The translations under genes and the position numbers were made by a program. A stretch of DNA of 64,000 bases, from positions 62,001-126,000 of the forward strand of contig CAJXQU010000001.1 in assembly GCA_913058255.1 (NCBI GenBank), written 5' to 3'. Position 1 is the first letter of the stretch, and every line of letters starts with the position of its first letter. Positions 1 to 64,000 of the stretch are shown piece after piece. The notes below the pieces were generated by a model. The model did not search any database and had not been told where the DNA came from. It saw nothing but the letters and a program-made list of their open reading frames with translations. This DNA comes from an uncultured Pseudomonadota bacterium (GTDB lineage: Bacteria > Pseudomonadota > Gammaproteobacteria > CAJXQU01).

Positions 1-132
1 CAGAAAAAAATACCCGTTCAAAGTATTGTTGCACTGACAGATCTGATCGAGCACTTATCTGCTCAATCTGAAATGTCTGCACACTTAGAACAAGTAATCG
101 CTTATCGTGAACAATATGGTGAGAAGAGTTAG
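1..132 (+). CDS. pyrE: Orotate phosphoribosyltransferase, C-terminal end (partial)
   Basis: Open from the left edge in frame 1 to a TAG stop, giving the last 43 residues. The tail (IVALTDLIEHLSAQSEM, then HLEQVIAYREQYG) lines up with the C-terminus of gammaproteobacterial PyrE, which ends in a similar AYREEFG motif. PyrE makes orotidine monophosphate from orotate and PRPP in pyrimidine synthesis. The catalytic and PRPP-binding parts lie outside the window. Presence near slmA, dut and coaBC agrees with the neighbourhood known in other gammaproteobacteria. Recognition rests on a short tail only. Confidence 0.85.
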   Translation, partial: QKKIPVQSIVALTDLIEHLSAQSEMSAHLEQVIAYREQYGEKS

Positions 133-144
133 AAGTTTAAACTA

Positions 145-174
145 AATGGAAGTAGCAAGCTTGCTACTTCCATT
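145..174. terminator. Perfect palindrome between convergent pyrE and RDD gene
   Basis: A perfect 30-base palindrome centred on AAGCTT begins 13 bases after the pyrE stop and lies before the end of the convergent RDD gene. As RNA it can fold into a hairpin of about 13 pairs on either strand. There is no clear T-tract on either side, so intrinsic termination is only an inference; it could also act as an mRNA 3'-end stabiliser. Confidence 0.45.
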
Positions 175-213
175 CAACCTATTCATAACTAGTTTTACGG
201 GTTTAAGACACAT

Positions 214-780
214 TCACCTTGTTGAGAACAACCCCTTATTGATTACTACTGTGCCAGCAATAAAATCATGAATTGCGCGTTTTCTTCTATTAAACAGTAA
301 GGTAATGAACTCACCAAAAGACCAGATATACATAGCTAACTCAACATTACTAAACCAAGAAGGGTAGTACTTTTGCAAATTAGCATTAGCTACTAAATAC
401 TCACTTGCTCCAACCTGTGAAAGTGCTGACATGTCAGCAGCCACAAATAGCACAGCAAAACAAAGATCTATGCTTGAACGTAATAATGCTTGCTTCAATC
501 CAATTCTAGAACCATCAGGATTTGTTACTTTGACACCGACGACCATTTTTCCAATGGTCGCACCGAAATAGTAATGAAAACAAACTAGATATACAGCATA
601 TGCGAAGCTTGAAACTACACATGAAGTTATAATTATAATCTTTGAGCTATCACCCAGAATCAACGCCAAGCCATAGACAAGAGAAATAATAACTATAAAG
701 TCTATGAAACCGGCCCCTAGCCTCTTCCAGAATCCTGCATAAACATTTCTATCTTCTTTAATAATTGGTAAAAATTCCAT
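214..780 (-). CDS. RDD family membrane protein
   Basis: A 188-residue protein with the RDD domain layout: an N-terminal segment with a conserved aromatic/Arg/Asp pattern (FWKRLGAGFIDFIVI, residues about 18-32), several hydrophobic membrane segments, a central GATIGKMVVGVKV motif near residue 73, and a C-terminal RRKRAIHDFIAGTVVI stretch. RDD proteins sit in the inner membrane; a few have been linked to ion transport but the function of this one is unknown. It stands alone, convergent with pyrE, and its upstream flank is the decayed IS30 end. A second, shorter RDD protein occurs near mnmE. Confidence 0.75.
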   Translation of the reverse strand: MEFLPIIKEDRNVYAGFWKRLGAGFIDFIVIISLVYGLALILGDSSKIIIITSCVVSSFAYAVYLVCFHYYFGATIGKMVVGVKVTNPDGSRIGLKQALLRSSIDLCFAVLFVAADMSALSQVGASEYLVANANLQKYYPSWFSNVELAMYIWSFGEFITLLFNRRKRAIHDFIAGTVVINKGLFSTR

Positions 781-802
781 ATTAGCTCCCTACGTCTAAA
801 TT

Positions 803-984
803 GAAGGCGGTTTCGAGTAATAAGTGCAATTAAATTACGCCACGAGTAAATCCACTCGGAGCCCTCTAAAAAGTTCATTAGGAGAACGACCACCCCGTGT
901 TTTTCTAGGACGATTATTCAACCTGTCGGTCACATGCTGAAGCTGTTCATTTTTATCGATTTTATTTCTGTTTTTTCTATTAGA
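803..984 (-). pseudogene. IS30-family transposase, C-terminal remnant with IS end
   Basis: Reading the minus strand from about 984 gives an open stretch ending at a TAA at 835-837. It contains RLNNRPRKTRGGRSP followed by NELFRGLRVDLLVA, the typical C-terminus of IS30-family transposases. Just beyond the stop, about 803-828, is a sequence ending in AAACCGCC that resembles the terminal inverted repeat these elements carry right after the transposase gene. The N-terminus, the catalytic DDE residues and the other end are gone: upstream codons run into stops. It is a dead fragment of an old insertion, between the RDD and TauE/SafE genes. Confidence 0.7.
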
Positions 985-1009
985 AACAGTAGCTTAACAG
1001 CCTTATTTT

Positions 1010-1765
1010 TCAACCAAACATCAATTTCAAGCCAATAACGATGGTAATCACTTCATAAACCCGCTTGATCCAGTAACTCCCTTTTGCGATGGACAAATGG
1101 GCGCCAACATAACCGCCGAGAAGCGATCCAAGCAATAATGCAGGCAACCAATCCCAACGGATCTCGCTAAGTAAGCCTAAGGTCACCGCACCCGTTCCAT
1201 TCCAGAATAAACCAACCAATATTAAGGTGTAAGCCACTGCACGCTTATACTCCAAGCCGTACCAACGCACTAACCAGAGTGTGACAAACAAACCTGTTCC
1301 TGAGGTTAGAGAGCCATTTAAGATCCCTATCAGAAACAAAATGGCTCCCCCAATAACATAGCCTTTTGTTGTTCTATTTATCGTTTGTGACTGTTGCCCT
1401 AAAGATGGCTTCAACCATGAGTAGATACCTAAACTAATGGTTAAACAGCCCAGTGCTATCTCTGCCCAACGATCAGAAATATCTAGAATAAGATTTGCGC
1501 CGATAATCACACCGGGCATTCCGCAAATCAAAATAAATAATGCAAATTTGAAATCCAGACTTTTTTCTCGCATGTGACGCAACGTTGCACCAACTCCTAA
1601 TGCCACGCTAGCGAGTTTATGGGTCCCTAGAGCGACTGAAAATGGGAGGCCTAGAAATAATAGTGCAGGCAGTTGGATCAGCCCCGCTCCACCGCCCGCA
1701 AAGGCTGAAAATAGATTCGCTAGAAAGGAAATTACAAATAGGATTATCTGGCTATTTAAGTCCAT
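1010..1765 (-). CDS. TauE/SafE (TSUP) family permease
   Basis: 251 residues, almost entirely hydrophobic, with about eight membrane segments arranged as two similar halves. The N-terminal half carries the family's AGGGAGLIQLPALLFLGLP motif (about 23-41) and the second half an equivalent NGSLTSGTGLFVTLWLV region (about 150). TSUP permeases move sulfite, sulfonates or organic acids across the inner membrane; the substrate here cannot be told from sequence or context, as no sulfur-metabolism gene adjoins it. It is transcribed divergently from the coiled-coil protein at 1901. Confidence 0.8.
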   Translation of the reverse strand: MDLNSQIILFVISFLANLFSAFAGGGAGLIQLPALLFLGLPFSVALGTHKLASVALGVGATLRHMREKSLDFKFALFILICGMPGVIIGANLILDISDRWAEIALGCLTISLGIYSWLKPSLGQQSQTINRTTKGYVIGGAILFLIGILNGSLTSGTGLFVTLWLVRWYGLEYKRAVAYTLILVGLFWNGTGAVTLGLLSEIRWDWLPALLLGSLLGGYVGAHLSIAKGSYWIKRVYEVITIVIGLKLMFG

Positions 1766-1900
1766 AAATATCTAAAGTTTTTATACCGATTGCCGATAAC
1801 CTCAATAAGCAAGGATATATCTTAGGCCTCAGTGAATGTAAAACTATGTTCATTTTGTCTAAATATCACTAAGGAAGCTCTATTTAAAAGGAAATAACAT

Positions 1901-2545
1901 ATGACATCGAACTCTCTCCGTATTGTTATCATTTCAACACTATTCGCAATCGCTTGCAGTTCATCACAGGCCCGCATTAAATGCTGGGAAAATAGTGATG
2001 GTATCAAGGAATGCGGTAATGCTATACCGCCTGAATATTCTCAACAGAACACTAAGCAAATGAACAAGCATGGTGTTACTACGAATGTTTCAGATCGCGC
2101 AAAAACCAAAGCTGAGTTGGATGAAGAAGATCGCTTGATCAAAGTCGAAAAGGAAAAACAGCTCGCTATTGATAAGCAAAACAAATCAGATCAGCTTTTA
2201 TTGAATACCTTTGCGTCGGCTGATGACATACTCCTAGCACGTGAAGGAAAACTGTCTTCTTTAGCTTCTGAAATTAGCTTACGTGATACACATATTACAA
2301 AAATTCAATCTAATTTAGAAAAAATAGTATCCTCAGCAGCAAATATGGAGCGCCGTGGAGAAAAGCCTACCGATAAAATCCTAACGGATATTCGCAACGT
2401 ACAATCACAAATTTCTGAAAACAAACGCTATATTATCTCTAAACGAGCTGAACAAGAACGTGTGAAAGTAAAGTATGACGAAGATCTAATCCGCTATAAC
2501 AAGCTCCGTTCGCAGGCAGATTATCAAGCCAGCTTAGCCGAGTAA
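1901..2545 (+). CDS. Exported coiled-coil protein with DUF4124-like N-terminus
   Basis: 214 residues. A signal peptide spans about 1-25 with a probable signal-peptidase I site after SSSQA; the cysteine at 19 is an unlikely lipobox. The mature start (IKCWENSDGIKECGNAIPP) matches the pattern of short periplasmic DUF4124-type domains with two cysteines that could form a disulfide. The rest (about 65-214) is highly charged and heptad-like, predicted to be a long coiled coil. An AAAAGGAAA Shine-Dalgarno supports the ATG at 1901. Function unknown; it converges on slmA, with 9 bases between stops. Confidence 0.65.
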   Translation: MTSNSLRIVIISTLFAIACSSSQARIKCWENSDGIKECGNAIPPEYSQQNTKQMNKHGVTTNVSDRAKTKAELDEEDRLIKVEKEKQLAIDKQNKSDQLLLNTFASADDILLAREGKLSSLASEISLRDTHITKIQSNLEKIVSSAANMERRGEKPTDKILTDIRNVQSQISENKRYIISKRAEQERVKVKYDEDLIRYNKLRSQADYQASLAE

Positions 2546-2554
2546 TATCACTAA

Positions 2555-4071
<1,517 letters not shown>

Positions 4072-4148
4072 CTATTGGAGCATTTTAAGGAAGCCCGGAT
4101 CAAGTTTTATTTAACTAAAACTTACTTTTTGTTTGCTGGGATAGTAAA

Positions 4149-4178
4149 GATAACCCCAGACAAAATCCTGAGGTTATC
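4149..4178 (-). terminator. Candidate terminator after algC
   Basis: Inverted repeat GATAACCCCAG / CTGAGGTTATC separated by 8 bases lies 31-60 bases after the algC stop, upstream of argB. On the minus strand the hairpin (11 pairs with one G-U) is followed only by TTTACT, a weak U-tract, so it may attenuate rather than fully terminate the coaBC-dut-algC transcript. Confidence 0.5.
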
Positions 4179-4208
4179 GTATTTCGATAAGTTTATTTTA
4201 GCTTATTT

Positions 4209-6692
4209 CTAGAAAGGTAGTTTTAGGCTTGGATCAAGTCCTAGAAGCTGTTCTTTAAACAATGCTTTTATTCGCTCAAGTGCTTCTGCATTATCTGCTT
4301 CAAATCTCATCACCAAACAGGGTGTTGTGTTTGAAGGTCTAATCAAACCCCAACCATCTGCAAAGTCGACTCGAATGCCATCAATCGTTCCAATTTCACC
4401 ATCACCGAAGTTTGCAAGCTCAAATAAGGTCGCCATAAAGGGGGCATGTTGTTCTTCGTGCATATCAAGTTTCAGCTCGGGTGTTGCTACACCACCGGGC
4501 AAACTTGCAAATATTTCATGTGGTTCTTTTTCTGCTTTGGTCAAAATTTCAAGTAAACGCGCAGCGGTATAAAGACCATCGTCAAAACCATACCAACGTT
4601 CCTTAAAGAAAACATGACCGCTCATTTCGCCTGCTAATAAGGCTCCTGTTTCCTTCATTTTACCTTTAATCAAGGAATGTCCCGTTTTCCACATAGTGGC
4701 TTTACCACCGGCTTCTTCGATCACACGCTTCAAATGGTTACTACATTTCACATCAAACAAAATCTCACAACCAGGGTTACGTTCAATCACGTCAGTCGCA
4801 AATAACATCATTTGACGATCAGGCCAGATCACATTGCCATCTCGATCAACGACTCCAAGCCGATCACCATCGCCATCAAATGCAAAACCCATGTCGGCAT
4901 TTTGCTCTTTTACCGTGCGGATCAAATCTTCGAGATTTTCAGGTTGACTTGGATCCGGGTGATGATTTGGGAAGTTACCATCAATTTCGCAGAATAACTC
5001 TACAACGTCATGCCCAAGTGCTCGAATCAATTGCGGCCCAAGTTGTCCGGCAACACCGTTGCCCGCATCAACAACGACTTTAAAAGAATTACTCAGCGCA
5101 ACAGGAATGTCATCGGTAATCCGACGAATATATTCTAAACCAAGCTCTGCAGATTGTGATTTACCCTGACCTTCTGTGTAATCACCATCAATGATGCGCT
5201 GACGGAGGGCCTGAATCGCTTCATCAGCTAATGTTGTTCCCTTGAGCACCATTTTGATGCCATTGTAGTTCGGCGGATTATGGCTACCCGTGATCATTAC
5301 GCCGCTAGTAGTATCAAAGTAATTTGCTGCGTAGTAGAGAACCGGTGTTGGCACCATACCAATATCAATAACATCACGGCCGCTATCCGTTAGGCCTTTA
5401 ATCAAAGCTTCTGAAAGCGCAGGACTCGATAATCGTCCATCACGACCAACCGCAACAATATTATCTCCACGCGCATGTGCTTCACTACCGAGCGCACGGC
5501 CAATGTTATAGACTATTTTCTCGGTTAGAGTTTCGTCCACAACACCACGTATATCGTAAGCCCTGAAGATGGAAGCTGGTGCTTCTGTTGCTTCGTCAAA
5601 ACCATTATTCTCAATGTCATCAATTTCCGGCACTTCTATATCCTCGTCGTCGTCAATTACAATTTCTTCTTCAATTTCAGCCTCATCAAATACAGCCTGA
5701 ACTTCTTCAACATCCATATCAGGCATATTCTCGATGAACTCGTCCATATCCCCAGTATCACCGGGAACAATCATTTGTGTTCGAGGTGCTTGTACATTAG
5801 CCGTTAAAATAAAGCGTGCTTGTCGTCTCACTCTAACCGCTCTAATCCATACAAACAATAACCCGAGCAATGTAGCTAGTCCGATCCAACCAAGCCGTTT
5901 CAAATTCGTTCTATCTATAACTTTGTTAGGGTACTGTTTTACCTTGATCGTCCACATAGCCCCTTTAACGGGCACAACAACCGCTTGTCCAGATAGTGCT
6001 CGTTGTTTATCACCCTGCTGCAACAATACAACCGTGCCACCACCTGAGATCTTTTGTCCAAGTTCTACTAATACATCATCTCGCTTCACAAGATCTTTAA
6101 ATAACGCATGAACAGGTTCAACCTGCAAACTTAAATGTAAGACACCAATTGCTTTGTTGTTTTCATTATTCACTCGCTGGACTAACACAATATGCTTCAA
6201 TGCATGCTCTAATAAAATCCACTCAACCTTCACAGGTTCTGCAGATTTAACTGCTTTTCCAGTCATCTCAAGCGAGGCAAAGGTTAAAGGTGGATTTTCT
6301 TGATCTGAATTGATATCGATAAGGTCAATATCAGGCGGTAATAAGCGAAGTTTGAGAGTGTTTTCAAAACGTGCCGTATTTTCTTCAGCAAACGCTTTCG
6401 CTTCAGAAGCTACATAATTATTAAAAAGTGAAAGAACCTCAGGTTCCTTACTCATTTTATTTAACTCATCAATATTTCTTGTAAACAACGAAGGAAGTTG
6501 CGCTGAAAGTCCTTTCGCGTACTCAGTCATTTCTTGCTTTTCAGCAACCAGCTTTTCCTGTTTCCGCTCTTCTAGCCAAGAAGGTAAAAAAAACTTTGCC
6601 AAAACAATCAGAACGACGAGCATTACAAGCCCCATTAGGACTCTGATCGTCATTGGAGATAATGGTTTCTTTTCTTTTTTCTTTTTTCTCAT
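4209..6692 (-). CDS. algC: Phosphomannomutase/phosphoglucomutase with N-terminal membrane module
   Basis: 827 residues. The C-terminal ~455 residues are a complete alpha-D-phosphohexomutase: FRAYDIRGVVDE (about 376), the phosphoserine loop TGSHNPPNYNG (about 467), the metal loop DGDGDR (about 607), the sugar loop GEMSGHVFF (about 689) and the phosphate site RPSNTTP (about 786). It interconverts mannose-6-P and mannose-1-P, and the glucose pair, for LPS and exopolysaccharide precursors. The first ~370 residues add a basic N-terminus, a membrane helix (about 14-34), a likely periplasmic region, a second helix (about 266-284) and a very acidic linker (about 330-370). Similarly extended AlgC proteins are known in Pseudomonas relatives. 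Confidence 0.92.
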   Translation of the reverse strand: MRKKKKEKKPLSPMTIRVLMGLVMLVVLIVLAKFFLPSWLEERKQEKLVAEKQEMTEYAKGLSAQLPSLFTRNIDELNKMSKEPEVLSLFNNYVASEAKAFAEENTARFENTLKLRLLPPDIDLIDINSDQENPPLTFASLEMTGKAVKSAEPVKVEWILLEHALKHIVLVQRVNNENNKAIGVLHLSLQVEPVHALFKDLVKRDDVLVELGQKISGGGTVVLLQQGDKQRALSGQAVVVPVKGAMWTIKVKQYPNKVIDRTNLKRLGWIGLATLLGLLFVWIRAVRVRRQARFILTANVQAPRTQMIVPGDTGDMDEFIENMPDMDVEEVQAVFDEAEIEEEIVIDDDEDIEVPEIDDIENNGFDEATEAPASIFRAYDIRGVVDETLTEKIVYNIGRALGSEAHARGDNIVAVGRDGRLSSPALSEALIKGLTDSGRDVIDIGMVPTPVLYYAANYFDTTSGVMITGSHNPPNYNGIKMVLKGTTLADEAIQALRQRIIDGDYTEGQGKSQSAELGLEYIRRITDDIPVALSNSFKVVVDAGNGVAGQLGPQLIRALGHDVVELFCEIDGNFPNHHPDPSQPENLEDLIRTVKEQNADMGFAFDGDGDRLGVVDRDGNVIWPDRQMMLFATDVIERNPGCEILFDVKCSNHLKRVIEEAGGKATMWKTGHSLIKGKMKETGALLAGEMSGHVFFKERWYGFDDGLYTAARLLEILTKAEKEPHEIFASLPGGVATPELKLDMHEEQHAPFMATLFELANFGDGEIGTIDGIRVDFADGWGLIRPSNTTPCLVMRFEADNAEALERIKALFKEQLLGLDPSLKLPF

Positions 6693-6741
6693 CGACTATT
6701 GGGGAATTATGAAGAAGGCTGGCTTTCCTGCCAGATCATTC

Positions 6742-7197
6742 CTATTTTTTACCTGTGTGCCCGAATCCTCCGCGGCCTCGCTCACTCTCATCAAAGTTAT
6801 CGACAAGCTTAAAATTTGCTTGAATAACAGGCACAAACATAAGTTGTGCAATGCGTTCACCTGGTTCAATTTGAAATTTATCCTGTCCACGATTCCAACA
6901 AGAAACAAATAACTGCCCTTGATAATCAGAGTCAATCAAACCGACTAAATTCCCAAGCACAATACCATGCTTATGCCCCAAACCTGATCGAGGCAAAATA
7001 ACAGCAGCAAGGGACTCATCACCGATATGAATGGCTAAACCCGTTGGGATTAGCTCGGTCTGTCCTGGCTTTAACAGCATGGTTTCATCTAAACATGCTC
7101 GTAAATCCATTCCGGCAGAACCGCTTGTTGCATACTCAGGTAACGGAAACTCTGCGCCGATACGTTTATCAAGAATTTTTAATTCAATTTCATTCAT
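6742..7197 (-). CDS. dut: dUTP diphosphatase
   Basis: 151 residues, normal for the trimeric dUTPase. All five family motifs are present: AGMDLRA (28-34), PRSGLG (69-74), [10 protein letters not shown] (86-95), GERIAQL (113-119) and [10 protein letters not shown] (140-149), the last being the flexible C-terminal arm that closes over the substrate. It hydrolyses dUTP to dUMP and pyrophosphate, keeping uracil out of DNA and supplying thymidylate synthesis. Overlaps the end of coaBC by 8 bases and is followed by algC after 49 bases, so the three are likely one transcript. Confidence 0.96.
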
Positions 7198-8407
7198 TAT
7201 TGTTATCTATCTTTAGTTTATATCTATGAGCGACCAGCGTGATCAACTCGCTAGCAAGTTTTTGTTTTGAATTTCGTGATAATTCTTGCTCACCACCCTG
7301 CCAGAAAACATGCAGAGCATTATCATCGCTATGAAACCCTAGCTCAGGATCATCAACACGGTTTGCTGCAATCATATTTAATGATTTCCGTTTCAATTTA
7401 ACCTTGGCATGCTCAGCTAGCTTTTCAGTCTCCGCCGCAAAACCAACAGTAAAAGGAGGCTTCGTTAACGCAGCAACGTCCGCTAAAACATCTTGGGTCT
7501 TTTTCAAGATCAATGTCATTTCATCACCTGACTTTTTGATCTTCTGATCGGCAATAGCAGGGCAATAATAATCAGCAACTGCCGCCGCACTAATGAATAT
7601 ATCGTGAGTCTCAACTTCTTGCATGACCACATCTGATAGATCTTTTGCTGAAACAATATCAAGCTTGGTCACACCCGATGGCGCTTGAATGGCGACAGGG
7701 CCACTTACCAATGTAACTTCTGCACCGGCCTCAACCGCAGCTTGTGCAACGGCATAACCCATCTTGCCTGAGCTATGATTGGTAATATATCGGACTGGGT
7801 CCATCGCTTCGCGCGTTGGTCCAGCCGTGATCAAAACCTTGAGTCCTTGCAGCTCCCTTGTCTGAAAAACACCGGATAAACTTTCAACAATTTCCAAAGG
7901 TTCCAACATTCGGCCTAGACCGATATCACCACAAGCCTGCTCTCCTGAACCGGGCCCGAATTGTAGAACATCACGTTCAGCTAGTTTCTGACAATTTTCC
8001 TTTGTCGCACTCGCCTGCCACATTTGTTGGTTCATCGCTGGCGCAATCGCGAGTGGTGCCACCGTCGCTAAACATATTGCTGTCAGCAAGTCATCTGCCA
8101 TTCCATGGCTTAACCTTGCTATAAAGTTTGCACTGGCTGGCGCGATCAAAACCACATCAGTCCAACGAGCAAGTTCTATATGTCCCATGCCCGCTTCAGC
8201 GTTTGGATTGAGTAAATCAGTATGCACACGGTTTCCAGAAACCGCTTGAAAGGTCAGTGGTGTAACAAAGCTCTGCGCACCAGAGGTCATAACGACTCGT
8301 ACATCCGCACCTTGATCTTTAAGCCGTCGAACCAGATCTGCACTTTTATAAGCCGCAATTCCACCGGTTATTCCGAGTAAGACACGTTTGTTTTGTAAAT
8401 TCGACAT
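7190..8407 (-). CDS. coaBC: Bifunctional phosphopantothenoylcysteine decarboxylase / phosphopantothenate-cysteine ligase
   Basis: 405 residues with both CoA-synthesis activities. The N-terminal flavin decarboxylase half has [18 protein letters not shown] (about 12-29), the GHIELARW histidine region (about 74), PAMNQQMW (about 122) and the conserved cysteine in [11 protein letters not shown] (about 157). The C-terminal ligase half has [18 protein letters not shown] (about 192) and a KKTQDVLA substrate lysine region. Together they convert 4'-phosphopantothenate and cysteine to 4'-phosphopantetheine. First gene of coaBC-dut-algC, divergent from radC. Confidence 0.96.
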
Positions 8408-8462
8408 CTGGATAGTTTACCGTATAGCTACAACATTATTATACTAGTGACACAATCCATCA

Positions 8463-8489
8463 CGAAACAACTGTAAATAGTTAGTTTCG
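8463..8489 (+). other. Stem-loop in the radC leader
   Basis: CGAAACAACT and AGTTAGTTTCG flank a 6-base loop, giving ten pairs with one bulged A. It lies 25 bases upstream of the radC start and between divergent coaBC and radC. It could be a two-fold operator or an mRNA leader hairpin; nothing else identifies it. Confidence 0.35.
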
Positions 8490-8514
8490 TACAAAATTAC
8501 ACGGAGGTGATTTT

Positions 8515-9189
8515 ATGGGTATCAACCATTGGCCAGTATCTGAACGGCCTAGAGAAAAGCTTTTAAACATGGGCCCTGCCACCCTTTCTGATGCAGAGTT
8601 ACTCGCAATATTTTTACGTACAGGCGTCACGGGCAAGTCTGCTATCGATTTAGCACGCGATTTACTCATTGAATTCAGCAGCTTACGCGAACTACTTGAG
8701 GCCGATCGAAAAACCTTCTGTCGGGCGAAAGGCTTAGGTGATGCAAAATACTCACAACTGCAAGCCACATTAGAGCTTTGCCGCCGCTACTTAAAGTCAT
8801 CGCTAGAGCGCTCTGACGCACTCTCCAGCCCTGCAGATACTCGAGCTTTTCTAACAACGCAGCTGCGTCAACATCCTCATGAAGTTTTTGCTTGTCTATT
8901 TTTAGACAACAAACACCGTGTCATCGCCTACGAAGAATTATTCCGTGGCACCATTGACGCAGCATCGGTTCACCCTCGAGAAGTTGTAAAGCGCTCATTA
9001 CACCATAATGCCTCTGCTCTAATCTTAGCTCACAATCACCCTTCTGGAGTGACTGATCCCAGCCAAGCCGATCAACAAATCACCCTACATCTACAAGAAG
9101 CACTTGCTCTTATTGATATTAAGGTGCTTGATCATTTTATTATTGGTGATGGTGAAGCATTGTCACTTGCTGAACAGGGCTTGATCTAA
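8515..9189 (+). CDS. radC: RadC/YsxA family JAB-domain protein
   Basis: 224 residues. The N-terminal part (about 15-75) resembles a UPF0758 helix-hairpin-helix region ([20 protein letters not shown]), and the C-terminal JAB/MPN metalloprotein domain carries the metal-binding [14 protein letters not shown] signature at about 173-186. Historically called a DNA repair gene, but that role has been withdrawn and the biochemical function is unsettled. The start is fixed by an unusually complete Shine-Dalgarno, GGAGGTGAT at 8503-8511, only three bases before the ATG. A GGGCTTG/CAAGCCC hairpin overlaps its stop codon (9176-9197). Confidence 0.92.
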
Positions 9190-9197
9190 CAAGCCCT
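9176..9197 (+). other. Stem-loop overlapping radC stop codon
   Basis: AGGGCTTG and CAAGCCCT form an 8-pair stem around a 6-base loop that contains the radC TAA. No T-tract follows, so it is at most a weak terminator or a 3'-end stabiliser between convergent radC and the M48 gene. Confidence 0.35.
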
Positions 9198-9217
9198 TGC
9201 CCAACTATAATCAATAA

Positions 9218-10045
9218 CTATTTTACTGGGAACGTAGGCCTACTATTCTTCGTTAAATAATACGGCATCATTTCTGGGGCTAATGCTTTCAATGTTTTTT
9301 CTCGACTAGCAGGGTTTGGGTGCGTGCTTAACAGCTGTGGTGGTTTATCACCTCCAAGCTTACCCATTTTATTCCATAAAGTTGCGGCAGCCTTCGGGTT
9401 GTAGCCAGCCTTCGCAGCCAATTCGATACCAATTCGATCGGCCTCAGACTCCATCGTTCGACTATTCGGTAATGTGATCACCATAGCAGCGGCAAGCGTC
9501 GCTCCAGTCATCGTTACCGCATCCTGATCGGTTGCAATCCCTACCGCCATAACCCCAACCTGAGAAACAGTTGCTATCGACATCTTTTCCGCTGAATGTT
9601 TTGCCAGTGCGTGTGAAATTTCATGCCCAATAACCTGTGCTAACTCATCATCTGTTGGTTTTATTTTCTGCACTAAGCCTGTGTACAGAGCCATTTTTCC
9701 ACCCGCCATAGCCCATGCATTGACCATCTCAGCATCATCTATAATTTTAATCTCCCAGTCCCAACTTTTTGTTTCTGGCCTCAAAAGCACTGCCTGGGCA
9801 ACAATCCGGCCAGTTATTTTATTAACTCTAGCCTTCAATTTCCGATCAGTATTAATCTTGCCACCCTCTGCAAGCGGAGTGAGTAGTTGTGTATAAGCTT
9901 GTTTTGAAGAGGCTATCGCACTTTCTTCTGAGAACAACAAAAACTGCGAACGTCCAGCAATGCCCGTTGCACACGCTGTAATTAATAGAAAGAGACAAGC
10001 GATGGTGGCTATTCTCACGAAAGATCCTCTTGTTTTAATACGCAT
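9218..10045 (-). CDS. M48 family metallopeptidase, lipoprotein
   Basis: 275 residues. The N-terminus has a basic start, a hydrophobic stretch and the lipobox LITAC with the lipidated cysteine at 25, so it should be an outer-membrane-directed or periplasmic lipoprotein. The zinc site HEISH (141-145) and the downstream glutamate in MESEADRIG (about 206) are intact. The overall layout is like LoiP/YcaL of Escherichia coli, small M48 lipoproteins in envelope quality control. It is monocistronic, divergent from rpmB. The exact paralogue cannot be named from sequence alone. Confidence 0.88.
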   Translation of the reverse strand: MRIKTRGSFVRIATIACLFLLITACATGIAGRSQFLLFSEESAIASSKQAYTQLLTPLAEGGKINTDRKLKARVNKITGRIVAQAVLLRPETKSWDWEIKIIDDAEMVNAWAMAGGKMALYTGLVQKIKPTDDELAQVIGHEISHALAKHSAEKMSIATVSQVGVMAVGIATDQDAVTMTGATLAAAMVITLPNSRTMESEADRIGIELAAKAGYNPKAAATLWNKMGKLGGDKPPQLLSTHPNPASREKTLKALAPEMMPYYLTKNSRPTFPVK

Positions 10046-10230
10046 TTGCTCACACCTTTAAACTAACATAATTAGATTCTAACAATTTACACTAACTTCT
10101 TATTTCAACAGGCTTACATAATTAACCTTTCCATCTAAACACAAGATGAATTTAGTGTTCCAATTCAATGCAAATAAAAATACAATAGCTGTAGATCTAT
10201 CTCTAATGTATATTTGTCAAGCAAAAAACA

Positions 10231-10259
10231 TTGGATCTAGGCGCGAAAAAGTGTAAGAT
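10231..10259 (+). promoter_or_regulatory. Sigma-70-type promoter of rpmB-rpmG
   Basis: TTGGAT (10231-10236) and TAAGAT (10254-10259) are separated by 17 bases, about 40 bases before the rpmB start. Spacing is optimal and both hexamers are near consensus. Confidence 0.6.
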
Positions 10260-10299
10260 CGCGCCCCTTTCAGTTTTAGAAGTTTACGGAGACTCCGAA

Positions 10300-10536
10300 A
10301 TGTCGCGAGTATGTCAAGTTACAGGTGTTGGGCCAATGTCCGGCAATAATGTTTCACACGCCCACAATAAAACGCGTCGTCGTTTTTTACCAAATCTTCA
10401 CAACCATCGTTTTTGGGTGGAAAGTGAAAATCGTTGGGTTAGATTAAAAATAAGTAATAAAGGTCTACGGCTCATTGATAAAGTCGGTATTGATCAAGTC
10501 TTAACTAATATCCGCGCTCGCGGCGAAAAAGTTTAA
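10300..10536 (+). CDS. rpmB: 50S ribosomal protein L28
   Basis: 78 residues, the expected size. It begins [20 protein letters not shown] and has the family's THNKTRRRF-like ([14 protein letters not shown]) and RARGEKV C-terminal features. The reading frame stays open upstream, but the ATG at 10300 is the right start: it is preceded by ACGGAGA at 10287-10293 and matches L28 N-termini. A component of the large ribosomal subunit; paired with rpmG as in nearly all gammaproteobacteria. Confidence 0.97.
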
Positions 10537-10569
10537 GCCTTAAATATTAGAGACTAGAGGAAAAATCTC

Positions 10570-10725
10570 ATGCAAGAAAAAATCAAGCTAGTTTCAAGTG
10601 CTGGTACAGGTCATTACTACACGACGACTAAGAACAAGCGCAACGTTCCTGACAAGATGGAAATGAAAAAATACGATCCTGTTGTACGTAAACACGTGAT
10701 GTATAAAGAAGCCAAGATCAAATAA
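10570..10725 (+). CDS. rpmG: 50S ribosomal protein L33
   Basis: 51 residues beginning [20 protein letters not shown] and ending MYKEAKIK, a textbook L33. It lacks the CxxC pairs of the zinc-binding (C+) form, so it is the zinc-independent type and should not serve in zinc-responsive ribosome remodelling. It follows rpmB by 33 bases with an AGAGGAAAA ribosome binding site, and is followed by a strong terminator. Confidence 0.96.
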
Positions 10726-10764
10726 TTCTCGATCCAGTAAGCTTCTAAGCAGAATTATTGAAAG

Positions 10765-10789
10765 AACCGTCTTTTATGACGGTTTTTTT
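10765..10789 (+). terminator. Rho-independent terminator of rpmB-rpmG
   Basis: AACCGTC-TTTTAT-GACGGTT hairpin running into seven T residues, 39 bases after rpmG. Its T-run touches the stop codon of the convergent hydantoinase gene at 10788. Confidence 0.88.
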
Positions 10790-12767
10790 ATGACCGGGAT
10801 TTACTCAGTAAAAGGTTGCCTGTTTGATCTGAGCGGCATTCCCACCCAGACGAAACAAATGTTGTTGATACCGTTTCCATAATAACAGCCGGACCTTTGA
10901 TCAACTGGTTGATTGCCAACTGATGACGCTCCCAAATTGTAACGTCATCCTTTTCAGCGAAAATAGAAACAGAATCTAATGGTTTAGCGCGTGTTTTGTT
11001 CTCAATCGAAGGCAAAGCTAAAACTTCTGATTCACTCGACACGTTAACTCGAATATTAGTGAGTTCAATTTCCATCGCTAACCTATGCCCATATCGTTGT
11101 TCATGTTCTTGATGAAAATGTTCTGAAACGATTTGAATACTTTTTTGCCAAGCAATATTTAACGTAGACGATTGCCCTTTGTAACAAAGATCGAAGCTTT
11201 TACTGATCGTGATACTACTTTCTGACAAACCTTCTTGTAATAAAACCGCTCTGCCTTGTTCTGTAAGTCGCTCAAACTCAGCTTCCAACTCATGTAATTG
11301 AATATCGTTTATCAATACCGCGAGTGTTTTCGATAATTGCCGGCCTGGTTTCGCCGCCAGCATACCTAAAGCCGAGAGCACACCACCATTGGCTGGTACA
11401 AGTGCTGACCTCATATTTAAACTATCAGCCAATTCACAAACATGTAGTCCTCCAGCCCCACCGAAACATACCAGAACAAAATCGTTAGGATCATATCCCT
11501 TTTGCACCGAAATGACTCGCAAAGCACTCGCCATATGCTCATTAGCTATTTTAATCACACCCTCTGCAGCCTCTTCTACTGAACTCAAGCCCAGTTGTTT
11601 CGCAAGTTGTTGCATTGTAGAAACAGCATGCTCCTTATTAATCTGAAGCTTTCCCCCCAGCTTTGTAATAGCTGGTAAACGCCCCAAAATGAGGTTTGCA
11701 TCCGTTACCGTCGGTAGCTTTCCTCCCTGCCCATAACAAACGGGGCCAGGCTCCGCTCCTGCTGATTGCGGCCCAACCTGAAGTAAGCCCCCTTCATCAA
11801 CCCAAGCAATCGATCCACCCCCAGCGCCAATTGTATGAATATCCACCATTGGTACGGAAACAGGATATTCATCGATTTTCCCTTCAGATGTCAGCACAAT
11901 AGCATCATCTATTAATGCAACATCCGTTGAAGTGCCCCCCATATCAAGTGTCATAAGATGTTTATGGCCTGAAAGTTTGCTCACAAATCTCGCTCCTTCC
12001 AAACCTCCAGCAGGCCCCGACAAAAGCAAGTTTACAGCGAATCGACCTGCTTGATCTGCACGACATGTTCCGCCTGAGCTCTGCATAATTGATAACGTAA
12101 CATTTGGCAGTTTTTGCTCCATCCGCTGTAGGTAACCTTGTACCAGTGGGCCTACATACGAGTTAAGCCAAGTTGTTATCCCACGTTCATACTCCCTATA
12201 TTCAGGTAATACCTCAGAAGATATTGAGACAAAGAGGTCTTTGGGTAGCGCGGACTTTATACGCTGCTCTTGCTGATCATCCAAGAATGAAAAAAGTAAG
12301 CTGATCGCGACCGAATCTGGTTTAAGCGATTGAATAGATGAGACTAGCTGTTGAATATCAGCCTCCTTCATATCAACCAACAGATTTCCAGAGGCATCCA
12401 AGCGAGTATCTATTTCTAAGCACAACTCTCGATCAACGAGCGGAGGAACATACAGAGGTGTTAAGTTGTAAAGTTCTCGTCGTGCTTGTCGGCCAATAAT
12501 TAACAGATCACGAAAACCTTTATTCGTCACGAATGCCGTACGTACTCCCTTTCTCTCTAATAAGGCATTCGTTGCAACTGTAGAACCATGGACTAAGCGG
12601 AAGTCCCGTCCTTCTAAGCTCAAGTCCTTAATGCCTTGTAAGATCGCTTTTTCAGGGGCTTCGGGTGTCGATAAAACCTTATGAATCTTTAAAGAAGCTC
12701 CATCGGAGAGCACAAAATCCGTAAAAGTACCGCCAGTATCTATACCCAAATTCAAATTTTTAGTCAT
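10788..12767 (-). CDS. Hydantoinase/oxoprolinase family protein, HyuA-type subunit
   Basis: 659 residues of the ASKHA-fold hydantoinase A/oxoprolinase family. Nucleotide-binding motifs are visible: GIDTGGTFTDFVLSDG at 8-23, LLSGPAGGLEGARF in the middle and MTLDMGGTSTDVALIDD after it, plus the IGAGGGSIAWVD segment. Family members hydrolyse ATP to open cyclic amides (N-methylhydantoin, 5-oxoproline) or, with other subunits, carboxylate ketones. They normally work with a HyuB-type partner, which is absent on both sides here, so substrate and activity are open. Divergent from the ABC cassette with about 50 bases between starts. Confidence 0.85.
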   Translation of the reverse strand: MTKNLNLGIDTGGTFTDFVLSDGASLKIHKVLSTPEAPEKAILQGIKDLSLEGRDFRLVHGSTVATNALLERKGVRTAFVTNKGFRDLLIIGRQARRELYNLTPLYVPPLVDRELCLEIDTRLDASGNLLVDMKEADIQQLVSSIQSLKPDSVAISLLFSFLDDQQEQRIKSALPKDLFVSISSEVLPEYREYERGITTWLNSYVGPLVQGYLQRMEQKLPNVTLSIMQSSGGTCRADQAGRFAVNLLLSGPAGGLEGARFVSKLSGHKHLMTLDMGGTSTDVALIDDAIVLTSEGKIDEYPVSVPMVDIHTIGAGGGSIAWVDEGGLLQVGPQSAGAEPGPVCYGQGGKLPTVTDANLILGRLPAITKLGGKLQINKEHAVSTMQQLAKQLGLSSVEEAAEGVIKIANEHMASALRVISVQKGYDPNDFVLVCFGGAGGLHVCELADSLNMRSALVPANGGVLSALGMLAAKPGRQLSKTLAVLINDIQLHELEAEFERLTEQGRAVLLQEGLSESSITISKSFDLCYKGQSSTLNIAWQKSIQIVSEHFHQEHEQRYGHRLAMEIELTNIRVNVSSESEVLALPSIENKTRAKPLDSVSIFAEKDDVTIWERHQLAINQLIKGPAVIMETVSTTFVSSGWECRSDQTGNLLLSKSRS

Positions 12768-12817
12768 ATTTGCAGTTTTTCCTTTGCAACTTGCTCATAG
12801 ATCAGAATAATACCCCC

Positions 12818-13558
12818 ATGGGAGAAGATTATTCTATTCAGGCCAGTGGCCTAACACGATCATACGGTGGTCGACTTGCAGCGAACAATATAAGCCTTGT
12901 TGTTAAGCCTGGCGAGGTGCTTGGCTTGCTTGGCGTTAATGGCGCAGGTAAATCCACAACCATGGATATGCTGGCAGGTATACAGATTCCCGACAAGGGA
13001 GATGTTTCAATTAGTGGTTATTCACTTACCAAGCAACCTCGGCAAGCGCGCAGACGTTTAGGTTATTTACCTGAGCAACCGCCTGTTTACCCTGAACTTA
13101 CTGTTAATGAATATTTAGGCTATTGTGCGAGACTGCGCCGAATCAAGGCAAAAAAAGTCGCGCCGGCTGTTGAGTATGTTAAGCAGCGATGTGGTCTGGT
13201 AGATGTAGGTCAACGTTTAATCAGGAACCTTTCAAAAGGGTATCAACAACGTGTAGGGATCGCGCAAGCCATCATTCATGAACCCGATATTATTATTCTT
13301 GATGAACCCACTGTTGGGCTCGATCCTGTACAAATCATCGAAATAAGAAAATTAATCCGTGAGCTTGGCCAAAGCCATAGCGTGATTTTATCGACCCATA
13401 TTTTACCAGAGGTATTAAGTATCTGTGATCACGTCACTATCTTACGGCAGGGAAAAGTCGTGCACAATGCACCGATCAGCTCATTTTCAAAAAATGAATC
13501 TCTGGAGCAGCTCTTTATAAAACTGACTTGTAACGATGAAGAAGTACTCACTTCATGA
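12818..13558 (+). CDS. ABC transporter ATP-binding protein, GldA-like
   Basis: 246 residues from the ATG at 12818; an upstream TTG at 12770 would lengthen it but adds residues with no family similarity, so the ATG is preferred. Motifs: Walker A GVNGAGKST (39-47), signature LSKGYQQRVGIAQA (about 138), Walker B IIILDEPTVGLDP (about 157) and the switch histidine in LSTHILPEV. It belongs with the ATPases that pair with ABC-2 permeases and GldG-like proteins. First gene of a four-gene cassette; its last four bases overlap the permease start (ATGA). Confidence 0.88.
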   Translation: MGEDYSIQASGLTRSYGGRLAANNISLVVKPGEVLGLLGVNGAGKSTTMDMLAGIQIPDKGDVSISGYSLTKQPRQARRRLGYLPEQPPVYPELTVNEYLGYCARLRRIKAKKVAPAVEYVKQRCGLVDVGQRLIRNLSKGYQQRVGIAQAIIHEPDIIILDEPTVGLDPVQIIEIRKLIRELGQSHSVILSTHILPEVLSICDHVTILRQGKVVHNAPISSFSKNESLEQLFIKLTCNDEEVLTS

Positions 13559-14292
13559 TTAACACTATCGCAGGAAGAGAATTACGAAGTATTTTCGTCT
13601 CACCATTGGCTTGGACAACACTAGCAATCCTACAATTTCTTTTCGCCTATTTACTCTTCAGCCGAATCGAACTATTCATGCAATACTTACCAAGATTAAG
13701 AACGATGGATGCAGCTCCCGGTATAACTGAAATAGTAGCAATGGGACTATTTTCTATTGCCGGTTTGGTTTTACTGGTTATCACGCCTCTTTTCTGTTCT
13801 CGCGCCCTTGCGGAAGAACGTCGTAGTGGCACATTGAAATTAACCTTGTCTTCACCCGTTTCATTAACCGATATTGTTCTTGGTAAGTTTATTGGCCTGC
13901 TAAGCTTTTTTCTGATCATTATTTTTCTATTGGCCTGCATGGCATTTTCATTAGCACTCGGGGGACCAATAGATTTTCTACAAATTCTGGGGGGTACCTT
14001 AGGCCTCGTTTTATTAACCTCAGCCTGCATTGCTATCGGACTTTTCATGTCGTCATTGACCAATCAGCCCACCGTTGCCGCCATTAGCACTTTTGCATCT
14101 TTATTTTTCCTATGGATTATCAAATGGGATGATGAAAATGTATTAGGTATCACAACCTACCTTTCTATCCAAGAACATTTCAGCTCAATATTATCTGGAC
14201 GGCTTGCCAGTGTTGACGTGATTTTTTTTATTTTAGTAAGCTTTTTCTTTCTCAGCCTCACAATCTGGCGACTCGATTTGGAGCGTAATTAA
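13555..14292 (+). CDS. ABC-2 type permease, GldF-like
   Basis: 245 residues with six predicted membrane segments, a long first extracytoplasmic loop (about 40-60), and the conserved SRALAEERRSGTLKLTLSSP coupling segment (about 82-101) typical of ABC-2/NosY/GldF permeases. It overlaps the ATPase gene by four bases and abuts the next gene with no gap, so the three are translationally coupled. In Bacteroidetes the equivalent GldF acts with GldA and GldG in gliding and secretion; in gammaproteobacteria the exported substrate is unknown. Confidence 0.85.
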   Translation: MINTIAGRELRSIFVSPLAWTTLAILQFLFAYLLFSRIELFMQYLPRLRTMDAAPGITEIVAMGLFSIAGLVLLVITPLFCSRALAEERRSGTLKLTLSSPVSLTDIVLGKFIGLLSFFLIIIFLLACMAFSLALGGPIDFLQILGGTLGLVLLTSACIAIGLFMSSLTNQPTVAAISTFASLFFLWIIKWDDENVLGITTYLSIQEHFSSILSGRLASVDVIFFILVSFFFLSLTIWRLDLERN

Positions 14293-15612
14293 ATGAGACT
14301 AAGTCGACAATTTAATTCACTACTCTTTCCGGTTCTGCTTTTTACCTGTGTCGTGCTTCTAGCTTGGGCAAGCGTACAAAAAATGGTCATAACCGATCTC
14401 ACCGGCAATAGCCGACTTTCATTAACACAACCTAGTGTAGCCTTAATTGAAAAAATGAAAGGCTTGATTGAAATTGATGTTTATGTAAATAGAACCGATC
14501 AATTAGGACAGAAAGTTGAAAAGCTCTTCTCACAATATCAAAAAATAAAACCAGATATTAAGCTCAACTTTATCAGCCCAGAAGAGAATCCCGGCTTGAT
14601 TCGAAAACACAACATTCGCTTTCCTGCTGAAATGTTAATCCATTATCAAGACAAAACTGAACACCTACAAAAGCCATCAGAACAATCCATTACCAATACT
14701 TTAGCCAGCCTTTTTCGCGGTTCTGATCGGTGGTTAGTTTATTTAAATGGTCATGGTGAGCGAGCACCTTCTGGCAAGGCTAATTTTGACCTTGGAACGT
14801 TTGCAAACCATTTACAATCGCGTGGTTTAAAATCACAAATTTTAAATATTTCCGAAACAAAAACTATTCCAGATAATACATCCGTTTTAATTATTGCAAA
14901 TCCAAAAGTTGACCTATTGCCAGATGAGTTTAGCATTATAGAAGAATACCTAGAAAATGGTGGAAGCCTTCTCTGGTTAACGGAGCCGGAACAAAGAAGA
15001 CTCTTTCCAAAACTAGCAAAGTTATTAGAAATAAAATTTCTTCCTGGTGTAATCGTTGATGCCACAGGTCAGTCCTTAAAGATTACACAACCTGATCTGA
15101 TACCAATCATAAAATATTCAGATCATATAGTGACAAAAAACTTTGATCTAACAACACTATTCCCACAAGCAACAGCCATCAAACCTTATAAAACAAATCA
15201 CTGGAAATTTAGCTCCATAATTGTGACCAGTGAGCAGTCATGGAATGAAATGTCCGCGGTAAAAGAGCACGTCGATTATGATAAAAAATATGAAACTCTC
15301 GGTCCTTTGAATATAGCTTTAGCTTTTGAATCCAACAACTCAGCTCAACGTATCATTGTCGTCGGTGAAAGTGACTTTCTTTCTAATCGCTATATCGGAA
15401 ATGGTGGGAATTTAGACCTTGGTATCCGTATGTTAAACTGGTTAGCCGCTGACGATCAGCTGATCACTATTCCAACACGTGTGGCTACCGATCTTGATTT
15501 TGAATTATCCAAAACAAATTCTGCTATTATTGGGCTTGGTTTTTTATACGTCCTTCCATTAATATTTACCATCACTGGATTAATCATCTGGTGGCGACGC
15601 AGATCAAGATAA
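14293..15612 (+). CDS. GldG-like ABC-associated extracytoplasmic protein
   Basis: 439 residues. One membrane helix near the N-terminus (about 10-28) and one near the C-terminus (about 412-432) flank a large domain outside the cytoplasm of the ABC-transporter auxiliary type: IDVYVNRTDQLG and FSQYQKIKPDIKLNFISP (about 59-100), then a Rossmann-like part with VLIIANPKVDLLPDEF and GGSLLWLTEPE. Such proteins always accompany GldA/GldF-like ATPase-permease pairs. Starts immediately after the permease stop. The short basic tail (WWRRRSR) faces the cytoplasm. Confidence 0.82.
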   Translation: MRLSRQFNSLLFPVLLFTCVVLLAWASVQKMVITDLTGNSRLSLTQPSVALIEKMKGLIEIDVYVNRTDQLGQKVEKLFSQYQKIKPDIKLNFISPEENPGLIRKHNIRFPAEMLIHYQDKTEHLQKPSEQSITNTLASLFRGSDRWLVYLNGHGERAPSGKANFDLGTFANHLQSRGLKSQILNISETKTIPDNTSVLIIANPKVDLLPDEFSIIEEYLENGGSLLWLTEPEQRRLFPKLAKLLEIKFLPGVIVDATGQSLKITQPDLIPIIKYSDHIVTKNFDLTTLFPQATAIKPYKTNHWKFSSIIVTSEQSWNEMSAVKEHVDYDKKYETLGPLNIALAFESNNSAQRIIVVGESDFLSNRYIGNGGNLDLGIRMLNWLAADDQLITIPTRVATDLDFELSKTNSAIIGLGFLYVLPLIFTITGLIIWWRRRSR

Positions 15613-15614
15613 AA

Positions 15615-16106
15615 ATGTCGAAACGTACTATTGTTAATTTATTGCTACTGGCTATTGTTGCCACATTAACTGTTTACGTTAAAAAAAATCCCGTGCAAGA
15701 TAATGAAATCACCAACTTCACCCAGTTGGCTGAAAGTGAAGTTAATACCATTGTTATTCAGCGTTCGGATCAAACTCAAATAATTTTAGAAAAAATAGAT
15801 AGTGACTGGCTAATTACCTCTCCAGTAGAAGGGAAAATCCATTTTGAAAAGCTCAGTCTTCTACTAAAAATTCTTGTTCTAAAGAGTCGTCATCAACACA
15901 TAATTACAGAACCGAAACAACTCATACGCTATGATTTAAATAATCCAAAAGTATCCTTATTTCTAAATGATGAACAATTTGATTTTGGAAATACTAACGA
16001 CTTTAATAAACTACGCTATATCCTTCATGATGAGGTGGTTCACTCGGTTAAAGATATTACTTATCATTTATTGATCGATAAACCTGAATCATTTCTGCAA
16101 CCTTAA
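15615..16106 (+). CDS. DUF4340 domain protein of the Gld-like cassette
   Basis: 163 residues from the ATG at 15615, which follows the previous stop by two bases; a GTG at 15591 would overlap the upstream gene and is less likely. It has an N-terminal membrane anchor (about 5-24) and one extracytoplasmic DUF4340-like domain with the recurring pattern IVIQRSDQTQIILEKIDSDW then ITSPVEGK. DUF4340 proteins are usually longer, so this is a compact version. Last gene of the ABC cassette, 23 bases before mutM. Function unknown; its constant company suggests it helps the GldG-like protein. Confidence 0.72.
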   Translation: MSKRTIVNLLLLAIVATLTVYVKKNPVQDNEITNFTQLAESEVNTIVIQRSDQTQIILEKIDSDWLITSPVEGKIHFEKLSLLLKILVLKSRHQHIITEPKQLIRYDLNNPKVSLFLNDEQFDFGNTNDFNKLRYILHDEVVHSVKDITYHLLIDKPESFLQP

Positions 16107-16129
16107 GCTAAAAACCATAGCCTACTACG

Positions 16130-16948
16130 ATGCCTGAGTTACCTGAAGTAGAAACAACAAAACGAGGTATTGCACCTCATATTCTCGACCAAACAATTAT
16201 AAATGTTATTGTTAGAGATCGCCGTTTACGTTGGCCTATACCGGAACAACTACAACTAGAGGCAACTGGCCAAAAGGTCATCTCAATAAAACGACGTGGT
16301 AAATATATTCTGATCGAAACTATTGCTGGTACGATTATTTTACATCTCGGCATGTCAGGAAACCTTCGGATTCTAGCCTCTGATACTCCTCCTAAAAAAC
16401 ATGACCATGTCGACTTTATATTTAACAATAATCAATGTTTACGATTACATGATCCACGTCGATTTGGTGCTTGCTTATGGACCACAGAAGATCCCTTAGA
16501 TCACAAACTATTAAAAGATATTGGGCCCGAGCCTTGGGATGATGCTTTCACAGCCAATATGTTATTTAAGCGATCACGTAATCGAACACTCGCCATCAAA
16601 AACTTTATTATGGATAGTAAAGTAGTTGTTGGTGTTGGAAATATCTACGCAAGCGAGTCTTTATTTCAAGCGGGTATTAATCCTGAAACTCCGGCCGGAA
16701 AAATTTCATTAAACCGTTATAAAAAACTATTTATAGCTATACAGAAAATTCTTGAAAAATCCATTCAGCAAGGTGGTACAACCTTAAAAGACTTCACTAA
16801 TAGTTCCGGACAACCAGGATACTTTAAACAAGAATTACTAGTTTATGATCGTGAAGGCAAACCTTGTGTCAATTGTGAGCGACCCATTTCTAAAGTAGTA
16901 ATCGGTCAACGCTCAAGCTTTTATTGTAATCTCTGTCAAAAAAAATAA
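16130..16948 (+). CDS. mutM: Formamidopyrimidine-DNA glycosylase
   Basis: 272 residues. The mature N-terminus PELPEVETT provides the catalytic proline (residue 2) and glutamate (residue 3); KRRGKYILIE (about 57-66) holds the beta-elimination lysine; the helix-two-turn-helix region is around VVVGVGNIYASESLF; and a C-terminal four-cysteine zinc finger (CVNC ... YCNLC, about 246-270) is intact. It excises 8-oxoguanine and formamidopyrimidines and nicks the abasic site. It probably shares the transcript of the ABC cassette. Confidence 0.96.
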   Translation: MPELPEVETTKRGIAPHILDQTIINVIVRDRRLRWPIPEQLQLEATGQKVISIKRRGKYILIETIAGTIILHLGMSGNLRILASDTPPKKHDHVDFIFNNNQCLRLHDPRRFGACLWTTEDPLDHKLLKDIGPEPWDDAFTANMLFKRSRNRTLAIKNFIMDSKVVVGVGNIYASESLFQAGINPETPAGKISLNRYKKLFIAIQKILEKSIQQGGTTLKDFTNSSGQPGYFKQELLVYDREGKPCVNCERPISKVVIGQRSSFYCNLCQKK

Positions 16949-16977
16949 AAAAGGCCTGCCTTTTTAGGCAAGCCTTT
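16941..16977 (-). terminator. Bidirectional terminator between mutM and epimerase
   Basis: AAAGGCCTGCC-TTTTTA-GGCAAGCCTTT hairpin (about ten pairs, one internal mismatch). On the minus strand it runs into TTTTTTATTTTTTT, a strong terminator for the epimerase gene; on the plus strand the same stem can end the mutM transcript although the following T-run is short. Confidence 0.85.
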
Positions 16978-17010
16978 GAATCAATTACTTATAAAGTTCT
17001 CTAATCGTTC

Positions 17011-18000
17011 TTAGCTTTTTTCTTTCAGCTCTCGATACGATTTATAAGCAGCAATCAGCATGTCTTGATCTCGATCTTGAGGAACCCAGCCAAGCTCTCG
17101 CTCACCTTTAGTCACATCAAGCACACATGTTTCATCTGCAATTAAATATTGCTCAGGGTCCATTATAGGCTTTCCAATTCGATCAAGAATATCCAAAATA
17201 GCTTTAACTAAACCAGCTGGTGTAGGAATTAATATTGACTTACTACCGGCCTCTTTAATCAAAAGACCTAACAGTTCATTTACTGTCGGTGGATTCAATG
17301 AACCTAAGTTATAAGCTTCATTTGGGAATCCAGCTTTTACGCCAGCAATGACTGCTTCGGCACAATCACTGACTGAAATAAACTGATAATAGTTTTTACC
17401 GTTACCAATGGTTGGAACCGGTAAGTTCATATCAACCAGTTTAAAGAGTTTTTCAAGAATACCTAAACGGCCTGGGCCAACAATTAGACGTGGTCGGAAA
17501 ATGGTGATGTTAAAACCTTTTTCACGATACTCTTCACACAATAATTCTGTTTGATATTTAGCTTCACCATATGGGCCAAGCGTTTCTCTTGGATGGTCTT
17601 CTGTACGAGGATTAAATTTCGTATGGCCATAAACCATATCTGTTGTGAAATAAATCATCTTTTTCATGCCTTTCTCTTCTAGGAAAGAAAGTACATTTTG
17701 CGTGCCTGTATACAGCGCTTCCCAGAAATAATCATGTCGATCGCCACGTGGCAAGATAGGTACGAGCAGTTTTGCTGCAAAGTGATAAACAGCATCGTCT
17801 GGATCAATTTCTAATGACTCAAAACATGTCTTATTTGTTACATCAAACATAATATAGGTAACTAACGATTTATCATCATAAATACCTGTACTCATTGTTT
17901 GTTTTAAATCGAGGACAAGAACCTTCTCGCCCTTTGCAACTAGCTTCTTAGTCAACTCTGTTCCTAAGAATCCATCACCACCAAATATAATATGTTTCAC
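17011..18000 (-). CDS. NAD-dependent epimerase/dehydratase (extended SDR)
   Basis: 329 residues of the extended short-chain dehydrogenase family acting on nucleotide sugars. The cofactor motif GGDGFLG sits at 8-14, FAAKLLV-type strand at about 74, the catalytic Thr/Tyr/Lys region as FTTDMVYG (about 120) and YGEAKYQTE (about 143-151), and substrate-side residues at RPRLIVGPGRLG. The exact substrate cannot be named. It lies about 100 bases after an ArnE/EamA-like transporter, suggesting a role in making or exporting a modified lipid-linked sugar, which is inference from neighbours only. Confidence 0.85.
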   Translation of the reverse strand: MKHIIFGGDGFLGTELTKKLVAKGEKVLVLDLKQTMSTGIYDDKSLVTYIMFDVTNKTCFESLEIDPDDAVYHFAAKLLVPILPRGDRHDYFWEALYTGTQNVLSFLEEKGMKKMIYFTTDMVYGHTKFNPRTEDHPRETLGPYGEAKYQTELLCEEYREKGFNITIFRPRLIVGPGRLGILEKLFKLVDMNLPVPTIGNGKNYYQFISVSDCAEAVIAGVKAGFPNEAYNLGSLNPPTVNELLGLLIKEAGSKSILIPTPAGLVKAILDILDRIGKPIMDPEQYLIADETCVLDVTKGERELGWVPQDRDQDMLIAAYKSYRELKEKS

Positions 18001-18106
18001 GTCAATTTCACCAATAATGTTTTTAACAAAAAAATTAAGTTGTCTATTTTAAAGTCTAGCCGATCTTCATCAATAAGGTTCGTGACTTAGATCAACGACT
18101 ACTTAC

Positions 18107-18475
18107 TTAACTACGTCCTACGCAGGCGACACCCAAGCAAATTAATAAAACACCTAAAATGCGCCAAAAATCTACACTCTCAGATAACACGAAATGTCCC
18201 CATGCTGTTACAAGAACAAACGATAATCCCAAAAATGGATATGCATAACTAATATCAACTCTCGATAACACGACAAGGTGTGAACCCATGCTGATGGCCA
18301 TAACCACTAACCCACCAATGACGTATTTATTAAAAACGATATCGAAAAAAGCCCCTATGATGCCCGAACCTGTCATATCAAACTGTTGTATCGAGGTCAT
18401 GCCTTTTTTTAATAAAATTTGTGACCCAAAGTTTGTAAAAACCGTAAAGAGGATCAGGGGTATAAATTTACTCAT
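18107..18475 (-). CDS. EamA/ArnE-like small membrane transporter
   Basis: 122 residues with four predicted membrane helices, the size and pattern of small multidrug-resistance/ArnE-ArnF flippase subunits. SQILLKKGMTSI (about 18-29) and VDISYAYPFLGLSFVLV (about 73-89, the SMR-like YAYPF motif) are the diagnostic parts. ArnE/F relatives flip undecaprenyl-phosphate-linked sugars; small EamA proteins also accompany glycosyltransferases in lipid modification. The start codon overlaps the end of a short coding remnant, and an epimerase follows downstream. Confidence 0.72.
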   Translation of the reverse strand: MSKFIPLILFTVFTNFGSQILLKKGMTSIQQFDMTGSGIIGAFFDIVFNKYVIGGLVVMAISMGSHLVVLSRVDISYAYPFLGLSFVLVTAWGHFVLSESVDFWRILGVLLICLGVACVGRS

Positions 18476-18810
18476 AATTATTTAATCCATTATTCTTATT
18501 TTTAAGGTATTCATTAAGTTCGACCTCTAGAACACCCTTAGCCCTCATCCATGAAAACTAAAAATATTAATTTCAGCCACGATTACAGTGACTTCTGTGA
18601 TTGACTGACTCCCAAATCAGTTATGGGCACCCAGAAATTTCCTATCTTTTAGTCTAGACCGAGAGCTATCTTTTCAATATCGGCTTTAACCATAATTTCT
18701 ATAGGCAATTATTCTCGACTGAGAACTATTTCTCTACCTTTAGACCCCATTAGATCGAGAAAGGCATCATAGGGGAATTTATGGTGATCAGCCAGATCAT
18801 TTAACAAACC
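18468..18810 (-). pseudogene. Degraded coding sequence upstream of the EamA-like gene
   Basis: No intact gene lies between the EamA-like gene and fxsA, yet the minus strand reads like broken protein. From about 18810 one frame gives HHKFPYDAFLDLMGSKGRE then, past a single TAA, EIMVKADIEKIALGLD. A different frame gives a 26-residue end starting at ATG 18548 (RAKGVLEVELNEYLKNK) whose stop at 18468-18470 overlaps the next start, as expected for the last gene of a coupled pair. I read this as a decayed gene, perhaps for a glycosyltransferase or methyltransferase partner, but no family is recognisable. The alternative is chance open frames. Confidence 0.3.
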
Positions 18811-18932
18811 TTAACTGAAATGATATTTTATTAATGTAATCAATATGAAAGCTCGTGTTTTAAAACATTTCAACAGCTTCTTTCAGAAAATCAACTCTTT
18901 GAGAATAGAACAATAAAAATTTGCTCCTAACC

Positions 18933-18961
18933 CTTGAATAAAGCTATTGTGACACCATATA
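18933..18961 (+). promoter_or_regulatory. Sigma-32-like promoter of fxsA
   Basis: CTTGAAT (18933-18939), 13 bases, then CACCATATA (18953-18961) closely follow the sigma-32 pattern CTTGAAA-N13-15-CCCCATnT, 27 bases before the fxsA start. The same stretch can be read as a weaker sigma-70 promoter (TTGAAT, 18 bases, TATAAA). Confidence 0.5.
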
Positions 18962-18988
18962 AAAATTACACTTACTCACAGGATATCT

Positions 18989-19453
18989 ATGCCTATATTT
19001 TCAGTTCTGTTTTTACTGCTACTTACTGTCCCAGTGATTGAGATCTTTCTTTTGATCAAAGTCGGTTCATCTATAGGGGCTGGATATACTATCTTGCTCG
19101 TTTTTGGAACAGCCATTCTCGGCGCATACCTTCTACGAAAACAAGGTTTATCAACGCTCGCCCGCGCACAGCAACATCTAGGAAACCAGCAAATACCCGC
19201 GATGGAGATGATTGAAGGACTGATCTTATTGTTAACAGGCGCCTTATTATTAACGCCAGGGTTCTTCACTGATGCATTTGGTTTCCTCTGCCTCATCCCT
19301 GCAGTCAGGCAAATCTTAGCAAAAAAACTGATTAAGCAATTCACGGTCATACAGGCGGGTAATACCTTCACTCAACCACACTCAACCAATAGCGAAACAA
19401 AATCCGGTACTCATACTATTGAAGGACAATTTTGGAAGGATGAAGATAAATAA
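18989..19453 (+). CDS. fxsA: FxsA family membrane protein
   Basis: 154 residues with four hydrophobic segments in the FxsA pattern: FLLLLTVPVIEIFLLIKVG (about 5-24), GTAILGAYLLRKQGL (about 43-57) and GALLLTPGFFTDAFGFL (about 84-100). FxsA is an inner-membrane protein whose overproduction relieves F-plasmid exclusion of phage T7; its normal role is unknown. In many gammaproteobacteria it precedes groESL, which is not present here. The hydrophilic tail after residue 118 is variable. A GGAT ribosome site precedes the ATG, and a hairpin with a short T-tract follows. Confidence 0.9.
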   Translation: MPIFSVLFLLLLTVPVIEIFLLIKVGSSIGAGYTILLVFGTAILGAYLLRKQGLSTLARAQQHLGNQQIPAMEMIEGLILLLTGALLLTPGFFTDAFGFLCLIPAVRQILAKKLIKQFTVIQAGNTFTQPHSTNSETKSGTHTIEGQFWKDEDK

Positions 19454-19503
19454 AGTGTGATTATCCTCTCTTCACACATAACACCTAAATATATTAGATG
19501 ATC

Positions 19504-19534
19504 AAGGAAGACCTCAAAGCCTTCCTTTATTTCT
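19504..19534 (+). terminator. Terminator after fxsA
   Basis: AAGGAAG and CTTCCTT form a 7-pair stem around a 10-base loop, followed by TTATTTCT, 50 bases after the fxsA stop. Confidence 0.55.
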
Positions 19535-19554
19535 ACCGATCAGAATAAACCTGC

Positions 19555-20079
19555 TCAATACTTACCTAAATTTAGTTCGGTTGAACCTAAAACTTCACGG
19601 ATACCACCATCAACGACTTTTACCGCCCTTATTGTCACGTAGTATTCATTACCCATCCCGCCGGAACAGGGAGGAAGATAAGCACCGGCTTTATCCCACT
19701 TTGGTGCTCGCTGAGCTTCAATCAAGTAATAGTTATCTGGCATCTCAAAGGTATGCCCTGCTAGTGAAGGGATCGTTACCGTTGTCGTACTTGTATCGAA
19801 ACGATAGCCAAACTGTCCATGACCGCCATGATCCATCGGCTGATAACTCCTATCACTATAAGCCATAACAATAGCGTTTGCGTCTACCGGAATGTTTTCA
19901 ATTTTCAAGGTCGGCGTCACTCCCTCCCCTCCAAATTTTTCACATTCTTGCCCCATAGGAACCTGCTCCCCATTCCATGCAGAGTCTACAAAAGAGGCTG
20001 TTAAGCTCTGCTCTTCAGCATTCACACTAACCATAAATAAACTTAATAGGCTAAATAAACTAATCGCTCTGAATTTCAT
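19555..20079 (-). CDS. Exported PEBP/YbhB-like protein
   Basis: 174 residues with a clear signal peptide (about 1-21, cleavage after VNA). The rest weakly matches the phosphatidylethanolamine-binding protein/YbhB fold: GVTPTLKIENIPVDANAIV with AYSD corresponds to the family's core strands, and AYLPPCSGGMGNEYYVTIRA to its PC-P-G-x-H-x-Y strand. The ligand-pocket histidine is not obvious, and two cysteines (about 45 and 138) could pair in the periplasm. Function unknown; it is monocistronic. If it is not PEBP, it remains a conserved-looking exported protein. Confidence 0.55.
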   Translation of the reverse strand: MKFRAISLFSLLSLFMVSVNAEEQSLTASFVDSAWNGEQVPMGQECEKFGGEGVTPTLKIENIPVDANAIVMAYSDRSYQPMDHGGHGQFGYRFDTSTTTVTIPSLAGHTFEMPDNYYLIEAQRAPKWDKAGAYLPPCSGGMGNEYYVTIRAVKVVDGGIREVLGSTELNLGKY

Positions 20080-20535
20080 TGAAATACCTCTTATTTTGTT
20101 AAAATGTCTGTGACTACTAAAGCTGTGCTTTTACTTGGCTTTGAGTTTTAACTGGCTACCAGCTTGATCATCAAGCTGAACATGATCAGACCCGTTTAAC
20201 CTCCCGATGAATATCGCACCTAACTCCCTTAAACCTATTTCAAATAGACAATGGATCAGTTTTCCCGCTTAGCTACCAATTATTCGTGGGGTTTGGAATA
20301 TCACATTCAATCAACGACCAAAAGTAGATCCGCAAATGATTTCATCGACTCTATCGCTTATATGCAAAACCGTTATCGTTGATGGGGATCTAAGTATCCT
20401 TTCTTACTACTTTTGCCTACGTCATAAAAAAAGAAAAATACGGTGGGTGCCTAAAAAACTATTTAAGAATAATTTACGTATTGCTTCTAAAAAGGTCGGC
20501 TGGAATAATTTGGAGGGAGTTTAAGTTTAATTAGG
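20080..20535. other. 456-base intergenic region
   Basis: Lies upstream of the PEBP-like gene and downstream of the AIM24 gene. It probably holds the promoter of the former. A 43-codon open frame (20251-20382, plus strand, starting MDQFSRLATNYSWG) and an overlapping 62-codon frame (20336-20524) are present, but neither has a convincing ribosome binding site or family resemblance. No RNA gene or terminator is evident. Confidence 0.4.
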
Positions 20536-20537
20536 GT

Positions 20538-21323
20538 CTAACGATCCCCAAACATATCACCCAAGCCACCGAGTAAAGAACCCTCACCTTTAGATGAACC
20601 TCCAAACGACCCTGCTTGTAGTACACGATTAGCTAATCGAGAGAAAGGTAGGCTTTGTAGATAGACAGTTCCCGTTCCACGTAACGTTGTCAAGAATAAG
20701 CCTTCACCACCAAAGACCATTGATTTGAGATTTCCCGCTCGCTCGATGTCATAATCAATACCGCTGGTAAATGCTGCTACACAACCCGTATCGACACGTA
20801 AGGTTTCACCTTTTAACTCTCTCTTGATTACAGTTCCGCCGACATGGATAAAAGCCTTACCATCACCTTTTAACTTTTGTAGAATAAAACCTTCTCCTCC
20901 AAAAAAGCCTGTCCCTAGCTTTCTTTGAAAAGCTATCTCTAAAGATGTGCCATGTGCCGCACATAGAAAAGCATCTTTCTGACAAATTAATTCTTCACCA
21001 ACATCAGCCATATTAAGCGCAATGATTTTGCCAGGATAAGGCGCAGCGAAAGCAACTTTCTTTTTACCCTGCCCTGAGTTGCTGAAATGTGTCATGAAAA
21101 TTGATTCACCCGTTAAAACACGTTTACCGATGTGCAACAAAGAGTCCATCACACCACTGACAGGTTTTGATCCATCCCCCATCTTAGTCTCAAAAGTAAT
21201 GCCATCTTCCATATAGTTCATTGCACCCGCCTCAGCAATAACCGTCTCTTGCGGATCTAGCTCAACCTCAACAATCTGCATATCATCACCGAAAATTTCA
21301 TAATCAACTTCATGACATTGCAT
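20538..21323 (-). CDS. TIGR00266/AIM24 family protein
   Basis: 261 residues, a single beta-rich AIM24 domain. Characteristic features are [23 protein letters not shown] near the N-terminus (about 20-42), glycine-rich turns such as [16 protein letters not shown] and [11 protein letters not shown], and a [20 protein letters not shown] segment towards the end, all repeated in the family. The glycine- and serine-rich tail is typical. It has no signal or membrane helix. The mitochondrial namesake helps maintain inner-membrane architecture; bacterial function is unknown. Confidence 0.85.
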
Positions 21324-21451
21324 ATTTTTTTCCTTTTGATAAGTTAATATTCACTATTGCAGTTGATAGGTACTTCTGCGCAGCTAACCGAGCTTAGCTG
21401 CGCAATTCATCATCGTGTTACTTTACTAAAAATCTCTTTGTAGCAAAAAGA

Positions 21452-22180
21452 TCATTGTAAAATTGGCCGTGCATTCTTAGGTTGTAATGGTCGATTATTT
21501 GGCTCATGAAGCACATTTTTAAAGGTGTCAATCTGCTGTTTTGATGCAGTCATAGGCTCCTTCATAACCAACCACCTAACCCCTTCTGAGCAAGGCGGTG
21601 TTGTTAAGGAACCATTGAATCGATAATAATCTCGCTGTGTAGGAAGCAAAGCATCGGCGCTAACTTTATCAACAACCGTTTTGCCTCCAACATGCTTAGG
21701 CATCATCTTCCACACTCGCTTCAGCTCAACATTTCCTACTCCTTCTTCGAACATAACCGCAACAACGGCAAGATTGCCACTCGAATCAGCATGTACAAAA
21801 TGTGCTTCTAATGGATATGACTTTCCATTGATATGGTTCTCACTTGGCGCATGCATATGAAACTGTAGTAGATCAAAAGAGATCCCATCAATGTTTATGT
21901 AACTTCCTTGCTCATAATTAACTTGAATAGTATGCCCATTGTTTATAATTTCATTACCGCCATCCATATAACTAAATTCAATAGGCGCTAAGTCAGACTC
22001 GATAAAGCCCGTGAGATTGATTGGTGACTGATTTTTGCCTGTGCAAGAAAAATTATCTGAGCTTAATTCCGCCCAATGTTTAGGGCCTTCACTACCTGAG
22101 TAGCTCCAATGTACAGAATCAGCTGAAAATACACTACTTGATGCGATTATCGAACATACCAACGCAATAGATTTTTTCAT
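21452..22180 (-). CDS. Periplasmic alpha-type carbonic anhydrase
   Basis: 242 residues. Signal peptide at 1-20 (cleavage after VFSA), then an alpha-carbonic-anhydrase domain: HWSYSGSEGPKHWAEL, SPINL (52-56), the three zinc histidines H108 and H110 in QFHMHAPSENH and H127 in EAHFVH, and GSLTTPPCSEGVRW near the C-terminus with the substrate-pocket threonine. A cysteine near 46 and one in TPPC can form the usual disulfide. It interconverts CO2 and bicarbonate in the periplasm. An 8-base inverted repeat about 110 bases upstream may be an operator. Confidence 0.94.
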   Translation of the reverse strand: MKKSIALVCSIIASSSVFSADSVHWSYSGSEGPKHWAELSSDNFSCTGKNQSPINLTGFIESDLAPIEFSYMDGGNEIINNGHTIQVNYEQGSYINIDGISFDLLQFHMHAPSENHINGKSYPLEAHFVHADSSGNLAVVAVMFEEGVGNVELKRVWKMMPKHVGGKTVVDKVSADALLPTQRDYYRFNGSLTTPPCSEGVRWLVMKEPMTASKQQIDTFKNVLHEPNNRPLQPKNARPILQ

Positions 22181-22548
22181 TAATTTACTCCTTGTTAAAC
22201 TTACTCTTAGATAAATTCCAGATGGTTAAAAAATTAATTAGCTCTAAACCATAATAAAACATTTTTTCCTGCTAATTACATGCTCCGGCCTTACAAAAAT
22301 CATTTTGTAACAATAATCTACCTAAAACTATCATCTGATAAAGTTAATATCGTCGGATTGTGTTTAACAACCACATAGATATAACTAAGGTATATTTATA
22401 ACATGCGGCATAATCCAATTAGAATAATTTTTTCAGTGTTAGTTCACTTCAACTCTCTAAAAAATCTCATGAAATTGGGATGTATATTAACGTGAGATAA
22501 GATTAGCCTTTACTTTTAATATCTTTCATAAAGGACATATGAAGAAAA
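22181..22548. other. Intergenic region upstream of carbonic anhydrase
   Basis: AT-rich stretch between the carbonic anhydrase start and a small plus-strand gene. It contains the inverted repeat at 22291-22310 (separate entry). No RNA gene or larger reading frame is evident; promoters for both flanking genes should be here. Confidence 0.4.
22291..22310. promoter_or_regulatory. Candidate operator upstream of carbonic anhydrase
   Basis: Perfect inverted repeat TTACAAAA-ATCA-TTTTGTAA, centred about 120 bases upstream of the carbonic anhydrase ATG. Its symmetry and location suggest a dimeric repressor or activator site, but no regulator can be assigned. Confidence 0.35.
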
Positions 22549-22701
22549 ATGTTCTCTCGTATTATCAATTTATTTGAGTCCGGGGATCAAGTTTTTATCT
22601 ATAAACCTTATCAGATGGTAGTTCTAACTATTCTTGGAGGGATTGGTTTTTTATGTCTACTGATCGGTACATTGCGTACCGATCAGACAGTAACTAATTG
22701 A
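22549..22701 (+). CDS. Small single-span membrane protein, 50 residues
   Basis: Starts MFSRIINLFESGDQVFIYK, followed by one hydrophobic helix (about 23-42, VVLTILGGIGFLCLLIG) and a short polar tail. The arrangement resembles a real small inner-membrane protein. An AAAGGA lies 12 bases before this ATG and 3 bases before another ATG at 22539 that opens a 12-residue frame overlapping the start, so coupled translation is possible. A perfect 11-pair hairpin (22660-22686) lies in its 3' part. No family recognised; convergent with deaD. Confidence 0.4.
   Translation: MFSRIINLFESGDQVFIYKPYQMVVLTILGGIGFLCLLIGTLRTDQTVTN
22660..22686. other. Perfect 11-bp stem-loop at the 3' end of the small gene
   Basis: CTGATCGGTAC and GTACCGATCAG flank the loop ATTGC. 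It lies downstream of deaD and inside the end of the 50-codon frame. No T-tract follows on either strand, so it may be an mRNA 3'-end barrier or a protein-binding site. Confidence 0.5.
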
Positions 22702-22724
22702 TGAGGTTCTAATAAAAACTAGAC

Positions 22725-24536
22725 CTAGTCTTTTTTAACTTTTTTTCTAGGAGGTCGATTTGAGCTGTCACTATTTCCTCGCCCTTTTCCTGTCGGTTTA
22801 TCGGAGCTAGCTTCAGCTTCACTAACCTCACCGGTAAATGTTGAAATATTAAGTTTCTGTCCTGAGACCCAAACTTTCTTCAAATCACTAAAAACTTCTT
22901 TAGGCATACCATCTGGCAAATCGACCGTGCTATAAGAATCGAAAATACTAATTCGGCCAATATATTGGCTATCGATTCCGGCTTCATTAGCAATCGCACC
23001 AACGATATTACCAGGTCTTACGTCATGGTTGTTTCCGACTTCAATTCTGTAACGCAACATACCATCTTCTGGCGATGAAGATTCTCTTCGAGAAGAAGTT
23101 GAACGCTCACGTTCTTTTCTTGGTTCGCGTTCTTTCCTTGCACCTCGTTCTCCACGAGAAGAAGGACGTTCTTCTCGATCTCGCCGATTATTTTCATTCT
23201 TCTGTGCCGGCTTATTCTTCAACAAGAATGGCGTATCACCTTGTAATAACAAGGCCAATGCTGCTGCGATACTTTCACCAGAAACTTCATTTTCTTGCTG
23301 ATACTCGGTGATCAATTTTGAGAAGAAATCGAGTTTTTCAGAACCTAGAGTATCTGTGATTTTTTGTTTGAATTGTACAATTCGCTTATCGTTGATCACA
23401 TCAGTCGATGGAAGCTCCATCTGAGTTATCTTTTTACGCGTTGCTTTTTCAATGGAGCCCAACATGCGTCTTTCACGAGGCGCAACGAATAAAATTGCAT
23501 CACCTTCACGTCCAGCACGACCCGTTCGGCCAATTCGATGCACGTAAGACTCTGTATCATGTGGAATATCAAAGTTAACCACTAGGCCAATTCTTTCAAC
23601 ATCTAAGCCTCGTGCTGCAACATCTGTTGCTACCAAAATATCTAACTGGCCTTTTTTCAAACGATTAATGGTTCTTTCGCGCAGATTCTGAGCAATATCA
23701 CCATTCAACGCAGCGGATGCATAGCCACGCGCTTCAAGCTTCTCAGCTAATTCAACCGTCGCTGTCTTAGTTCGCACAAATACAATGATCGCTTCGTATG
23801 TTTCAGCTTCAAGAATTCGAGTTAATGCTTCCAACTTGTTGTGCATACCATTAACAATACAATAACGCTGATTGATGGTATCCGCCGTTGTTTCTTTTAC
23901 CTTAATGGTAACTTGCTCAGGCTCGTTAAGATATTTTGTCGCGATTCGACGTATCTGTGATGGCATCGTCGCTGAAAATAATGCGATCTGACGAGTATCA
24001 GGCGTTTGCTCTAAAACCCATTCAACATCATCAATAAAACCCATGCGTAACATTTCGTCTGCTTCATCTAAGACAAGTGCTTTGAGGCCATCAAGCTTTA
24101 ACGTGCCCTTACGCATGTGATCCATCACACGTCCCGGCGTACCAACAACAACATGAACGCCGCGTTTTAGTGAACGAATTTGACCACTGTAATCTTGACC
24201 ACCATAAATAGGTAAAACATGAAAACCTTTCATATGCCGTGCATATTTCTGAAACGCTTCTGCAACCTGTATAGCAAGCTCACGCGTAGGAGCCAGCACT
24301 AAAACTTGTGGATCTTTTTGTTTTAAATCAAGATTAGACAAAATAGGTAGTGCGAACGCAGCCGTCTTACCAGTACCCGTTTGGGCTTGACCAATAATGT
24401 CTTTACCTTCGAGGATCAGCGGAATAGTTTCCGCTTGAATAGGTGAAGGCTTTTCATAACCAACATCATCCAAAGCCTTGAGAAGGGTTTTATCGAGATT
24501 GAGCTGGCTAAACGCGGTTGCGGTGTCGGAAGTCAT
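22725..24536 (-). CDS. deaD: DEAD-box ATP-dependent RNA helicase, DeaD/CsdA type
   Basis: 603 residues. The helicase core shows the Q motif (YEKPSPIQAETIP), motif I AQTGTGKT (51-58), motif II DEAD (157-160), motif III SAT (about 188) and motif VI HRIGRTGRAG (about 330). After the core comes a dimerisation-like region, a basic Arg/Glu/Ser-rich linker (about 440-485) and a DbpA-type RNA-binding domain (MLRYRIEVGNNHDVRPGNI onward). CsdA/DeaD remodels structured RNA, assisting 50S assembly and mRNA decay at low temperature. Monocistronic, with about 100 bases of leader to rsgA. Confidence 0.92.
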   Translation of the reverse strand: MTSDTATAFSQLNLDKTLLKALDDVGYEKPSPIQAETIPLILEGKDIIGQAQTGTGKTAAFALPILSNLDLKQKDPQVLVLAPTRELAIQVAEAFQKYARHMKGFHVLPIYGGQDYSGQIRSLKRGVHVVVGTPGRVMDHMRKGTLKLDGLKALVLDEADEMLRMGFIDDVEWVLEQTPDTRQIALFSATMPSQIRRIATKYLNEPEQVTIKVKETTADTINQRYCIVNGMHNKLEALTRILEAETYEAIIVFVRTKTATVELAEKLEARGYASAALNGDIAQNLRERTINRLKKGQLDILVATDVAARGLDVERIGLVVNFDIPHDTESYVHRIGRTGRAGREGDAILFVAPRERRMLGSIEKATRKKITQMELPSTDVINDKRIVQFKQKITDTLGSEKLDFFSKLITEYQQENEVSGESIAAALALLLQGDTPFLLKNKPAQKNENNRRDREERPSSRGERGARKEREPRKERERSTSSRRESSSPEDGMLRYRIEVGNNHDVRPGNIVGAIANEAGIDSQYIGRISIFDSYSTVDLPDGMPKEVFSDLKKVWVSGQKLNISTFTGEVSEAEASSDKPTGKGRGNSDSSNRPPRKKVKKD

Positions 24537-24637
24537 TTTGCTGTACCTAAAAGGGGGTGCGCATTATAACGGTTTATAAGCATTCTTGCATGCTTTATTT
24601 GCAGTGCACCAATTTAATATTACCCATTACTTTACCT

Positions 24638-25633
24638 TTAACTTGTAAACTCTTCTAACAGACGATGAAAACTCTGCAACCTTTGCGCAGAAACCTGCTC
24701 ATTATCTATCGCCTTAGTAATTTCACAATTAGGCTCATGGGTGTGAGAACAATTATTAAACTTGCATAGTCCTAGAAAAGGTTCGAAATCATGATAAAAC
24801 TGTTCGAGTTCACTCAAACTACAAGGGCTAGGTGAAAACTGGCGGACTCCAGGAGAATCTATCAGCTCACCTCCTCTCGGCAGCCTGTAGAGAATACTAT
24901 TACTCGTTGTATGATTTCCAAGTCCAGTGGCCTCAGAAAGCTCACCTATGCGAATGCCTAGATCTGGAATCAAGGCATTGATCAGAGAAGACTTCCCTGC
25001 TCCTGAAGCCCCAACCAAGACACTGGTTTCATCTTTCAACTGACTTTGAAGGTCATCCAAGCCGTGATCTTTATAACTCGAGGTTGGAATAATCTTAATA
25101 TTCAGATCAATATATGGCTGTAAGATTTCATTGATCGCATTCCAGTGTTCATCTTCTTCGATTAAATCGATCTTGTTTAGAATAATGACTGAAGGGACAC
25201 CGATCTGCTCCGCAGCGACCAAATACCGATCGATCATATCTGGGTGAATTCCCGGTAAAATGGGCACAACAATTCCGATCAAGCTTATATTTGCTGCGAT
25301 CATGCGAATTTCACCACGAAAGCCTGGTCGACTAAGCAATGTCTTTCTTTCTTGTAACTGGCTGATCACACCCGTAAAAGGCTCCATTCCTTGTTGCCAG
25401 ACGACACGATCTCCAGCGGCAAGTTTACCTAAGTGCTGCCTTATCGAACATTTGTATTTATCTCCATTTTCCGCCTCAATCAGTACTTTTTTACCGAAGT
25501 TCGTGATCACTTGGCCGATTTTTTTTTCTGTAGAAAGCTCTGCTTCTGACGCGAGATCTTTTTCATCCACGATGGAGCTTCTTTTTTTGCTCAATCTGCG
25601 AGCCTGTTGGGTGCTGAGCTTCCGTTTTGCCAT
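24638..25633 (-). CDS. rsgA: Small ribosomal subunit biogenesis GTPase RsgA
   Basis: 331 residues: a basic N-terminal extension, an OB-fold, then a circularly permuted GTPase in which G4 NKIDLIE (about 157) precedes G1 GASGAGKSSLIN (about 208) and G3 DSPGVRQF, and a C-terminal zinc site with CKFNNCSHTHEPNC (about 289). RsgA checks late 30S maturation and is stimulated by the small subunit. Upstream on the same strand, 6 bases away, is a small methyltransferase, so the two are probably cotranscribed. Confidence 0.95.
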   Translation of the reverse strand: MAKRKLSTQQARRLSKKRSSIVDEKDLASEAELSTEKKIGQVITNFGKKVLIEAENGDKYKCSIRQHLGKLAAGDRVVWQQGMEPFTGVISQLQERKTLLSRPGFRGEIRMIAANISLIGIVVPILPGIHPDMIDRYLVAAEQIGVPSVIILNKIDLIEEDEHWNAINEILQPYIDLNIKIIPTSSYKDHGLDDLQSQLKDETSVLVGASGAGKSSLINALIPDLGIRIGELSEATGLGNHTTSNSILYRLPRGGELIDSPGVRQFSPSPCSLSELEQFYHDFEPFLGLCKFNNCSHTHEPNCEITKAIDNEQVSAQRLQSFHRLLEEFTS

Positions 25634-25639
25634 AACTAA

Positions 25640-26098
25640 CTACAGCCAGCGTCGAACTGACATTTTATATTCAAGATATCGCTGGCCAAACTTCGTTTCC
25701 AAAATCCTTTCCTCAGGAATAATTTGTTGCCTAGTCAATATAAGCATAAACAACGGTACCAACATGAGTGCTGACAAGCTTCCTTGTAAAATTGCAAATC
25801 CGATCAAAAGCAAGAGTAGCCCCACATACATTGGATTTCTTGTGAATTGATAGATCCCCGACGTTACTAAAGTGTTTGTCTGCGTTGGTTCAATGGGGTT
25901 GACGGTAGTCTTAGCACGAAAAAATTGTATGATTGAAGTTGCATCAAACGATAAGCCCATCAACATGAACAAATAACCAACTTGGTTCCAGGGTGTAGAT
26001 ATAAGCGGGTAAACCGGAAAAGATGTATTCAACAACCACATCATACCGGCGGTCAACACCATATAAACAGGTGGTGGGATTTTTAGCTTAAGCATCAA
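25640..26098 (-). CDS. Isoprenylcysteine carboxyl methyltransferase family protein
   Basis: 152 residues, four membrane segments. The ICMT/phospholipid methyltransferase C-terminal region is plain: GIYQFTRNPMYVGLLLLLIG (about 86-105) with the conserved Arg-Asn-Pro-Met-Tyr, then EERILETKFGQRYLEYK and the VRRWL end. These are integral membrane SAM-dependent methyltransferases of varied and mostly unknown substrates in bacteria. Start may be either of two adjacent methionines. Leads the rsgA transcript and is divergent from slyX. Confidence 0.8.
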   Translation of the reverse strand: MMLKLKIPPPVYMVLTAGMMWLLNTSFPVYPLISTPWNQVGYLFMLMGLSFDATSIIQFFRAKTTVNPIEPTQTNTLVTSGIYQFTRNPMYVGLLLLLIGFAILQGSLSALMLVPLFMLILTRQQIIPEERILETKFGQRYLEYKMSVRRWL

Positions 26099-26203
26099 GC
26101 AAAGCTGTATATTGTCATGTGAATTTCTTTCTAGTCATTAAGACAAATTCTAAACTATAAATCCCTCGCTGGAAAATTGAGTTGTTGATATATAATAAAC
26201 ACT

Positions 26204-26413
26204 ATGACAAATGATAAACGCACAATAGAGTTCGAAACGAAACTAGCTTATCAAGAAGACCTGATCCAAGAGTTGAATAAAACGGTCTTTGCACAACAGA
26301 GACGATTGGATCAACTAGAAACCGCTTATAAATATTTACTGGCTCAAACTCAAGAGCTTTCGGAGGTTGCATCGACTAGCAAGCCTGTCGATGAAAAACC
26401 ACCCCACTATTAA
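26204..26413 (+). CDS. slyX: SlyX family protein
   Basis: 69 residues, nearly all one coiled coil: FETKLAYQEDLIQELNKTV (about 10-28) and QQRRLDQLETAYKYL (about 31-45), then a polar tail ending KPPHY, which is the hallmark SlyX C-terminus (PPHY). SlyX is a small dimeric coiled-coil protein of unknown role. It precedes the chorismate-lyase-like gene by 33 bases and is likely cotranscribed with it. Confidence 0.88.
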   Translation: MTNDKRTIEFETKLAYQEDLIQELNKTVFAQQRRLDQLETAYKYLLAQTQELSEVASTSKPVDEKPPHY

Positions 26414-26446
26414 TTTAACCTTTTATCAAGTAAGCCTCTCAAACCT

Positions 26447-26992
26447 ATGTTACGCATTGACCTAGAAGAATCTGTTTCTCATAGCCACCTTGATCTGAAG
26501 ATCCTTTCTCCTTTTCAACGAATATTGCTCACCACCGATGGTACTGTTACTGAGATTTTAGAAGCACAGTTTTATGAACAGATTGATCTCGTTAAGCTAT
26601 TCCAAGAAACTCGTATCACTGCTATTGATATTCCTTATCTTGAAATAAAGTCTGGTACAGAAGTGTTAGTTCGTAAAATTCTTTTGCGCGGCAAAGACTC
26701 AATCAAAAACTATATTTATGCTGAGTCTATTCTTGTACCAAAGCATTTAGACTCAAGTTTACAAACAGGCCTGCACTCAACAGACAAACCTATTGGTCGT
26801 TTAATGATCGAGTCTAAAACAGAAACATTTCGTGAGATCCTTTCTTGTAAAAAAGAAAATGCTGATGAACTTGCTGAACATTTTGGTCAAAGCCAAACGT
26901 CAATACTTATCTCCAGAACGTATCGGATCCTTTCTGATCACAAGCCTGTTATTTTAATCACCGAAAAATTTCCTGAAACTGCTTTTAGATAA
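26447..26992 (+). CDS. Chorismate lyase-like protein (DUF98)
   Basis: 181 residues of the chorismate pyruvate-lyase/UTRA-fold family, DUF98 branch. The signature SPFQRILLTTDGTVTEILEA (about 21-40) opens the domain, with VLVRKILLRG and YIYAESILVP strands, PIGRLM (about 115) and a closing YRILSDHKPVILITEKFP. It could release 4-hydroxybenzoate from chorismate, as UbiC does for ubiquinone, but the DUF98 branch has been linked to other chorismate-derived products and no ubi gene adjoins. The catalytic glutamate near REILS is plausible, not certain. Confidence 0.7.
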   Translation: MLRIDLEESVSHSHLDLKILSPFQRILLTTDGTVTEILEAQFYEQIDLVKLFQETRITAIDIPYLEIKSGTEVLVRKILLRGKDSIKNYIYAESILVPKHLDSSLQTGLHSTDKPIGRLMIESKTETFREILSCKKENADELAEHFGQSQTSILISRTYRILSDHKPVILITEKFPETAFR

Positions 26993-27002
26993 ACACCGAC
27001 TA

Positions 27003-30000
27003 TTAAGCATTAAGCCCTAACATCCACGTTCGGCTTTTCCAACCTACTCCTTTTCTAGCAGCAACTACCCGTTTAAAAATTTCTTTAATGACCATTTCTA
27101 AGACATCATCTCTTACTTCTTCTCCATATTCGGCAATGCTCTTTAATCGCTGTTTTATTTCTTGAAGCACAGTTTTATTACTCAAACTCAGATCTTCAGC
27201 TGCATATCCTATTTGCAAGATATCTAATATCACACTGTGATAATCATTCATGCGATCATGATTAACTCTGCCCGACCAAAGCTTAGAGCTTTCAATGTCA
27301 TTTTTTATATAATAACCCACTGCTAACCATGGCTCGTGAAAATAATATCCCGAGTCATTCACGCCAACCTTATTAACTTCTAATGCCTGATCAATATTTT
27401 TCTTTGTCCAGTGTAATTGCGCTAAATAAAATAAGCCCCACCCTTGTCCCTTAGAATATTTATTCCAATCTCCACCCCACTTTATTCCCGCATCAATATC
27501 TTTATTTTCACTAAAACTCATCATAGCCGATCCCCACGTTAGAGGATCTTCCTTCAATTGATCGCCAATTGATTTGATCAGTTTTTTATGTTCTTTTTTA
27601 GAACCATGGCTTGTTACAAAATCTTGATATTCAGACATTGCTTGAATACCTACTTCAGATTTACTGTCATAGACTTCTTTCAACCTAGGGAGATTCGCCT
27701 TCCAATCTTTTTGTTCGCTAACAAGCTCGCCCCAAAATGCCCCCACACGTGGCAAACATTTATCATCACCTAATATGTTAGCAAGATGTTTAGCAGCTTC
27801 TGCCCCCCAACCTTCTTTTTTAATACTTTCAAGACATGTATCAAATAACCATCGATTCTCACTTTCACCCAGCGCCAGCATCTGCAAACACGCAAATGCA
27901 TGATCTTTATTTTTAATTTTTGCCGCCAATGCTCCATCGCGCGCGGTTACATATTCATTATCTTGAATATGAACTCTCATTCTTTCCATTAATGTTTGCA
28001 TCGAAGAAATATCATCACGCTCTTTATAAATATCGAACAAAACAAAGTTGGATAATGTCGAGCTTGGCTCTCTATCAGATGCTTGTTGTAAATAAGGTAT
28101 TGCCTCATCATCTCGCCCCAAACTATGCAAGGCATCACCAACATATGAGAATGCATGTGCGCTGTTCGGTTCAAGATTGAGCATTGCTTTACTGTGCGTG
28201 TAATATTCCTCAGACCTATTTTCTGAATCACACCAATCAGCTAACATTCTTAAACCATCATAATAACTTGGCTCTTGCTCGACTAGCTTAGCCATTTCAT
28301 TAATACCACGATCAATGTCACCTTGCTCACGACTAATCCAAGGCAAATGTCCTCTGATCCTTACCGGTGGTATGCCATCCCAACAAGGATGATTAGCTGC
28401 GCTTCGTGCATCATCAAATTCACCTTGTCGAGTCAGTAAAACTATTTTCTGCTCATGGGCATCGATCAACCGTGGACTTAACTTAATCGCTTTATCCAAG
28501 GAATGTAATTTTTCTTTTGGATCCGATTGAAGGCGCGCCAATATACACCAAAGTTTCTCATCTCCTTGTTTAATGGCAAGCATTGTTTGCACTGTTTGTT
28601 CTGGTAAATCATCTTTACCTAGAAAATCAGCCCATCTTTCCAAAGCACCCCAAGCCCAGTCATATTCAGGATCTATTTCGATGGCTCTTGTAACTTCTAC
28701 CAAAGCTTGCTCACGCTCACCCAAATGCCATAACGCATCAGCAAGAAAGCCACGGCAATATGGATCTAGCGGAATTTTAGTCAAAGCAGTTTCCATTATT
28801 TTTTTTGACTTAGAAAAATCTCCACGTACCTCATGAAACTCTGCCAGCTTTCTGATCGCGGCACTCCACGAAGGAGCAATTTCTAACGTTCTTTCTAAAC
28901 AGTTTTTTTCTTTATCCGGCTCATTCATTAGTTGATAAATATAAGCTTGATCGAGCCATAAACGTGGTAATAAAGGAAACCTCTCTGTACCTTCTTGGCT
29001 ATATTTTAATGCTTTATCCAATTGGCCAGCATCAACATATTCACGACTAACCGCTGCCCAGGCGTTCCATAAGTCTGGCCGCTGTTCGACAGCATTTTTT
29101 AATTCTTGCTGTAGCTCTTCAGGCTTTAAAATTGATCCGGCTAGTGTTTGAAAAGACATCAAACCATCTCCCAAAGTTACTTGTGAGATTAACTCCTGAC
29201 GAATAAATTCTAACTGTTCTTTTTTGGTTTCCACTGATGAGCAACAGCCCAGTAATGCTCGCATTGCATAATCATTATCAATATTGAGCTTTAATGCTTC
29301 GCGGTAGGCCTCAATGGCCTTGCTTATATTGCCTTGGTTTTCATTAAGCTCTCCTAGCAAGTTAAAATAGCTAGCATGTGTTGGGTCAAGATTTCTTGCT
29401 ATTTCTAAAGACGCAAACGCTTCATCATATCGCTCTAAATAACCAAGAATTCTTCCAAGTTCACGTTGCGCCCAATCGTCCATTGGATTCATTTCTATCA
29501 ATCGGCGCAAAGCAATTTCTTTTTCTTCTAATGGTGCCTGATCTAACCAATCAACCCATAATCCTTGTAGATCACGATTATGTGGAAATTGTTCTTTTTT
29601 ACTTTCAAGGAAATCAATTGCTGTTTGACGATCTTTCATCTCAGACAATAAACGTGTGTTCATTTTAATTGCCCGAAAGTGCATCGGATCAATAGCTAAA
29701 ACCTGCTTCCAATAATCTAATGCCCTACCTAACTCACCTTCATAATCCGCCAGATCGGCTTGCTCTATTAGCCAGCGTAGCTCAAGGCACTTGCCTTTGG
29801 CTCTTTCTAAGTAACGATGGGCTTTTTCAAACTCACTATGTCGTGCTAAAAAATCTGCTCCATATAAGAGTAAGTCGGTATCATCTGAGCGAAGGCTGAC
29901 TGCGGCCTCTAACGCATCATGCGCTTCCTTATCCTGATCAAGCCATTCATAAGCTCGGCATAAGGATATGGCCGGGAATGCTGATTTATTTCCAAAGCGG

Positions 30001-31973
30001 TTATAGCGCTCTTTCAAAAATTCTATTCCTTCTTCTCCGCGTTTTCGACAACGCAGGGCTTTAAAGTAATTACTAACATAATGCTCTACTTTTTCTTCCA
30101 AACACGCCGTTATTCTGTATAACTCGATAGATTCTTCGTATCGTTTTTGCTCCCAACGAATGTACGCGAGTAAGAATAAAGCTTGGGCATTTTGCGGCTG
30201 CCAGCGAATTAACTTTTGTAGAATCTCTTCAACCGTTTCAAACTCGCGCGCATCATCACTCAACAATTGCGCTCTTTGCATCAACAAAGCAGAATGTTCA
30301 TCATACTCAATACAAGCTTGTTCGATAAAATCTTGCTGTTCTTTTCGCCGCCCAATGTTCCCTAACGACTGTTGTTTGCTCATTAAGTAATTAATATTTC
30401 CCGGATACAAAGCTAATAATTTTTCAGTATTCTCAAGAATATTAACTTCACTATCATCATAAATAGCGATGGACCTGTTTGCTACATGTAATAGGCGATG
30501 CTCAGGCCAGCGTTGCTGCATTTCTTCTATATGAGCAGATGCTGCTTCACGATCATTTTTTTCTAATGCCGCCTTAATCCAAAAGTATCGGTCGTACACT
30601 TCTTTGTCTGGTAGTTCAATCTGATCTAATAAACTGGCTTTTCCTTCCGGTATCAAGACCATTGCACGCGGCCCAGTCCAAGCGTAGAACTCCAATGATT
30701 TTTCTGCAAAAAATTCTGTTGTTGAACGTGTTCCAGGATCACGAACAAGAAAAACACCCCGTGCTTGATCATAACCAATAACCGCTTGAAGATGAGCAGA
30801 GCCGGGCTCTACCGTCGAGAGCGCAAAAGGTATTCCTTTGTCTAATAGCTTAACGGCAACGTCCCACGTTAGGCAAAATTCATAAACGACATAACCATTT
30901 TCTAGCGCCCATTGTCGTTCACTATATTCTGACGTTCCGTCATACCAGATATCTTCTACAACATCTAAATGATCAACTTCGCATCCCCAATATTGAGCAA
31001 TCGAAGTTAATGTTGCCGGGCCACAAGTCATATGATGTTGTCGGACATACTCAACATCAAGACGAACAGATTTTTGTGATTTAGATACTTTAAGCTGTTC
31101 TGCAAGATGCGTATAAAACGCTCCGCCCTCTTCCTCCGCACTACTTATAGCCAGATCAAGATTTTTCATATAATAAGCAATGTCTGAACGGCGGCCCGCG
31201 ATCCACTTTTGTTCAGGCTTATCTTTAAGCGGTGTTAGTTTTTCGTAAAGTTCGAGGCTTTTTAATGCTTCTGGATATTGTTTTAATTCTATTTGTAATT
31301 GCAGACATTGTGCTGCCACACCCGAGCTTTCAATGTGAGTGAGTGCTTCCTTCATCAGATCTAATGCTTCTTGATCACGACCCATCGACTGTAAAAGTTG
31401 CGCATGGTGCTGCACACCTGATCGATACCAAGGTGATTTTTCGAGTACTCGCGTAGTAACTTCTAAAGCATCTTCGTAGCGATCTTGAAACTCATAAAAG
31501 CTGGCTCGCTCTAGCCCAATCCAATCACTGTCGGGATCAATTTTTTGCGCCTGATCAATACATTTCTCAGCATTATCAAAGTCACGATAACGTCCTAGTA
31601 AATAACCTTCAAATGCTAACCATTCAGCTTTTCTTTGCTTACTCGTACTTTCTGGCAACTCACCCGTTTCACGAATAAATCGAAGCGCCCGATATGCCCC
31701 TCGGACAGTTGCTAATGCGCGAGCATAAAAATAGATTGCTTCGCCTGATTCTGGGTGCTCTTTCCATGCTCTATAATGTAACAATGACCCGAGACGATGT
31801 GCCCCTAGATTGTAGGCTAGTCGGCCCGCGAGAATGCGCCCCTTTTCACCACGCCAACCTTTAATGTCACCTAATTCTTCAGTGTGCTCAAAAGCCTTAA
31901 GGTATAGGCCTTTTTTGTATAAATCTTCAACATAGGCTATTTTCTGTTCATCTAAATAAATTTCTTGAGTCAT
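27003..31973 (-). CDS. Giant TPR protein with embedded C39-like cysteine peptidase domain
   Basis: 1656 residues, no signal peptide or membrane helix, so probably cytoplasmic. Residues about 1-300 and 450-1590 are tandem TPR-like helical repeats (for example RALATVRGAYRALRF, LIEMNPMDDWAQRELGRIL, LEIARNLDPTHASYFNLLGE). Between them (about 306-432) is a C39/papain-like domain: QHHMTCGPATLTSIAQYWG with the catalytic cysteine about 318, histidine in AHLQAVIGYD, and aspartate in FLVRDPGT. C39 domains elsewhere cut double-glycine leaders in ABC exporters; no exporter or peptide gene lies next to it. It is divergent from a DUF1287 gene. Confidence 0.85.
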   Translation of the reverse strand: MTQEIYLDEQKIAYVEDLYKKGLYLKAFEHTEELGDIKGWRGEKGRILAGRLAYNLGAHRLGSLLHYRAWKEHPESGEAIYFYARALATVRGAYRALRFIRETGELPESTSKQRKAEWLAFEGYLLGRYRDFDNAEKCIDQAQKIDPDSDWIGLERASFYEFQDRYEDALEVTTRVLEKSPWYRSGVQHHAQLLQSMGRDQEALDLMKEALTHIESSGVAAQCLQLQIELKQYPEALKSLELYEKLTPLKDKPEQKWIAGRRSDIAYYMKNLDLAISSAEEEGGAFYTHLAEQLKVSKSQKSVRLDVEYVRQHHMTCGPATLTSIAQYWGCEVDHLDVVEDIWYDGTSEYSERQWALENGYVVYEFCLTWDVAVKLLDKGIPFALSTVEPGSAHLQAVIGYDQARGVFLVRDPGTRSTTEFFAEKSLEFYAWTGPRAMVLIPEGKASLLDQIELPDKEVYDRYFWIKAALEKNDREAASAHIEEMQQRWPEHRLLHVANRSIAIYDDSEVNILENTEKLLALYPGNINYLMSKQQSLGNIGRRKEQQDFIEQACIEYDEHSALLMQRAQLLSDDAREFETVEEILQKLIRWQPQNAQALFLLAYIRWEQKRYEESIELYRITACLEEKVEHYVSNYFKALRCRKRGEEGIEFLKERYNRFGNKSAFPAISLCRAYEWLDQDKEAHDALEAAVSLRSDDTDLLLYGADFLARHSEFEKAHRYLERAKGKCLELRWLIEQADLADYEGELGRALDYWKQVLAIDPMHFRAIKMNTRLLSEMKDRQTAIDFLESKKEQFPHNRDLQGLWVDWLDQAPLEEKEIALRRLIEMNPMDDWAQRELGRILGYLERYDEAFASLEIARNLDPTHASYFNLLGELNENQGNISKAIEAYREALKLNIDNDYAMRALLGCCSSVETKKEQLEFIRQELISQVTLGDGLMSFQTLAGSILKPEELQQELKNAVEQRPDLWNAWAAVSREYVDAGQLDKALKYSQEGTERFPLLPRLWLDQAYIYQLMNEPDKEKNCLERTLEIAPSWSAAIRKLAEFHEVRGDFSKSKKIMETALTKIPLDPYCRGFLADALWHLGEREQALVEVTRAIEIDPEYDWAWGALERWADFLGKDDLPEQTVQTMLAIKQGDEKLWCILARLQSDPKEKLHSLDKAIKLSPRLIDAHEQKIVLLTRQGEFDDARSAANHPCWDGIPPVRIRGHLPWISREQGDIDRGINEMAKLVEQEPSYYDGLRMLADWCDSENRSEEYYTHSKAMLNLEPNSAHAFSYVGDALHSLGRDDEAIPYLQQASDREPSSTLSNFVLFDIYKERDDISSMQTLMERMRVHIQDNEYVTARDGALAAKIKNKDHAFACLQMLALGESENRWLFDTCLESIKKEGWGAEAAKHLANILGDDKCLPRVGAFWGELVSEQKDWKANLPRLKEVYDSKSEVGIQAMSEYQDFVTSHGSKKEHKKLIKSIGDQLKEDPLTWGSAMMSFSENKDIDAGIKWGGDWNKYSKGQGWGLFYLAQLHWTKKNIDQALEVNKVGVNDSGYYFHEPWLAVGYYIKNDIESSKLWSGRVNHDRMNDYHSVILDILQIGYAAEDLSLSNKTVLQEIKQRLKSIAEYGEEVRDDVLEMVIKEIFKRVVAARKGVGWKSRTWMLGLNA

Positions 31974-32110
31974 AATTCTCTATTACAGTTTGTTATTCAT
32001 TCTTGAGGTTATCGGTAAAGCAAATAAATCCTTAATTTTCCTCCAATCAAAAACTTCATACCTAAATACGGTAAAATAAGCATTTTCCAACCACATTCAA
32101 AGGAAAGTGA

Positions 32111-32689
32111 ATGAAATACCTTCTCCCATTACTGCTGCTAGTCACCACAACAGTATTTGCTGAAAGCTTTAATCAAAAATTATCATTTGCAGCAATAGAG
32201 CGTACTTCGCATACTGTAATTTACAGTGGAGACTATCAAAAAATAGATTATCCCAATGGTGATGTGCCTGCTATGTTTGGAGTTTGTACCGACGTGGTGA
32301 TCCGAGCTTATCGACAACTGGGAATTGATCTACAAAAAGAAGTCCACGAGGATATGAAAGCTCATTTTTCACTATATCCTAAAAACTGGGGGTTAAAACG
32401 TACAGATACCAATATTGATCACCGTCGAGTACCTAACTTACAAACTTTTTTCTCACGTAAAGGGCAGGTTCTTAAAAAGTCTAAAGATCCTAAAGATTAT
32501 AAACCTGGAGATATTGTTACTTGGATATTACCAAATAACATGACCCATATAGGGATCGTTACCCATAAAAATAGTCGTGATAAAACGCGACCCATGATCG
32601 TTCATAATATTGGCTTAGGTCCTAAAGTAAACGACATGCTTTTTGACTACACCATTACTGGCCATTATCGATACAGTGGAAATCATTAA
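32111..32689 (+). CDS. DUF1287 exported protein (NlpC/P60-like)
   Basis: 192 residues with a signal peptide (1-18, cleavage after VFA). The domain keeps the family's GVCTDVVIRAYRQLGIDLQ (about 57-75), with a cysteine in the nucleophile position, DHRRVPNLQTFF and the MTHIGIVTH histidine region (about 146). DUF1287 (E. coli YijF type) has an NlpC/P60-like arrangement, so a periplasmic amidase or peptidase acting on cell-wall peptides is plausible but unproven. One base separates its stop from the next gene, so they form a coupled pair. Confidence 0.8.
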   Translation: MKYLLPLLLLVTTTVFAESFNQKLSFAAIERTSHTVIYSGDYQKIDYPNGDVPAMFGVCTDVVIRAYRQLGIDLQKEVHEDMKAHFSLYPKNWGLKRTDTNIDHRRVPNLQTFFSRKGQVLKKSKDPKDYKPGDIVTWILPNNMTHIGIVTHKNSRDKTRPMIVHNIGLGPKVNDMLFDYTITGHYRYSGNH

Positions 32690-32690
32690 A

Positions 32691-33548
32691 ATGAAAAATA
32701 ATAAATTCCTCTGGCCAACGGTAAGCATTATTATTTATCTCAGCCTCACGACACTCGCCTTTTTGATTTGTTCTCATAGCCAAAATAGTATTGAACTAAA
32801 ATCACAAATTGCATCAGCGATGGATGTTGAAGGTAGTGCGGATCTTGCTGTTGATGAGCTGCTAGAAAAGCTCAGCTTCTCACTTTATAAGGGTGCATCA
32901 GACCGAGTGGAACAACATAACCGACGAGTAGAACAGGCTGAAGATCAAAAGCAGCAAGCAATTAATTTTTCATTCTATTTTCTTATCATCGCCATTTTGT
33001 GGTTAACATTACAATTTTTTAGATCAAGAACTGCAAGTGATACACCTATTTTTTGGAGGCATGCATTAATCATTTCCATACTCTGTCTTCTTGTCGGACT
33101 GATCTCACCGATGATGCAAATGACCGCTTATAAAGATCTCCCCGTTTTAGGTGATGTTATTTTTAAATATGAAGCGAAGAGTATTTATTCAACCGTACAA
33201 AGTCTACTTTCACATGGCAATTTTGTGATTGCGGCATTGATCGGAGTGTTTAGTATTTTGACGCCATTTTCTAAAATGACGGTGGTCGGTATGAGCTTAT
33301 TTAATGTCGCACCTTCTTTACATAAAAAAGCTCATCATATCATTCATTTACTTGGAAAATGGTCAATGGCCGATGTCTTCGTTGTCGCCATACTCATCTC
33401 TATTTTTGCATTAGATACTCAAGATTTCACCAAGGCTGAAACTGATCTTGGCGTATATTTTTTTACCGCTTATTGCCTGCTCTCTTTACTCATCACTCAT
33501 GCCGTTTTGAAAGAATCCGAAGGAAAACAAATCAATCATAATATCTAA
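32691..33548 (+). CDS. PqiA-like multi-pass membrane protein
   Basis: 285 residues from the ATG at 32691, which follows the DUF1287 stop by one base; an upstream alternative start would overlap that gene by 47 bases. After an N-terminal helix (about 7-26) and a charged, possibly coiled extracytoplasmic segment (about 40-88), it has four or more membrane helices with a PqiA-like centre: LVGLISPMMQM, ILTPFSKMTVVGMSL and LGKWSMADVFVVAILIS. PqiA works with MCE proteins in lipid transport across the envelope. The cysteine pairs of classical PqiA are absent and no pqiB-type gene follows. Confidence 0.68.
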   Translation: MKNNKFLWPTVSIIIYLSLTTLAFLICSHSQNSIELKSQIASAMDVEGSADLAVDELLEKLSFSLYKGASDRVEQHNRRVEQAEDQKQQAINFSFYFLIIAILWLTLQFFRSRTASDTPIFWRHALIISILCLLVGLISPMMQMTAYKDLPVLGDVIFKYEAKSIYSTVQSLLSHGNFVIAALIGVFSILTPFSKMTVVGMSLFNVAPSLHKKAHHIIHLLGKWSMADVFVVAILISIFALDTQDFTKAETDLGVYFFTAYCLLSLLITHAVLKESEGKQINHNI

Positions 33549-33572
33549 GCAATAGGCCGAACTTAAAATAAT

Positions 33573-34313
33573 TTATTGTTCTAACCAACCGCCCGTCGCT
33601 TGTACGGGCCTGAAGTCATCTTCATAATCCACCCAAACGGCTAAACCTTTTTTTTCTGAAATTTCAGATTGTTCGGGCATCTTCGATGATAACGAATAAC
33701 CATTCTTTGTTTTCTTCATAGCTTTGCGCTCATAACCAAGAACAACAAAATCATGTTGCAATTCTTTACCCTTATTCTCTCCAGCTTGCACGACCGTAGT
33801 CAAATCGAAACCTAATATTACTGTGTTTAAAAAGGCTTGCTTATTATTTTGTTCCGTCGTAAATCTAGAACTAACCTGATCAGAGTCAACATCCACTGTC
33901 AGACGACCAACTTGCTTCGTCTTATCCAAATTTAGTGGTCGTTTAAATCGCCAGCCACGCCATTCTTTTCCATCTAAAACAACCCCCGGTGTATAAACGG
34001 CACTAACAATATTCTGGGCCGCATATTTTTTCTGACGCAAACTATAAACCGATGAGGAAAAACGATCAGACCAGCCAATATAGTTCCAATAGTCCACATG
34101 AAAAGCGACAGGGATAAACTCCTTCCACAAGCGTTTATCCTGCTGAAAATTATTTAACCAACCTTCTGCAGGTGGACAACTACTACAACCTTCTGACGTA
34201 TAGAGTTCTAAAAGACTAACTTTAGAACCGGAACTACTAAATGTTTGTGGTGCACTCTGTACAAATCCGACAAGTGAAAACCATAAAAATAATATTGAAC
34301 ATATCGTTTTCAT
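33573..34313 (-). CDS. DUF1223 exported thioredoxin-like protein
   Basis: 246 residues, signal peptide 1-20. The DUF1223 start is diagnostic: LLELYTSEGCSSCPPAEGWL (about 33-52) with a CxxC pair, then VAFHVDYWNYIGWSDRF (about 72-88) and VYTPGVVLDGKEWRG. The fold is thioredoxin-like and the CxxC suggests periplasmic redox activity, but substrates are not known. It follows ggt on the same strand after 59 bases. Confidence 0.82.
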   Translation of the reverse strand: MKTICSILFLWFSLVGFVQSAPQTFSSSGSKVSLLELYTSEGCSSCPPAEGWLNNFQQDKRLWKEFIPVAFHVDYWNYIGWSDRFSSSVYSLRQKKYAAQNIVSAVYTPGVVLDGKEWRGWRFKRPLNLDKTKQVGRLTVDVDSDQVSSRFTTEQNNKQAFLNTVILGFDLTTVVQAGENKGKELQHDFVVLGYERKAMKKTKNGYSLSSKMPEQSEISEKKGLAVWVDYEDDFRPVQATGGWLEQ

Positions 34314-34372
34314 CTCTAATCTCCTTATTTATAGTAATAAGTACGACTAGCGTTATTTGATTTTGTTCAACG

Positions 34373-36040
34373 TCACTGCGTGACTTCGGAACTCCCCTCA
34401 CCTCGTGGATCACTCGCGGCTTTAACTTGCTTGGTTTGTTGATCAAGAACGATTGCCTGCATGTTGCCGTATTGCCGCGTTTTTTCTTTTAGTTGGTGAC
34501 CAAACTTTTCAAGCTGTTGCTTTTCCTTTTCACTAAAAGCACCTTTCTCATATTGAATTTCATCAGGAAGATATTGGTGGTGATACCGTGGTAATGAGAC
34601 CCAAGACTCAGGATCATTACCTTCCGCAAAATCTAGAATGCCTAATAACACCATGCTAATGATACGGCTGCCCCCAGGCGTACCTAAAATAGCAACTTTA
34701 CTCTTTGTTTCTAAAAAAGTCGGGCTCATACTTGAAAGTGGTCTTTTACCCGGAGCTACCTCATTGGCCTTGTTCCCCACTAAACCGTAAACATTGGGTG
34801 TGTTTGATTGAATGGCAAAATCATCCATTTCATCATTGAGTAAAACGCCGGTGCCCGGCACAACAAAACCAGACCCAAATGGATAGTTAATACTCAACGT
34901 GGCTGACACTCTATTACCTTCCCTGTCTAATATAGAAAAATGTGTTGTATCAGTTCCTTTTGTTCTTGGTATTTCTTTATTTAGCGACGCACTAAGTGAT
35001 GCCTGATCGTGCTTAATTGAAGCTACCTTTAAACTCGCATAAGATTTTTTAATGAGCTTCTCTGGAATCGTAACAAAATCCGGATCACCCATATATTCAG
35101 CTCTATCGGCATATGCACGACGCATTGCTTCAACAACTAAATGTTTCCTTTCAACTCCTGTCAATTTCGAAAGATTTTTATGCTCAAGTATGTTTAGCGC
35201 TTGTGCTAATACAATTCCACCTGATGAAGGTGGTGCCGCAGAAATAATGTTGATACCGTTATAGGTGCTTCTGATGGGTTCTCTCTCGACCACCTTATAA
35301 TTTTTCAGATCTTCTAATGACCAAATTCCATTAGCAGCCTGCACACCATCAACTAATTTTTTTGCTACCTCACAACCATAAAAACCGTTAGCTCCTTTTT
35401 CAGAAACTGAGCGCAATGTGCTTGCTAAGTCTTTTTGAAGAATCAAACTACCAAGCTCAGGCACTTGATTATCTTTTAAAAAGATAGCGGCTGATGAGGG
35501 ATATGTACGTAAAATCTCAATCCTAAACGCGGTCATTTTTTGATAATGTTCTGTAACAGAAAACCCCTCTTCCGCGATTTTTATTGCGGGAGCTAGCGTT
35601 TTTTTAAGAGAGAGATCCCCATAGTTCTTTGATAGGTGAACAAGGGCTGCAATCTCTCCAGGAATTCCTGCTGCTAAAGCGCCATCAAGCGAAAGCCTTG
35701 GAACAACTTTTCCAACTTGATCAAGATACATATCTTTATGAGATTTACCCGGAGCCATCTCACGGCCATCAATCATAATCTGTTTATTATCTTGTTCTCG
35801 ATGTAGTAACCAAAACCCACCACCGCCAATTCCTGATGAATAAGGTTCTACAACAGCAAGCACCGCACTAACGGTGACCGCAGCATCAAATGCATTGCCA
35901 CCTTGCTTTAGTATTTTCATTCCAGCTTCTGTTGCTAACGGATGTGCAGAAGCAATAGCTGCTTTTGGTATTTTAATTTCTTCAGCGGAAGTTGCTAGTG
36001 TAAAGAATAGAACGCTCAAGCTGAGCAGTGTTTTTTTCAT
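34373..36040 (-). CDS. ggt: Gamma-glutamyltransferase
   Basis: About 555 residues from the ATG at 36040, which opens a proper signal peptide (MKKTLLSLSVLFFTLATSA); a TTG 21 bases upstream would spoil it and overlap the ferredoxin gene. The proenzyme is self-cleaved before the catalytic threonine in DTTHFSILD (about 363). Also visible are GGNAFDAAVTVSAVLA, SGIGGGGFWLLH near the N-terminus, NDEMDDFA and LGTPGGSRI after the cleavage site. It cleaves glutathione and other gamma-glutamyl compounds in the periplasm, supplying cysteine and glutamate. Confidence 0.94.
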   Translation of the reverse strand: MKKTLLSLSVLFFTLATSAEEIKIPKAAIASAHPLATEAGMKILKQGGNAFDAAVTVSAVLAVVEPYSSGIGGGGFWLLHREQDNKQIMIDGREMAPGKSHKDMYLDQVGKVVPRLSLDGALAAGIPGEIAALVHLSKNYGDLSLKKTLAPAIKIAEEGFSVTEHYQKMTAFRIEILRTYPSSAAIFLKDNQVPELGSLILQKDLASTLRSVSEKGANGFYGCEVAKKLVDGVQAANGIWSLEDLKNYKVVEREPIRSTYNGINIISAAPPSSGGIVLAQALNILEHKNLSKLTGVERKHLVVEAMRRAYADRAEYMGDPDFVTIPEKLIKKSYASLKVASIKHDQASLSASLNKEIPRTKGTDTTHFSILDREGNRVSATLSINYPFGSGFVVPGTGVLLNDEMDDFAIQSNTPNVYGLVGNKANEVAPGKRPLSSMSPTFLETKSKVAILGTPGGSRIISMVLLGILDFAEGNDPESWVSLPRYHHQYLPDEIQYEKGAFSEKEKQQLEKFGHQLKEKTRQYGNMQAIVLDQQTKQVKAASDPRGEGSSEVTQ

Positions 36041-36053
36041 AATGACAAATTTC

Positions 36054-36305
<252 letters not shown>

Positions 36306-36788
36306 CTACTTTGATAATTTTTTATTCAACGCAGCCAACACATTAGCCGGAACGAGTTCGCTAACATCACCGTCCAATTGTGCTATTTCTCTAACTAAAC
36401 TAGAAGAAATACATGAAAATTTTTCATCCGGAGTCAGGAACATAGTTTCAGCATCTGGATAAAGTTTTCTATTCATGCTCGCTAATTGCAATTCATATTC
36501 AAAATCCGTTACTGTACGTAAACCACGCAAAATAACTAAAGCTTCATTTTCTCGTGCACAATCAACAGTTAATTTATCAAATGATATAACGCTAACATTA
36601 AGGGTTTGTTTGAGTGCCTCATCAGCCAAACTCATTCTCTCTTGTGTAGTAAACAAAGTCTTCTTTGACGTGCTATCCGCTACGGCAAAATACACATGCT
36701 CAAAAATTTGGGCCGCACGTTCAACAATATCAACATGACCATTAGTCAGTGGATCAAATGTTCCTGGGTAGATGGCTTTGGTTTTCAT
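36306..36788 (-). CDS. coaD: Phosphopantetheine adenylyltransferase
   Basis: 160 residues, the usual length. The nucleotidyltransferase signature YPGTFDPLTNGHVDIVERA lies at 7-25 (T/HxGH motif as NGH), LRGLRTVTDFEYELQLASMN at about 90-109, and FSCISSSLVREIAQLDGDV near 122 binds nucleotide. It makes dephospho-CoA from phosphopantetheine, the penultimate CoA step, with coaBC elsewhere in the window. Follows rsmD by 44 bases. Confidence 0.97.
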   Translation of the reverse strand: MKTKAIYPGTFDPLTNGHVDIVERAAQIFEHVYFAVADSTSKKTLFTTQERMSLADEALKQTLNVSVISFDKLTVDCARENEALVILRGLRTVTDFEYELQLASMNRKLYPDAETMFLTPDEKFSCISSSLVREIAQLDGDVSELVPANVLAALNKKLSK

Positions 36789-36832
36789 AACGTGCTCAAG
36801 GGCTCCTAGAGTAATTCAGTATATCCTTTATT

Positions 36833-37399
36833 CTAACTCACTTTTAATAATGAGTATCTGACATGCCCAGCCTTACCTTGTTTGATACATTCTAATTTTT
36901 TAGGAATAATTATTTCGGTTGCTTGCTTCTCTTCTTCGAGATAAATTAATGTACCTGATTTTATCCCGCTGGAATTGATCAACTTGTCTAATGCTTTAGA
37001 ACCAAGGTTTTGATCAAACGGTGGATCAAGGAAAACTAGATCAAAAACTTGATCTGATTTTTCTAACCAAACCATCGCATCTGCTTGAATGACTTCAACC
37101 TTGTCTGTTTTTAAAAGTTCGACGGACTGCTGCAAACTTTGGCTCACTTTTCGGTCACGTTCGATCATCGTCACTTTTTTTGCACCCCGTGATGCAGCTT
37201 CAAATCCCAAAGCACCCGATCCTGCAAACAGATCTAAACAATGCGCCTCTATCACAGAATGTTGTAACCAATTAAATAAAGTTTCTCTGAGTCGATCAGT
37301 GGTTGGTCTTAAGCCGGGAACATCGGCGACAGGGAGTTTTCGACTACGCCACTCGCCCGCAATAATGCGGACGGTGCCTGTTGAAGTTTGTTTTTTCAC
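36833..37399 (-). CDS. rsmD: 16S rRNA (guanine966-N2)-methyltransferase
   Basis: 188 residues. RIIAGEWRSRKLPVAD, LRPTTDRLRETLFNWL (about 27-42), the SAM-binding DLFAGSGALGFEAASRGA (about 56-73) and the catalytic motif IV FLDPPFD (about 121) are all as in RsmD. It methylates G966 of 16S rRNA in the assembled 30S subunit. Its start codon shares a base with the stop of the upstream M16 gene, so it is coupled to the two peptidase genes. Confidence 0.95.
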   Translation of the reverse strand: MKKQTSTGTVRIIAGEWRSRKLPVADVPGLRPTTDRLRETLFNWLQHSVIEAHCLDLFAGSGALGFEAASRGAKKVTMIERDRKVSQSLQQSVELLKTDKVEVIQADAMVWLEKSDQVFDLVFLDPPFDQNLGSKALDKLINSSGIKSGTLIYLEEEKQATEIIIPKKLECIKQGKAGHVRYSLLKVS

Positions 37400-38736
37400 T
37401 ATTTGTCTTTTAGTTTCTCAACACTACCACCGACGATGACGGTGACCATTTTTGTTGGAGCAAGTCGCCGCTTCATCGCATCACGTGTTTGCTCAATCGT
37501 TAACGATTCAATCTTACCAATAAATGTATCAAGGTAGTCCAACGGTTGTTCATAAAAACCAATCATCGAAATATATTCAATAATCTTACTGTTATTATCT
37601 ATACGCATAGGAAAACCACCAGTGATATTTTTAACCGATGCAGAAAACTCTTCTTCTGTTTGTCCTTCATTAATATAAGTACTGATCGTTTCTTTTAAAA
37701 TTTTCACTCCTTCGTCAACCTGATCATTGCGCGTTTGCATACCAGACATAAACGGACCTTTTTCACCCATTGGTGCAAAATAGCTATAGACACTATAAGA
37801 GAGCCCGCGTTTTTCACGCACTTCATCACTGAGCCTTGAAACCAAACCACTACCACCCAAAGAATGATTACCAAGATAAAGTGCAAAATAATCTTTATCG
37901 CCACGCTTCATCCCTGGTTGGCCTACGTAGATAGTTGTTTGCGTTGATGGATGGTGAATTTTAATAACTTTATCTTCGGTCAGATCAGCGACGGGCGGAA
38001 TACAGGGTGCCGCTTTTCCGACTGGCAATTTACCAACAACTTTCTCCGCCGTTGCTTTTGCTTGCTCAAGACTTAAGTCACCAACTATTGCGACAACTGA
38101 ATTTTTTGCCGTGTACCATTCTTTATAAAAGACTTCTAGATCATCTCGAGTAATGGCGTTGACGGTTTCTGCTGTTCCACTAGCCGGATGCCCATACGGA
38201 TGGTCGCCATAAAGCGCCGTATAAAAAGCCTCTCCTGCGATAGCACCAGGAGATTGTTTTTTCTGTTCCAAACCGATCAATGTTCTTTTTTGTTGTCGTT
38301 CAAAAGCAGCTTTTGGAAAATCAGGCTTGGTCAGTACTCTTGTTAAACTTTCAAGTGCCGGATCAAAATTCCTTGGATCGGTAATCGTTCGCACGCTAAC
38401 ATAAGCCATGTCGCGTAAAGAACCATGACCAATTTGTGCACCCACATCTTCAAAAGATTCACTGACCTGCTCAGCACTGAAGCCATCAGCACCTTCCATT
38501 AAAACTGCGTTAGTCATTGAGGATAAACCCCACTTATCACCTTCCCGTGCGCTACCGGCATCGAATACAACACGAATATCAACCATCGGTAATTCTGATG
38601 CTGCAACAAAAAATACTTTTGCACCGTTGCTGGTTTCCCACGTTTGAATCGATGGCCCCGCTTGAACGATGCCGCTAAGACCTAGGCCTATACTTAGAAT
38701 AAATACTGTTATAGCTTTCATAATCATTGATTTCAT
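37399..38736 (-). CDS. M16 family peptidase-like subunit, zinc site lost
   Basis: 445 residues with a signal peptide (about 1-26, ending VQA). The M16 two-domain body is present (VRVVFDAGSAREGDKWGLSS, GDLSLEQAKATAEKVVGKLP, REKRGLSYSVYSYF), but where HxxEH should be the sequence reads GLSSMTNAVLMEG, without histidines or glutamate. It should be the non-catalytic partner in a heterodimer with the intact M16 peptidase encoded just upstream; the R/Y pair near RGLSYSVYSYF that positions substrate is kept. Overlaps the upstream gene by four bases. Confidence 0.9.
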   Translation of the reverse strand: MKSMIMKAITVFILSIGLGLSGIVQAGPSIQTWETSNGAKVFFVAASELPMVDIRVVFDAGSAREGDKWGLSSMTNAVLMEGADGFSAEQVSESFEDVGAQIGHGSLRDMAYVSVRTITDPRNFDPALESLTRVLTKPDFPKAAFERQQKRTLIGLEQKKQSPGAIAGEAFYTALYGDHPYGHPASGTAETVNAITRDDLEVFYKEWYTAKNSVVAIVGDLSLEQAKATAEKVVGKLPVGKAAPCIPPVADLTEDKVIKIHHPSTQTTIYVGQPGMKRGDKDYFALYLGNHSLGGSGLVSRLSDEVREKRGLSYSVYSYFAPMGEKGPFMSGMQTRNDQVDEGVKILKETISTYINEGQTEEEFSASVKNITGGFPMRIDNNSKIIEYISMIGFYEQPLDYLDTFIGKIESLTIEQTRDAMKRRLAPTKMVTVIVGGSVEKLKDK

Positions 38737-40127
38737 TTTTGTTCAACCGCAGCCGTTGTGATTTCAGGTTTAATTTCTTCGGGTAGTGCGATCAAGTTTG
38801 CGACCGTTAAATGGTCATCAACCAGATATTTTTTTGCCACCGCTTGAACTTCTTCCGCCGTTACCGCCTGAACCTTAGCAACATATTCGTCACGCACTTT
38901 CCAATCTAAACCGACCGTTTCCAACGAACCAATGATCATCGCTTGATAATAAACTGAATCTTTTTCATAGATATCGCCGGTGATCACCTGCGTTTTAACT
39001 CTCGCCATTTCTGCTGAGGTTAACGGTTCTGTTTTGACTTTTTCTATTTCCGTTCTGATCGCCTTTTCTAAGGTTGCGAGAGTTTGCCCTTGTGCTGGCG
39101 TCCCATCAAACAGAAATAGCGTTTCTAAGCGTGACATCATGCTGTATCCCGCCCCAGCACTGCTAGCAATTTCTTGTCCGCGAACGAGGTTTTTAGTCAA
39201 ACGCGAACTACTGCCACCATCCAAAACGCCGGCTAACACTTCCAGAGCATAGATTTCTTTTTCTGTGGCTATTTTTTCATCTGCATGGGCTTGCACCAAA
39301 GAAGGGACTTTATATCCCATTAACATATAAGGAACACGGACGTTATCTCTTATAGTCAGCCGTTTCTCACCTGTTTGTGGAATTTCAGGTCGATCTTTTA
39401 ATTCCGCCAATTTTTCTGGTTTTAGGGGTGCAAAGTGCTTTAACGCTAATTGATAAACTTCTTTCGGATCAACATCACCAACCACAACAACCGTCGCATT
39501 GTTTGGGGCATACCACATACCGTACCAATCACGCATGTCTTGTGCTTCATAATGCTGAATGTCAGCCATCCAACCAATCACGGGGTTTCGATATGGGCTG
39601 GTTTGAAATGCTGCTGCCTGAAGTTTTTCATAAGCCAAAGATTGCGGCTTATCATCTGTTCGCATGCGACGCTCTTCTGTAACCACTTTCCGTTCTTTTA
39701 AAAATTCTTCATCTGAAATGATGAGATCCCGCATTCGATCAGATTCGAGCTTAAAGCTGATCGGTAAGCGTGATTTTTCCAACTGTTGATAATAGGCCGT
39801 GTAGTCTCGGCTGGTGAAGGCATTCTCCCGGCCACCATTTTCAGAAATGATCTTAGAAAACTCACCTGACTTAAGATCATCCGTACCTTTAAACATCATA
39901 TGTTCCAACATATGCGAAAGTCCGGTTATGCCTTCATGCTCATAACTGGCGCCAACCTTATACCAAACCTGTGTCACCACCACTGGTGAGCGGTGATCTT
40001 CTTGGACAATCAGCTTCAAACCATTATCCAACATAAATTCGTGAGTCTTTTCTACTTCTGTAGCACCCACAAAGGTAATCTGCGTCAGTAATGACCCCAT
40101 TAATAATAATTTTGACTTGTGAAACAC
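38733..40127 (-). CDS. M16 family zinc metallopeptidase
   Basis: 464 residues with a signal peptide (about 1-22). The inverted zinc motif is intact: SHMLEHMMFKGTDDL, with H72, E75 and H76, and the distal glutamate around KVVTEERRMRTDD. The mature protein is periplasmic. With the inactive homologue downstream it forms the usual processing-peptidase-like pair that degrades or matures small exported peptides; the substrate is not known. Divergent from ftsY, and first gene of a run that includes rsmD, coaD, the ferredoxin and ggt. Confidence 0.93.
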   Translation of the reverse strand: MFHKSKLLLMGSLLTQITFVGATEVEKTHEFMLDNGLKLIVQEDHRSPVVVTQVWYKVGASYEHEGITGLSHMLEHMMFKGTDDLKSGEFSKIISENGGRENAFTSRDYTAYYQQLEKSRLPISFKLESDRMRDLIISDEEFLKERKVVTEERRMRTDDKPQSLAYEKLQAAAFQTSPYRNPVIGWMADIQHYEAQDMRDWYGMWYAPNNATVVVVGDVDPKEVYQLALKHFAPLKPEKLAELKDRPEIPQTGEKRLTIRDNVRVPYMLMGYKVPSLVQAHADEKIATEKEIYALEVLAGVLDGGSSSRLTKNLVRGQEIASSAGAGYSMMSRLETLFLFDGTPAQGQTLATLEKAIRTEIEKVKTEPLTSAEMARVKTQVITGDIYEKDSVYYQAMIIGSLETVGLDWKVRDEYVAKVQAVTAEEVQAVAKKYLVDDHLTVANLIALPEEIKPEITTAAVEQK

Positions 40128-40203
40128 CGTTTCGCTCTCCTCGTTAGTCTATTCGGATGTTAGGATAGCGTATTCTTAAAATTAGTTCCCCAATCTACAT
40201 ACT

Positions 40204-41244
40204 ATGTTTACATTTGGACGCAAAGGTAAAAACAAAAAATCAGCTGATCAAGTTTCAGATAAAGCTATTACGATAGCTCCCGAACAAAAGACAGAACAAA
40301 AAAAAGGCTTTTTTGAAGGATTGAAAAATGGCTTAAGCCGAACCCGTGAGAATCTTACCGGCGGAATTTCTGGTCTATTCAGTCGTGGCGAAAAGATCGA
40401 CGCTAAATCGTTAGAAGAGCTCGAAGATCAATTATTAATGTCTGATGTTGGCATCAATGCAACAGAGACTATCATCCAAAGTTTACGTGAACGCCTTAAA
40501 AAACAGAAGCTTGAAGATGGACAATCTCTAAAGATGGCTTTACGGGACAAAATGCTTGAACTTTTAGAACCCATCTGCAAGCCATTAGAAATACCAAGCG
40601 ATCTTGATGGTCCATTTGTCTTATTAATGGTGGGCATCAATGGCGCCGGAAAAACCACCACAATCGGTAAGCTGACTAAACGTTTTCAAGAACAAGGACT
40701 TTCTGTCGCGCTTGCTGCTGGTGATACATTTCGTGCCGCCGCAGTAGAGCAGCTACAAACCTGGGGCGAACGTAATAACGTCACCGTCATCGCGCAAAGC
40801 GGTTCTGCTGATCCCGCATCTGTTATTTTTGATGCTGTCTCCTCATGCAAAGCGAAAAATATTGATGTTTTAATTGCTGACACTGCGGGCCGCTTGCAAA
40901 CTCAAAGTCATTTAATGGAAGAACTACGCAAAATCCATCGAGTGATCAGTAAGGCTGAAGTTGGTGCACCACATGAAGTTATGTTGGTTCTTGATGCGAC
41001 AACGGGACAAAATGCACTCAATCAAGCTGAAAAATTTGATGAGGTCGCCGGGCTAACCGGGCTGACGTTAACCAAACTCGATGGCACCGCTAAAGGCGGC
41101 ATTATTTTCGCTCTGGCTGAAAAATTTGACTTCCCCATTCGCTATATCGGCGTTGGTGAGCAAAAAGAAGACCTACGGGTTTTTAACGCGAATGAATTCG
41201 TCGACGCCTTATTAAATATCGATCCTGCTAACGAATCACAATAG
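40204..41244 (+). CDS. ftsY: Signal recognition particle receptor FtsY
   Basis: 346 residues. A short charged A region (1-50) precedes the NG domain. GTPase motifs: G1 GINGAGKTT (about 143), DTFRAAAVEQL (about 173), G3 DTAGRLQT (about 226) and G4 TKLDGTAKGG (about 287), with the closing loop at IGVGEQKEDL. It docks SRP-ribosome complexes at the inner membrane. Followed by ftsE and ftsX, the universal gammaproteobacterial ftsY-ftsE-ftsX-rpoH order. Confidence 0.97.
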   Translation: MFTFGRKGKNKKSADQVSDKAITIAPEQKTEQKKGFFEGLKNGLSRTRENLTGGISGLFSRGEKIDAKSLEELEDQLLMSDVGINATETIIQSLRERLKKQKLEDGQSLKMALRDKMLELLEPICKPLEIPSDLDGPFVLLMVGINGAGKTTTIGKLTKRFQEQGLSVALAAGDTFRAAAVEQLQTWGERNNVTVIAQSGSADPASVIFDAVSSCKAKNIDVLIADTAGRLQTQSHLMEELRKIHRVISKAEVGAPHEVMLVLDATTGQNALNQAEKFDEVAGLTGLTLTKLDGTAKGGIIFALAEKFDFPIRYIGVGEQKEDLRVFNANEFVDALLNIDPANESQ

Positions 41245-41281
41245 AATTATTTTTTTCAAATATTATCTATGACCACTCATC

Positions 41282-41983
41282 ATGATTAGATTTTCTAACG
41301 TCACCAAACACTATCCTGGCCAAAGCGAAGCTTTGAGATCTTTGGATCTTTATATTCCACCTCAGCAAATGGTTTTTGTCACCGGCCGTTCCGGAGCTGG
41401 AAAAAGTACTCTCTTACGTCTAATTGCCTTGATAGAAACCCATAGCCGTGGTGAAGTTTTTATCGACAATATTAATATCCAGAAAGTAGCTGAGAAGCAC
41501 CGTTATTTTCTACGTCGTCAGATTGGCTTTATTTTTCAAGATCATCGTTTATTAAACGACCGATCGGTTTTCGATAATGTCGCTTTACCGTTGGTTATTT
41601 CAGGATTTGATCATAAAGAAATTCCCCGCCGTGTGCAGGCTGCTTTAGATAAGGTTGGACTACTTTCAAAACAAAAAAAACACCCACTAATGCTTTCCAG
41701 TGGAGAACAACAACGAGTCGGTATTGCTCGTGCCGTGGTTAATCGTCCACCCATTTTACTAGCTGATGAACCTACCGGAAATCTTGATCCGGATCTTTCT
41801 ATCGAAATAATGCAGTTATTTGAAGAGTTTAATCGAATTGGTGTCACCGTCGTCATCGCAACCCACGAGGTTGAAATGACAAGTCGCTTAGGTCATCGAA
41901 TGATCGCTTTAGAAGACGGACAGCAAATTCCTTTCGGTTCTGATCAAACTGGCGAGTCAATAGTCGGTAAACTCCATGAATGA
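41282..41983 (+). CDS. ftsE: Cell division ATP-binding protein FtsE
   Basis: 233 residues. Starts MIRFSNVTKHYPGQSEAL; Walker A GRSGAGKST (about 37-45), Q-loop FIFQDHRLL, signature LSSGEQQRVGIARAV and Walker B LLADEPTGNLDP (about 157). FtsEX drives periplasmic amidase activation at the septum. The ribosome binding site is weak and a six-codon frame overlaps the start. Ends 8 bases inside ftsX. Confidence 0.95.
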   Translation: MIRFSNVTKHYPGQSEALRSLDLYIPPQQMVFVTGRSGAGKSTLLRLIALIETHSRGEVFIDNINIQKVAEKHRYFLRRQIGFIFQDHRLLNDRSVFDNVALPLVISGFDHKEIPRRVQAALDKVGLLSKQKKHPLMLSSGEQQRVGIARAVVNRPPILLADEPTGNLDPDLSIEIMQLFEEFNRIGVTVVIATHEVEMTSRLGHRMIALEDGQQIPFGSDQTGESIVGKLHE

Positions 41984-42977
41984 GCTAAAAAAAAGTCCAC
42001 CCTCTACAATGCAAAAGCTCAAAGGATGGAAGCTTACACACCTTCGCTGTTTACGAGCCAGCCTTACTCAACTATTGAGCACACCAACCTCAACCATTTT
42101 GACCATTGCTGTCATTGGTATCGCCTTAGCTTTACCTGCAGGGCTGACGTTTGTTTTAAATAATCTCGGCCAAATGACCGGGACAATAGACACAAACAAC
42201 TCCATATCGCTCTATCTAAAACAGGATTTAAGCTCTGATCAAATCAACCAACTACAAAAAGATCTGCGCTCTAAAAAAACTATCAATAAGATCACCTATA
42301 TTTCCAGTGAAGAAGGACTAGAGCAATACGGTAAATTCTCAGGAGAAATATCGAGGCAAATAGATGAAGAAATTTCAGATCAGGGCAACTTAATCGATCT
42401 ACTTGGTGATAATCCTCTTCCAGCCGTACTGACACTTCAGCCGAAAAGAGATGTGTCTCCAGAAGCGCTAGATTCTCTGGTGAGTAAGCTGAAAACTTTA
42501 CCTGAAGTCGATCTAGCTCAATTTGATAGTCACTGGGCCCAACGTCTCCACTCTATCATCCAGTTATTAAACAAGTTCGCATCTGTTCTCAGTGTGCTTC
42601 TGGTTATTAGCGTTTTGTTGATCATCGGTAATACGATTCGAGTTGGTATACAAAGTCGTCTCGAAGAGATTCAGATCTCTCGTTTATTTGGGGCAACCAA
42701 CGCCTTTATTCGTCGCCCATTTTTATATAGCGGGCTTCTATATGGTGTTCTTGGTGGCTTGCTCGCTAGCACCTTACTTCTTATTAGTTACTCGCTAATT
42801 GCAGAGCCTATTCAACAATTAGTAGTTCTATACCAAATTGAGTTTCCTACAAGCAGCAGTTCAATCATAAATTACTGTTTTTTAACGATTATGGGTGGTG
42901 GTGCTTTAGGCATCATTAGCTCTTGGGTAGCCGTATATCTTTATCAAAGAGGTTTAGAACACCAAGATTTTAGCTAA
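41976..42977 (+). CDS. ftsX: Cell division membrane protein FtsX
   Basis: 333 residues with four membrane segments (about 43-65, 205-227, 255-275, 300-322). The large periplasmic loop after helix 1 (about 66-200) is where FtsX recruits EnvC-type activators. Conserved pieces are NSISLYLKQDLSSDQI, ALDSLVSKLKTLPEVDLAQ and the coupling region RLEEIQISRLFGATNAFIRRPF (split here by helix boundaries). Overlaps ftsE, so the two are coupled. Confidence 0.94.
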   Translation: MNELKKSPPSTMQKLKGWKLTHLRCLRASLTQLLSTPTSTILTIAVIGIALALPAGLTFVLNNLGQMTGTIDTNNSISLYLKQDLSSDQINQLQKDLRSKKTINKITYISSEEGLEQYGKFSGEISRQIDEEISDQGNLIDLLGDNPLPAVLTLQPKRDVSPEALDSLVSKLKTLPEVDLAQFDSHWAQRLHSIIQLLNKFASVLSVLLVISVLLIIGNTIRVGIQSRLEEIQISRLFGATNAFIRRPFLYSGLLYGVLGGLLASTLLLISYSLIAEPIQQLVVLYQIEFPTSSSSIINYCFLTIMGGGALGIISSWVAVYLYQRGLEHQDFS

Positions 42978-43022
42978 AGTTACTCTACTTAAGTCACTCA
43001 CTATATTGAACTTTTCATCTTA

Positions 43023-43049
43023 TTAGCACTCTTAGCTTCTGAGTGCTAA
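43023..43049 (+). promoter_or_regulatory. CIRCE operator upstream of rpoH
   Basis: TTAGCACTC, nine bases, GAGTGCTAA: an exact match in both arms and spacing to the CIRCE element recognised by the HrcA repressor. It ends 30 bases before the rpoH start and 14 bases before the AAAGGAG ribosome site, so bound HrcA would block rpoH transcription. The hairpin would also lie in the transcript leader. HrcA itself is not in the window. Confidence 0.93.
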
Positions 43050-43079
43050 AATAGATACCGATGAAAGGAGAATATCCAA

Positions 43080-43937
43080 ATGACAAATAACGCTGAACTA
43101 CAACTTGCGCTGCCTATCGGCTCGTTGGATAGCTATATCCGCTCGGTCAATACTGTTCCTATGCTTACAGCAGAGGAAGAAAAGGATCTAGCTGAGCGTT
43201 TTCAAAAGAATGATGACTTAGCTGCTGCACGCCGGCTTGTTATGTCACACCTGCGTTTTGTGGTTAAAGTCGCTCGTGGCTATAACGGTTATGGCTTAGC
43301 TCAAAACGATCTTATTCAAGAAGGAAACATCGGCTTGATGAAAGCCGTAAAACGCTTTGACCCGAGTGTTGGTGTACGTCTTGTAACCTTTGCTGTGCAC
43401 TGGGTTCGCGCCGAAATGCATGAGTTCATTCTCAAAAACTGGCGAATTGTTAAGGTCGCAACAACCAAGGAACAACGTAAACTTTTCTTTAATCTACGTA
43501 GTGCGAAAAAACGCCTTGGATGGTTGAACCAACAAGAAGTCAATGAAGTCGCTGAAGATTTAGGCGTAAAACCACAAACAGTTCTGGAAATGGAAAAACG
43601 CCTAAGTGCACATGATGCTTCGTTTGATCCTGGTTTTGATACAGATGACGACGATCACGTTTTCTCACCAGGGCAATATTTAGAAGATCGTCGGTTTCAA
43701 CCTGACACCATGGTAGAAACAGATCAGTTTGAAACACAACAATCAAACTTACTACGCGCTGCAATGAACAAGCTGGATGATCGTGCAAAAGATATCGTTG
43801 CTAAACGTTGGTTAACCGATGACAAAAAAACATTACATGATCTCGCCACTGAGTATGGAGTATCTGCGGAACGGATCCGTCAGTTAGAAAAAGCCGCTAT
43901 GCAAAAACTTCGTAGTGCGATGGAAGCCCCTGCTTAA
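43080..43937 (+). CDS. rpoH: RNA polymerase heat-shock sigma factor RpoH (sigma-32)
   Basis: 285 residues, standard length. Region 2 has SHLRFVVKVARGYNGYGL and NDLIQEGNIGLMKAVKRFD (about 76-94); the diagnostic RpoH box QRKLFFNLR is at 132-140; region 4 ends in HDLATEYGVSAERIRQLEKAA. It directs transcription of chaperone and protease genes on heat or envelope stress. An AAAGGAG ribosome site sits 9 bases before the ATG. The perfect CIRCE element upstream is the notable feature: the activator appears to be under HrcA repression. Follows ftsX as in most gammaproteobacteria. Confidence 0.97.
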   Translation: MTNNAELQLALPIGSLDSYIRSVNTVPMLTAEEEKDLAERFQKNDDLAAARRLVMSHLRFVVKVARGYNGYGLAQNDLIQEGNIGLMKAVKRFDPSVGVRLVTFAVHWVRAEMHEFILKNWRIVKVATTKEQRKLFFNLRSAKKRLGWLNQQEVNEVAEDLGVKPQTVLEMEKRLSAHDASFDPGFDTDDDDHVFSPGQYLEDRRFQPDTMVETDQFETQQSNLLRAAMNKLDDRAKDIVAKRWLTDDKKTLHDLATEYGVSAERIRQLEKAAMQKLRSAMEAPA

Positions 43938-43943
43938 TATAAG

Positions 43944-43972
43944 CCCGTCTTCTTAAAACATAAGAGGGCGGG
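43944..43972. terminator. Candidate bidirectional terminator between rpoH and gloA
   Basis: CCCGTCTTCTT and AAGAGGGCGGG form an 11-pair stem (two G-U on the plus strand) 6 bases after the rpoH stop and 11 bases before the gloA stop. Neither side has a strong T-tract, so efficiency is uncertain. Confidence 0.5.
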
Positions 43973-43983
43973 AGTATAACTTC

Positions 43984-44373
43984 CTACTCCCCGATCAGCT
44001 CAATCATATATCCATCAGGATCTTTTACGAATGCGAGCACCGTTGTTCCACCCTTCATTGGTCCTGCTTCACGAACAACCTGACCACCACATTGCTTAAT
44101 TTCTTCAGCTACTTTATAAACGTCATCAACACCAATCGCAATGTGCCCATAAGCATTACCCAGATCATAACTGTCAGTTCCCCAATTATGAGTCAACTCT
44201 ACAACCGTATTTTTTGACTCATCACCATAACCAAGAAAGGCCAAGGTAAACTCACCTTCTGGATAATCTTTTTTTCTTAATAATTGCATCTTTAAAACAT
44301 CAACATAAAATGCAATAGATTTCTCAATATCCCCAACTCTTAGCATTGTGTGTAACATTCTCATAAAGCTCAT
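43984..44373 (-). CDS. gloA: Lactoylglutathione lyase (glyoxalase I)
   Basis: 129 residues, one vicinal-oxygen-chelate domain pair. [18 protein letters not shown] carries the first metal histidine (about 8), [25 protein letters not shown] the second glutamate and histidine (about 57-81), and [11 protein letters not shown] the final glutamate (about 126). It isomerises the methylglyoxal-glutathione adduct to S-lactoylglutathione. Start is the first or second of two close methionines. Same strand as ctaA, 16 bases downstream of it. Confidence 0.94.
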
Positions 44374-44389
44374 ACCTCTTTGTTATTGA

Positions 44390-45403
44390 TTAGTTTCTAG
44401 CTGTACTAAATATCTTATATATAAATATAGTCATGCTGACTAAAAGTAATGCCGCGACTCCATTGTGAGACACAGCAATATGTAAAGGCAGACCTAATTT
44501 TACATTCGCAATACCTAGCATCACTTGTAAAATAAGAAAAAATCCGACTAACATAGCGACTTTACGAATAGAAGAATTTACATTCTGTAATGAAATTAAC
44601 ACTAAACTTAGCAAACTGATAAATGTAACTATCGCACCAACTCGATGCATCATATGAATAGCCGTTCTTGCATCTGCTTTTAATACACCAAACTCATAGT
44701 CGACACCAAGGCCGCGCCACATGACAAAACCCTCTTTTAAATTCATTGCTGGCCACCAATGATTTTGACAGGTAGGAAAGTCTGGACAAATCAATGCAGC
44801 ATAATTACTACTAGTCCAACCACCTAAAAATATTTGTATGAATAAAATTAAAAAAGCGATAACTGAGAAAGCTTTTAAACCAGACGATGCTTTTGTAAAA
44901 AAACTACTGTCTTGCTTTGGTTGTGAAGCCATAACCAACCAGGTTAAAAAAGCGAGTGTTATCATTCCACCTAGTAAGTGAGCCGTTACTACTACAGGTT
45001 TTAGTAAAAGCGTTACTGTCCACATTCCTAATAAACCCTGAAAGATAACCAAGCCCACCAAAAATAAGGGAACTAAAACAGGCTGGTCAGGATCACGTCG
45101 ATTCTTCAAAGCCATTCCGGCTAAGATTAAAATTAAAATTCCTAACGTTCCCGCTAAATAGCGATGCATCATTTCTTTCCAAGCTTTTTCGGGCTCTAAC
45201 TTTCTTTCTAACTCCTGACTTTCCTGGTGGCGAAAACTATCATCTATTTGTTCTGTTGTTTCTGGAACAATCAATTCCCCATAGCAAGTTGGCCAGTCCG
45301 GACAACCAAGACCAGCATCAGAGAGTCTCACATAAGCACCTAACACTATGACACAAAATGCTAAAAATACTGTTAATCGAGCTACGTAGTTAAATGTTTT
45401 CAT
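44390..45403 (-). CDS. ctaA: Heme A synthase, COX15/CtaA family
   Basis: 337 residues with eight membrane helices. Signature parts are VLGAYVRLSDAGLGCPDWPTC (about 21-41), the heme histidine in HRYLAGTLG (about 80), the second pair at TAHLLGGMITL and IHMMHRVGAIV (about 250), and FPTCQNHWWP with a second cysteine pair. It oxidises heme O to heme A for aa3-type oxidase. Unusually, its first 14 bases overlap the end of bioD, tying it to the biotin operon; no cytochrome oxidase genes adjoin. Confidence 0.93.
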   Translation of the reverse strand: MKTFNYVARLTVFLAFCVIVLGAYVRLSDAGLGCPDWPTCYGELIVPETTEQIDDSFRHQESQELERKLEPEKAWKEMMHRYLAGTLGILILILAGMALKNRRDPDQPVLVPLFLVGLVIFQGLLGMWTVTLLLKPVVVTAHLLGGMITLAFLTWLVMASQPKQDSSFFTKASSGLKAFSVIAFLILFIQIFLGGWTSSNYAALICPDFPTCQNHWWPAMNLKEGFVMWRGLGVDYEFGVLKADARTAIHMMHRVGAIVTFISLLSLVLISLQNVNSSIRKVAMLVGFFLILQVMLGIANVKLGLPLHIAVSHNGVAALLLVSMTIFIYKIFSTARN

Positions 45404-46079
45404 TAATCTGTTCTACTGTTGATTCTAAATATTGAGTAATTAATTCCGGTCTAACTTTTTCAAACCAAGGCACATATTGAACTGGAATATCAATTTGTTG
45501 TTCTAACGTCGTAATTGTTTCTTCGCAGAATTTATAATCAGGATCTATCTGCGTTGCTATACATGCAACTAACCTCAAGCCCTTGTCACGTATAGATTTT
45601 ATGGTTAATAATGCATGATTAATACAACCAAGCCTTAAACCTATCACTAAAATTATTGGAAGGTTCATCTCTTTCGCTAAATCTGAAATTCTTAACTCTT
45701 TTCCCAAAGGGACTTCCCACCCACCAACTCCTTCTACAAAAACTTGTTCAGATTGATGGTTGATGATTTTGTAATTTTTAATAATTTTTTTAAACTCTAT
45801 AACTTCATCACTCTGCTCTGCTGCAAAATGAGGTGACACCGATGGTTCAAATGCATAAGGGTTGATTGTCTCATAATCAAAATCAACACTGGCTTCTGAC
45901 ATTATCTTAATTGCATCATCGTTACGCAAACCTTGATCAGTTTTTTCACAACCACTCGCAATAGGTTTCATGCCAGCAACTTTAGCTCCTTGATTAACAG
46001 AAACTCTCATTAAGCTTGTTGTAATTAAGGTTTTACCAATTTCAGTATCCGTGCCCGTAATAAAAAAACCTTTACTCAT
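45390..46079 (-). CDS. bioD: Dethiobiotin synthetase
   Basis: 229 residues. P-loop FITGTDTEIGKTLITTSLM (about 6-24), then MKPIASGCEKTD (about 37) and EGVGGWEVPLG (about 115). It forms the ureido ring of dethiobiotin from DAPA, CO2 and ATP. Overlaps bioC by four bases and ctaA by fourteen. The alpha-glycine loop EGVGG is intact. Fifth gene of bioB-F-H-C-D. Confidence 0.95.
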   Translation of the reverse strand: MSKGFFITGTDTEIGKTLITTSLMRVSVNQGAKVAGMKPIASGCEKTDQGLRNDDAIKIMSEASVDFDYETINPYAFEPSVSPHFAAEQSDEVIEFKKIIKNYKIINHQSEQVFVEGVGGWEVPLGKELRISDLAKEMNLPIILVIGLRLGCINHALLTIKSIRDKGLRLVACIATQIDPDYKFCEETITTLEQQIDIPVQYVPWFEKVRPELITQYLESTVEQINENI

Positions 46080-46945
46080 GATCGACGTTTTATCTCAGAA
46101 ACGGGAAAATGCCTGACAGTACTGCCATCTTGCGGTCGCATATTTTTTTCGGGTAACCAAGCATGACCGTAAACTATTTCATAAGTAAGTGGCAACTGCC
46201 CATCAACTCTTTGCTCTTCATAGGCTTCTGTTAAATTAGCCAACGTATTTCTACCAATCATTCCTTTTTTTCTATCTGTCGAGGCATTAGTTGTACCTAG
46301 TAATTTTAGATCGATTAAGAGAGATTTTAAATTTGGATACGTTAAGGTATATCTTTCAACATCCAGTACTGGCGAAGAAAATCCATTACTTATCAACACA
46401 TCACCAATTTCATGCATGTCGAGAAAATCATGAATATGAACTCCTGCGTCAATAGTATTCCATGCATCACGCAATTCTTTCAACGTATCTGGTCCAACCG
46501 TAGAAAAACTCAGTAAGCCACCTGTTTGCATTACACGGTTAAATTCTTTGAACAACTTATCAATATTATTACTCCACTGAATAGCAAGGTTGGAAAAAAT
46601 TAAATCAATCGATTGATCTTTAATTGGTAATAAATCTATATCCGCGCATAATAAGTCTGTGCGGTTTCGAAAACGCCCCAACCTTCTCTTATGCTCTTTT
46701 AACATTCCCTGCGCAATATCAACTGCAACGATTCTGCTTTTTTTATATTTTTTTATTAACTCTTGTGAACCTGTTCCTGTACCGGAGCCAAGATCCAAAA
46801 TTTTTTTTGGTTCTATTTTTGAGAACGATAATCGTTCTAAGTGTTCAACTAAAACGGCTTGCTGAACGACAGCAACATCTTCATAGCTTGATGATGCACG
46901 ACTGAACGACTTTGCTACTTTCTTTTTATCCAGCGACATGTTCAT
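46076..46945 (-). CDS. bioC: Malonyl-ACP O-methyltransferase
   Basis: 289 residues. KKKVAKSFSRASSSYEDVAVVQ is the usual BioC N-terminus; the SAM site is ILDLGSGTGTGSQELI (about 49-64), followed by IVAVDIAQGML and LIFSNLAIQWSNNIDKLF (about 110-127). It caps malonyl-ACP with a methyl group so fatty acid synthesis can build pimelate; BioH later removes it. Overlaps bioH by 20 bases (or 14 if the second methionine is used). Confidence 0.94.
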   Translation of the reverse strand: MNMSLDKKKVAKSFSRASSSYEDVAVVQQAVLVEHLERLSFSKIEPKKILDLGSGTGTGSQELIKKYKKSRIVAVDIAQGMLKEHKRRLGRFRNRTDLLCADIDLLPIKDQSIDLIFSNLAIQWSNNIDKLFKEFNRVMQTGGLLSFSTVGPDTLKELRDAWNTIDAGVHIHDFLDMHEIGDVLISNGFSSPVLDVERYTLTYPNLKSLLIDLKLLGTTNASTDRKKGMIGRNTLANLTEAYEEQRVDGQLPLTYEIVYGHAWLPEKNMRPQDGSTVRHFPVSEIKRRS

Positions 46946-47669
46946 TGATGAATTTTGAAACCATTTTTGTGTCTGTTAAAAAAGGAGTATGTCCAGATCC
47001 TGGGATTATTCTTGTTGCAATTTTTTCATTAAGTAACTTTACTTCCTTTTCTGCAGAAACTGGAACTAGTGAATCTTTTTCACCAAAGATCATTAAAATT
47101 GGCACCTTAACTTCCTTTAAATTATTACGGAGATCGCTCATCAATAAAATTTGTAGGCCTTGCTCAAGCGCTTGTTGAGAAACTTTCTTGATCGATAATC
47201 TCTTAAGCTCTCTAATCCAACTTCTAGGATTTTTAGTTCCTTCTGCTGCAAGATAACTAAACTTGTCTAATGTTTCAGCTGGCTGTTTGTTATATTCCAT
47301 TACAAATTTTTTAAGAATATTTCGATCCATTGCGGCTGACCAATCTCTTTTTTTTCCAAAGCATGGTGTGCTCGTAAGTAATATAAGTTTTTTTACTTTT
47401 TCAGGATAGCGACAAGCTAAATCAATTCCAATTAATCCAGCCATTGACCATCCTATTATAATAACCTGATCTTCTATCTGCTCAGCAACTATTGCCGTTA
47501 TATTCTGAAGTGAATACTCACTTACATCAGATTTCCCGGCATAACCAGGAAGATCTATAAGTTGTAATCTGTAATCTGTTTCTAATCTATCAGCTAGATT
47601 TTTAAACACACCTGTATCAAAGCCCCAACCGTGGATCATGACTAGCAGTTGGCGATTATCTTTAATCAT
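46926..47669 (-). CDS. bioH: Pimeloyl-ACP methyl ester carboxylesterase
   Basis: 247 residues, alpha/beta hydrolase. MIHGWGFDTGVF near the N-terminus, the nucleophile serine 75 in IIGWSMAGL, the aspartate in IFGEKDSLVP (about 205) and the histidine in IPGSGHTPFL (about 231) make a full triad. It hydrolyses the pimeloyl-ACP methyl ester made through BioC. Overlaps bioF by 8 bases. Its presence in the operon, rather than elsewhere as in E. coli, is common in other gammaproteobacteria. Confidence 0.94.
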   Translation of the reverse strand: MIKDNRQLLVMIHGWGFDTGVFKNLADRLETDYRLQLIDLPGYAGKSDVSEYSLQNITAIVAEQIEDQVIIIGWSMAGLIGIDLACRYPEKVKKLILLTSTPCFGKKRDWSAAMDRNILKKFVMEYNKQPAETLDKFSYLAAEGTKNPRSWIRELKRLSIKKVSQQALEQGLQILLMSDLRNNLKEVKVPILMIFGEKDSLVPVSAEKEVKLLNEKIATRIIPGSGHTPFLTDTKMVSKFINEHVAG

Positions 47670-48843
47670 TAATCAGAACTTCACTTAACCCTTCAATCAG
47701 AGAGTCTACTTGTGATTCTTCATGAGATGCAGAAAAGGTTACACGTAATCTAGCTGAATTTTTTGCTACCGTCGGTGATCGAATTGCGCTGACCTTAATT
47801 CCTTTATCAGCTAAGCTTTGACTGATATTCATAGCCTTTTCACTATCGCCGACGAATATTGGTTGAATGGGTCCAAGTGCATTTTCATACAAAGGAATTC
47901 CTCGCTTCGATGCCTTATGTCGAAACTCACCGATTAAATTAAATAATTTCTCACGACGCCAATTTTCAGTTCTAACCAGTCTGAGTGATTTTAATATCGC
48001 TGCGGCCTGTGCTGGTGGTAACGCGGTTGTGTATATGTAAGATCGTGCATTTTGTATTAGGCTTTCTATCAATGCTTCTGATCCCGCAACAAATGCACCC
48101 GCAACCCCGAGTGCTTTACCAAAAGTGGCTACCATTACTGGCGCTTGCTCTTCCGTTAGGTTTACTGCACTTAAGCTACCTGCACCATTCTCACCATAGA
48201 TTCCAAAACCATGTGCATCATCAACATACATAGTTGTATTGTCCTTCTCGCATAGCTTTGAAATTTCATTAAGCGGTGCTAAATCACCATCCATGCTAAA
48301 AAGGCTTTCAGAAATAACCCACTTTTCCTTCCCTATCTCTGCAATAGGAATAAGAGTCAGCATTTCTTTCAGATTTTTCGTATCGAGATGTTTGTAACGT
48401 CTTAATTTTGCACCTGATAATTTTGCACCATCTATTAAAGATGCGTGACACAACTTATCCATAAACAAATGATCATTTTTCTTGGCTAAGGCGCTAAGCA
48501 CACCAATATTAGCTGCGTAACCACTGCTGAACAGTAAAGCACTTGAACGTCCCGTAAATTCTGCAAGCGCAACTTCTAGTTCTCGATGAATATCTGTATA
48601 ACCAGTAATTAATGCTGAACCACCACTGCCTAAACCATATTCATCTAAACCTTCTTTAGCAGCCGCTATTATTTCAGGGTGATTTGATAGTCCGAGGTAA
48701 TCATTACTACAAAAGTTTAAATACTGATGTTCGCCAAGTTGAATATATGAATTCTGTTCTCTACTACGAACGACACGAACCCTATATAGGTTTTCACTTC
48801 TCTTTTTCTGTAGTTCTTTAGTTAGATTTACATCTAAAGACAT
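47662..48843 (-). CDS. bioF: 8-amino-7-oxononanoate synthase
   Basis: 393 residues, alpha-oxoamine synthase. FCSNDYLGLSNHPEIIAAAK (about 44-63), GSGGSALITGYTDIHRELE (about 73), the aspartate/histidine region YVDDAHGFGIYG (about 202) and the PLP lysine in ATFGKALGVAGAF (about 235). It condenses pimeloyl-ACP with alanine. Follows bioB directly with no intervening bases between stop and start, and overlaps bioH. Confidence 0.95.
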   Translation of the reverse strand: MSLDVNLTKELQKKRSENLYRVRVVRSREQNSYIQLGEHQYLNFCSNDYLGLSNHPEIIAAAKEGLDEYGLGSGGSALITGYTDIHRELEVALAEFTGRSSALLFSSGYAANIGVLSALAKKNDHLFMDKLCHASLIDGAKLSGAKLRRYKHLDTKNLKEMLTLIPIAEIGKEKWVISESLFSMDGDLAPLNEISKLCEKDNTTMYVDDAHGFGIYGENGAGSLSAVNLTEEQAPVMVATFGKALGVAGAFVAGSEALIESLIQNARSYIYTTALPPAQAAAILKSLRLVRTENWRREKLFNLIGEFRHKASKRGIPLYENALGPIQPIFVGDSEKAMNISQSLADKGIKVSAIRSPTVAKNSARLRVTFSASHEESQVDSLIEGLSEVLIND

Positions 48844-49833
48844 TTAGACTGGATTCATTCCTACTCGACTTAGTAGAGCTTGATCACGCTGGTGCTGTGG
48901 GTTTTCTGTAGTCAATAATTTTTCACCATAAAAAATTGAGTTTGCACCCGCCATAAAACATAAAACCTGATGCTCATCATTCATTTCTGTACGACCTGCT
49001 GAAAGTCTTAGCATAGACCCTGGCATCATAATTCTTGCAACAGCGATAACCTTAACTACTTCAAGTGGATCAATATCTTGCTCATTCTCCATCGGCGTAC
49101 CCGTTGCTTTGACGAGTACATTGATCGGTACACTTTCTGGATGTTTCTCCATGTTTGCTAGTGATAGCAACAAGTCGACGCGGTCACCTTCACTCTCTCC
49201 CATACCAACAATACCACCACAACAAACATTGATACCTGCATCTCTTACATTCTTTAATGTATCAATACGCTCTTGATACGTACGAGTACTAATTATCTTT
49301 TCGTAGTATGACTCAGAAGTATCTAGATTATGATTATAATAATCCAAACCAGCATCTTTCATTGCTCCGGCTTGCTCTGCTGTGATCATACCTAATGTAA
49401 CGCAACTTTCTAAACCAAGATCTTTAACTTCCTTAATCATCGCAGTTACCTTGGGTAAATCACGATCTTTAAGTTCTCTCCACGCAGCGCCCATACAAAA
49501 CCTGCTTGCTCCCTTGTCTTTAGCTTCTTTTGCAGCGACTTTTACCGCTTCAAGATCCATTAACTTTTCAGGCTCTACATCCGTATTGTACTTAATACTT
49601 TGTGGGCAGTATGCACAGTCTTCCTCGCAGCCACCGGTTTTAATATTTAATAAGGTACTCAGTTGGATCTCAGATGCATTAAAAAATTTACGGTGTAATG
49701 TTTGTGCTTGATACACTGTGTCAAAAAAAGGTTGATCGAAGAGAATTTCTGCTTCTTCACGAGTCCAGTTGCTTCGAACTTCCTCGTAAGTTTGATTTTC
49801 TTTATCAATATTAACTGTTTGTTCTGCTGACAT
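48844..49833 (-). CDS. bioB: Biotin synthase
   Basis: 329 residues. The radical-SAM cluster ligands C69, C73, C76 lie in [13 protein letters not shown], and the second [2Fe-2S] cluster region includes [14 protein letters not shown] and [10 protein letters not shown] with the arginine ligand. It inserts sulfur into dethiobiotin. First gene of the five-gene biotin operon; only 27 bases separate its start from divergent comF, so the promoter must lie partly in coding sequence. No palindromic BirA operator is visible there. Confidence 0.97.
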
Positions 49834-49860
49834 GCTGTACCTTATTCAAACTATGAATTC

Positions 49861-53036
<3,176 letters not shown>

Positions 53037-53045
53037 TTATTGAGG

Positions 53046-54119
53046 CTAGTATACCACTTCCTGAAACTTCCCATGTTCCACGTGGAACATCTTAGAATTG
53101 TTTAATATTTGCTTTGGTAACAACTTACTTTCAGTCGCTGTAATAAACTGCTGCATGTCGAGCGAACTTAGCATCTCAGTTATTTTTTCTTTTCGTTCAG
53201 CATCTAACTCTGCCGCTAAGTCATCTACAAGTATAATTGCCGACTTACCGGTTATTTCTTTTAACAGAGTAATCTTAGATACTTCCAGTGCCGCTGCGAG
53301 TAGTTTTGTTTGGCCCCTAGAAAGTACTTGGGAGGCAGGTTGTTCTTGCGTTGTAATAATTAGATCAGCTCTATGTGGACCTTTCCTTGTATAACCAACA
53401 ACAACATCTTTATCCCTTCCTTTTTCAATTACTTCCGAAAGCTCCAAGTCACCCCAACCGCATTCATAACGAAGCTCTATTGGAAACTCACAGTAGTTAG
53501 ATGTCTTTTCTTTAAGTTTATTTATGAACCTGCTCACTATTACTTTTCTATGTTTATTTAAGCTATTCCCTGCCTGAATAAGCTTTTCATCCCATACAAA
53601 AAGATCAGCCGTAACTTTCCTTTTTCTCAGAATTGCATTTCTTTGCTTAAGAACTTTATTATAAGCACACCAGTTTTCGTAATAGGATTGTTCCACGTGA
53701 AACAATAACCAATCAAGAAACTTCCTTCTATAAGCTGGACCACCAACGATCAACTGATGACTTTCAGGTGTTAACAAAACAACGGGTTGGATTGATGCTA
53801 GCTTTGCTGCACTACTAACACTTTCACCTGCATAGCGGATAGTTGTTATATTCTTATACTTCTCTATCCCTAAGACTTTACCTAAATTATCTTTTTTGAG
53901 TTTTGAAATAACTTGTAGTTTATTTTGCTCTTTTCTTATGACCACCTCAGTTTTACTACTTCTAAAAGATTTTGATGTCAAAAGAAGATGAATTGCTTCG
54001 AGAAGACTACTTTTACCACTAGCATTCTCTCCACAAATAATATTTACACCAGCAATGGGGGCAAGTTCTGCTTTTTCTATGTTTCGAAAATCTTTTATCT
54101 GTAGCTTTTCAATGGTCAC
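53046..54119 (-). CDS. recF: DNA replication and repair protein RecF
   Basis: 357 residues, SMC-like ATPase. Walker A CGENASGKSSLLEAIHLLL (about 29-47), the signature VLSRGQTKLLAAALEVSK (about 266) and Walker B ILVDDLAAELD (about 297). RecF with RecO/R loads RecA at gapped DNA. It follows dnaN by 7 bases; the TTTCACGTGGAAC-like sequences within are chance coding text. Co-transcription with dnaN is expected. Confidence 0.96.
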   Translation of the reverse strand: MTIEKLQIKDFRNIEKAELAPIAGVNIICGENASGKSSLLEAIHLLLTSKSFRSSKTEVVIRKEQNKLQVISKLKKDNLGKVLGIEKYKNITTIRYAGESVSSAAKLASIQPVVLLTPESHQLIVGGPAYRRKFLDWLLFHVEQSYYENWCAYNKVLKQRNAILRKRKVTADLFVWDEKLIQAGNSLNKHRKVIVSRFINKLKEKTSNYCEFPIELRYECGWGDLELSEVIEKGRDKDVVVGYTRKGPHRADLIITTQEQPASQVLSRGQTKLLAAALEVSKITLLKEITGKSAIILVDDLAAELDAERKEKITEMLSSLDMQQFITATESKLLPKQILNNSKMFHVEHGKFQEVVY

Positions 54120-54126
54120 AATAGAA

Positions 54127-55227
54127 TCAGAGACGCATAGGCATGATCACGTATTTACTATTACTGTCCTCTGCTGATGTTATCAAACAACTACTATCAG
54201 AATCTTTTAGTTCTAAGATAACCTGATCAGTTTTAATGATATTTAAAACATCTAACAGATAAGAAACATTAAACCCTATTTCCATACCAGCACCTGAATA
54301 CATGACTTCTATTTCTTCTTCAGCTGTTTCTTGTTCTGGGTTATTAGCAGAAGCAATGATCTTCCCCTCCTCCAAAACCATTCTTACTCCTCTAAACTTC
54401 TCATTTGAAAGGATTGAAGTTCTAGCCATACCGCTACGTAACTTTTCTCTGACAGCAAAAACTTTTTTATTACTATCTTGTGGGACAACACGTCCATAAT
54501 CAGGAAATTTACCATCAATAAGTTTCGTTGTTAAAGATTGATTTTCAGTAATAACACGCAAGTGATTTTGGCTAATAACAACCTCAATCTCAGAATCACT
54601 ATCCGTTAATAACTTACTTATCTCTAACACACCTTTACGTGGAACAATGATCTGAAGTAATTCACTTAGTCCTGATGCAAAACTTGTTTCAGAAAGAGCT
54701 AAGCGATGCCCATCTGTCGCTACAGCACGAATATGATCTCCATCGAGTTCAATTAATAACCCATTTAGATAATACCGAACATCTTGATGAGCCATGGCAA
54801 ACTGCGTGTGTTCCAAAAGCTTTTTCAATGATTTTTCGGGTAACTGTAAATTAGCAACCTCATCTAGTTTTTCAATCGAAGGGAAATCTTCCGCTGACAT
54901 TACCCCTAGTGTGAATTTACTTTTCCCACAATTTATCTTGATTTTATCGTCGCTTATATTCAATTCAACTTCGGTGTTATCAGGTAATGCTTTAACAATG
55001 TCTAGAAACTTTTTAGCTGGAACTGTTGTTCTTCCTGTTTCTTCTGATTTGTGTTGAATAATGAAACAAGCCTCAACTTCCATATCGGTTGCTGTGAGAC
55101 GAATTATTTCATCTTCTACGTGAATCAAAATATTAGACAGTATGGGTAGTGTTTGTCTTTTTTCGACAACACCACATATGGACAAAAGAGGTTCGAGTAG
55201 TGCTTCTTTATATATTAAGATTTTCAT
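54127..55227 (-). CDS. dnaN: DNA polymerase III sliding clamp, beta subunit
   Basis: 366 residues in three repeated clamp domains. It starts MKILIYKEALLEPLLSICG, has RQTLPILSNILI (about 24-35), the peptide-binding cleft residues around RYYLNGLLIE and HRLALSETS, and the C-terminal VIMPMRL. Forms the ring that tethers polymerase III. Separated from dnaA by 233 bases that carry the putative origin. Confidence 0.97.
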   Translation of the reverse strand: MKILIYKEALLEPLLSICGVVEKRQTLPILSNILIHVEDEIIRLTATDMEVEACFIIQHKSEETGRTTVPAKKFLDIVKALPDNTEVELNISDDKIKINCGKSKFTLGVMSAEDFPSIEKLDEVANLQLPEKSLKKLLEHTQFAMAHQDVRYYLNGLLIELDGDHIRAVATDGHRLALSETSFASGLSELLQIIVPRKGVLEISKLLTDSDSEIEVVISQNHLRVITENQSLTTKLIDGKFPDYGRVVPQDSNKKVFAVREKLRSGMARTSILSNEKFRGVRMVLEEGKIIASANNPEQETAEEEIEVMYSGAGMEIGFNVSYLLDVLNIIKTDQVILELKDSDSSCLITSAEDSNSKYVIMPMRL

Positions 55228-55460
55228 ATTATATATCTAGTTATTGTTATTATTACAGTTAGTAATATCTGTTAGTAAGTATAAAAATAATTTTAAAATC
55301 AAAGTCTTATCCTGTTTGTAAACCTGTTGACTACACTACTGAAATCAAGAGATAACCTGTTGATAAAATCTGGATAAGTTTGTTGAAAAAAGAATACATA
55401 TTTTTTTAACAGGCTTATAAACAGAGTTATGCACATGGCTAAATTATTAATTATCTTCGT
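55228..55460. other. Putative replication origin (oriC) between dnaA and dnaN
   Basis: An AT-rich block (about 55201-55310, rich in ATATT/TTATTA) lies beside a cluster of DnaA-box sequences: an exact TTATGCACA (55427-55435) and three with one mismatch to TTATnCACA, TTATAAACA (55415-55423) and, on the minus strand, TTATCCAGA (55369-55377) and TTATCAACA (55358-55366). The flanking gene order dnaA-dnaN-recF-gyrB versus rpmH-rnpA-yidD-yidC-mnmE is typical of origins. GC-skew reversal has not been computed. Confidence 0.65.
55427..55435 (+). promoter_or_regulatory. DnaA box, exact consensus
   Basis: TTATGCACA, the strongest box of the dnaA-dnaN intergenic cluster. Confidence 0.75.
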
Positions 55461-56834
55461 TTAGGTTGAAAGTATTCTATACAAATTGGTGTAATCTTCA
55501 TGGATCCTTGGCTCACTCTTGCAGAGCTCATCTATTTTTCTGCAGGCATGTAATACCGTTGTATGGTCTTTGCCACCAAATGCATCGCCTATTTCTGGCA
55601 GACTATGGTTAGTTAAGCTTTTAGATAAGGCCATCGCAATTTGTCGAGGCCTAGCAACTGATCTATTCCTTCTTTTTGAATTAAGATCTGCAATACGTAA
55701 TTTGAAATACTCAGCAACTGTTTTTTGAATATTATCGATAGAGACCATTTTATCCTGTAGTGCTAAAAGATCTTTTAGTGCTTCTTTAGCAAAATCAAGG
55801 GTAACTGGCCGGCCAGTAAAATTAGCATAGGCAATGATTCGACGTAATGCTCCTTCTAGCTCACGAACGTTAGATTGGAAACGTTTTCCAACGAGAAAAG
55901 CAACATCGTCGGGTATATCAATTTTTTCCAGTGCAGCTTTACTTTTAAGGATCGCGACCCGTGTCTCGAGTTCTGGAGGATCAATGGCGACAGTCAAACC
56001 CCAACCAAATCGTGATTTTAATCGTTCCTCGACACCTGACACTTCTTTTGGATAACGATCGCAGGTTAGTACTATCTGATGATCACCTTCAAGCAATGCA
56101 TTGAAAGTATGAAAGAACTCCTCTTGTGAGCGTTCTTTACCGGCAAAAAACTGAATATCATCGATTAGTAGTACGTCGACAGTGCGGTAGAAGCGTTTGA
56201 ATTCATTGATCGTATTATGTTGCAGTGCTTTGACCATATCAGCTACAAAGCGTTCTGAATGCAGATAAACAATGTTGGCTTCAGGTTTTGTCTCAAGAAT
56301 TTTATTGCCTATAGCATGCATACAATGAGTTTTACCAAGACCAACCCCGCCGCATATAAATAGAGGATTATATGCGGTACCTGGGTTTTCAACAATTTGC
56401 AGTGAAGCCGCTTTCGCAAGCTGATTTGATTTCCCTTCGACAAGAGAGTCAAAGGTGTAGTGTTTGTTGAGTCGTGGCGAAACTTTATAATTATTTCTGG
56501 CTGGTGATGGTGTTGAAATGGGTCGATTGATTCTAGATGAAGATTGTTGCTGTGGTGTACTTGGTTTTGGTGGCACAGCAGGTGTGGTTTTTGATGTACC
56601 GATACTGATATTTAAACTAACTTTATCTGTACCAGCAATATTAACAAGTAACTTGTTGATATTACTTATGTATTTTTCTTCAACCCAATCTAAAACAAAA
56701 CGATTAGGTGCCAGTAATTTGATAGAGTTTCCTTCTTCTATAGCGTGTAACGGACGGATCCATGTGTTAAATTGCTGTGCAGGGATCTCAGTTTCGAGTT
56801 TTTCAAGACAGCGGTTCCAAAGAGAATTGCTCAC
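55461..56834 (-). CDS. dnaA: Chromosomal replication initiator DnaA
   Basis: 457 residues from the GTG at 56834, which gives [14 protein letters not shown] and matches DnaA N-termini; a TTG 30 bases upstream adds unrelated residues. Domains: I (about 1-85, [11 protein letters not shown]), a Pro/Ser/Gln-rich linker, AAA+ domain III with GGVGLGKTH (about 160) and [20 protein letters not shown], and DNA-binding domain IV ending in the signature [14 protein letters not shown] (about 424). It opens oriC in its ATP form. A DnaA box upstream suggests autoregulation. Confidence 0.97.
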
Positions 56835-56933
56835 AAGGTAGAAAGTGCTCCCAAAAGGCGCCAATAAAGTAAAATGGACCCAAAATAAAGTTATTATTAT
56901 CTAAGTGGAGAATAGTATACTGGTTAAAAAAAG

Positions 56934-56942
56934 TTATCCACA
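56934..56942 (+). promoter_or_regulatory. DnaA box between dnaA and rpmH
   Basis: TTATCCACA, the E. coli R1-type consensus, 100 bases upstream of the dnaA start. Probably an autoregulatory site or a second element of the origin; no other close match is seen in this intergenic region. Confidence 0.7.
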
Positions 56943-56993
56943 GGAAAGATCCTATAAAAACAGGCCTTAGAGCGAAATAACTATAGATATAAA

Positions 56994-57023
56994 TTGACAT
57001 CAAAAAGCCATAAGAAGTATGAT
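56994..57023 (+). promoter_or_regulatory. Sigma-70 promoter of rpmH
   Basis: TTGACA (56994-56999), 18 bases, TATGAT (57018-57023), 36 bases upstream of the rpmH ATG. Both hexamers are close to consensus. Confidence 0.7.
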
Positions 57024-57059
57024 CACGCCCCTTTTGCTATTTGAATTAAGAGAATTCCC

Positions 57060-57194
57060 ATGAAAAGAACATTTCAACCAAGTAACATTAAACGAAAACG
57101 CCGTCACGGATTCAGAAAAAGAATGAGCACCAAGGCTGGTCGTGCAATTTTAAAAGCAAGAAGAGCTAAAGGTCGTCAGAAACTATCAGCTTGA
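57060..57194 (+). CDS. rpmH: 50S ribosomal protein L34
   Basis: 44 residues beginning [18 protein letters not shown] and ending AKGRQKLSA, matching L34 (the usual RKRGRAKLSA-type tail). First gene of the rightward origin block, with its own promoter, and followed 54 bases later by rnpA as almost everywhere in bacteria. The very basic composition is normal for this rRNA-binding protein. Confidence 0.98.
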
Positions 57195-57248
57195 GCTTAA
57201 AGTTTGATTTAATTTTTTCTTAAAGAGAAAGGCAGAGCTTTAAACTGA

Positions 57249-57578
57249 GTGCAAAAGGATTATAAACTAAGAGAGTCTGTAGAGTTTCAGCAGGTTTTCA
57301 AGCGCAACAAGAGTCTGCGTGATCAAGATTGGTTGATCCTATACCGGCCTAACAATTTAGACACAGCTCGGCTTGGTACAGCTGTGTCTAAAAAGAATGT
57401 TAGGAAAGCTGTACAAAGAAACCGTATCAAGAGAATAATACGCGAAACCTTCAGAAAAAATAGAGAAGCGATGGACGCTGTTGATATTGTTGTTTTAGTC
57501 CGTCAAGGTATTAGCGAAAAGTCTAATCGGCAACTGAACACGACAATCAATGCTCAATGGCAAAAACTGGCAAGGTAA
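57249..57578 (+). CDS. rnpA: Ribonuclease P protein component
   Basis: 109 residues from a GTG. KLRESVEFQQVFKRNKSL at the start, LGTAVSKKNVRKAVQRNRIK with the RNR motif (about 52-60) and RIIRETFRKNR. RnpA binds the RNase P RNA and the tRNA 5' leader. The start is GTG with only a distant AAAGG, a weak site, so translation may depend on readthrough from rpmH. Followed by yidD. Confidence 0.94.
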   Translation: MQKDYKLRESVEFQQVFKRNKSLRDQDWLILYRPNNLDTARLGTAVSKKNVRKAVQRNRIKRIIRETFRKNREAMDAVDIVVLVRQGISEKSNRQLNTTINAQWQKLAR

Positions 57579-57633
57579 AAGAACTGGTTTTAGTCATGCT
57601 TAGTTTAAGCCGCTTCATACAATAGGCCCTGAG

Positions 57634-57918
57634 ATGAAAAAAGTCCTTGTGATGACTATTCGTGGATACCAAGTCTTGATAAGTCCTATGTTAGGGCATC
57701 GTTGTCGTTTTTTACCCTCGTGTTCGAATTACGCGACAGAAGCTATTATAACAAAAGGTTCTCTAAAGGGGCTTTATCTAGCGACAAAAAGAATATGTAA
57801 ATGTCACCCTTTCCACTCAGGTGGTTATGATCCAGTCCCGGGAACAGAGCCCAAAGGCGAAGGATTCCACACCGAAACTAACAAAACATCAGAACAGGAA
57901 AATAGAATAAATGGATAA
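57634..57918 (+). CDS. yidD: Membrane protein insertion efficiency factor YidD
   Basis: 94 residues. [20 protein letters not shown] (about 6-25), [13 protein letters not shown] with the invariant cysteine pair of the family, and [17 protein letters not shown] (about 53-69). It is a short amphipathic helix protein that assists YidC. The first 8 bases of yidC overlap its end, so the two are coupled. A GAG ribosome site precedes the ATG. Confidence 0.95.
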
Positions 57919-59581
57919 TATGCGAATGATTTTGTTTGCAGCACTCGGCTTTGTTGTGTTGTCGCTATGGCAAGCATGGCAAAATGATTACGCACCAACA
58001 TCGGTTCCTGTTAGTTTCGAACAAGCAGCAATTGCAGGCAACACAACAAACGGTGTTGCTAATAACAATAGTAATAAAAACCTAGACATACCAATGCCAG
58101 TTATGACCAATGATGACTTGCCGGTTAGTGTAGATACTTCCCCTGCAGCAGATTCGAGTAAATTACAGTCAGTACAACGTGTCTTAATCGAAACCGATGT
58201 TTTTAATGCCGTGATAGATACACATGGCGGTGACTTGCGAGGTTCGGCACTGAAGCAGTATCCGGTAGAGTCAGATAAACCTGAGATACCTGTTATATTA
58301 TTTAATGATCTGAATGGTAAGTTTTATGCGAGCCAAGGTGGCCTGTTGAGTAAAGAGCCTACCGCGAATCATCATAGTGTTTATAAAACTACAGCTAGTG
58401 AATATAGATTGGTAGATGGCCAAGATTCAATGGAAGTCGTTTTAAGTTGGGCTGAACAAGGTATTGAGATAGATAAGGTGTTTACTTTTCGTCGAGGCCA
58501 ATATCTTATCGACGTGACTTATAGAATAAAAAACAATAGTACGAAGCCATGGAATGGGCGAATGTATGAGCAGTTACAACAGAAACATTTTGCAGAGTCT
58601 AGGAAAATGTTGCCTACTTTCACTGGCGCGGCGATCTCTAACGCAGATAAAAGATATGAGAAAATTAAGTTTGACGATTTAGCTGAGGAGCCGGTTAATC
58701 AAGAGACGGATAGTGGCTGGTTAGCTATGATCCAACATTATTTCGTCAGTGCGATTATCCCTGAAAGTGGAAAAGTGCATAACTACTACAGCAAGGTTAT
58801 CAATACTAATAGTTATGTGGTTGGGTTATACGGACCACAAATAAGTGTTGCACCTGGTGAAACTCATGAGGTAACAGTTCAAGTTTATTCTGGGCCTAAG
58901 ATTCAGGAAGCGTTAGAAAAAATTGCGCCAGGGTTAGAGCTAACCGTTGATTACGGTATTCTTTGGTTTATAGCAAAACCAATTTTTTGGCTGCTTGATC
59001 TAATACATTCTCTCGTTGGTAATTGGGGTTGGGCGATTATTTTAGTGACCGTTGTGATCAAAGGAATTTTTTATCCTCTGTCTGCGATGGGTTATAAATC
59101 AATGGCACGTATGCGGAAAGTCACACCGCGTCTTACTGCTATTCGAGAACGTTATAGTAATGACAAGGCTCGAATGAATCAGGCTATGATGGATTTTTAT
59201 AAGGAAGAAAAGATCAATCCGCTTGGTGGTTGCTTCCCTATTCTTGTTCAAATTCCTGTCTTTTTGGCTTTATATTGGGTGTTACTTGAAAGTGTAGAAA
59301 TGCGTCAAGCACCTTTCATGCTTTGGATACAGGATCTATCAATTAAAGATCCTATCTTTATCCTGCCTTTGATAATGGGTGTAAGTATGTTTGTTCAACA
59401 AAAACTTAATCCTCCGCCACCTGATCCCATACAGGCAAAAGTGATGCAGTTTCTGCCGATAGTATTCACAGCATTTTTTGCATTTTTCCCAGCAGGACTA
59501 GTGTTGTACTGGGTAACAAATAATATACTTTCGATTTTCCAGCAATGGACGATAACCAAAAGAATTGAAGCGGAAAAATAG
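57911..59581 (+). CDS. yidC: Membrane protein insertase YidC
   Basis: 556 residues, normal gammaproteobacterial length. N-terminal helix (about 4-22), large periplasmic beta-sandwich domain (about 60-345), then five membrane segments with the YidC core: [20 protein letters not shown] (about 372-391), the arginine in the hydrophilic groove, [20 protein letters not shown] and [24 protein letters not shown] near the end (given in parts). It inserts membrane proteins with SRP/Sec or alone. Between yidD and mnmE. Confidence 0.97.
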
Positions 59582-59614
59582 ACGTTCAATTGTACAAAAA
59601 AATGATGGTGAAGA

Positions 59615-60952
59615 ATGTCTGAAATGAAAGACACCATCGCCGCAATCGCAACACCACCTGGTTCGGGTGGTGTTGGTTTGATCCGAATTTCTGGTTCAGG
59701 CACTGCGCAAGTCGCTAGATCAATTTTAGGCATTCAGCCTGAGCCAAGAAAAGCCATTTATCGTTCATTTAAAACAGATGATCAGCAAACGATTGATCAA
59801 GGTTTAGCTTTATTTTTCCCTGGACCAGATTCTTTTACTGGGGAGGATGTGCTTGAGCTTCATGGCCATGGCGGCTCCATAGTGATGAATAGGCTGTTGA
59901 AGCGAGTTTTAGAGCTCGATACAAGGCAGGCCAAGCCCGGTGAATTTTCAGAAAGAGCCTTTCTAAACGGAAAGATGGATCTAGTTCAAGCAGAAGCTGT
60001 TGCAGATTTGATCAATAGCGCCAGTGAAGAAGCGGCAAAAAGTGCAATTCGATCACTCACGGGTGAATTTTCTCATCAAATAGATCAGTTAAAAGAAAAA
60101 ATAATTTCCATGCGTATGCTCATTGAGGCACATATGGATTTTACCGATGAAGAGTTAGATATCCCGATAGAGAGTTTTTCGTTATCGATAAAAGAAGCAT
60201 TGGATCAAAACAGTTCTATTTTAGAAAACGCTAGGCAGGGCGTTGTTTTAAATGAAGGGATTAGTATAGCCATTGTTGGGCCGCCTAATGTCGGAAAATC
60301 TAGTTTATTAAATAGTCTCTTGCAAAATGATAGAGCGATTGTTACAGATATAGCTGGAACAACGAGGGATACTTTAACTGAAAAATTTTTAATAGAAAGT
60401 ATACCTTTTGTTATTACGGATACAGCCGGACTGCGTAATACGACAGATCCGGTAGAACAAGAGGGTATAAATAGAACGAATAAAACCATGCAACAAGCCG
60501 ATCTTGTTTTAGTTATGTCAGAACAACATGACAGCATGGAAGGCATATCAGTAGAGAATATTAATGGTCAAAAACTATATCTTATAAACAAGATTGATCG
60601 TGAACCTAGCGTAGCTGCAACAATCAATAAATCAAAAGAAAGAACAGAAATATTTTTGTCGGTAAAAACAGGTTTAGGCTTAGAGTTGCTTAAAAAAGAA
60701 TTATTAGAGTTTGCAGGAATTGAGACGGGTGCAGAAGGGATTTTTACTGCGCGGCAGCGACACATCGATGCCTTAGAAAAATCATACGAATATTTGGAAG
60801 CAGCAGAGCCCTGTTTAAAAAGAGTCAGTAATTTTGATCTGGCAGCAGAAAACCTACGGCTATCGCTTGAAAAATTGGGAGAAATCACAGGTGAGTTTAC
60901 GACTGAAGATTTATTAGGTGAGATTTTCTCTGGTTTCTGTATTGGAAAATAA
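59615..60952 (+). CDS. mnmE: tRNA modification GTPase MnmE
   Basis: 445 residues. N-terminal folate-binding domain TIAAIATPPGSGGVGLIRIS (about 6-25), helical domain, then an inserted G domain with GPPNVGKSSLLNSL (about 221), the K-loop IVTDIAGTTRDT (about 244) and G3 DTAGLR, and the C-terminal FCIGK catalytic cysteine. With MnmG it makes 5-carboxymethylaminomethyl-uridine at wobble U34. mnmG does not follow here; an RDD gene does. Confidence 0.97.
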   Translation: MSEMKDTIAAIATPPGSGGVGLIRISGSGTAQVARSILGIQPEPRKAIYRSFKTDDQQTIDQGLALFFPGPDSFTGEDVLELHGHGGSIVMNRLLKRVLELDTRQAKPGEFSERAFLNGKMDLVQAEAVADLINSASEEAAKSAIRSLTGEFSHQIDQLKEKIISMRMLIEAHMDFTDEELDIPIESFSLSIKEALDQNSSILENARQGVVLNEGISIAIVGPPNVGKSSLLNSLLQNDRAIVTDIAGTTRDTLTEKFLIESIPFVITDTAGLRNTTDPVEQEGINRTNKTMQQADLVLVMSEQHDSMEGISVENINGQKLYLINKIDREPSVAATINKSKERTEIFLSVKTGLGLELLKKELLEFAGIETGAEGIFTARQRHIDALEKSYEYLEAAEPCLKRVSNFDLAAENLRLSLEKLGEITGEFTTEDLLGEIFSGFCIGK

Positions 60953-60970
60953 AGTGTAGGAAGAAAAATC

Positions 60971-61405
60971 TTGGAAATTAAAGAAACAATGGCTGAGCAC
61001 TGTAGCTTTTCACGACGGATGGGATCAATAGTTTACGATAGCTTATTATTATTTTCATTAATGCTATTTGCGACGCTACCCTACTTGTTGGTTACGGGAG
61101 GCCAACAAATTGATCCTAACAATATTCCATTTAAACTCTATCTGTCGTGTATTGGTTTTTTGTATTTTATTATTCCTTGGAAAATAAAAGGTCAAACACT
61201 TGGAATGCAAAGCTGGAAACTAAAACTAGTTCAGATCAATGGGCAACCGATATTTCTAGGTCAAGCAATCCTACGAATGATGTATTCTTTTTTGTCTTGG
61301 TTACCTTTAGGGGCTGGATATTTTTGGAGTTTAATTGATCAAGAAAAGCTAACCGTACATGACAGGTTATCCCGCACCAAACTTATTAGTTTAAAAGCTA
61401 AATGA
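60971..61405 (+). CDS. RDD family membrane protein
   Basis: 144 residues from a TTG at 60971 (AGGA 8 bases upstream) or 138 from the ATG at 60989. RDD-type start FSRRMGSIVYDSLLLFSLM, two to three further membrane segments, the GQTLGMQSWKLKLVQ motif (about 76-90) and the KLTVHDRLSRTKLI tail. Function unknown. It follows mnmE by 18 bases, probably on the same transcript, and converges on lptG with two bases between stops. Confidence 0.8.
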   Translation: MEIKETMAEHCSFSRRMGSIVYDSLLLFSLMLFATLPYLLVTGGQQIDPNNIPFKLYLSCIGFLYFIIPWKIKGQTLGMQSWKLKLVQINGQPIFLGQAILRMMYSFLSWLPLGAGYFWSLIDQEKLTVHDRLSRTKLISLKAK

Positions 61406-61407
61406 AG

Positions 61408-62478
61408 TTAGAGCTTTACTAATTTTCTCATTAAAAACCAACCAATAAAAAACGTCACGATAGCAGGTGTTGCCACGGCTAACAGTGGTGGTAGTTTATA
61501 AACAATTCCGACATTCCCCATGCCTTGGTTGACGATGTGAAAAATCAAACCAATGACAATACCGATAAAAATACGTTGCCCTATATTTTGAGACTGCTTA
61601 GCACCAAGAACAATTGGAATAGCAAGAAAAATCATGACACCAGTGGATAGTGGATAAATTAACTTGCTCCAAATAGCTTGTCGATAAGTTTGGCTGTTTT
61701 GGTTATTGTTTTTAAGGTATTTTGTATAGCTAACGAGATCGATAACCGATAGGTTTTCAGGTTTGATTGAGACAAGACTCAGTAATTCTGGTCGGAGTAA
61801 AGACTCCCAAGTTGCATCGATAGTCGTATCTTTTGTGATAGCTTGTTCAGAGATGAGAGTTTGGGTAACATTTTTCAAGTGCCACTCTTCGCCCTTGTAA
61901 AAAGCGGTATGCGCATAACTACTAGAAATGAGCCGGTTATCTTTGTCAAAGTTATACATGTAAACATCTTGAATAACATTATCCGGTAGGATTTTTCTTA
62001 CATTTAAATAGCTCTGGCCTTCACGCACCCATAACCCATTTCTAGTTTTTAAACTAATCTGGTCATTAATTTCAACGGAGCGACTATAGTTTGCGTATTG
62101 TTCAGTAACAGGGACTATGAATTCACCAAGAACCATAGCAATAGCAATAACTATAATTCCAGACTTCATCACAGAAAAAACGATGCGTTGGAAAGAAACA
62201 CCAGCATTACGCATGACGACGATTTCATTTTGAGACATCAATGTGCCTAAGCCGATTAAGCTACCAATTAAGCCAGCTAAAGGAAAAAGGTTGTAGGTTA
62301 GAGAGGGGATTTTTAAGATAACAAATTTAACGGCATCAAATAGTCCATAGTTACCTTTACCTACGGTGCTTAGTTCTTCTATGAACTCAAAAAATGTAAA
62401 AAGCCCGATCAACACCAGCAAGACTATGAATATATTTCCAAGGATTGTTTTTCGAATATACCGATCAAGAATTTTCAT
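61408..62478 (-). CDS. lptG: LPS export permease LptG
   Basis: 356 residues, YjgP/YjgQ family: MKILDRYIRKTILGNIF start, three N-terminal and three C-terminal membrane helices around a periplasmic beta-jellyroll domain (about 125-260). RNAGVSFQRIVFSV (about 91) is the cytosolic coupling segment. LptG with LptF and LptB extracts LPS from the inner membrane. The four-base overlap with lptF upstream makes the pair coupled, and assignment as G follows from order and start (LDRYI). Confidence 0.93.
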   Translation of the reverse strand: MKILDRYIRKTILGNIFIVLLVLIGLFTFFEFIEELSTVGKGNYGLFDAVKFVILKIPSLTYNLFPLAGLIGSLIGLGTLMSQNEIVVMRNAGVSFQRIVFSVMKSGIIVIAIAMVLGEFIVPVTEQYANYSRSVEINDQISLKTRNGLWVREGQSYLNVRKILPDNVIQDVYMYNFDKDNRLISSSYAHTAFYKGEEWHLKNVTQTLISEQAITKDTTIDATWESLLRPELLSLVSIKPENLSVIDLVSYTKYLKNNNQNSQTYRQAIWSKLIYPLSTGVMIFLAIPIVLGAKQSQNIGQRIFIGIVIGLIFHIVNQGMGNVGIVYKLPPLLAVATPAIVTFFIGWFLMRKLVKL

Positions 62479-63566
62479 TTATTATTGCTCGAAAAATGGC
62501 GACGAAAAATAGGAATATAAATAATCGAAAGAATACTGATCAGCATTAGAAAGTGAGGCCACCATAACCCTGGAAAAGCTGATAGCTTCTGTCGATTGAC
62601 CATGTCATGAGAAATGTTTAGAAGGTTGTTATAAATAAAAAAAACCAAAATTGCAGAAGTAAATAGTAAAGCGCCTTTTAGATCTCTGGATGATCGCACC
62701 GCGAGTATTGCAAAAGCAGATAACAACATAATGGCTATTGGTGTTGATAACCGCCACTGAAGCTCAGTCATTGATACGGAATTACCGGTTTTCCATGTTT
62801 GATAAAGTTCTTTGCTTGAAATGCGTGACGAAGGCCGATAAGTCGTATCGTAACCTTCTTGTTCCATTTTCACAGAGTAGCGATGGAATTCTGTGATCGA
62901 ATAATCTAACTGGTTTGGAACCCCAATATAGCGTTTCCCGTGTTGAAAAATAACCGATCGTTCGCCGGTTTTTTCATCCGTATGAATACTGGCAGAGTCT
63001 GATGTTAGCACTCCTGTTTTGCCCTGCTCTGTCACTTGAAGAAAAATATTCTCCATATTTTTAGTGTCTTTTTCAAAGTCCTCAACATAAAGAACGCGGT
63101 TGCCACGGCTAAATTCTTTAAAGCTTCCAGCAGTGATCCCGGTAACGTCTGACTCACGATTGGCTTTTTGTTTTAAGACATCAATATTCTTTTCGGCCCA
63201 AGGGAAGACAAACATGGTTAGTAATAAGGCTAACAGTGCAAACATACCTGATAGCTTTAGTATTGTAGAGAAGAAGAACTTGTTGCCCAAACCGGCTGAA
63301 GATATAGCGATCAGCTCGCTATCTTTTTGAAATCGTCCTAAAGCCATAAATAATGAAAGGTATAAGCACAAAGGAATAATTAAGGATAAAGAGGTGACGA
63401 GTTTTAGCGTCAACATTTGATAAACAATTTCGGCGGTCATCTTACCTGCCGCAACATCGCCAAGGTAGCGTACGAACCTCAAGCTAATGACGATCAGAAT
63501 CAACACCAAAAAAATGGCGAAAAAATTCTGTAGAATTTCTTTATATAGATAGCGTTTTAGAATCAA
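62475..63566 (-). CDS. lptF: LPS export permease LptF
   Basis: 363 residues: MILKRYLYKEILQNFFAIFL start, helices at about 12-32, 58-78 and 100-120, a periplasmic jellyroll (about 130-265) and three C-terminal helices. SSAGLGNKFFFSTILK (about 85-100) is the coupling region. It heads an lptF-lptG transcript divergent from pepA, the order seen in Proteobacteria. Confidence 0.93.
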   Translation of the reverse strand: MILKRYLYKEILQNFFAIFLVLILIVISLRFVRYLGDVAAGKMTAEIVYQMLTLKLVTSLSLIIPLCLYLSLFMALGRFQKDSELIAISSAGLGNKFFFSTILKLSGMFALLALLLTMFVFPWAEKNIDVLKQKANRESDVTGITAGSFKEFSRGNRVLYVEDFEKDTKNMENIFLQVTEQGKTGVLTSDSASIHTDEKTGERSVIFQHGKRYIGVPNQLDYSITEFHRYSVKMEQEGYDTTYRPSSRISSKELYQTWKTGNSVSMTELQWRLSTPIAIMLLSAFAILAVRSSRDLKGALLFTSAILVFFIYNNLLNISHDMVNRQKLSAFPGLWWPHFLMLISILSIIYIPIFRRHFSSNNK

Positions 63567-63665
63567 AATTAAAAAATAGATCTCTGATTATGCCAAGCCA
63601 CTGGTCAGCACTGTGTTAAACCAATAAAATCACGAGTTGGTAAACGAAAATTATTAGGAACCCTT

Positions 63666-64000
63666 ATGAAATTTAACGTAAAAACCTTCAACCCGAAAAC
63701 TCACCAAACTGGATGTATTATCGCAGGGGTCTACTTAAATGACCATAAGGCGAGTCAGTTATCAACAACGGCCGAAAAAATCAATGATGCAAGCAATGGT
63801 CTGATTTTGGAGATTCTCAAGTCCGGTGATCAACAAGGCAAGCTTGGTCAGACCCTCGTCTTACATAAGGTTCCTGGTATTAAGGCTGATCGAGTCATAC
63901 TGGTAGGCTGTGGTGGAAAAGATAAATTAGAGACTGCGGGCTATTTCAAAGTGGTTCAGGCTGCATTTTCAGCGCTCAAACAATCGGAATCCAAAGACGC
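63666..64000 (+). CDS. pepA: Leucyl (cytosol) aminopeptidase PepA, N-terminal part (partial)
   Basis: 111 residues up to the right edge. MKFNVKTFNPKTHQTGCIIA opens the N-terminal domain and VPGIKADRVILVGCGGKDK (about 69-87) matches the PepA N-domain strand. The zinc site lies outside the window. PepA cleaves N-terminal residues and in some bacteria acts as a DNA-binding architectural protein. Divergent from lptF, the standard arrangement in gammaproteobacteria. An AGGAA ribosome site precedes the ATG. Confidence 0.9.
   Translation, partial: MKFNVKTFNPKTHQTGCIIAGVYLNDHKASQLSTTAEKINDASNGLILEILKSGDQQGKLGQTLVLHKVPGIKADRVILVGCGGKDKLETAGYFKVVQAAFSALKQSESKD

Follow-up and report, generated by a model that had tools for sequence, protein, structure and literature searches.

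A GldAFG-like ABC gene unit with an optional DUF4340-related part recurs in Gammaproteobacteria

The closest described systems to the locus reported here are those of flavobacteria, where, according to passages of two reports, T9SS components decrease when GldG is lost, and mutants in gldA, gldF, or gldG do not form biofilm (PMC5682007, PMC8444969); flavobacterial GldF and GldK also figure in passages of a third (PMC9127263). GldG and IFT52 gave their name to the GIFT domains, for which sugar binding is proposed in sections of two papers (PMC7226087, PMC10191852). In a Verrucomicrobium protein, the DUF4340 domain was essential, as stated in portions of one study (PMC12283558), and PA4040 carries the DUF4340 annotation in an excerpt of another (PMC8088628). 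The families themselves are therefore known; in the open-licence literature, no study was found of the class-wide unit described below, of its function, or of its optional fourth part.

The analyzed window is a stretch of 64,000 nucleotides from a gammaproteobacterial genome of 2.8 Mb in 33 contigs. The original prediction had described a tightly coupled four-gene cassette, and the four genes, here called A, F, G, and D (Table 1), indeed follow one another in this order on the plus strand, with a 4-bp overlap between A and F, no gap between F and G, and a 2-bp gap between G and D. The same order was found in most of the 127 loci fetched for comparison, all chosen for having G; thus, it is not due to chance. 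The mechanical open reading frame of A opens at TTG 12770, and its start was placed at ATG 12818. For D, ATG 15615 is the most likely start, which leaves the 2-bp gap; the alternative GTG 15591 would give 171 amino acids (aa) and a 22-bp overlap with G. The mutM gene downstream of D was absent from the original prediction.

Table 1. Features of the cassette and its surroundings (positions in the 64,000-nucleotide window)
Feature	Position	Strand	Basis or remark
HyuA-type hydantoinase/oxoprolinase	10788..12767	-	Divergent from A, 50-bp gap; recurrent neighbour
A: ABC ATPase, 246 aa	12818..13558	+	Family and motif scans
F: ABC-2 permease, 245 aa	13555..14292	+	Family scan, hydropathy
G: GldG-like protein, 439 aa	14293..15612	+	Family scan, fold model, hydropathy
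D: single-helix membrane-anchored protein, 163 aa from ATG	15615..16106	+	ORF, homologue alignment
mutM (Fpg DNA glycosylase)	16130..16948	+	23 bp 3' of D
12-pair hairpin between mutM and the convergent epimerase gene	16950..16977	-	Consensus match only

A consensus scan of the window placed three overlapping or neighbouring terminator-like sites on the plus strand inside F and none between D and mutM; such sites were overall not clearly above those in shuffled sequences and are consensus matches only. Because the hairpin behind mutM is followed by a T-run on the minus strand only, it agrees better with termination of the epimerase gene than with that of mutM, and it was rejected as a marker of the transcript end after mutM.

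The family assignment of A and F was clear. A matched ABC_tran with 109.5 bits (cut-off 25) and contains the Walker A, signature, Walker B, and H-loop motifs, and F matched ABC2_membrane_2 with 59.4 bits (cut-off 27.2) and showed five separate hydrophobic segments in a crude hydropathy scan (six windows, two of them overlapping). Both hallmarks of an ABC-2 exporter, the ATPase motifs and the ABC-2 permease domain, were therefore found in the pair, which we take to be a motor of the Wzm/ABCG-like kind, type V. The window A lacks the C-terminal extension of about 70-75 aa that is typical of its relatives, which are mostly 303-350 aa long. The best NCBIfam matches of A, F, and G were GldA (247.8 bits, equivalog cut-off 402.6), GldF (91.7, 288.5), and GldG (42.0, 389.85), each below its cut-off. 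Thus, of the labels given in the original prediction, the GldA-, GldF-, and GldG-like ones stand as best NCBIfam names, whereas the DUF4340 label does not hold for D, which remained below the Pfam cut-off.

G matched ABC_transp_aux (PF09822) with 76.2 bits (cut-off 34.7). The protein has a hydrophobic segment or helix at both termini, a thioredoxin-like part and a GIFT-type domain between them, and a GHGER motif at residue 153. Its predicted model (pLDDT 86.4, pTM 0.80) matched chains of the IFT52 N-domain (E 8.4e-10 to 3.2e-7, TM by target 0.67-0.80) and an oligosaccharyltransferase chain (E 1.7e-10); the oligosaccharyltransferase chains are presumably OST48/Wbp1. These fold matches were partial (TM by query about 0.4), and ThuA-like and thioredoxin folds were matched as well. 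The model thus suggests a GIFT-type fold, as in IFT52 and the oligosaccharyltransferase chains, for the central part of G, in addition to the Pfam match above the cut-off. A sequence search of solved structures with G gave nothing reliable (IFT52 at E 1.3). Of 14 well-known genomes used as controls, only 2 were found to contain PF09822, and E. coli was not one of them. The extracytoplasmic parts that the original prediction assigned to G and D agree with the hydrophobic segments, one at each end of G and one in D, from which we infer the orientation.

The window proteins served as queries against 94 genomes of the class, which represent 92 of its family codes. G was present in 48 genomes, and all 48 contained F, 45 of them at E<=3.8e-23. 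The three weaker F matches (genomes G003, G011, and G046; 1.2e-17 to 3.0e-16) nevertheless lie beside G or in one frame with it. The best F match in a G-negative genome (G017, 2.8e-18) was at least as good as the weakest in G-positive ones and belongs to a long F-G frame. A profile of D at E<=1e-30 detected 38 of the 48 G-positive versus none of the 46 G-negative genomes (Fisher p 2e-17, kinship ignored); a weaker match was found in G062 (6e-24), a genome without this type of G, and the others were no stronger than 4e-14, several of them beside a long G. The co-occurrence analysis suggested in the original prediction therefore showed that A, F, and G do not occur independently of one another in the genomes compared, and that D, at this threshold, is confined to G-positive genomes and present in most of them.

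Neighbouring genes were compared in 127 loci, namely 47 of set 1 and 80 of set 2, the latter being the best 80 of at least 570 relatives; loci with less than 2.5 kb upstream, less than 2 kb downstream, or, for HyuA, less than 4 kb upstream of G were excluded from the respective counts. The usual gene order was A-F-G-D-mutM. Cultured bacteria with the complete cassette include Sedimenticola selenatireducens and Thiohalobacter thiocyanaticus. In set 1, 44 of 45 loci had A and 43 had F beside G; in set 2, A and F were each found there in 65 of 70. The two exceptions of set 1 are a locus with neither gene beside G, in whose genome F lies on another contig (L080), and an F-G fusion (L105), and all five genomes of set 2 with neither gene beside G (L113, L117, L118, L138, and L173) carry an adjacent A-F pair elsewhere; those of L113 and L118 also have an additional, more distant A-F-G set. 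Three main size classes are seen among the open frames of G: about 450 aa (the window type), 590-660 aa (to which a second cassette of this genome, described below, belongs), and 960-1030 aa. F and G formed a single open frame of 964-1030 aa in 8 of the 94 genomes (G010, G017, G045, G049, G057, G064, G076, and G077), as judged from matches on one contig and strand with an open frame of equal length. The mutM-linked type is likewise fused in G011, which brings the fusion genomes to nine, and these fusions argue for contact between F and G.

The divergent HyuA gene recurred in 20 of 45 loci (set 1) and 27 of 63 (set 2). Other recurrent neighbours among the 127 loci were a fatty-acid desaturase (28), a gamma-glutamyltranspeptidase (28), an EAL-HDOD protein (19), and a protoglobin-GGDEF protein (15), identified by scanning one member of each of these four types; no functional link can be argued from them. 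By eye, no glycan genes were seen among the recurrent neighbours, of which these four types were scanned.

The comparisons indicate that D is an accessory part, absent from nine G-bearing genomes and cut to its N-terminal domain several times. The fourth part of the originally predicted cassette is therefore not obligatory. Of the ten G-positive genomes without D at E<=1e-30, one (G001) ends at a contig edge, seven have G directly abutting mutM, and in two (L098, L102) the site is filled by another gene. G036 has a decaying cassette, in which G as well as D looks broken.

The window D scored 16.3 bits against DUF4340 (PF14238; E 0.012, cut-off 25). Most of its relatives are about 290 aa long and consist of two parts, and the window protein aligns to the first, N-terminal one. 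The sole full-length relative scanned (L068), whose gene occupies the same position, passed the DUF4340 cut-off with 40.7 bits. Sequence comparison thus suggests that the window D is an N-terminal-domain-only form of a DUF4340-related protein whose second domain is missing; the "compact DUF4340" of the original prediction was correct as to relationship, by way of this relative, and inexact in that D is a one-domain form below the cut-off. A broken gene or an assembly error was considered and rejected: a second genome of the genus also has a short D (L066, 174 aa, 59% identity), the D profile has a single site in the genome, and the AlphaFold2 model of the window D reached a mean pLDDT of 94.4, so the short protein looks like a complete folded unit. 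Foldseek gave no match to this model at E<=0.001, and a sequence search of solved structures with D gave nothing reliable. VIA-align returned Z-scores of 6.7 (4r7r) and 6.3 (2mct), a range in which only the arrangement may be common.

Among loci with enough flanking sequence, D was full in 29, one-domain in 5, and absent in 10 of 44 in set 1, and full in 65, one-domain in 1, and absent in 1 of 67 in set 2. The ten absences of set 1 include a displaced D (L104), a decaying cassette (L110), and the two loci with another gene at that place, and one of the five one-domain loci (L079) has an ambiguous residue. On a FastTree phylogeny of 126 G proteins, 120 had a sure D state (105 full, 7 one-domain, 8 none); L067, L079, L098, L102, L135, and L166 were left uncounted owing to an unsure state, and L110 was excluded for its length. 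The one-domain form requires five changes on this tree and the absence of D four; the tool gives no direction of change, and some branches are long. Since the full-length D is the commonest, the changes were read as losses.

Pairwise distances in 84 loci were in agreement with this division of roles. With MutM distances removed, the partial r was 0.77 for A-F, 0.64 for F-G, and 0.57 for A-G, as against 0.48 for G-D, 0.44 for A-D, and 0.38 for F-D, values from which the single MutM control does not fully remove common descent; by these values, D follows G somewhat more closely than it follows A or F. In seven loci without D, A, F, and G diverged more relative to MutM than in the 84 full loci (p 2e-5 to 4e-5). 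In the loci with a one-domain D, the effect was significant for F only (p 0.018; G, p 0.055; A, p 0.26).

Taken together, the genome comparisons give good support for A, F, and G as the indispensable core of an ABC machine in the inner membrane. We propose, with a probability of about 0.45, that this machine belongs to the envelope and acts on a lipid or polymer bearing saccharides or on another amphiphilic component, with G as a fixed partner and D as an accessory. Computed support for this proposal comes from the co-occurrence and order of the genes, from the persistence of the A-F pair in split cassettes, from the F-G fusions, from the folds of G and D, and from the repeated reduction of D. 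In the scheme, whose stoichiometry, contacts, membrane orientation, direction, and cargo we infer, the ABC-2 motor would consist of two copies each of A and F; G, anchored by both ends, would hold its thioredoxin-like and GIFT-type domains in the periplasm beside F; and D, which has a single helix and a small domain rich in beta structure, may dock on G or F and adjust the machine. ATP hydrolysis would then power a step in which an envelope component is extruded or handled in the periplasm. A saccharide-bearing cargo is the most likely one, a choice suggested by the GIFT domain, of the IFT52/oligosaccharyltransferase type for which sugar binding is proposed, and by the lack of other leads. The machine of the window is a pared-down form, with an A lacking the extension and a D of one domain. 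A glycan link through the O-antigen ligase-type domain PF04932 was tried and rejected: its co-occurrence with G in 46 of 48 G-positive versus 34 of 46 G-negative genomes (p 0.003) fell to 43 of 44 versus 24 of 27 (p 0.15) in genomes of at least 2 Mb.

The main rival, which we regard as possible though somewhat less probable, is a mechanical machine without transported cargo, in which ATP use by A and F would move the periplasmic parts of G and D and thereby activate or mature an envelope enzyme. FtsEX, MacB, and NosFYD are examples of ABC systems of the mechanical type. G and D are folded extracytoplasmic parts that match no classical binding-protein family, the permease is small, and mechanotransmission has been described for ABC systems in portions of two papers (PMC12646458, PMC5985334). 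However, F is an ABC-2 permease and not of the FtsX or MacB type, and the sole enzyme frequently encoded downstream on the same strand is MutM. Export of drugs or antimicrobial peptides, or self-protection in the manner of DrrAB or lantibiotic immunity, seems improbable. A did match DrrA and lantibiotic-protection ATPase models, and F weakly MutE/EpiE, but all these matches were below the cut-offs, and the broad occurrence of the unit and its recurrent place beside mutM in the class are unlike those of immunity genes. We know of no counterpart of G or D in drug or lantibiotic transporters.

Very improbable, in our view, is an oxidative-damage module in which the transporter would serve the process of MutM and may be co-transcribed with it. 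In 36 of 44 loci of set 1 and 52 of 67 of set 2, mutM lies no more than 2 kb downstream, and no plus-strand terminator-like site separates it from D in the window; however, the A-F pair is parted from G and mutM in the five genomes mentioned above, and the unit occurs without mutM outside the class. Among 200 genomes drawn from the phylum, G was found at E<=1e-20 in 37, of which 33 lie outside the class (25-31% identity). The 14 loci taken from 13 of these 33 genomes contained A, F, and G together in every case and D in 13, and mutM was present in none of the 13 with downstream sequence (L207 stops at a contig edge). A MutM-coupled function is therefore disfavoured, and mutM is probably a neighbour rather than a part of the unit. 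In three of these out-of-class loci, inspected by eye, a glutamine-synthetase-like gene lies upstream.

A gliding apparatus, as inferred from such gld genes for Thiothrix nivea in passages of PMC3368414, deserves next to no credence in spite of the best NCBIfam names, since all three scores are below the equivalog cut-offs and SprA, the sole Gld/T9SS marker searched for, was found in 1 of 94 genomes (G093, itself without G) and not in that of the window (G000). This agrees with the originally predicted GldAFG-like unit in bacteria without gliding machinery, as far as this single marker goes. GldAFG-like gene names should thus not serve as a sign of gliding, because the three-part core and its optional fourth part occur in bacteria without SprA. 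The unit also offers a tractable case of an ABC machine that occurs in roughly half the families sampled within the class, with a natural series of full, one-domain, and absent D.

Comparison with known systems places the cassette closest to GldA-GldF-GldG of Flavobacterium, with which it shares the ATPase, the ABC-2 permease, and the GldG-type protein; it differs in remaining under all equivalog cut-offs, in the extra gene D, and in the absence of SprA. A second cassette (C3) in the same genome, absent from the original prediction, has the same four-part order and is larger (A 325, F 244, G 621, and the DUF4340 protein 391 aa). A search with the window G at E<=0.001 did not retrieve its G, its D, unlike that of the window, passes DUF4340 (60.7 bits), and no mutM lies in the 19 kb around it; we take it to be of the PA4037-PA4040 type. 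The F-G fusion class has the same permease and GldG-type parts, but in one open frame. NosFYD combines an ABC-2 motor with a periplasmic partner, as proposed here, although the fold of NosD differs. IFT52 and OST48/Wbp1 share the GIFT fold with the central part of G, and both are eukaryotic and have no ABC motor. By analogy, an oligosaccharyltransferase subunit beside its lipid-linked donor might correspond to G beside the ABC-2 motor; a class-wide pathway missing from E. coli, in which the GIFT protein would receive a lipid-linked saccharide from that motor and the DUF4340-related accessory would be removable, is a doubtful extension of this likeness.

In 15 of the 127 loci chosen for carrying the GldG-like gene, the ABC ATPase gene was adjoined by a divergent gene of the protoglobin-GGDEF type, the domain identity being that of the one member scanned, and in 14 of these 15 a HyuA-type (hydantoinase/oxoprolinase) gene lay beyond it. 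A connection of the cassette with oxygen and c-di-GMP is possible in some lineages. The HyuA-type gene of the window itself had caprolactamase alpha as its top NCBIfam match, under the cut-off, and the ORF list showed no HyuB gene next to it. In addition, where the ATPase-permease pair is kept elsewhere than the GldG-like gene (loci L194, L196, L197, and L198), the adjoining beginnings resembled, by eye, that of the protoglobin-GGDEF gene.

The genome of the window (G000) also bears another, bigger cassette of the same kind (G000:C3), encoding an ATPase of 325, a permease of 244, a GldG-like protein of 621, and a DUF4340 protein of 391 aa. In locus L110 (G036:C1), the GldG-like gene was split into two pieces and the DUF4340-related gene was represented by a distant, stop-containing remnant; the entire cassette seems to be in decay.

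Features and loci of the cassette comparison
Feature	Location	Strand	Remark
Protoglobin-GGDEF gene beside the ATPase gene	L077, L099, L106, L121, L123, L125, L128, L135, L139, L144, L148, L151, L163, L168, L176		
Gene in place of the DUF4340-related gene	L098 7118-8122		334 aa
Further ATPase-permease-GldG-DUF4340 cassette	L064 6076-10844	-	G000:C3
Protein-coding gene	window 4209-6692		827 aa
HyuA-type gene	window 10788-12767	-	

Elsewhere in the window, the 827-aa protein appeared by eye to be a phosphomannomutase whose long N-terminal region is anchored in the membrane. The DUF4340-related gene was missing in L098 and L102, both of which have a different gene between the GldG-like gene and mutM; the L102 product was similar to that of L098, and by eye the two look like chorismatase-type enzymes.

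Follow-up and report, generated by a model that had tools for sequence, protein, structure and literature searches.

C39 peptidases are best known as parts of peptide exporters, in which they serve as the trimming module. In the stretch of DNA analyzed here, which is 64,000 nucleotides long and is referred to as the window, a C39 domain instead lies inside a long protein built of TPRs. The gene is a single solitary open reading frame (ORF) with an ATG start at positions 27003..31973 of the minus strand and encodes 1656 aa, as judged from the ORF reading and from collinear full-length homologues. An earlier sequence-only reading of the window had described one ORF of TPR-like repeats broken by a C39 domain with Cys, His, and Asp in place and had proposed a substrate other than the leader peptides of exporters.

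Domain Architecture and Predicted Structure

Coordinates, strand, length, Pfam matches, and the structural model all agree with this description of the ORF. TPR models from Pfam flank the C39 domain on both sides, and Peptidase_C39_2 (PF13529) matches residues 305–413 with 46.5 bits (E 7.2e-12; cut-off 24 bits) when the whole protein is scored and with 52.6 bits (E 9.4e-14; cut-off 24) when the excised domain is scored. The score for Peptidase_C70 (AvrRpt2-like, PF12385) is weak: the whole protein stays under the 19-bit cut-off at 17.5 bits, the excised domain passes it at 22.3, and PF13529 scores far higher. The exporter C39 family PF03412 reaches 14.4 bits, which is under its 22-bit cut-off; no transporter domain was found among the Pfam matches of the protein, and an NCBIfam search with it gave no matching equivalog. 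The gene has a G+C content of 40.6% compared with 39.8% for the window and a GC3 of 0.31, and we saw no foreign base composition.

Two overlapping AlphaFold pieces together cover all 1656 residues, one spanning residues 1–1180 (48 sequences; mean pLDDT 92.5, pTM 0.89) and the other residues 480–1656 (46 sequences; pLDDT 90.4, pTM 0.75). In the model, 17 helices precede residue 297, residues 302–442 form a mixed alpha/beta domain, and about 73 helices follow up to the C-terminus. The N-terminal TPR block (residues 9–296, 31086..31949, minus strand) is made up of those 17 helices and is supported by Pfam TPR/ANAPC3 matches, the C39 cysteine peptidase domain (residues 302–445, 30639..31070, minus strand) by PF13529 and by structural matches, and the C-terminal TPR superhelix (residues 457 to about 1600, 27174..30605, minus strand) by the AlphaFold model and the homologue alignment.

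The comparison with the PDB used the whole model, which is dominated by TPRs, and the C39 fold was judged from the matches aligning over about residues 300–447. Residues 306–443 align with the ComA peptidase domain (3k8u) with a Z score of 17.0 and 2.3 Å over 132 of 137 residues at 20% identity, and the domain also matches PCAT1 (9azl; Z 16.4, 2.7 Å) and the C39-like peptidase 3erv (Z 15.7, 2.4 Å). Within 302–442 the topology is that of C39 peptidases: a helix begins at Cys317, His394 belongs to a strand, and Asp412 is found where a strand ends. This places the three residues recognized in the sequence-only reading. In the predicted structure the domain between the TPR stacks has the C39 peptidase fold with Gln, Cys, His, and Asp in order, and not a non-peptidase fold, the outcome by which that reading could have failed. 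The top Foldseek matches (IFT-A, Ski3, Paf1, and OGT) were rejected as a clue to function, being generic TPR matches with poor TM-scores.

A Family of Nearly Constant Length

A search across the class turned up one homologue of 1659 aa, from another family, and a search across the phylum added two; a four-sequence domain alignment scanned against one genome per species then gave 122 relatives, 80 of which were fetched. Of the 80 fetched loci, 68 encode at least 1500 aa in a single frame; these were aligned together with the window protein and two earlier homologues, resulting in a set of 71 proteins; a dereplicated set of 55 was used for column and tail statistics. The TPR-C39-TPR architecture is common to all 71 full-length proteins. 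Their median length is 1661 aa (10th–90th percentile 1647–1731), and in most members the Cys lies near residue 320 and is followed by about 1340 residues. Over residues 150–1320 (1171 positions) the 55 homologues have a mean gap fraction of 0.0013, or about 0.1%, and 28 insert columns. Homologues are 22–34% identical to the window protein. That the length is nearly rigid at this level of identity is unusual among repeat proteins, and it stands out more than any other feature of the family.

Full-length members were identified in six phyla, namely Pseudomonadota, Planctomycetota, Myxococcota, Verrucomicrobiota, Acidobacteriota, and Cyanobacteriota; in Nitrospira and Gemmatimonadota the frames are short or cut. 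Cultured bacteria that carry the gene include Chthoniobacter flavus, a Myxococcus species, and Pseudomonas nitroreducens. The family is sporadic among bacteria, with a prevalence of 19 of 199 in Planctomycetota, 8 of 146 in Myxococcota, and at least 4 of 398 genomes, including the window's own, in Pseudomonadota (about 1%, a lower bound from a single-sequence query). All 10 genomes checked for copy number carry one copy, and one Planctomycetota genome has two matches. No relatives were found on viral contigs or plasmids, the viral scan having used a single protein that detects close relatives only. The family tree appears mostly, not wholly, congruent with the phyla, with 10 changes compared with a minimum of 5 (a quick method, on a tree with long branches). 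Six of the 80 loci (L034, L036, L053, L054, L075, and L080) have frames interrupted other than by a contig end; five of them continue in a second piece, likely the product of sequencing errors or recent breaks (frameshifts or stops), and L075 (532 aa) has no continuation.

Conservation of the Active Site

Across the homologue alignments, conservation is highest in the C39 domain. The expected oxyanion-hole residue Gln312 (31038..31040), which is equivalent to Q15 of PCAT1 (PMC6959990), the expected nucleophile Cys317 (31023..31025), and the expected catalytic base His394 (30792..30794), all on the minus strand, are each present in 55 of 55 dereplicated homologues, and the third catalytic residue, Asp412 (30738..30740, minus strand), is Asp in 53 and Glu in 2. 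All 71 full-length proteins have Gln312, Cys317, His394, and also Arg353; at the position of Asp412, 69 carry Asp and 2 carry Glu. The catalytic set of PCAT1 consists of Q15, C21, H99, and D115 (PMC6959990), and the spacings in the window protein are close to those of PCAT1 (Cys to His 77 vs 78, His to Asp 18 vs 16, and Gln to Cys 5 vs 6).

The loci had been found through patterns containing the Cys or the His, and we checked for the resulting search bias. All 36 loci that match only the His pattern keep the Cys, and among the 20 that match only the Cys pattern the His is kept in all full-length ones. Because loci found without the Cys or without the His pattern keep that residue, the catalytic conservation is not a search artefact, and the conservation of Cys, His, and Asp in orthologues, on which the sequence-only reading depended, holds. 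The dN/dS ratio is 0.05–0.29 across eight close pairs, and purifying selection on the TPR-C39 family is strong.

A Charged TPR Surface and a Basic Tail

The TPRs adjacent to the protease (residues 475–698, 29880..30551, minus strand) form a candidate docking surface marked by the conserved charged residues R475, D506, D574, R620, E630, R656, and D698. Among the 55 homologues, 7 charged columns conserved at 90% or more fall within residues 456–700 and 0 within 701–1656 (Fisher p 1.4e-5), and this clustering suggests that a functional surface adjoins the protease. Because the highly conserved charged TPR residues are clustered next to the protease, it is plausible that the repeats bind the substrate.

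The last 40 residues of family members have an average net charge of +5.8 compared with –0.9 elsewhere and are enriched about twofold in Trp (55 homologues), and this composition defines a C-terminal basic/Trp tail in the window protein (residues 1617–1656, 27006..27125, minus strand). TM-like segments occur within the last 80 residues of 7 of the 55 homologues. These seven (L031, L037, L060, L066, L074, L083, and L085) have clear hydrophobic C-terminal segments where others have a Trp/Arg-rich tail, and the segments are possibly TM helices. The window protein itself has no detectable signal or TM segment, with a maximum 19-residue Kyte–Doolittle average of 0.98. The earlier description of the protein as lacking a signal or membrane helix is thus borne out for the window member, but the word soluble is less secure for it, given the family tails, and may have to be read as peripheral at the membrane. 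Because the window protein's own tail, at +2, is less basic than the family average, the case for a membrane tether is weak here.

Genomic Neighborhood

The gene stands alone, with a DUF1287 gene (32111–32689, plus strand; its product has an N-terminal signal-like segment) divergent upstream and a gene of the Rv2949c-like chorismate pyruvate-lyase family (26447–26992, plus strand; 68% identity in a same-genus genome) convergent downstream. The surrounding region is housekeeping and includes rsgA, coaD, rsmD, ftsY, ftsE, and ftsX (assigned by eye, with Pfam matches for the genes that were scanned), and no CRISPR gene was found among the neighbors in the window. That no exporter lies nearby, as had been noted from the sequence, can be extended to the whole genome: a profile search of the genome found no PF03412 protein, and the TPR-C39 protein is its only PF13529 match.

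No TPR-C39 gene was found in the two genomes of the same genus. One of these (G001) keeps the gene order GGT, DUF1223, PqiA, [865 bp], Rv2949c-like, followed by PEMT, RsgA, and DEAD; the TPR-C39 gene and the adjacent DUF1287 gene are missing from this order, and the gaps hold other genes. Unrelated genes around its Rv2949c-like gene (L107, 8044–8754 and 9388–10811) include one for a UPF0014/FetB-type-like membrane protein, identified by eye. This suggests that the spot around the Rv2949c-like gene has a variable gene content, and the pattern of presence and absence fits either gain or loss of the TPR-C39 gene in the genus. A match to the DUF1287 gene is likewise absent (E 1e-10) from both same-genus genomes, and the two genes may have come or gone together; the DUF1287 gene does not recur beside other TPR-C39 homologues.

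We clustered 931 neighboring ORFs from 84 loci and found no partner gene, only what is mainly synteny among close relatives, a negative result of limited power, as the ORF caller works crudely on high-GC genomes; Pseudomonas members share such synteny around the gene. The 92 nearest neighbors match 127 Pfam families, none of which is present in more than two neighbors, and defense models show no enrichment among them, being scattered and matching at most 2 of the 92.

These results bear on the possibility that the protein is a conditionally activated protease of defense or regulation, analogous to TPR-CHAT (Craspase) or separase, in which a ligand of the TPRs would switch on the cleavage of a second protein. 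The general plan of a TPR array with a cysteine protease is shared, the distribution is sporadic and usually single-copy, and the locus is missing from a syntenic same-genus genome, all of which fit such a role. However, defense-like neighbors are scattered, no sensor or effector is linked to the gene, the best PADLOC match (E 5e-4) is a 16.9-bit partial match over the TPRs, and the tree follows the phyla fairly well, with the Pseudomonas members syntenic. We consider this possibility unlikely.

Leader Docking

The residues that dock the leader helix in PCAT1 are A55 and I59; affinity for the leader drops more than eightfold when they are mutated (PMC6959990). In the TPR-C39 family I59 aligns with Arg353 (30915..30917, minus strand), which all 55 homologues keep as Arg and which occupies the "hydrophobic knot" position of PCAT1 (PMC6959990), and A55 aligns with the variable column 349; this placement comes from a pairwise alignment of the sequences that is weak (E 0.095) rather than from a superposition. 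The block that contains I59 and Arg353 runs from a GT pair to the following G over 14 positions and is gap-free, with equal spacing in both proteins. A hydrophobic leader-docking groove of the PCAT type (A55 and I59) is not matched in the sequence alignment, and a canonical GG-leader helix is unlikely as the substrate because the docking Ile59 of PCAT1 corresponds to a family-invariant Arg.

The protein could nevertheless serve in trans as the double-glycine leader peptidase of an exporter that has no C39 domain; the TPRs would then dock the precursor or the exporter. The C39 fold is very near that of ComA and PCAT1 and the tail hints at the membrane, yet the A55 and I59 positions fall on a variable column and an invariant Arg, PF03412 is absent from the genome, and no exporter or precursor family recurs among the 92 immediate neighbors, which makes this role quite improbable. 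The absence of a C39 exporter from the genome and the invariant Arg353 support the proposal that the substrate is something other than an exporter leader.

Proposed Mechanism

The reading that we favor, and regard as reasonably likely, is a TPR-docked C39-type cysteine endopeptidase that is apposed to the membrane and has a putative trans-encoded substrate. Such a protease is probably aimed at a bound protein rather than being part of a peptide exporter. Taken together, the active site, the charged TPR patch, and the tails suggest a machine at the cytosolic membrane face that docks and cuts a client. It would lie at the cytosolic face of the inner membrane, where the basic/Trp tail, TM-like in some members, would hold it. 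The long TPR superhelix would bind a specific polypeptide partner, with the conserved charged patch adjoining the protease, and a segment of the partner, or of a protein carried by it, would be presented to the narrow C39 cleft and cut by Gln312, Cys317, His394, and Asp412. The substrate would be encoded elsewhere in the genome and would differ from the standard double-glycine leader peptides that C39 ABC exporters process.

Against an endopeptidase of this kind stand the lack of a travelling partner gene, and hence of a clue to the substrate, and the fact that a papain-type Cys-Gln-His-Asp site could equally be that of an amidase, transglutaminase, or deamidase. That the protein is a papain-fold transferase or amidase acting on a TPR-bound protein is nonetheless very doubtful, since the nearest structural matches (ComA and PCAT1) are proteases, although non-proteolytic papain-fold enzymes share the fold and the Cys-His-Asp site and the conserved E352-R353-x-W355 and H394-x-Q396 distinguish the family from the exporter C39 sequence used in the pairwise alignment.

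A further reading is that the family is a C39-based bacterial counterpart of separase and TPR-CHAT. Present in at least six phyla, it would be a TPR machine of fixed length, tethered to the membrane, that senses one partner protein and responds by cutting a dedicated cellular substrate, in a regulatory role unrelated to peptide export; we put this forward tentatively, as an idea with a modest chance of being right.

Comparison with Known Systems

The C39 fold, the TPRs, and a C39 domain followed by TPRs, as in the PA2778 family, are already known. Exporter-free C39 proteins exist within PF13529 and the PA2778 family, some of them with TPRs after the C39 domain, so that the premise of the sequence-only reading that C39 domains normally sit on exporters was too narrow. 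The fixed-length TPR-C39-TPR family is apparently undescribed: the open-licence papers searched for C39 plus TPR contain nothing on a protein of this layout, its spread, or its altered docking site, and a survey of polymorphic toxins (PMC3482391) describes Tox-PL-C39 toxin domains, not the TPR-C39-TPR architecture.

The PA2778 family cysteine peptidases (NF033920) share the order of C39 and then TPRs with the window protein, and positions 4–250 of the 255 in the model align over residues 306–553. However, the score is 63.6 bits compared with a cut-off of 150, and the window protein adds an N-terminal TPR block of ~300 aa and a C-terminal array of ~1200 aa and has no signal peptide. TPR-CHAT / Csx29 (Craspase, type III-E CRISPR) likewise joins a TPR array to a cysteine protease and is comparable in its way of working only; CHAT is caspase-like (PMC9729208), whereas the catalytic domain of the window protein is C39 papain-like and its neighbors are housekeeping genes with no type III-E locus. 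O-GlcNAc transferase (1w3b) also combines a long TPR superhelix with a catalytic domain, and it matches the TPR part with Z 18.7 (rmsd 14.7 Å over 349), a generic TPR match; its catalytic domain is unrelated.

The closest relatives of the catalytic domain remain the C39 domains of ComA and PCAT1 (3k8u; 9azl and 6v9z), which it resembles in fold and in the order and spacing of Gln, Cys, His, and Asp. Unlike them, it has no attached ABC transporter, lies between TPR arrays, falls short of the PF03412 cut-off, and carries, by the alignment above, an invariant Arg in place of the leader-docking Ile59 of PCAT1. A length that hardly changes over six phyla suggests a defined machine that serves a defined client, and if the TPR-C39 protein proves active, it represents a further class of bacterial protease, one directed by its scaffold.
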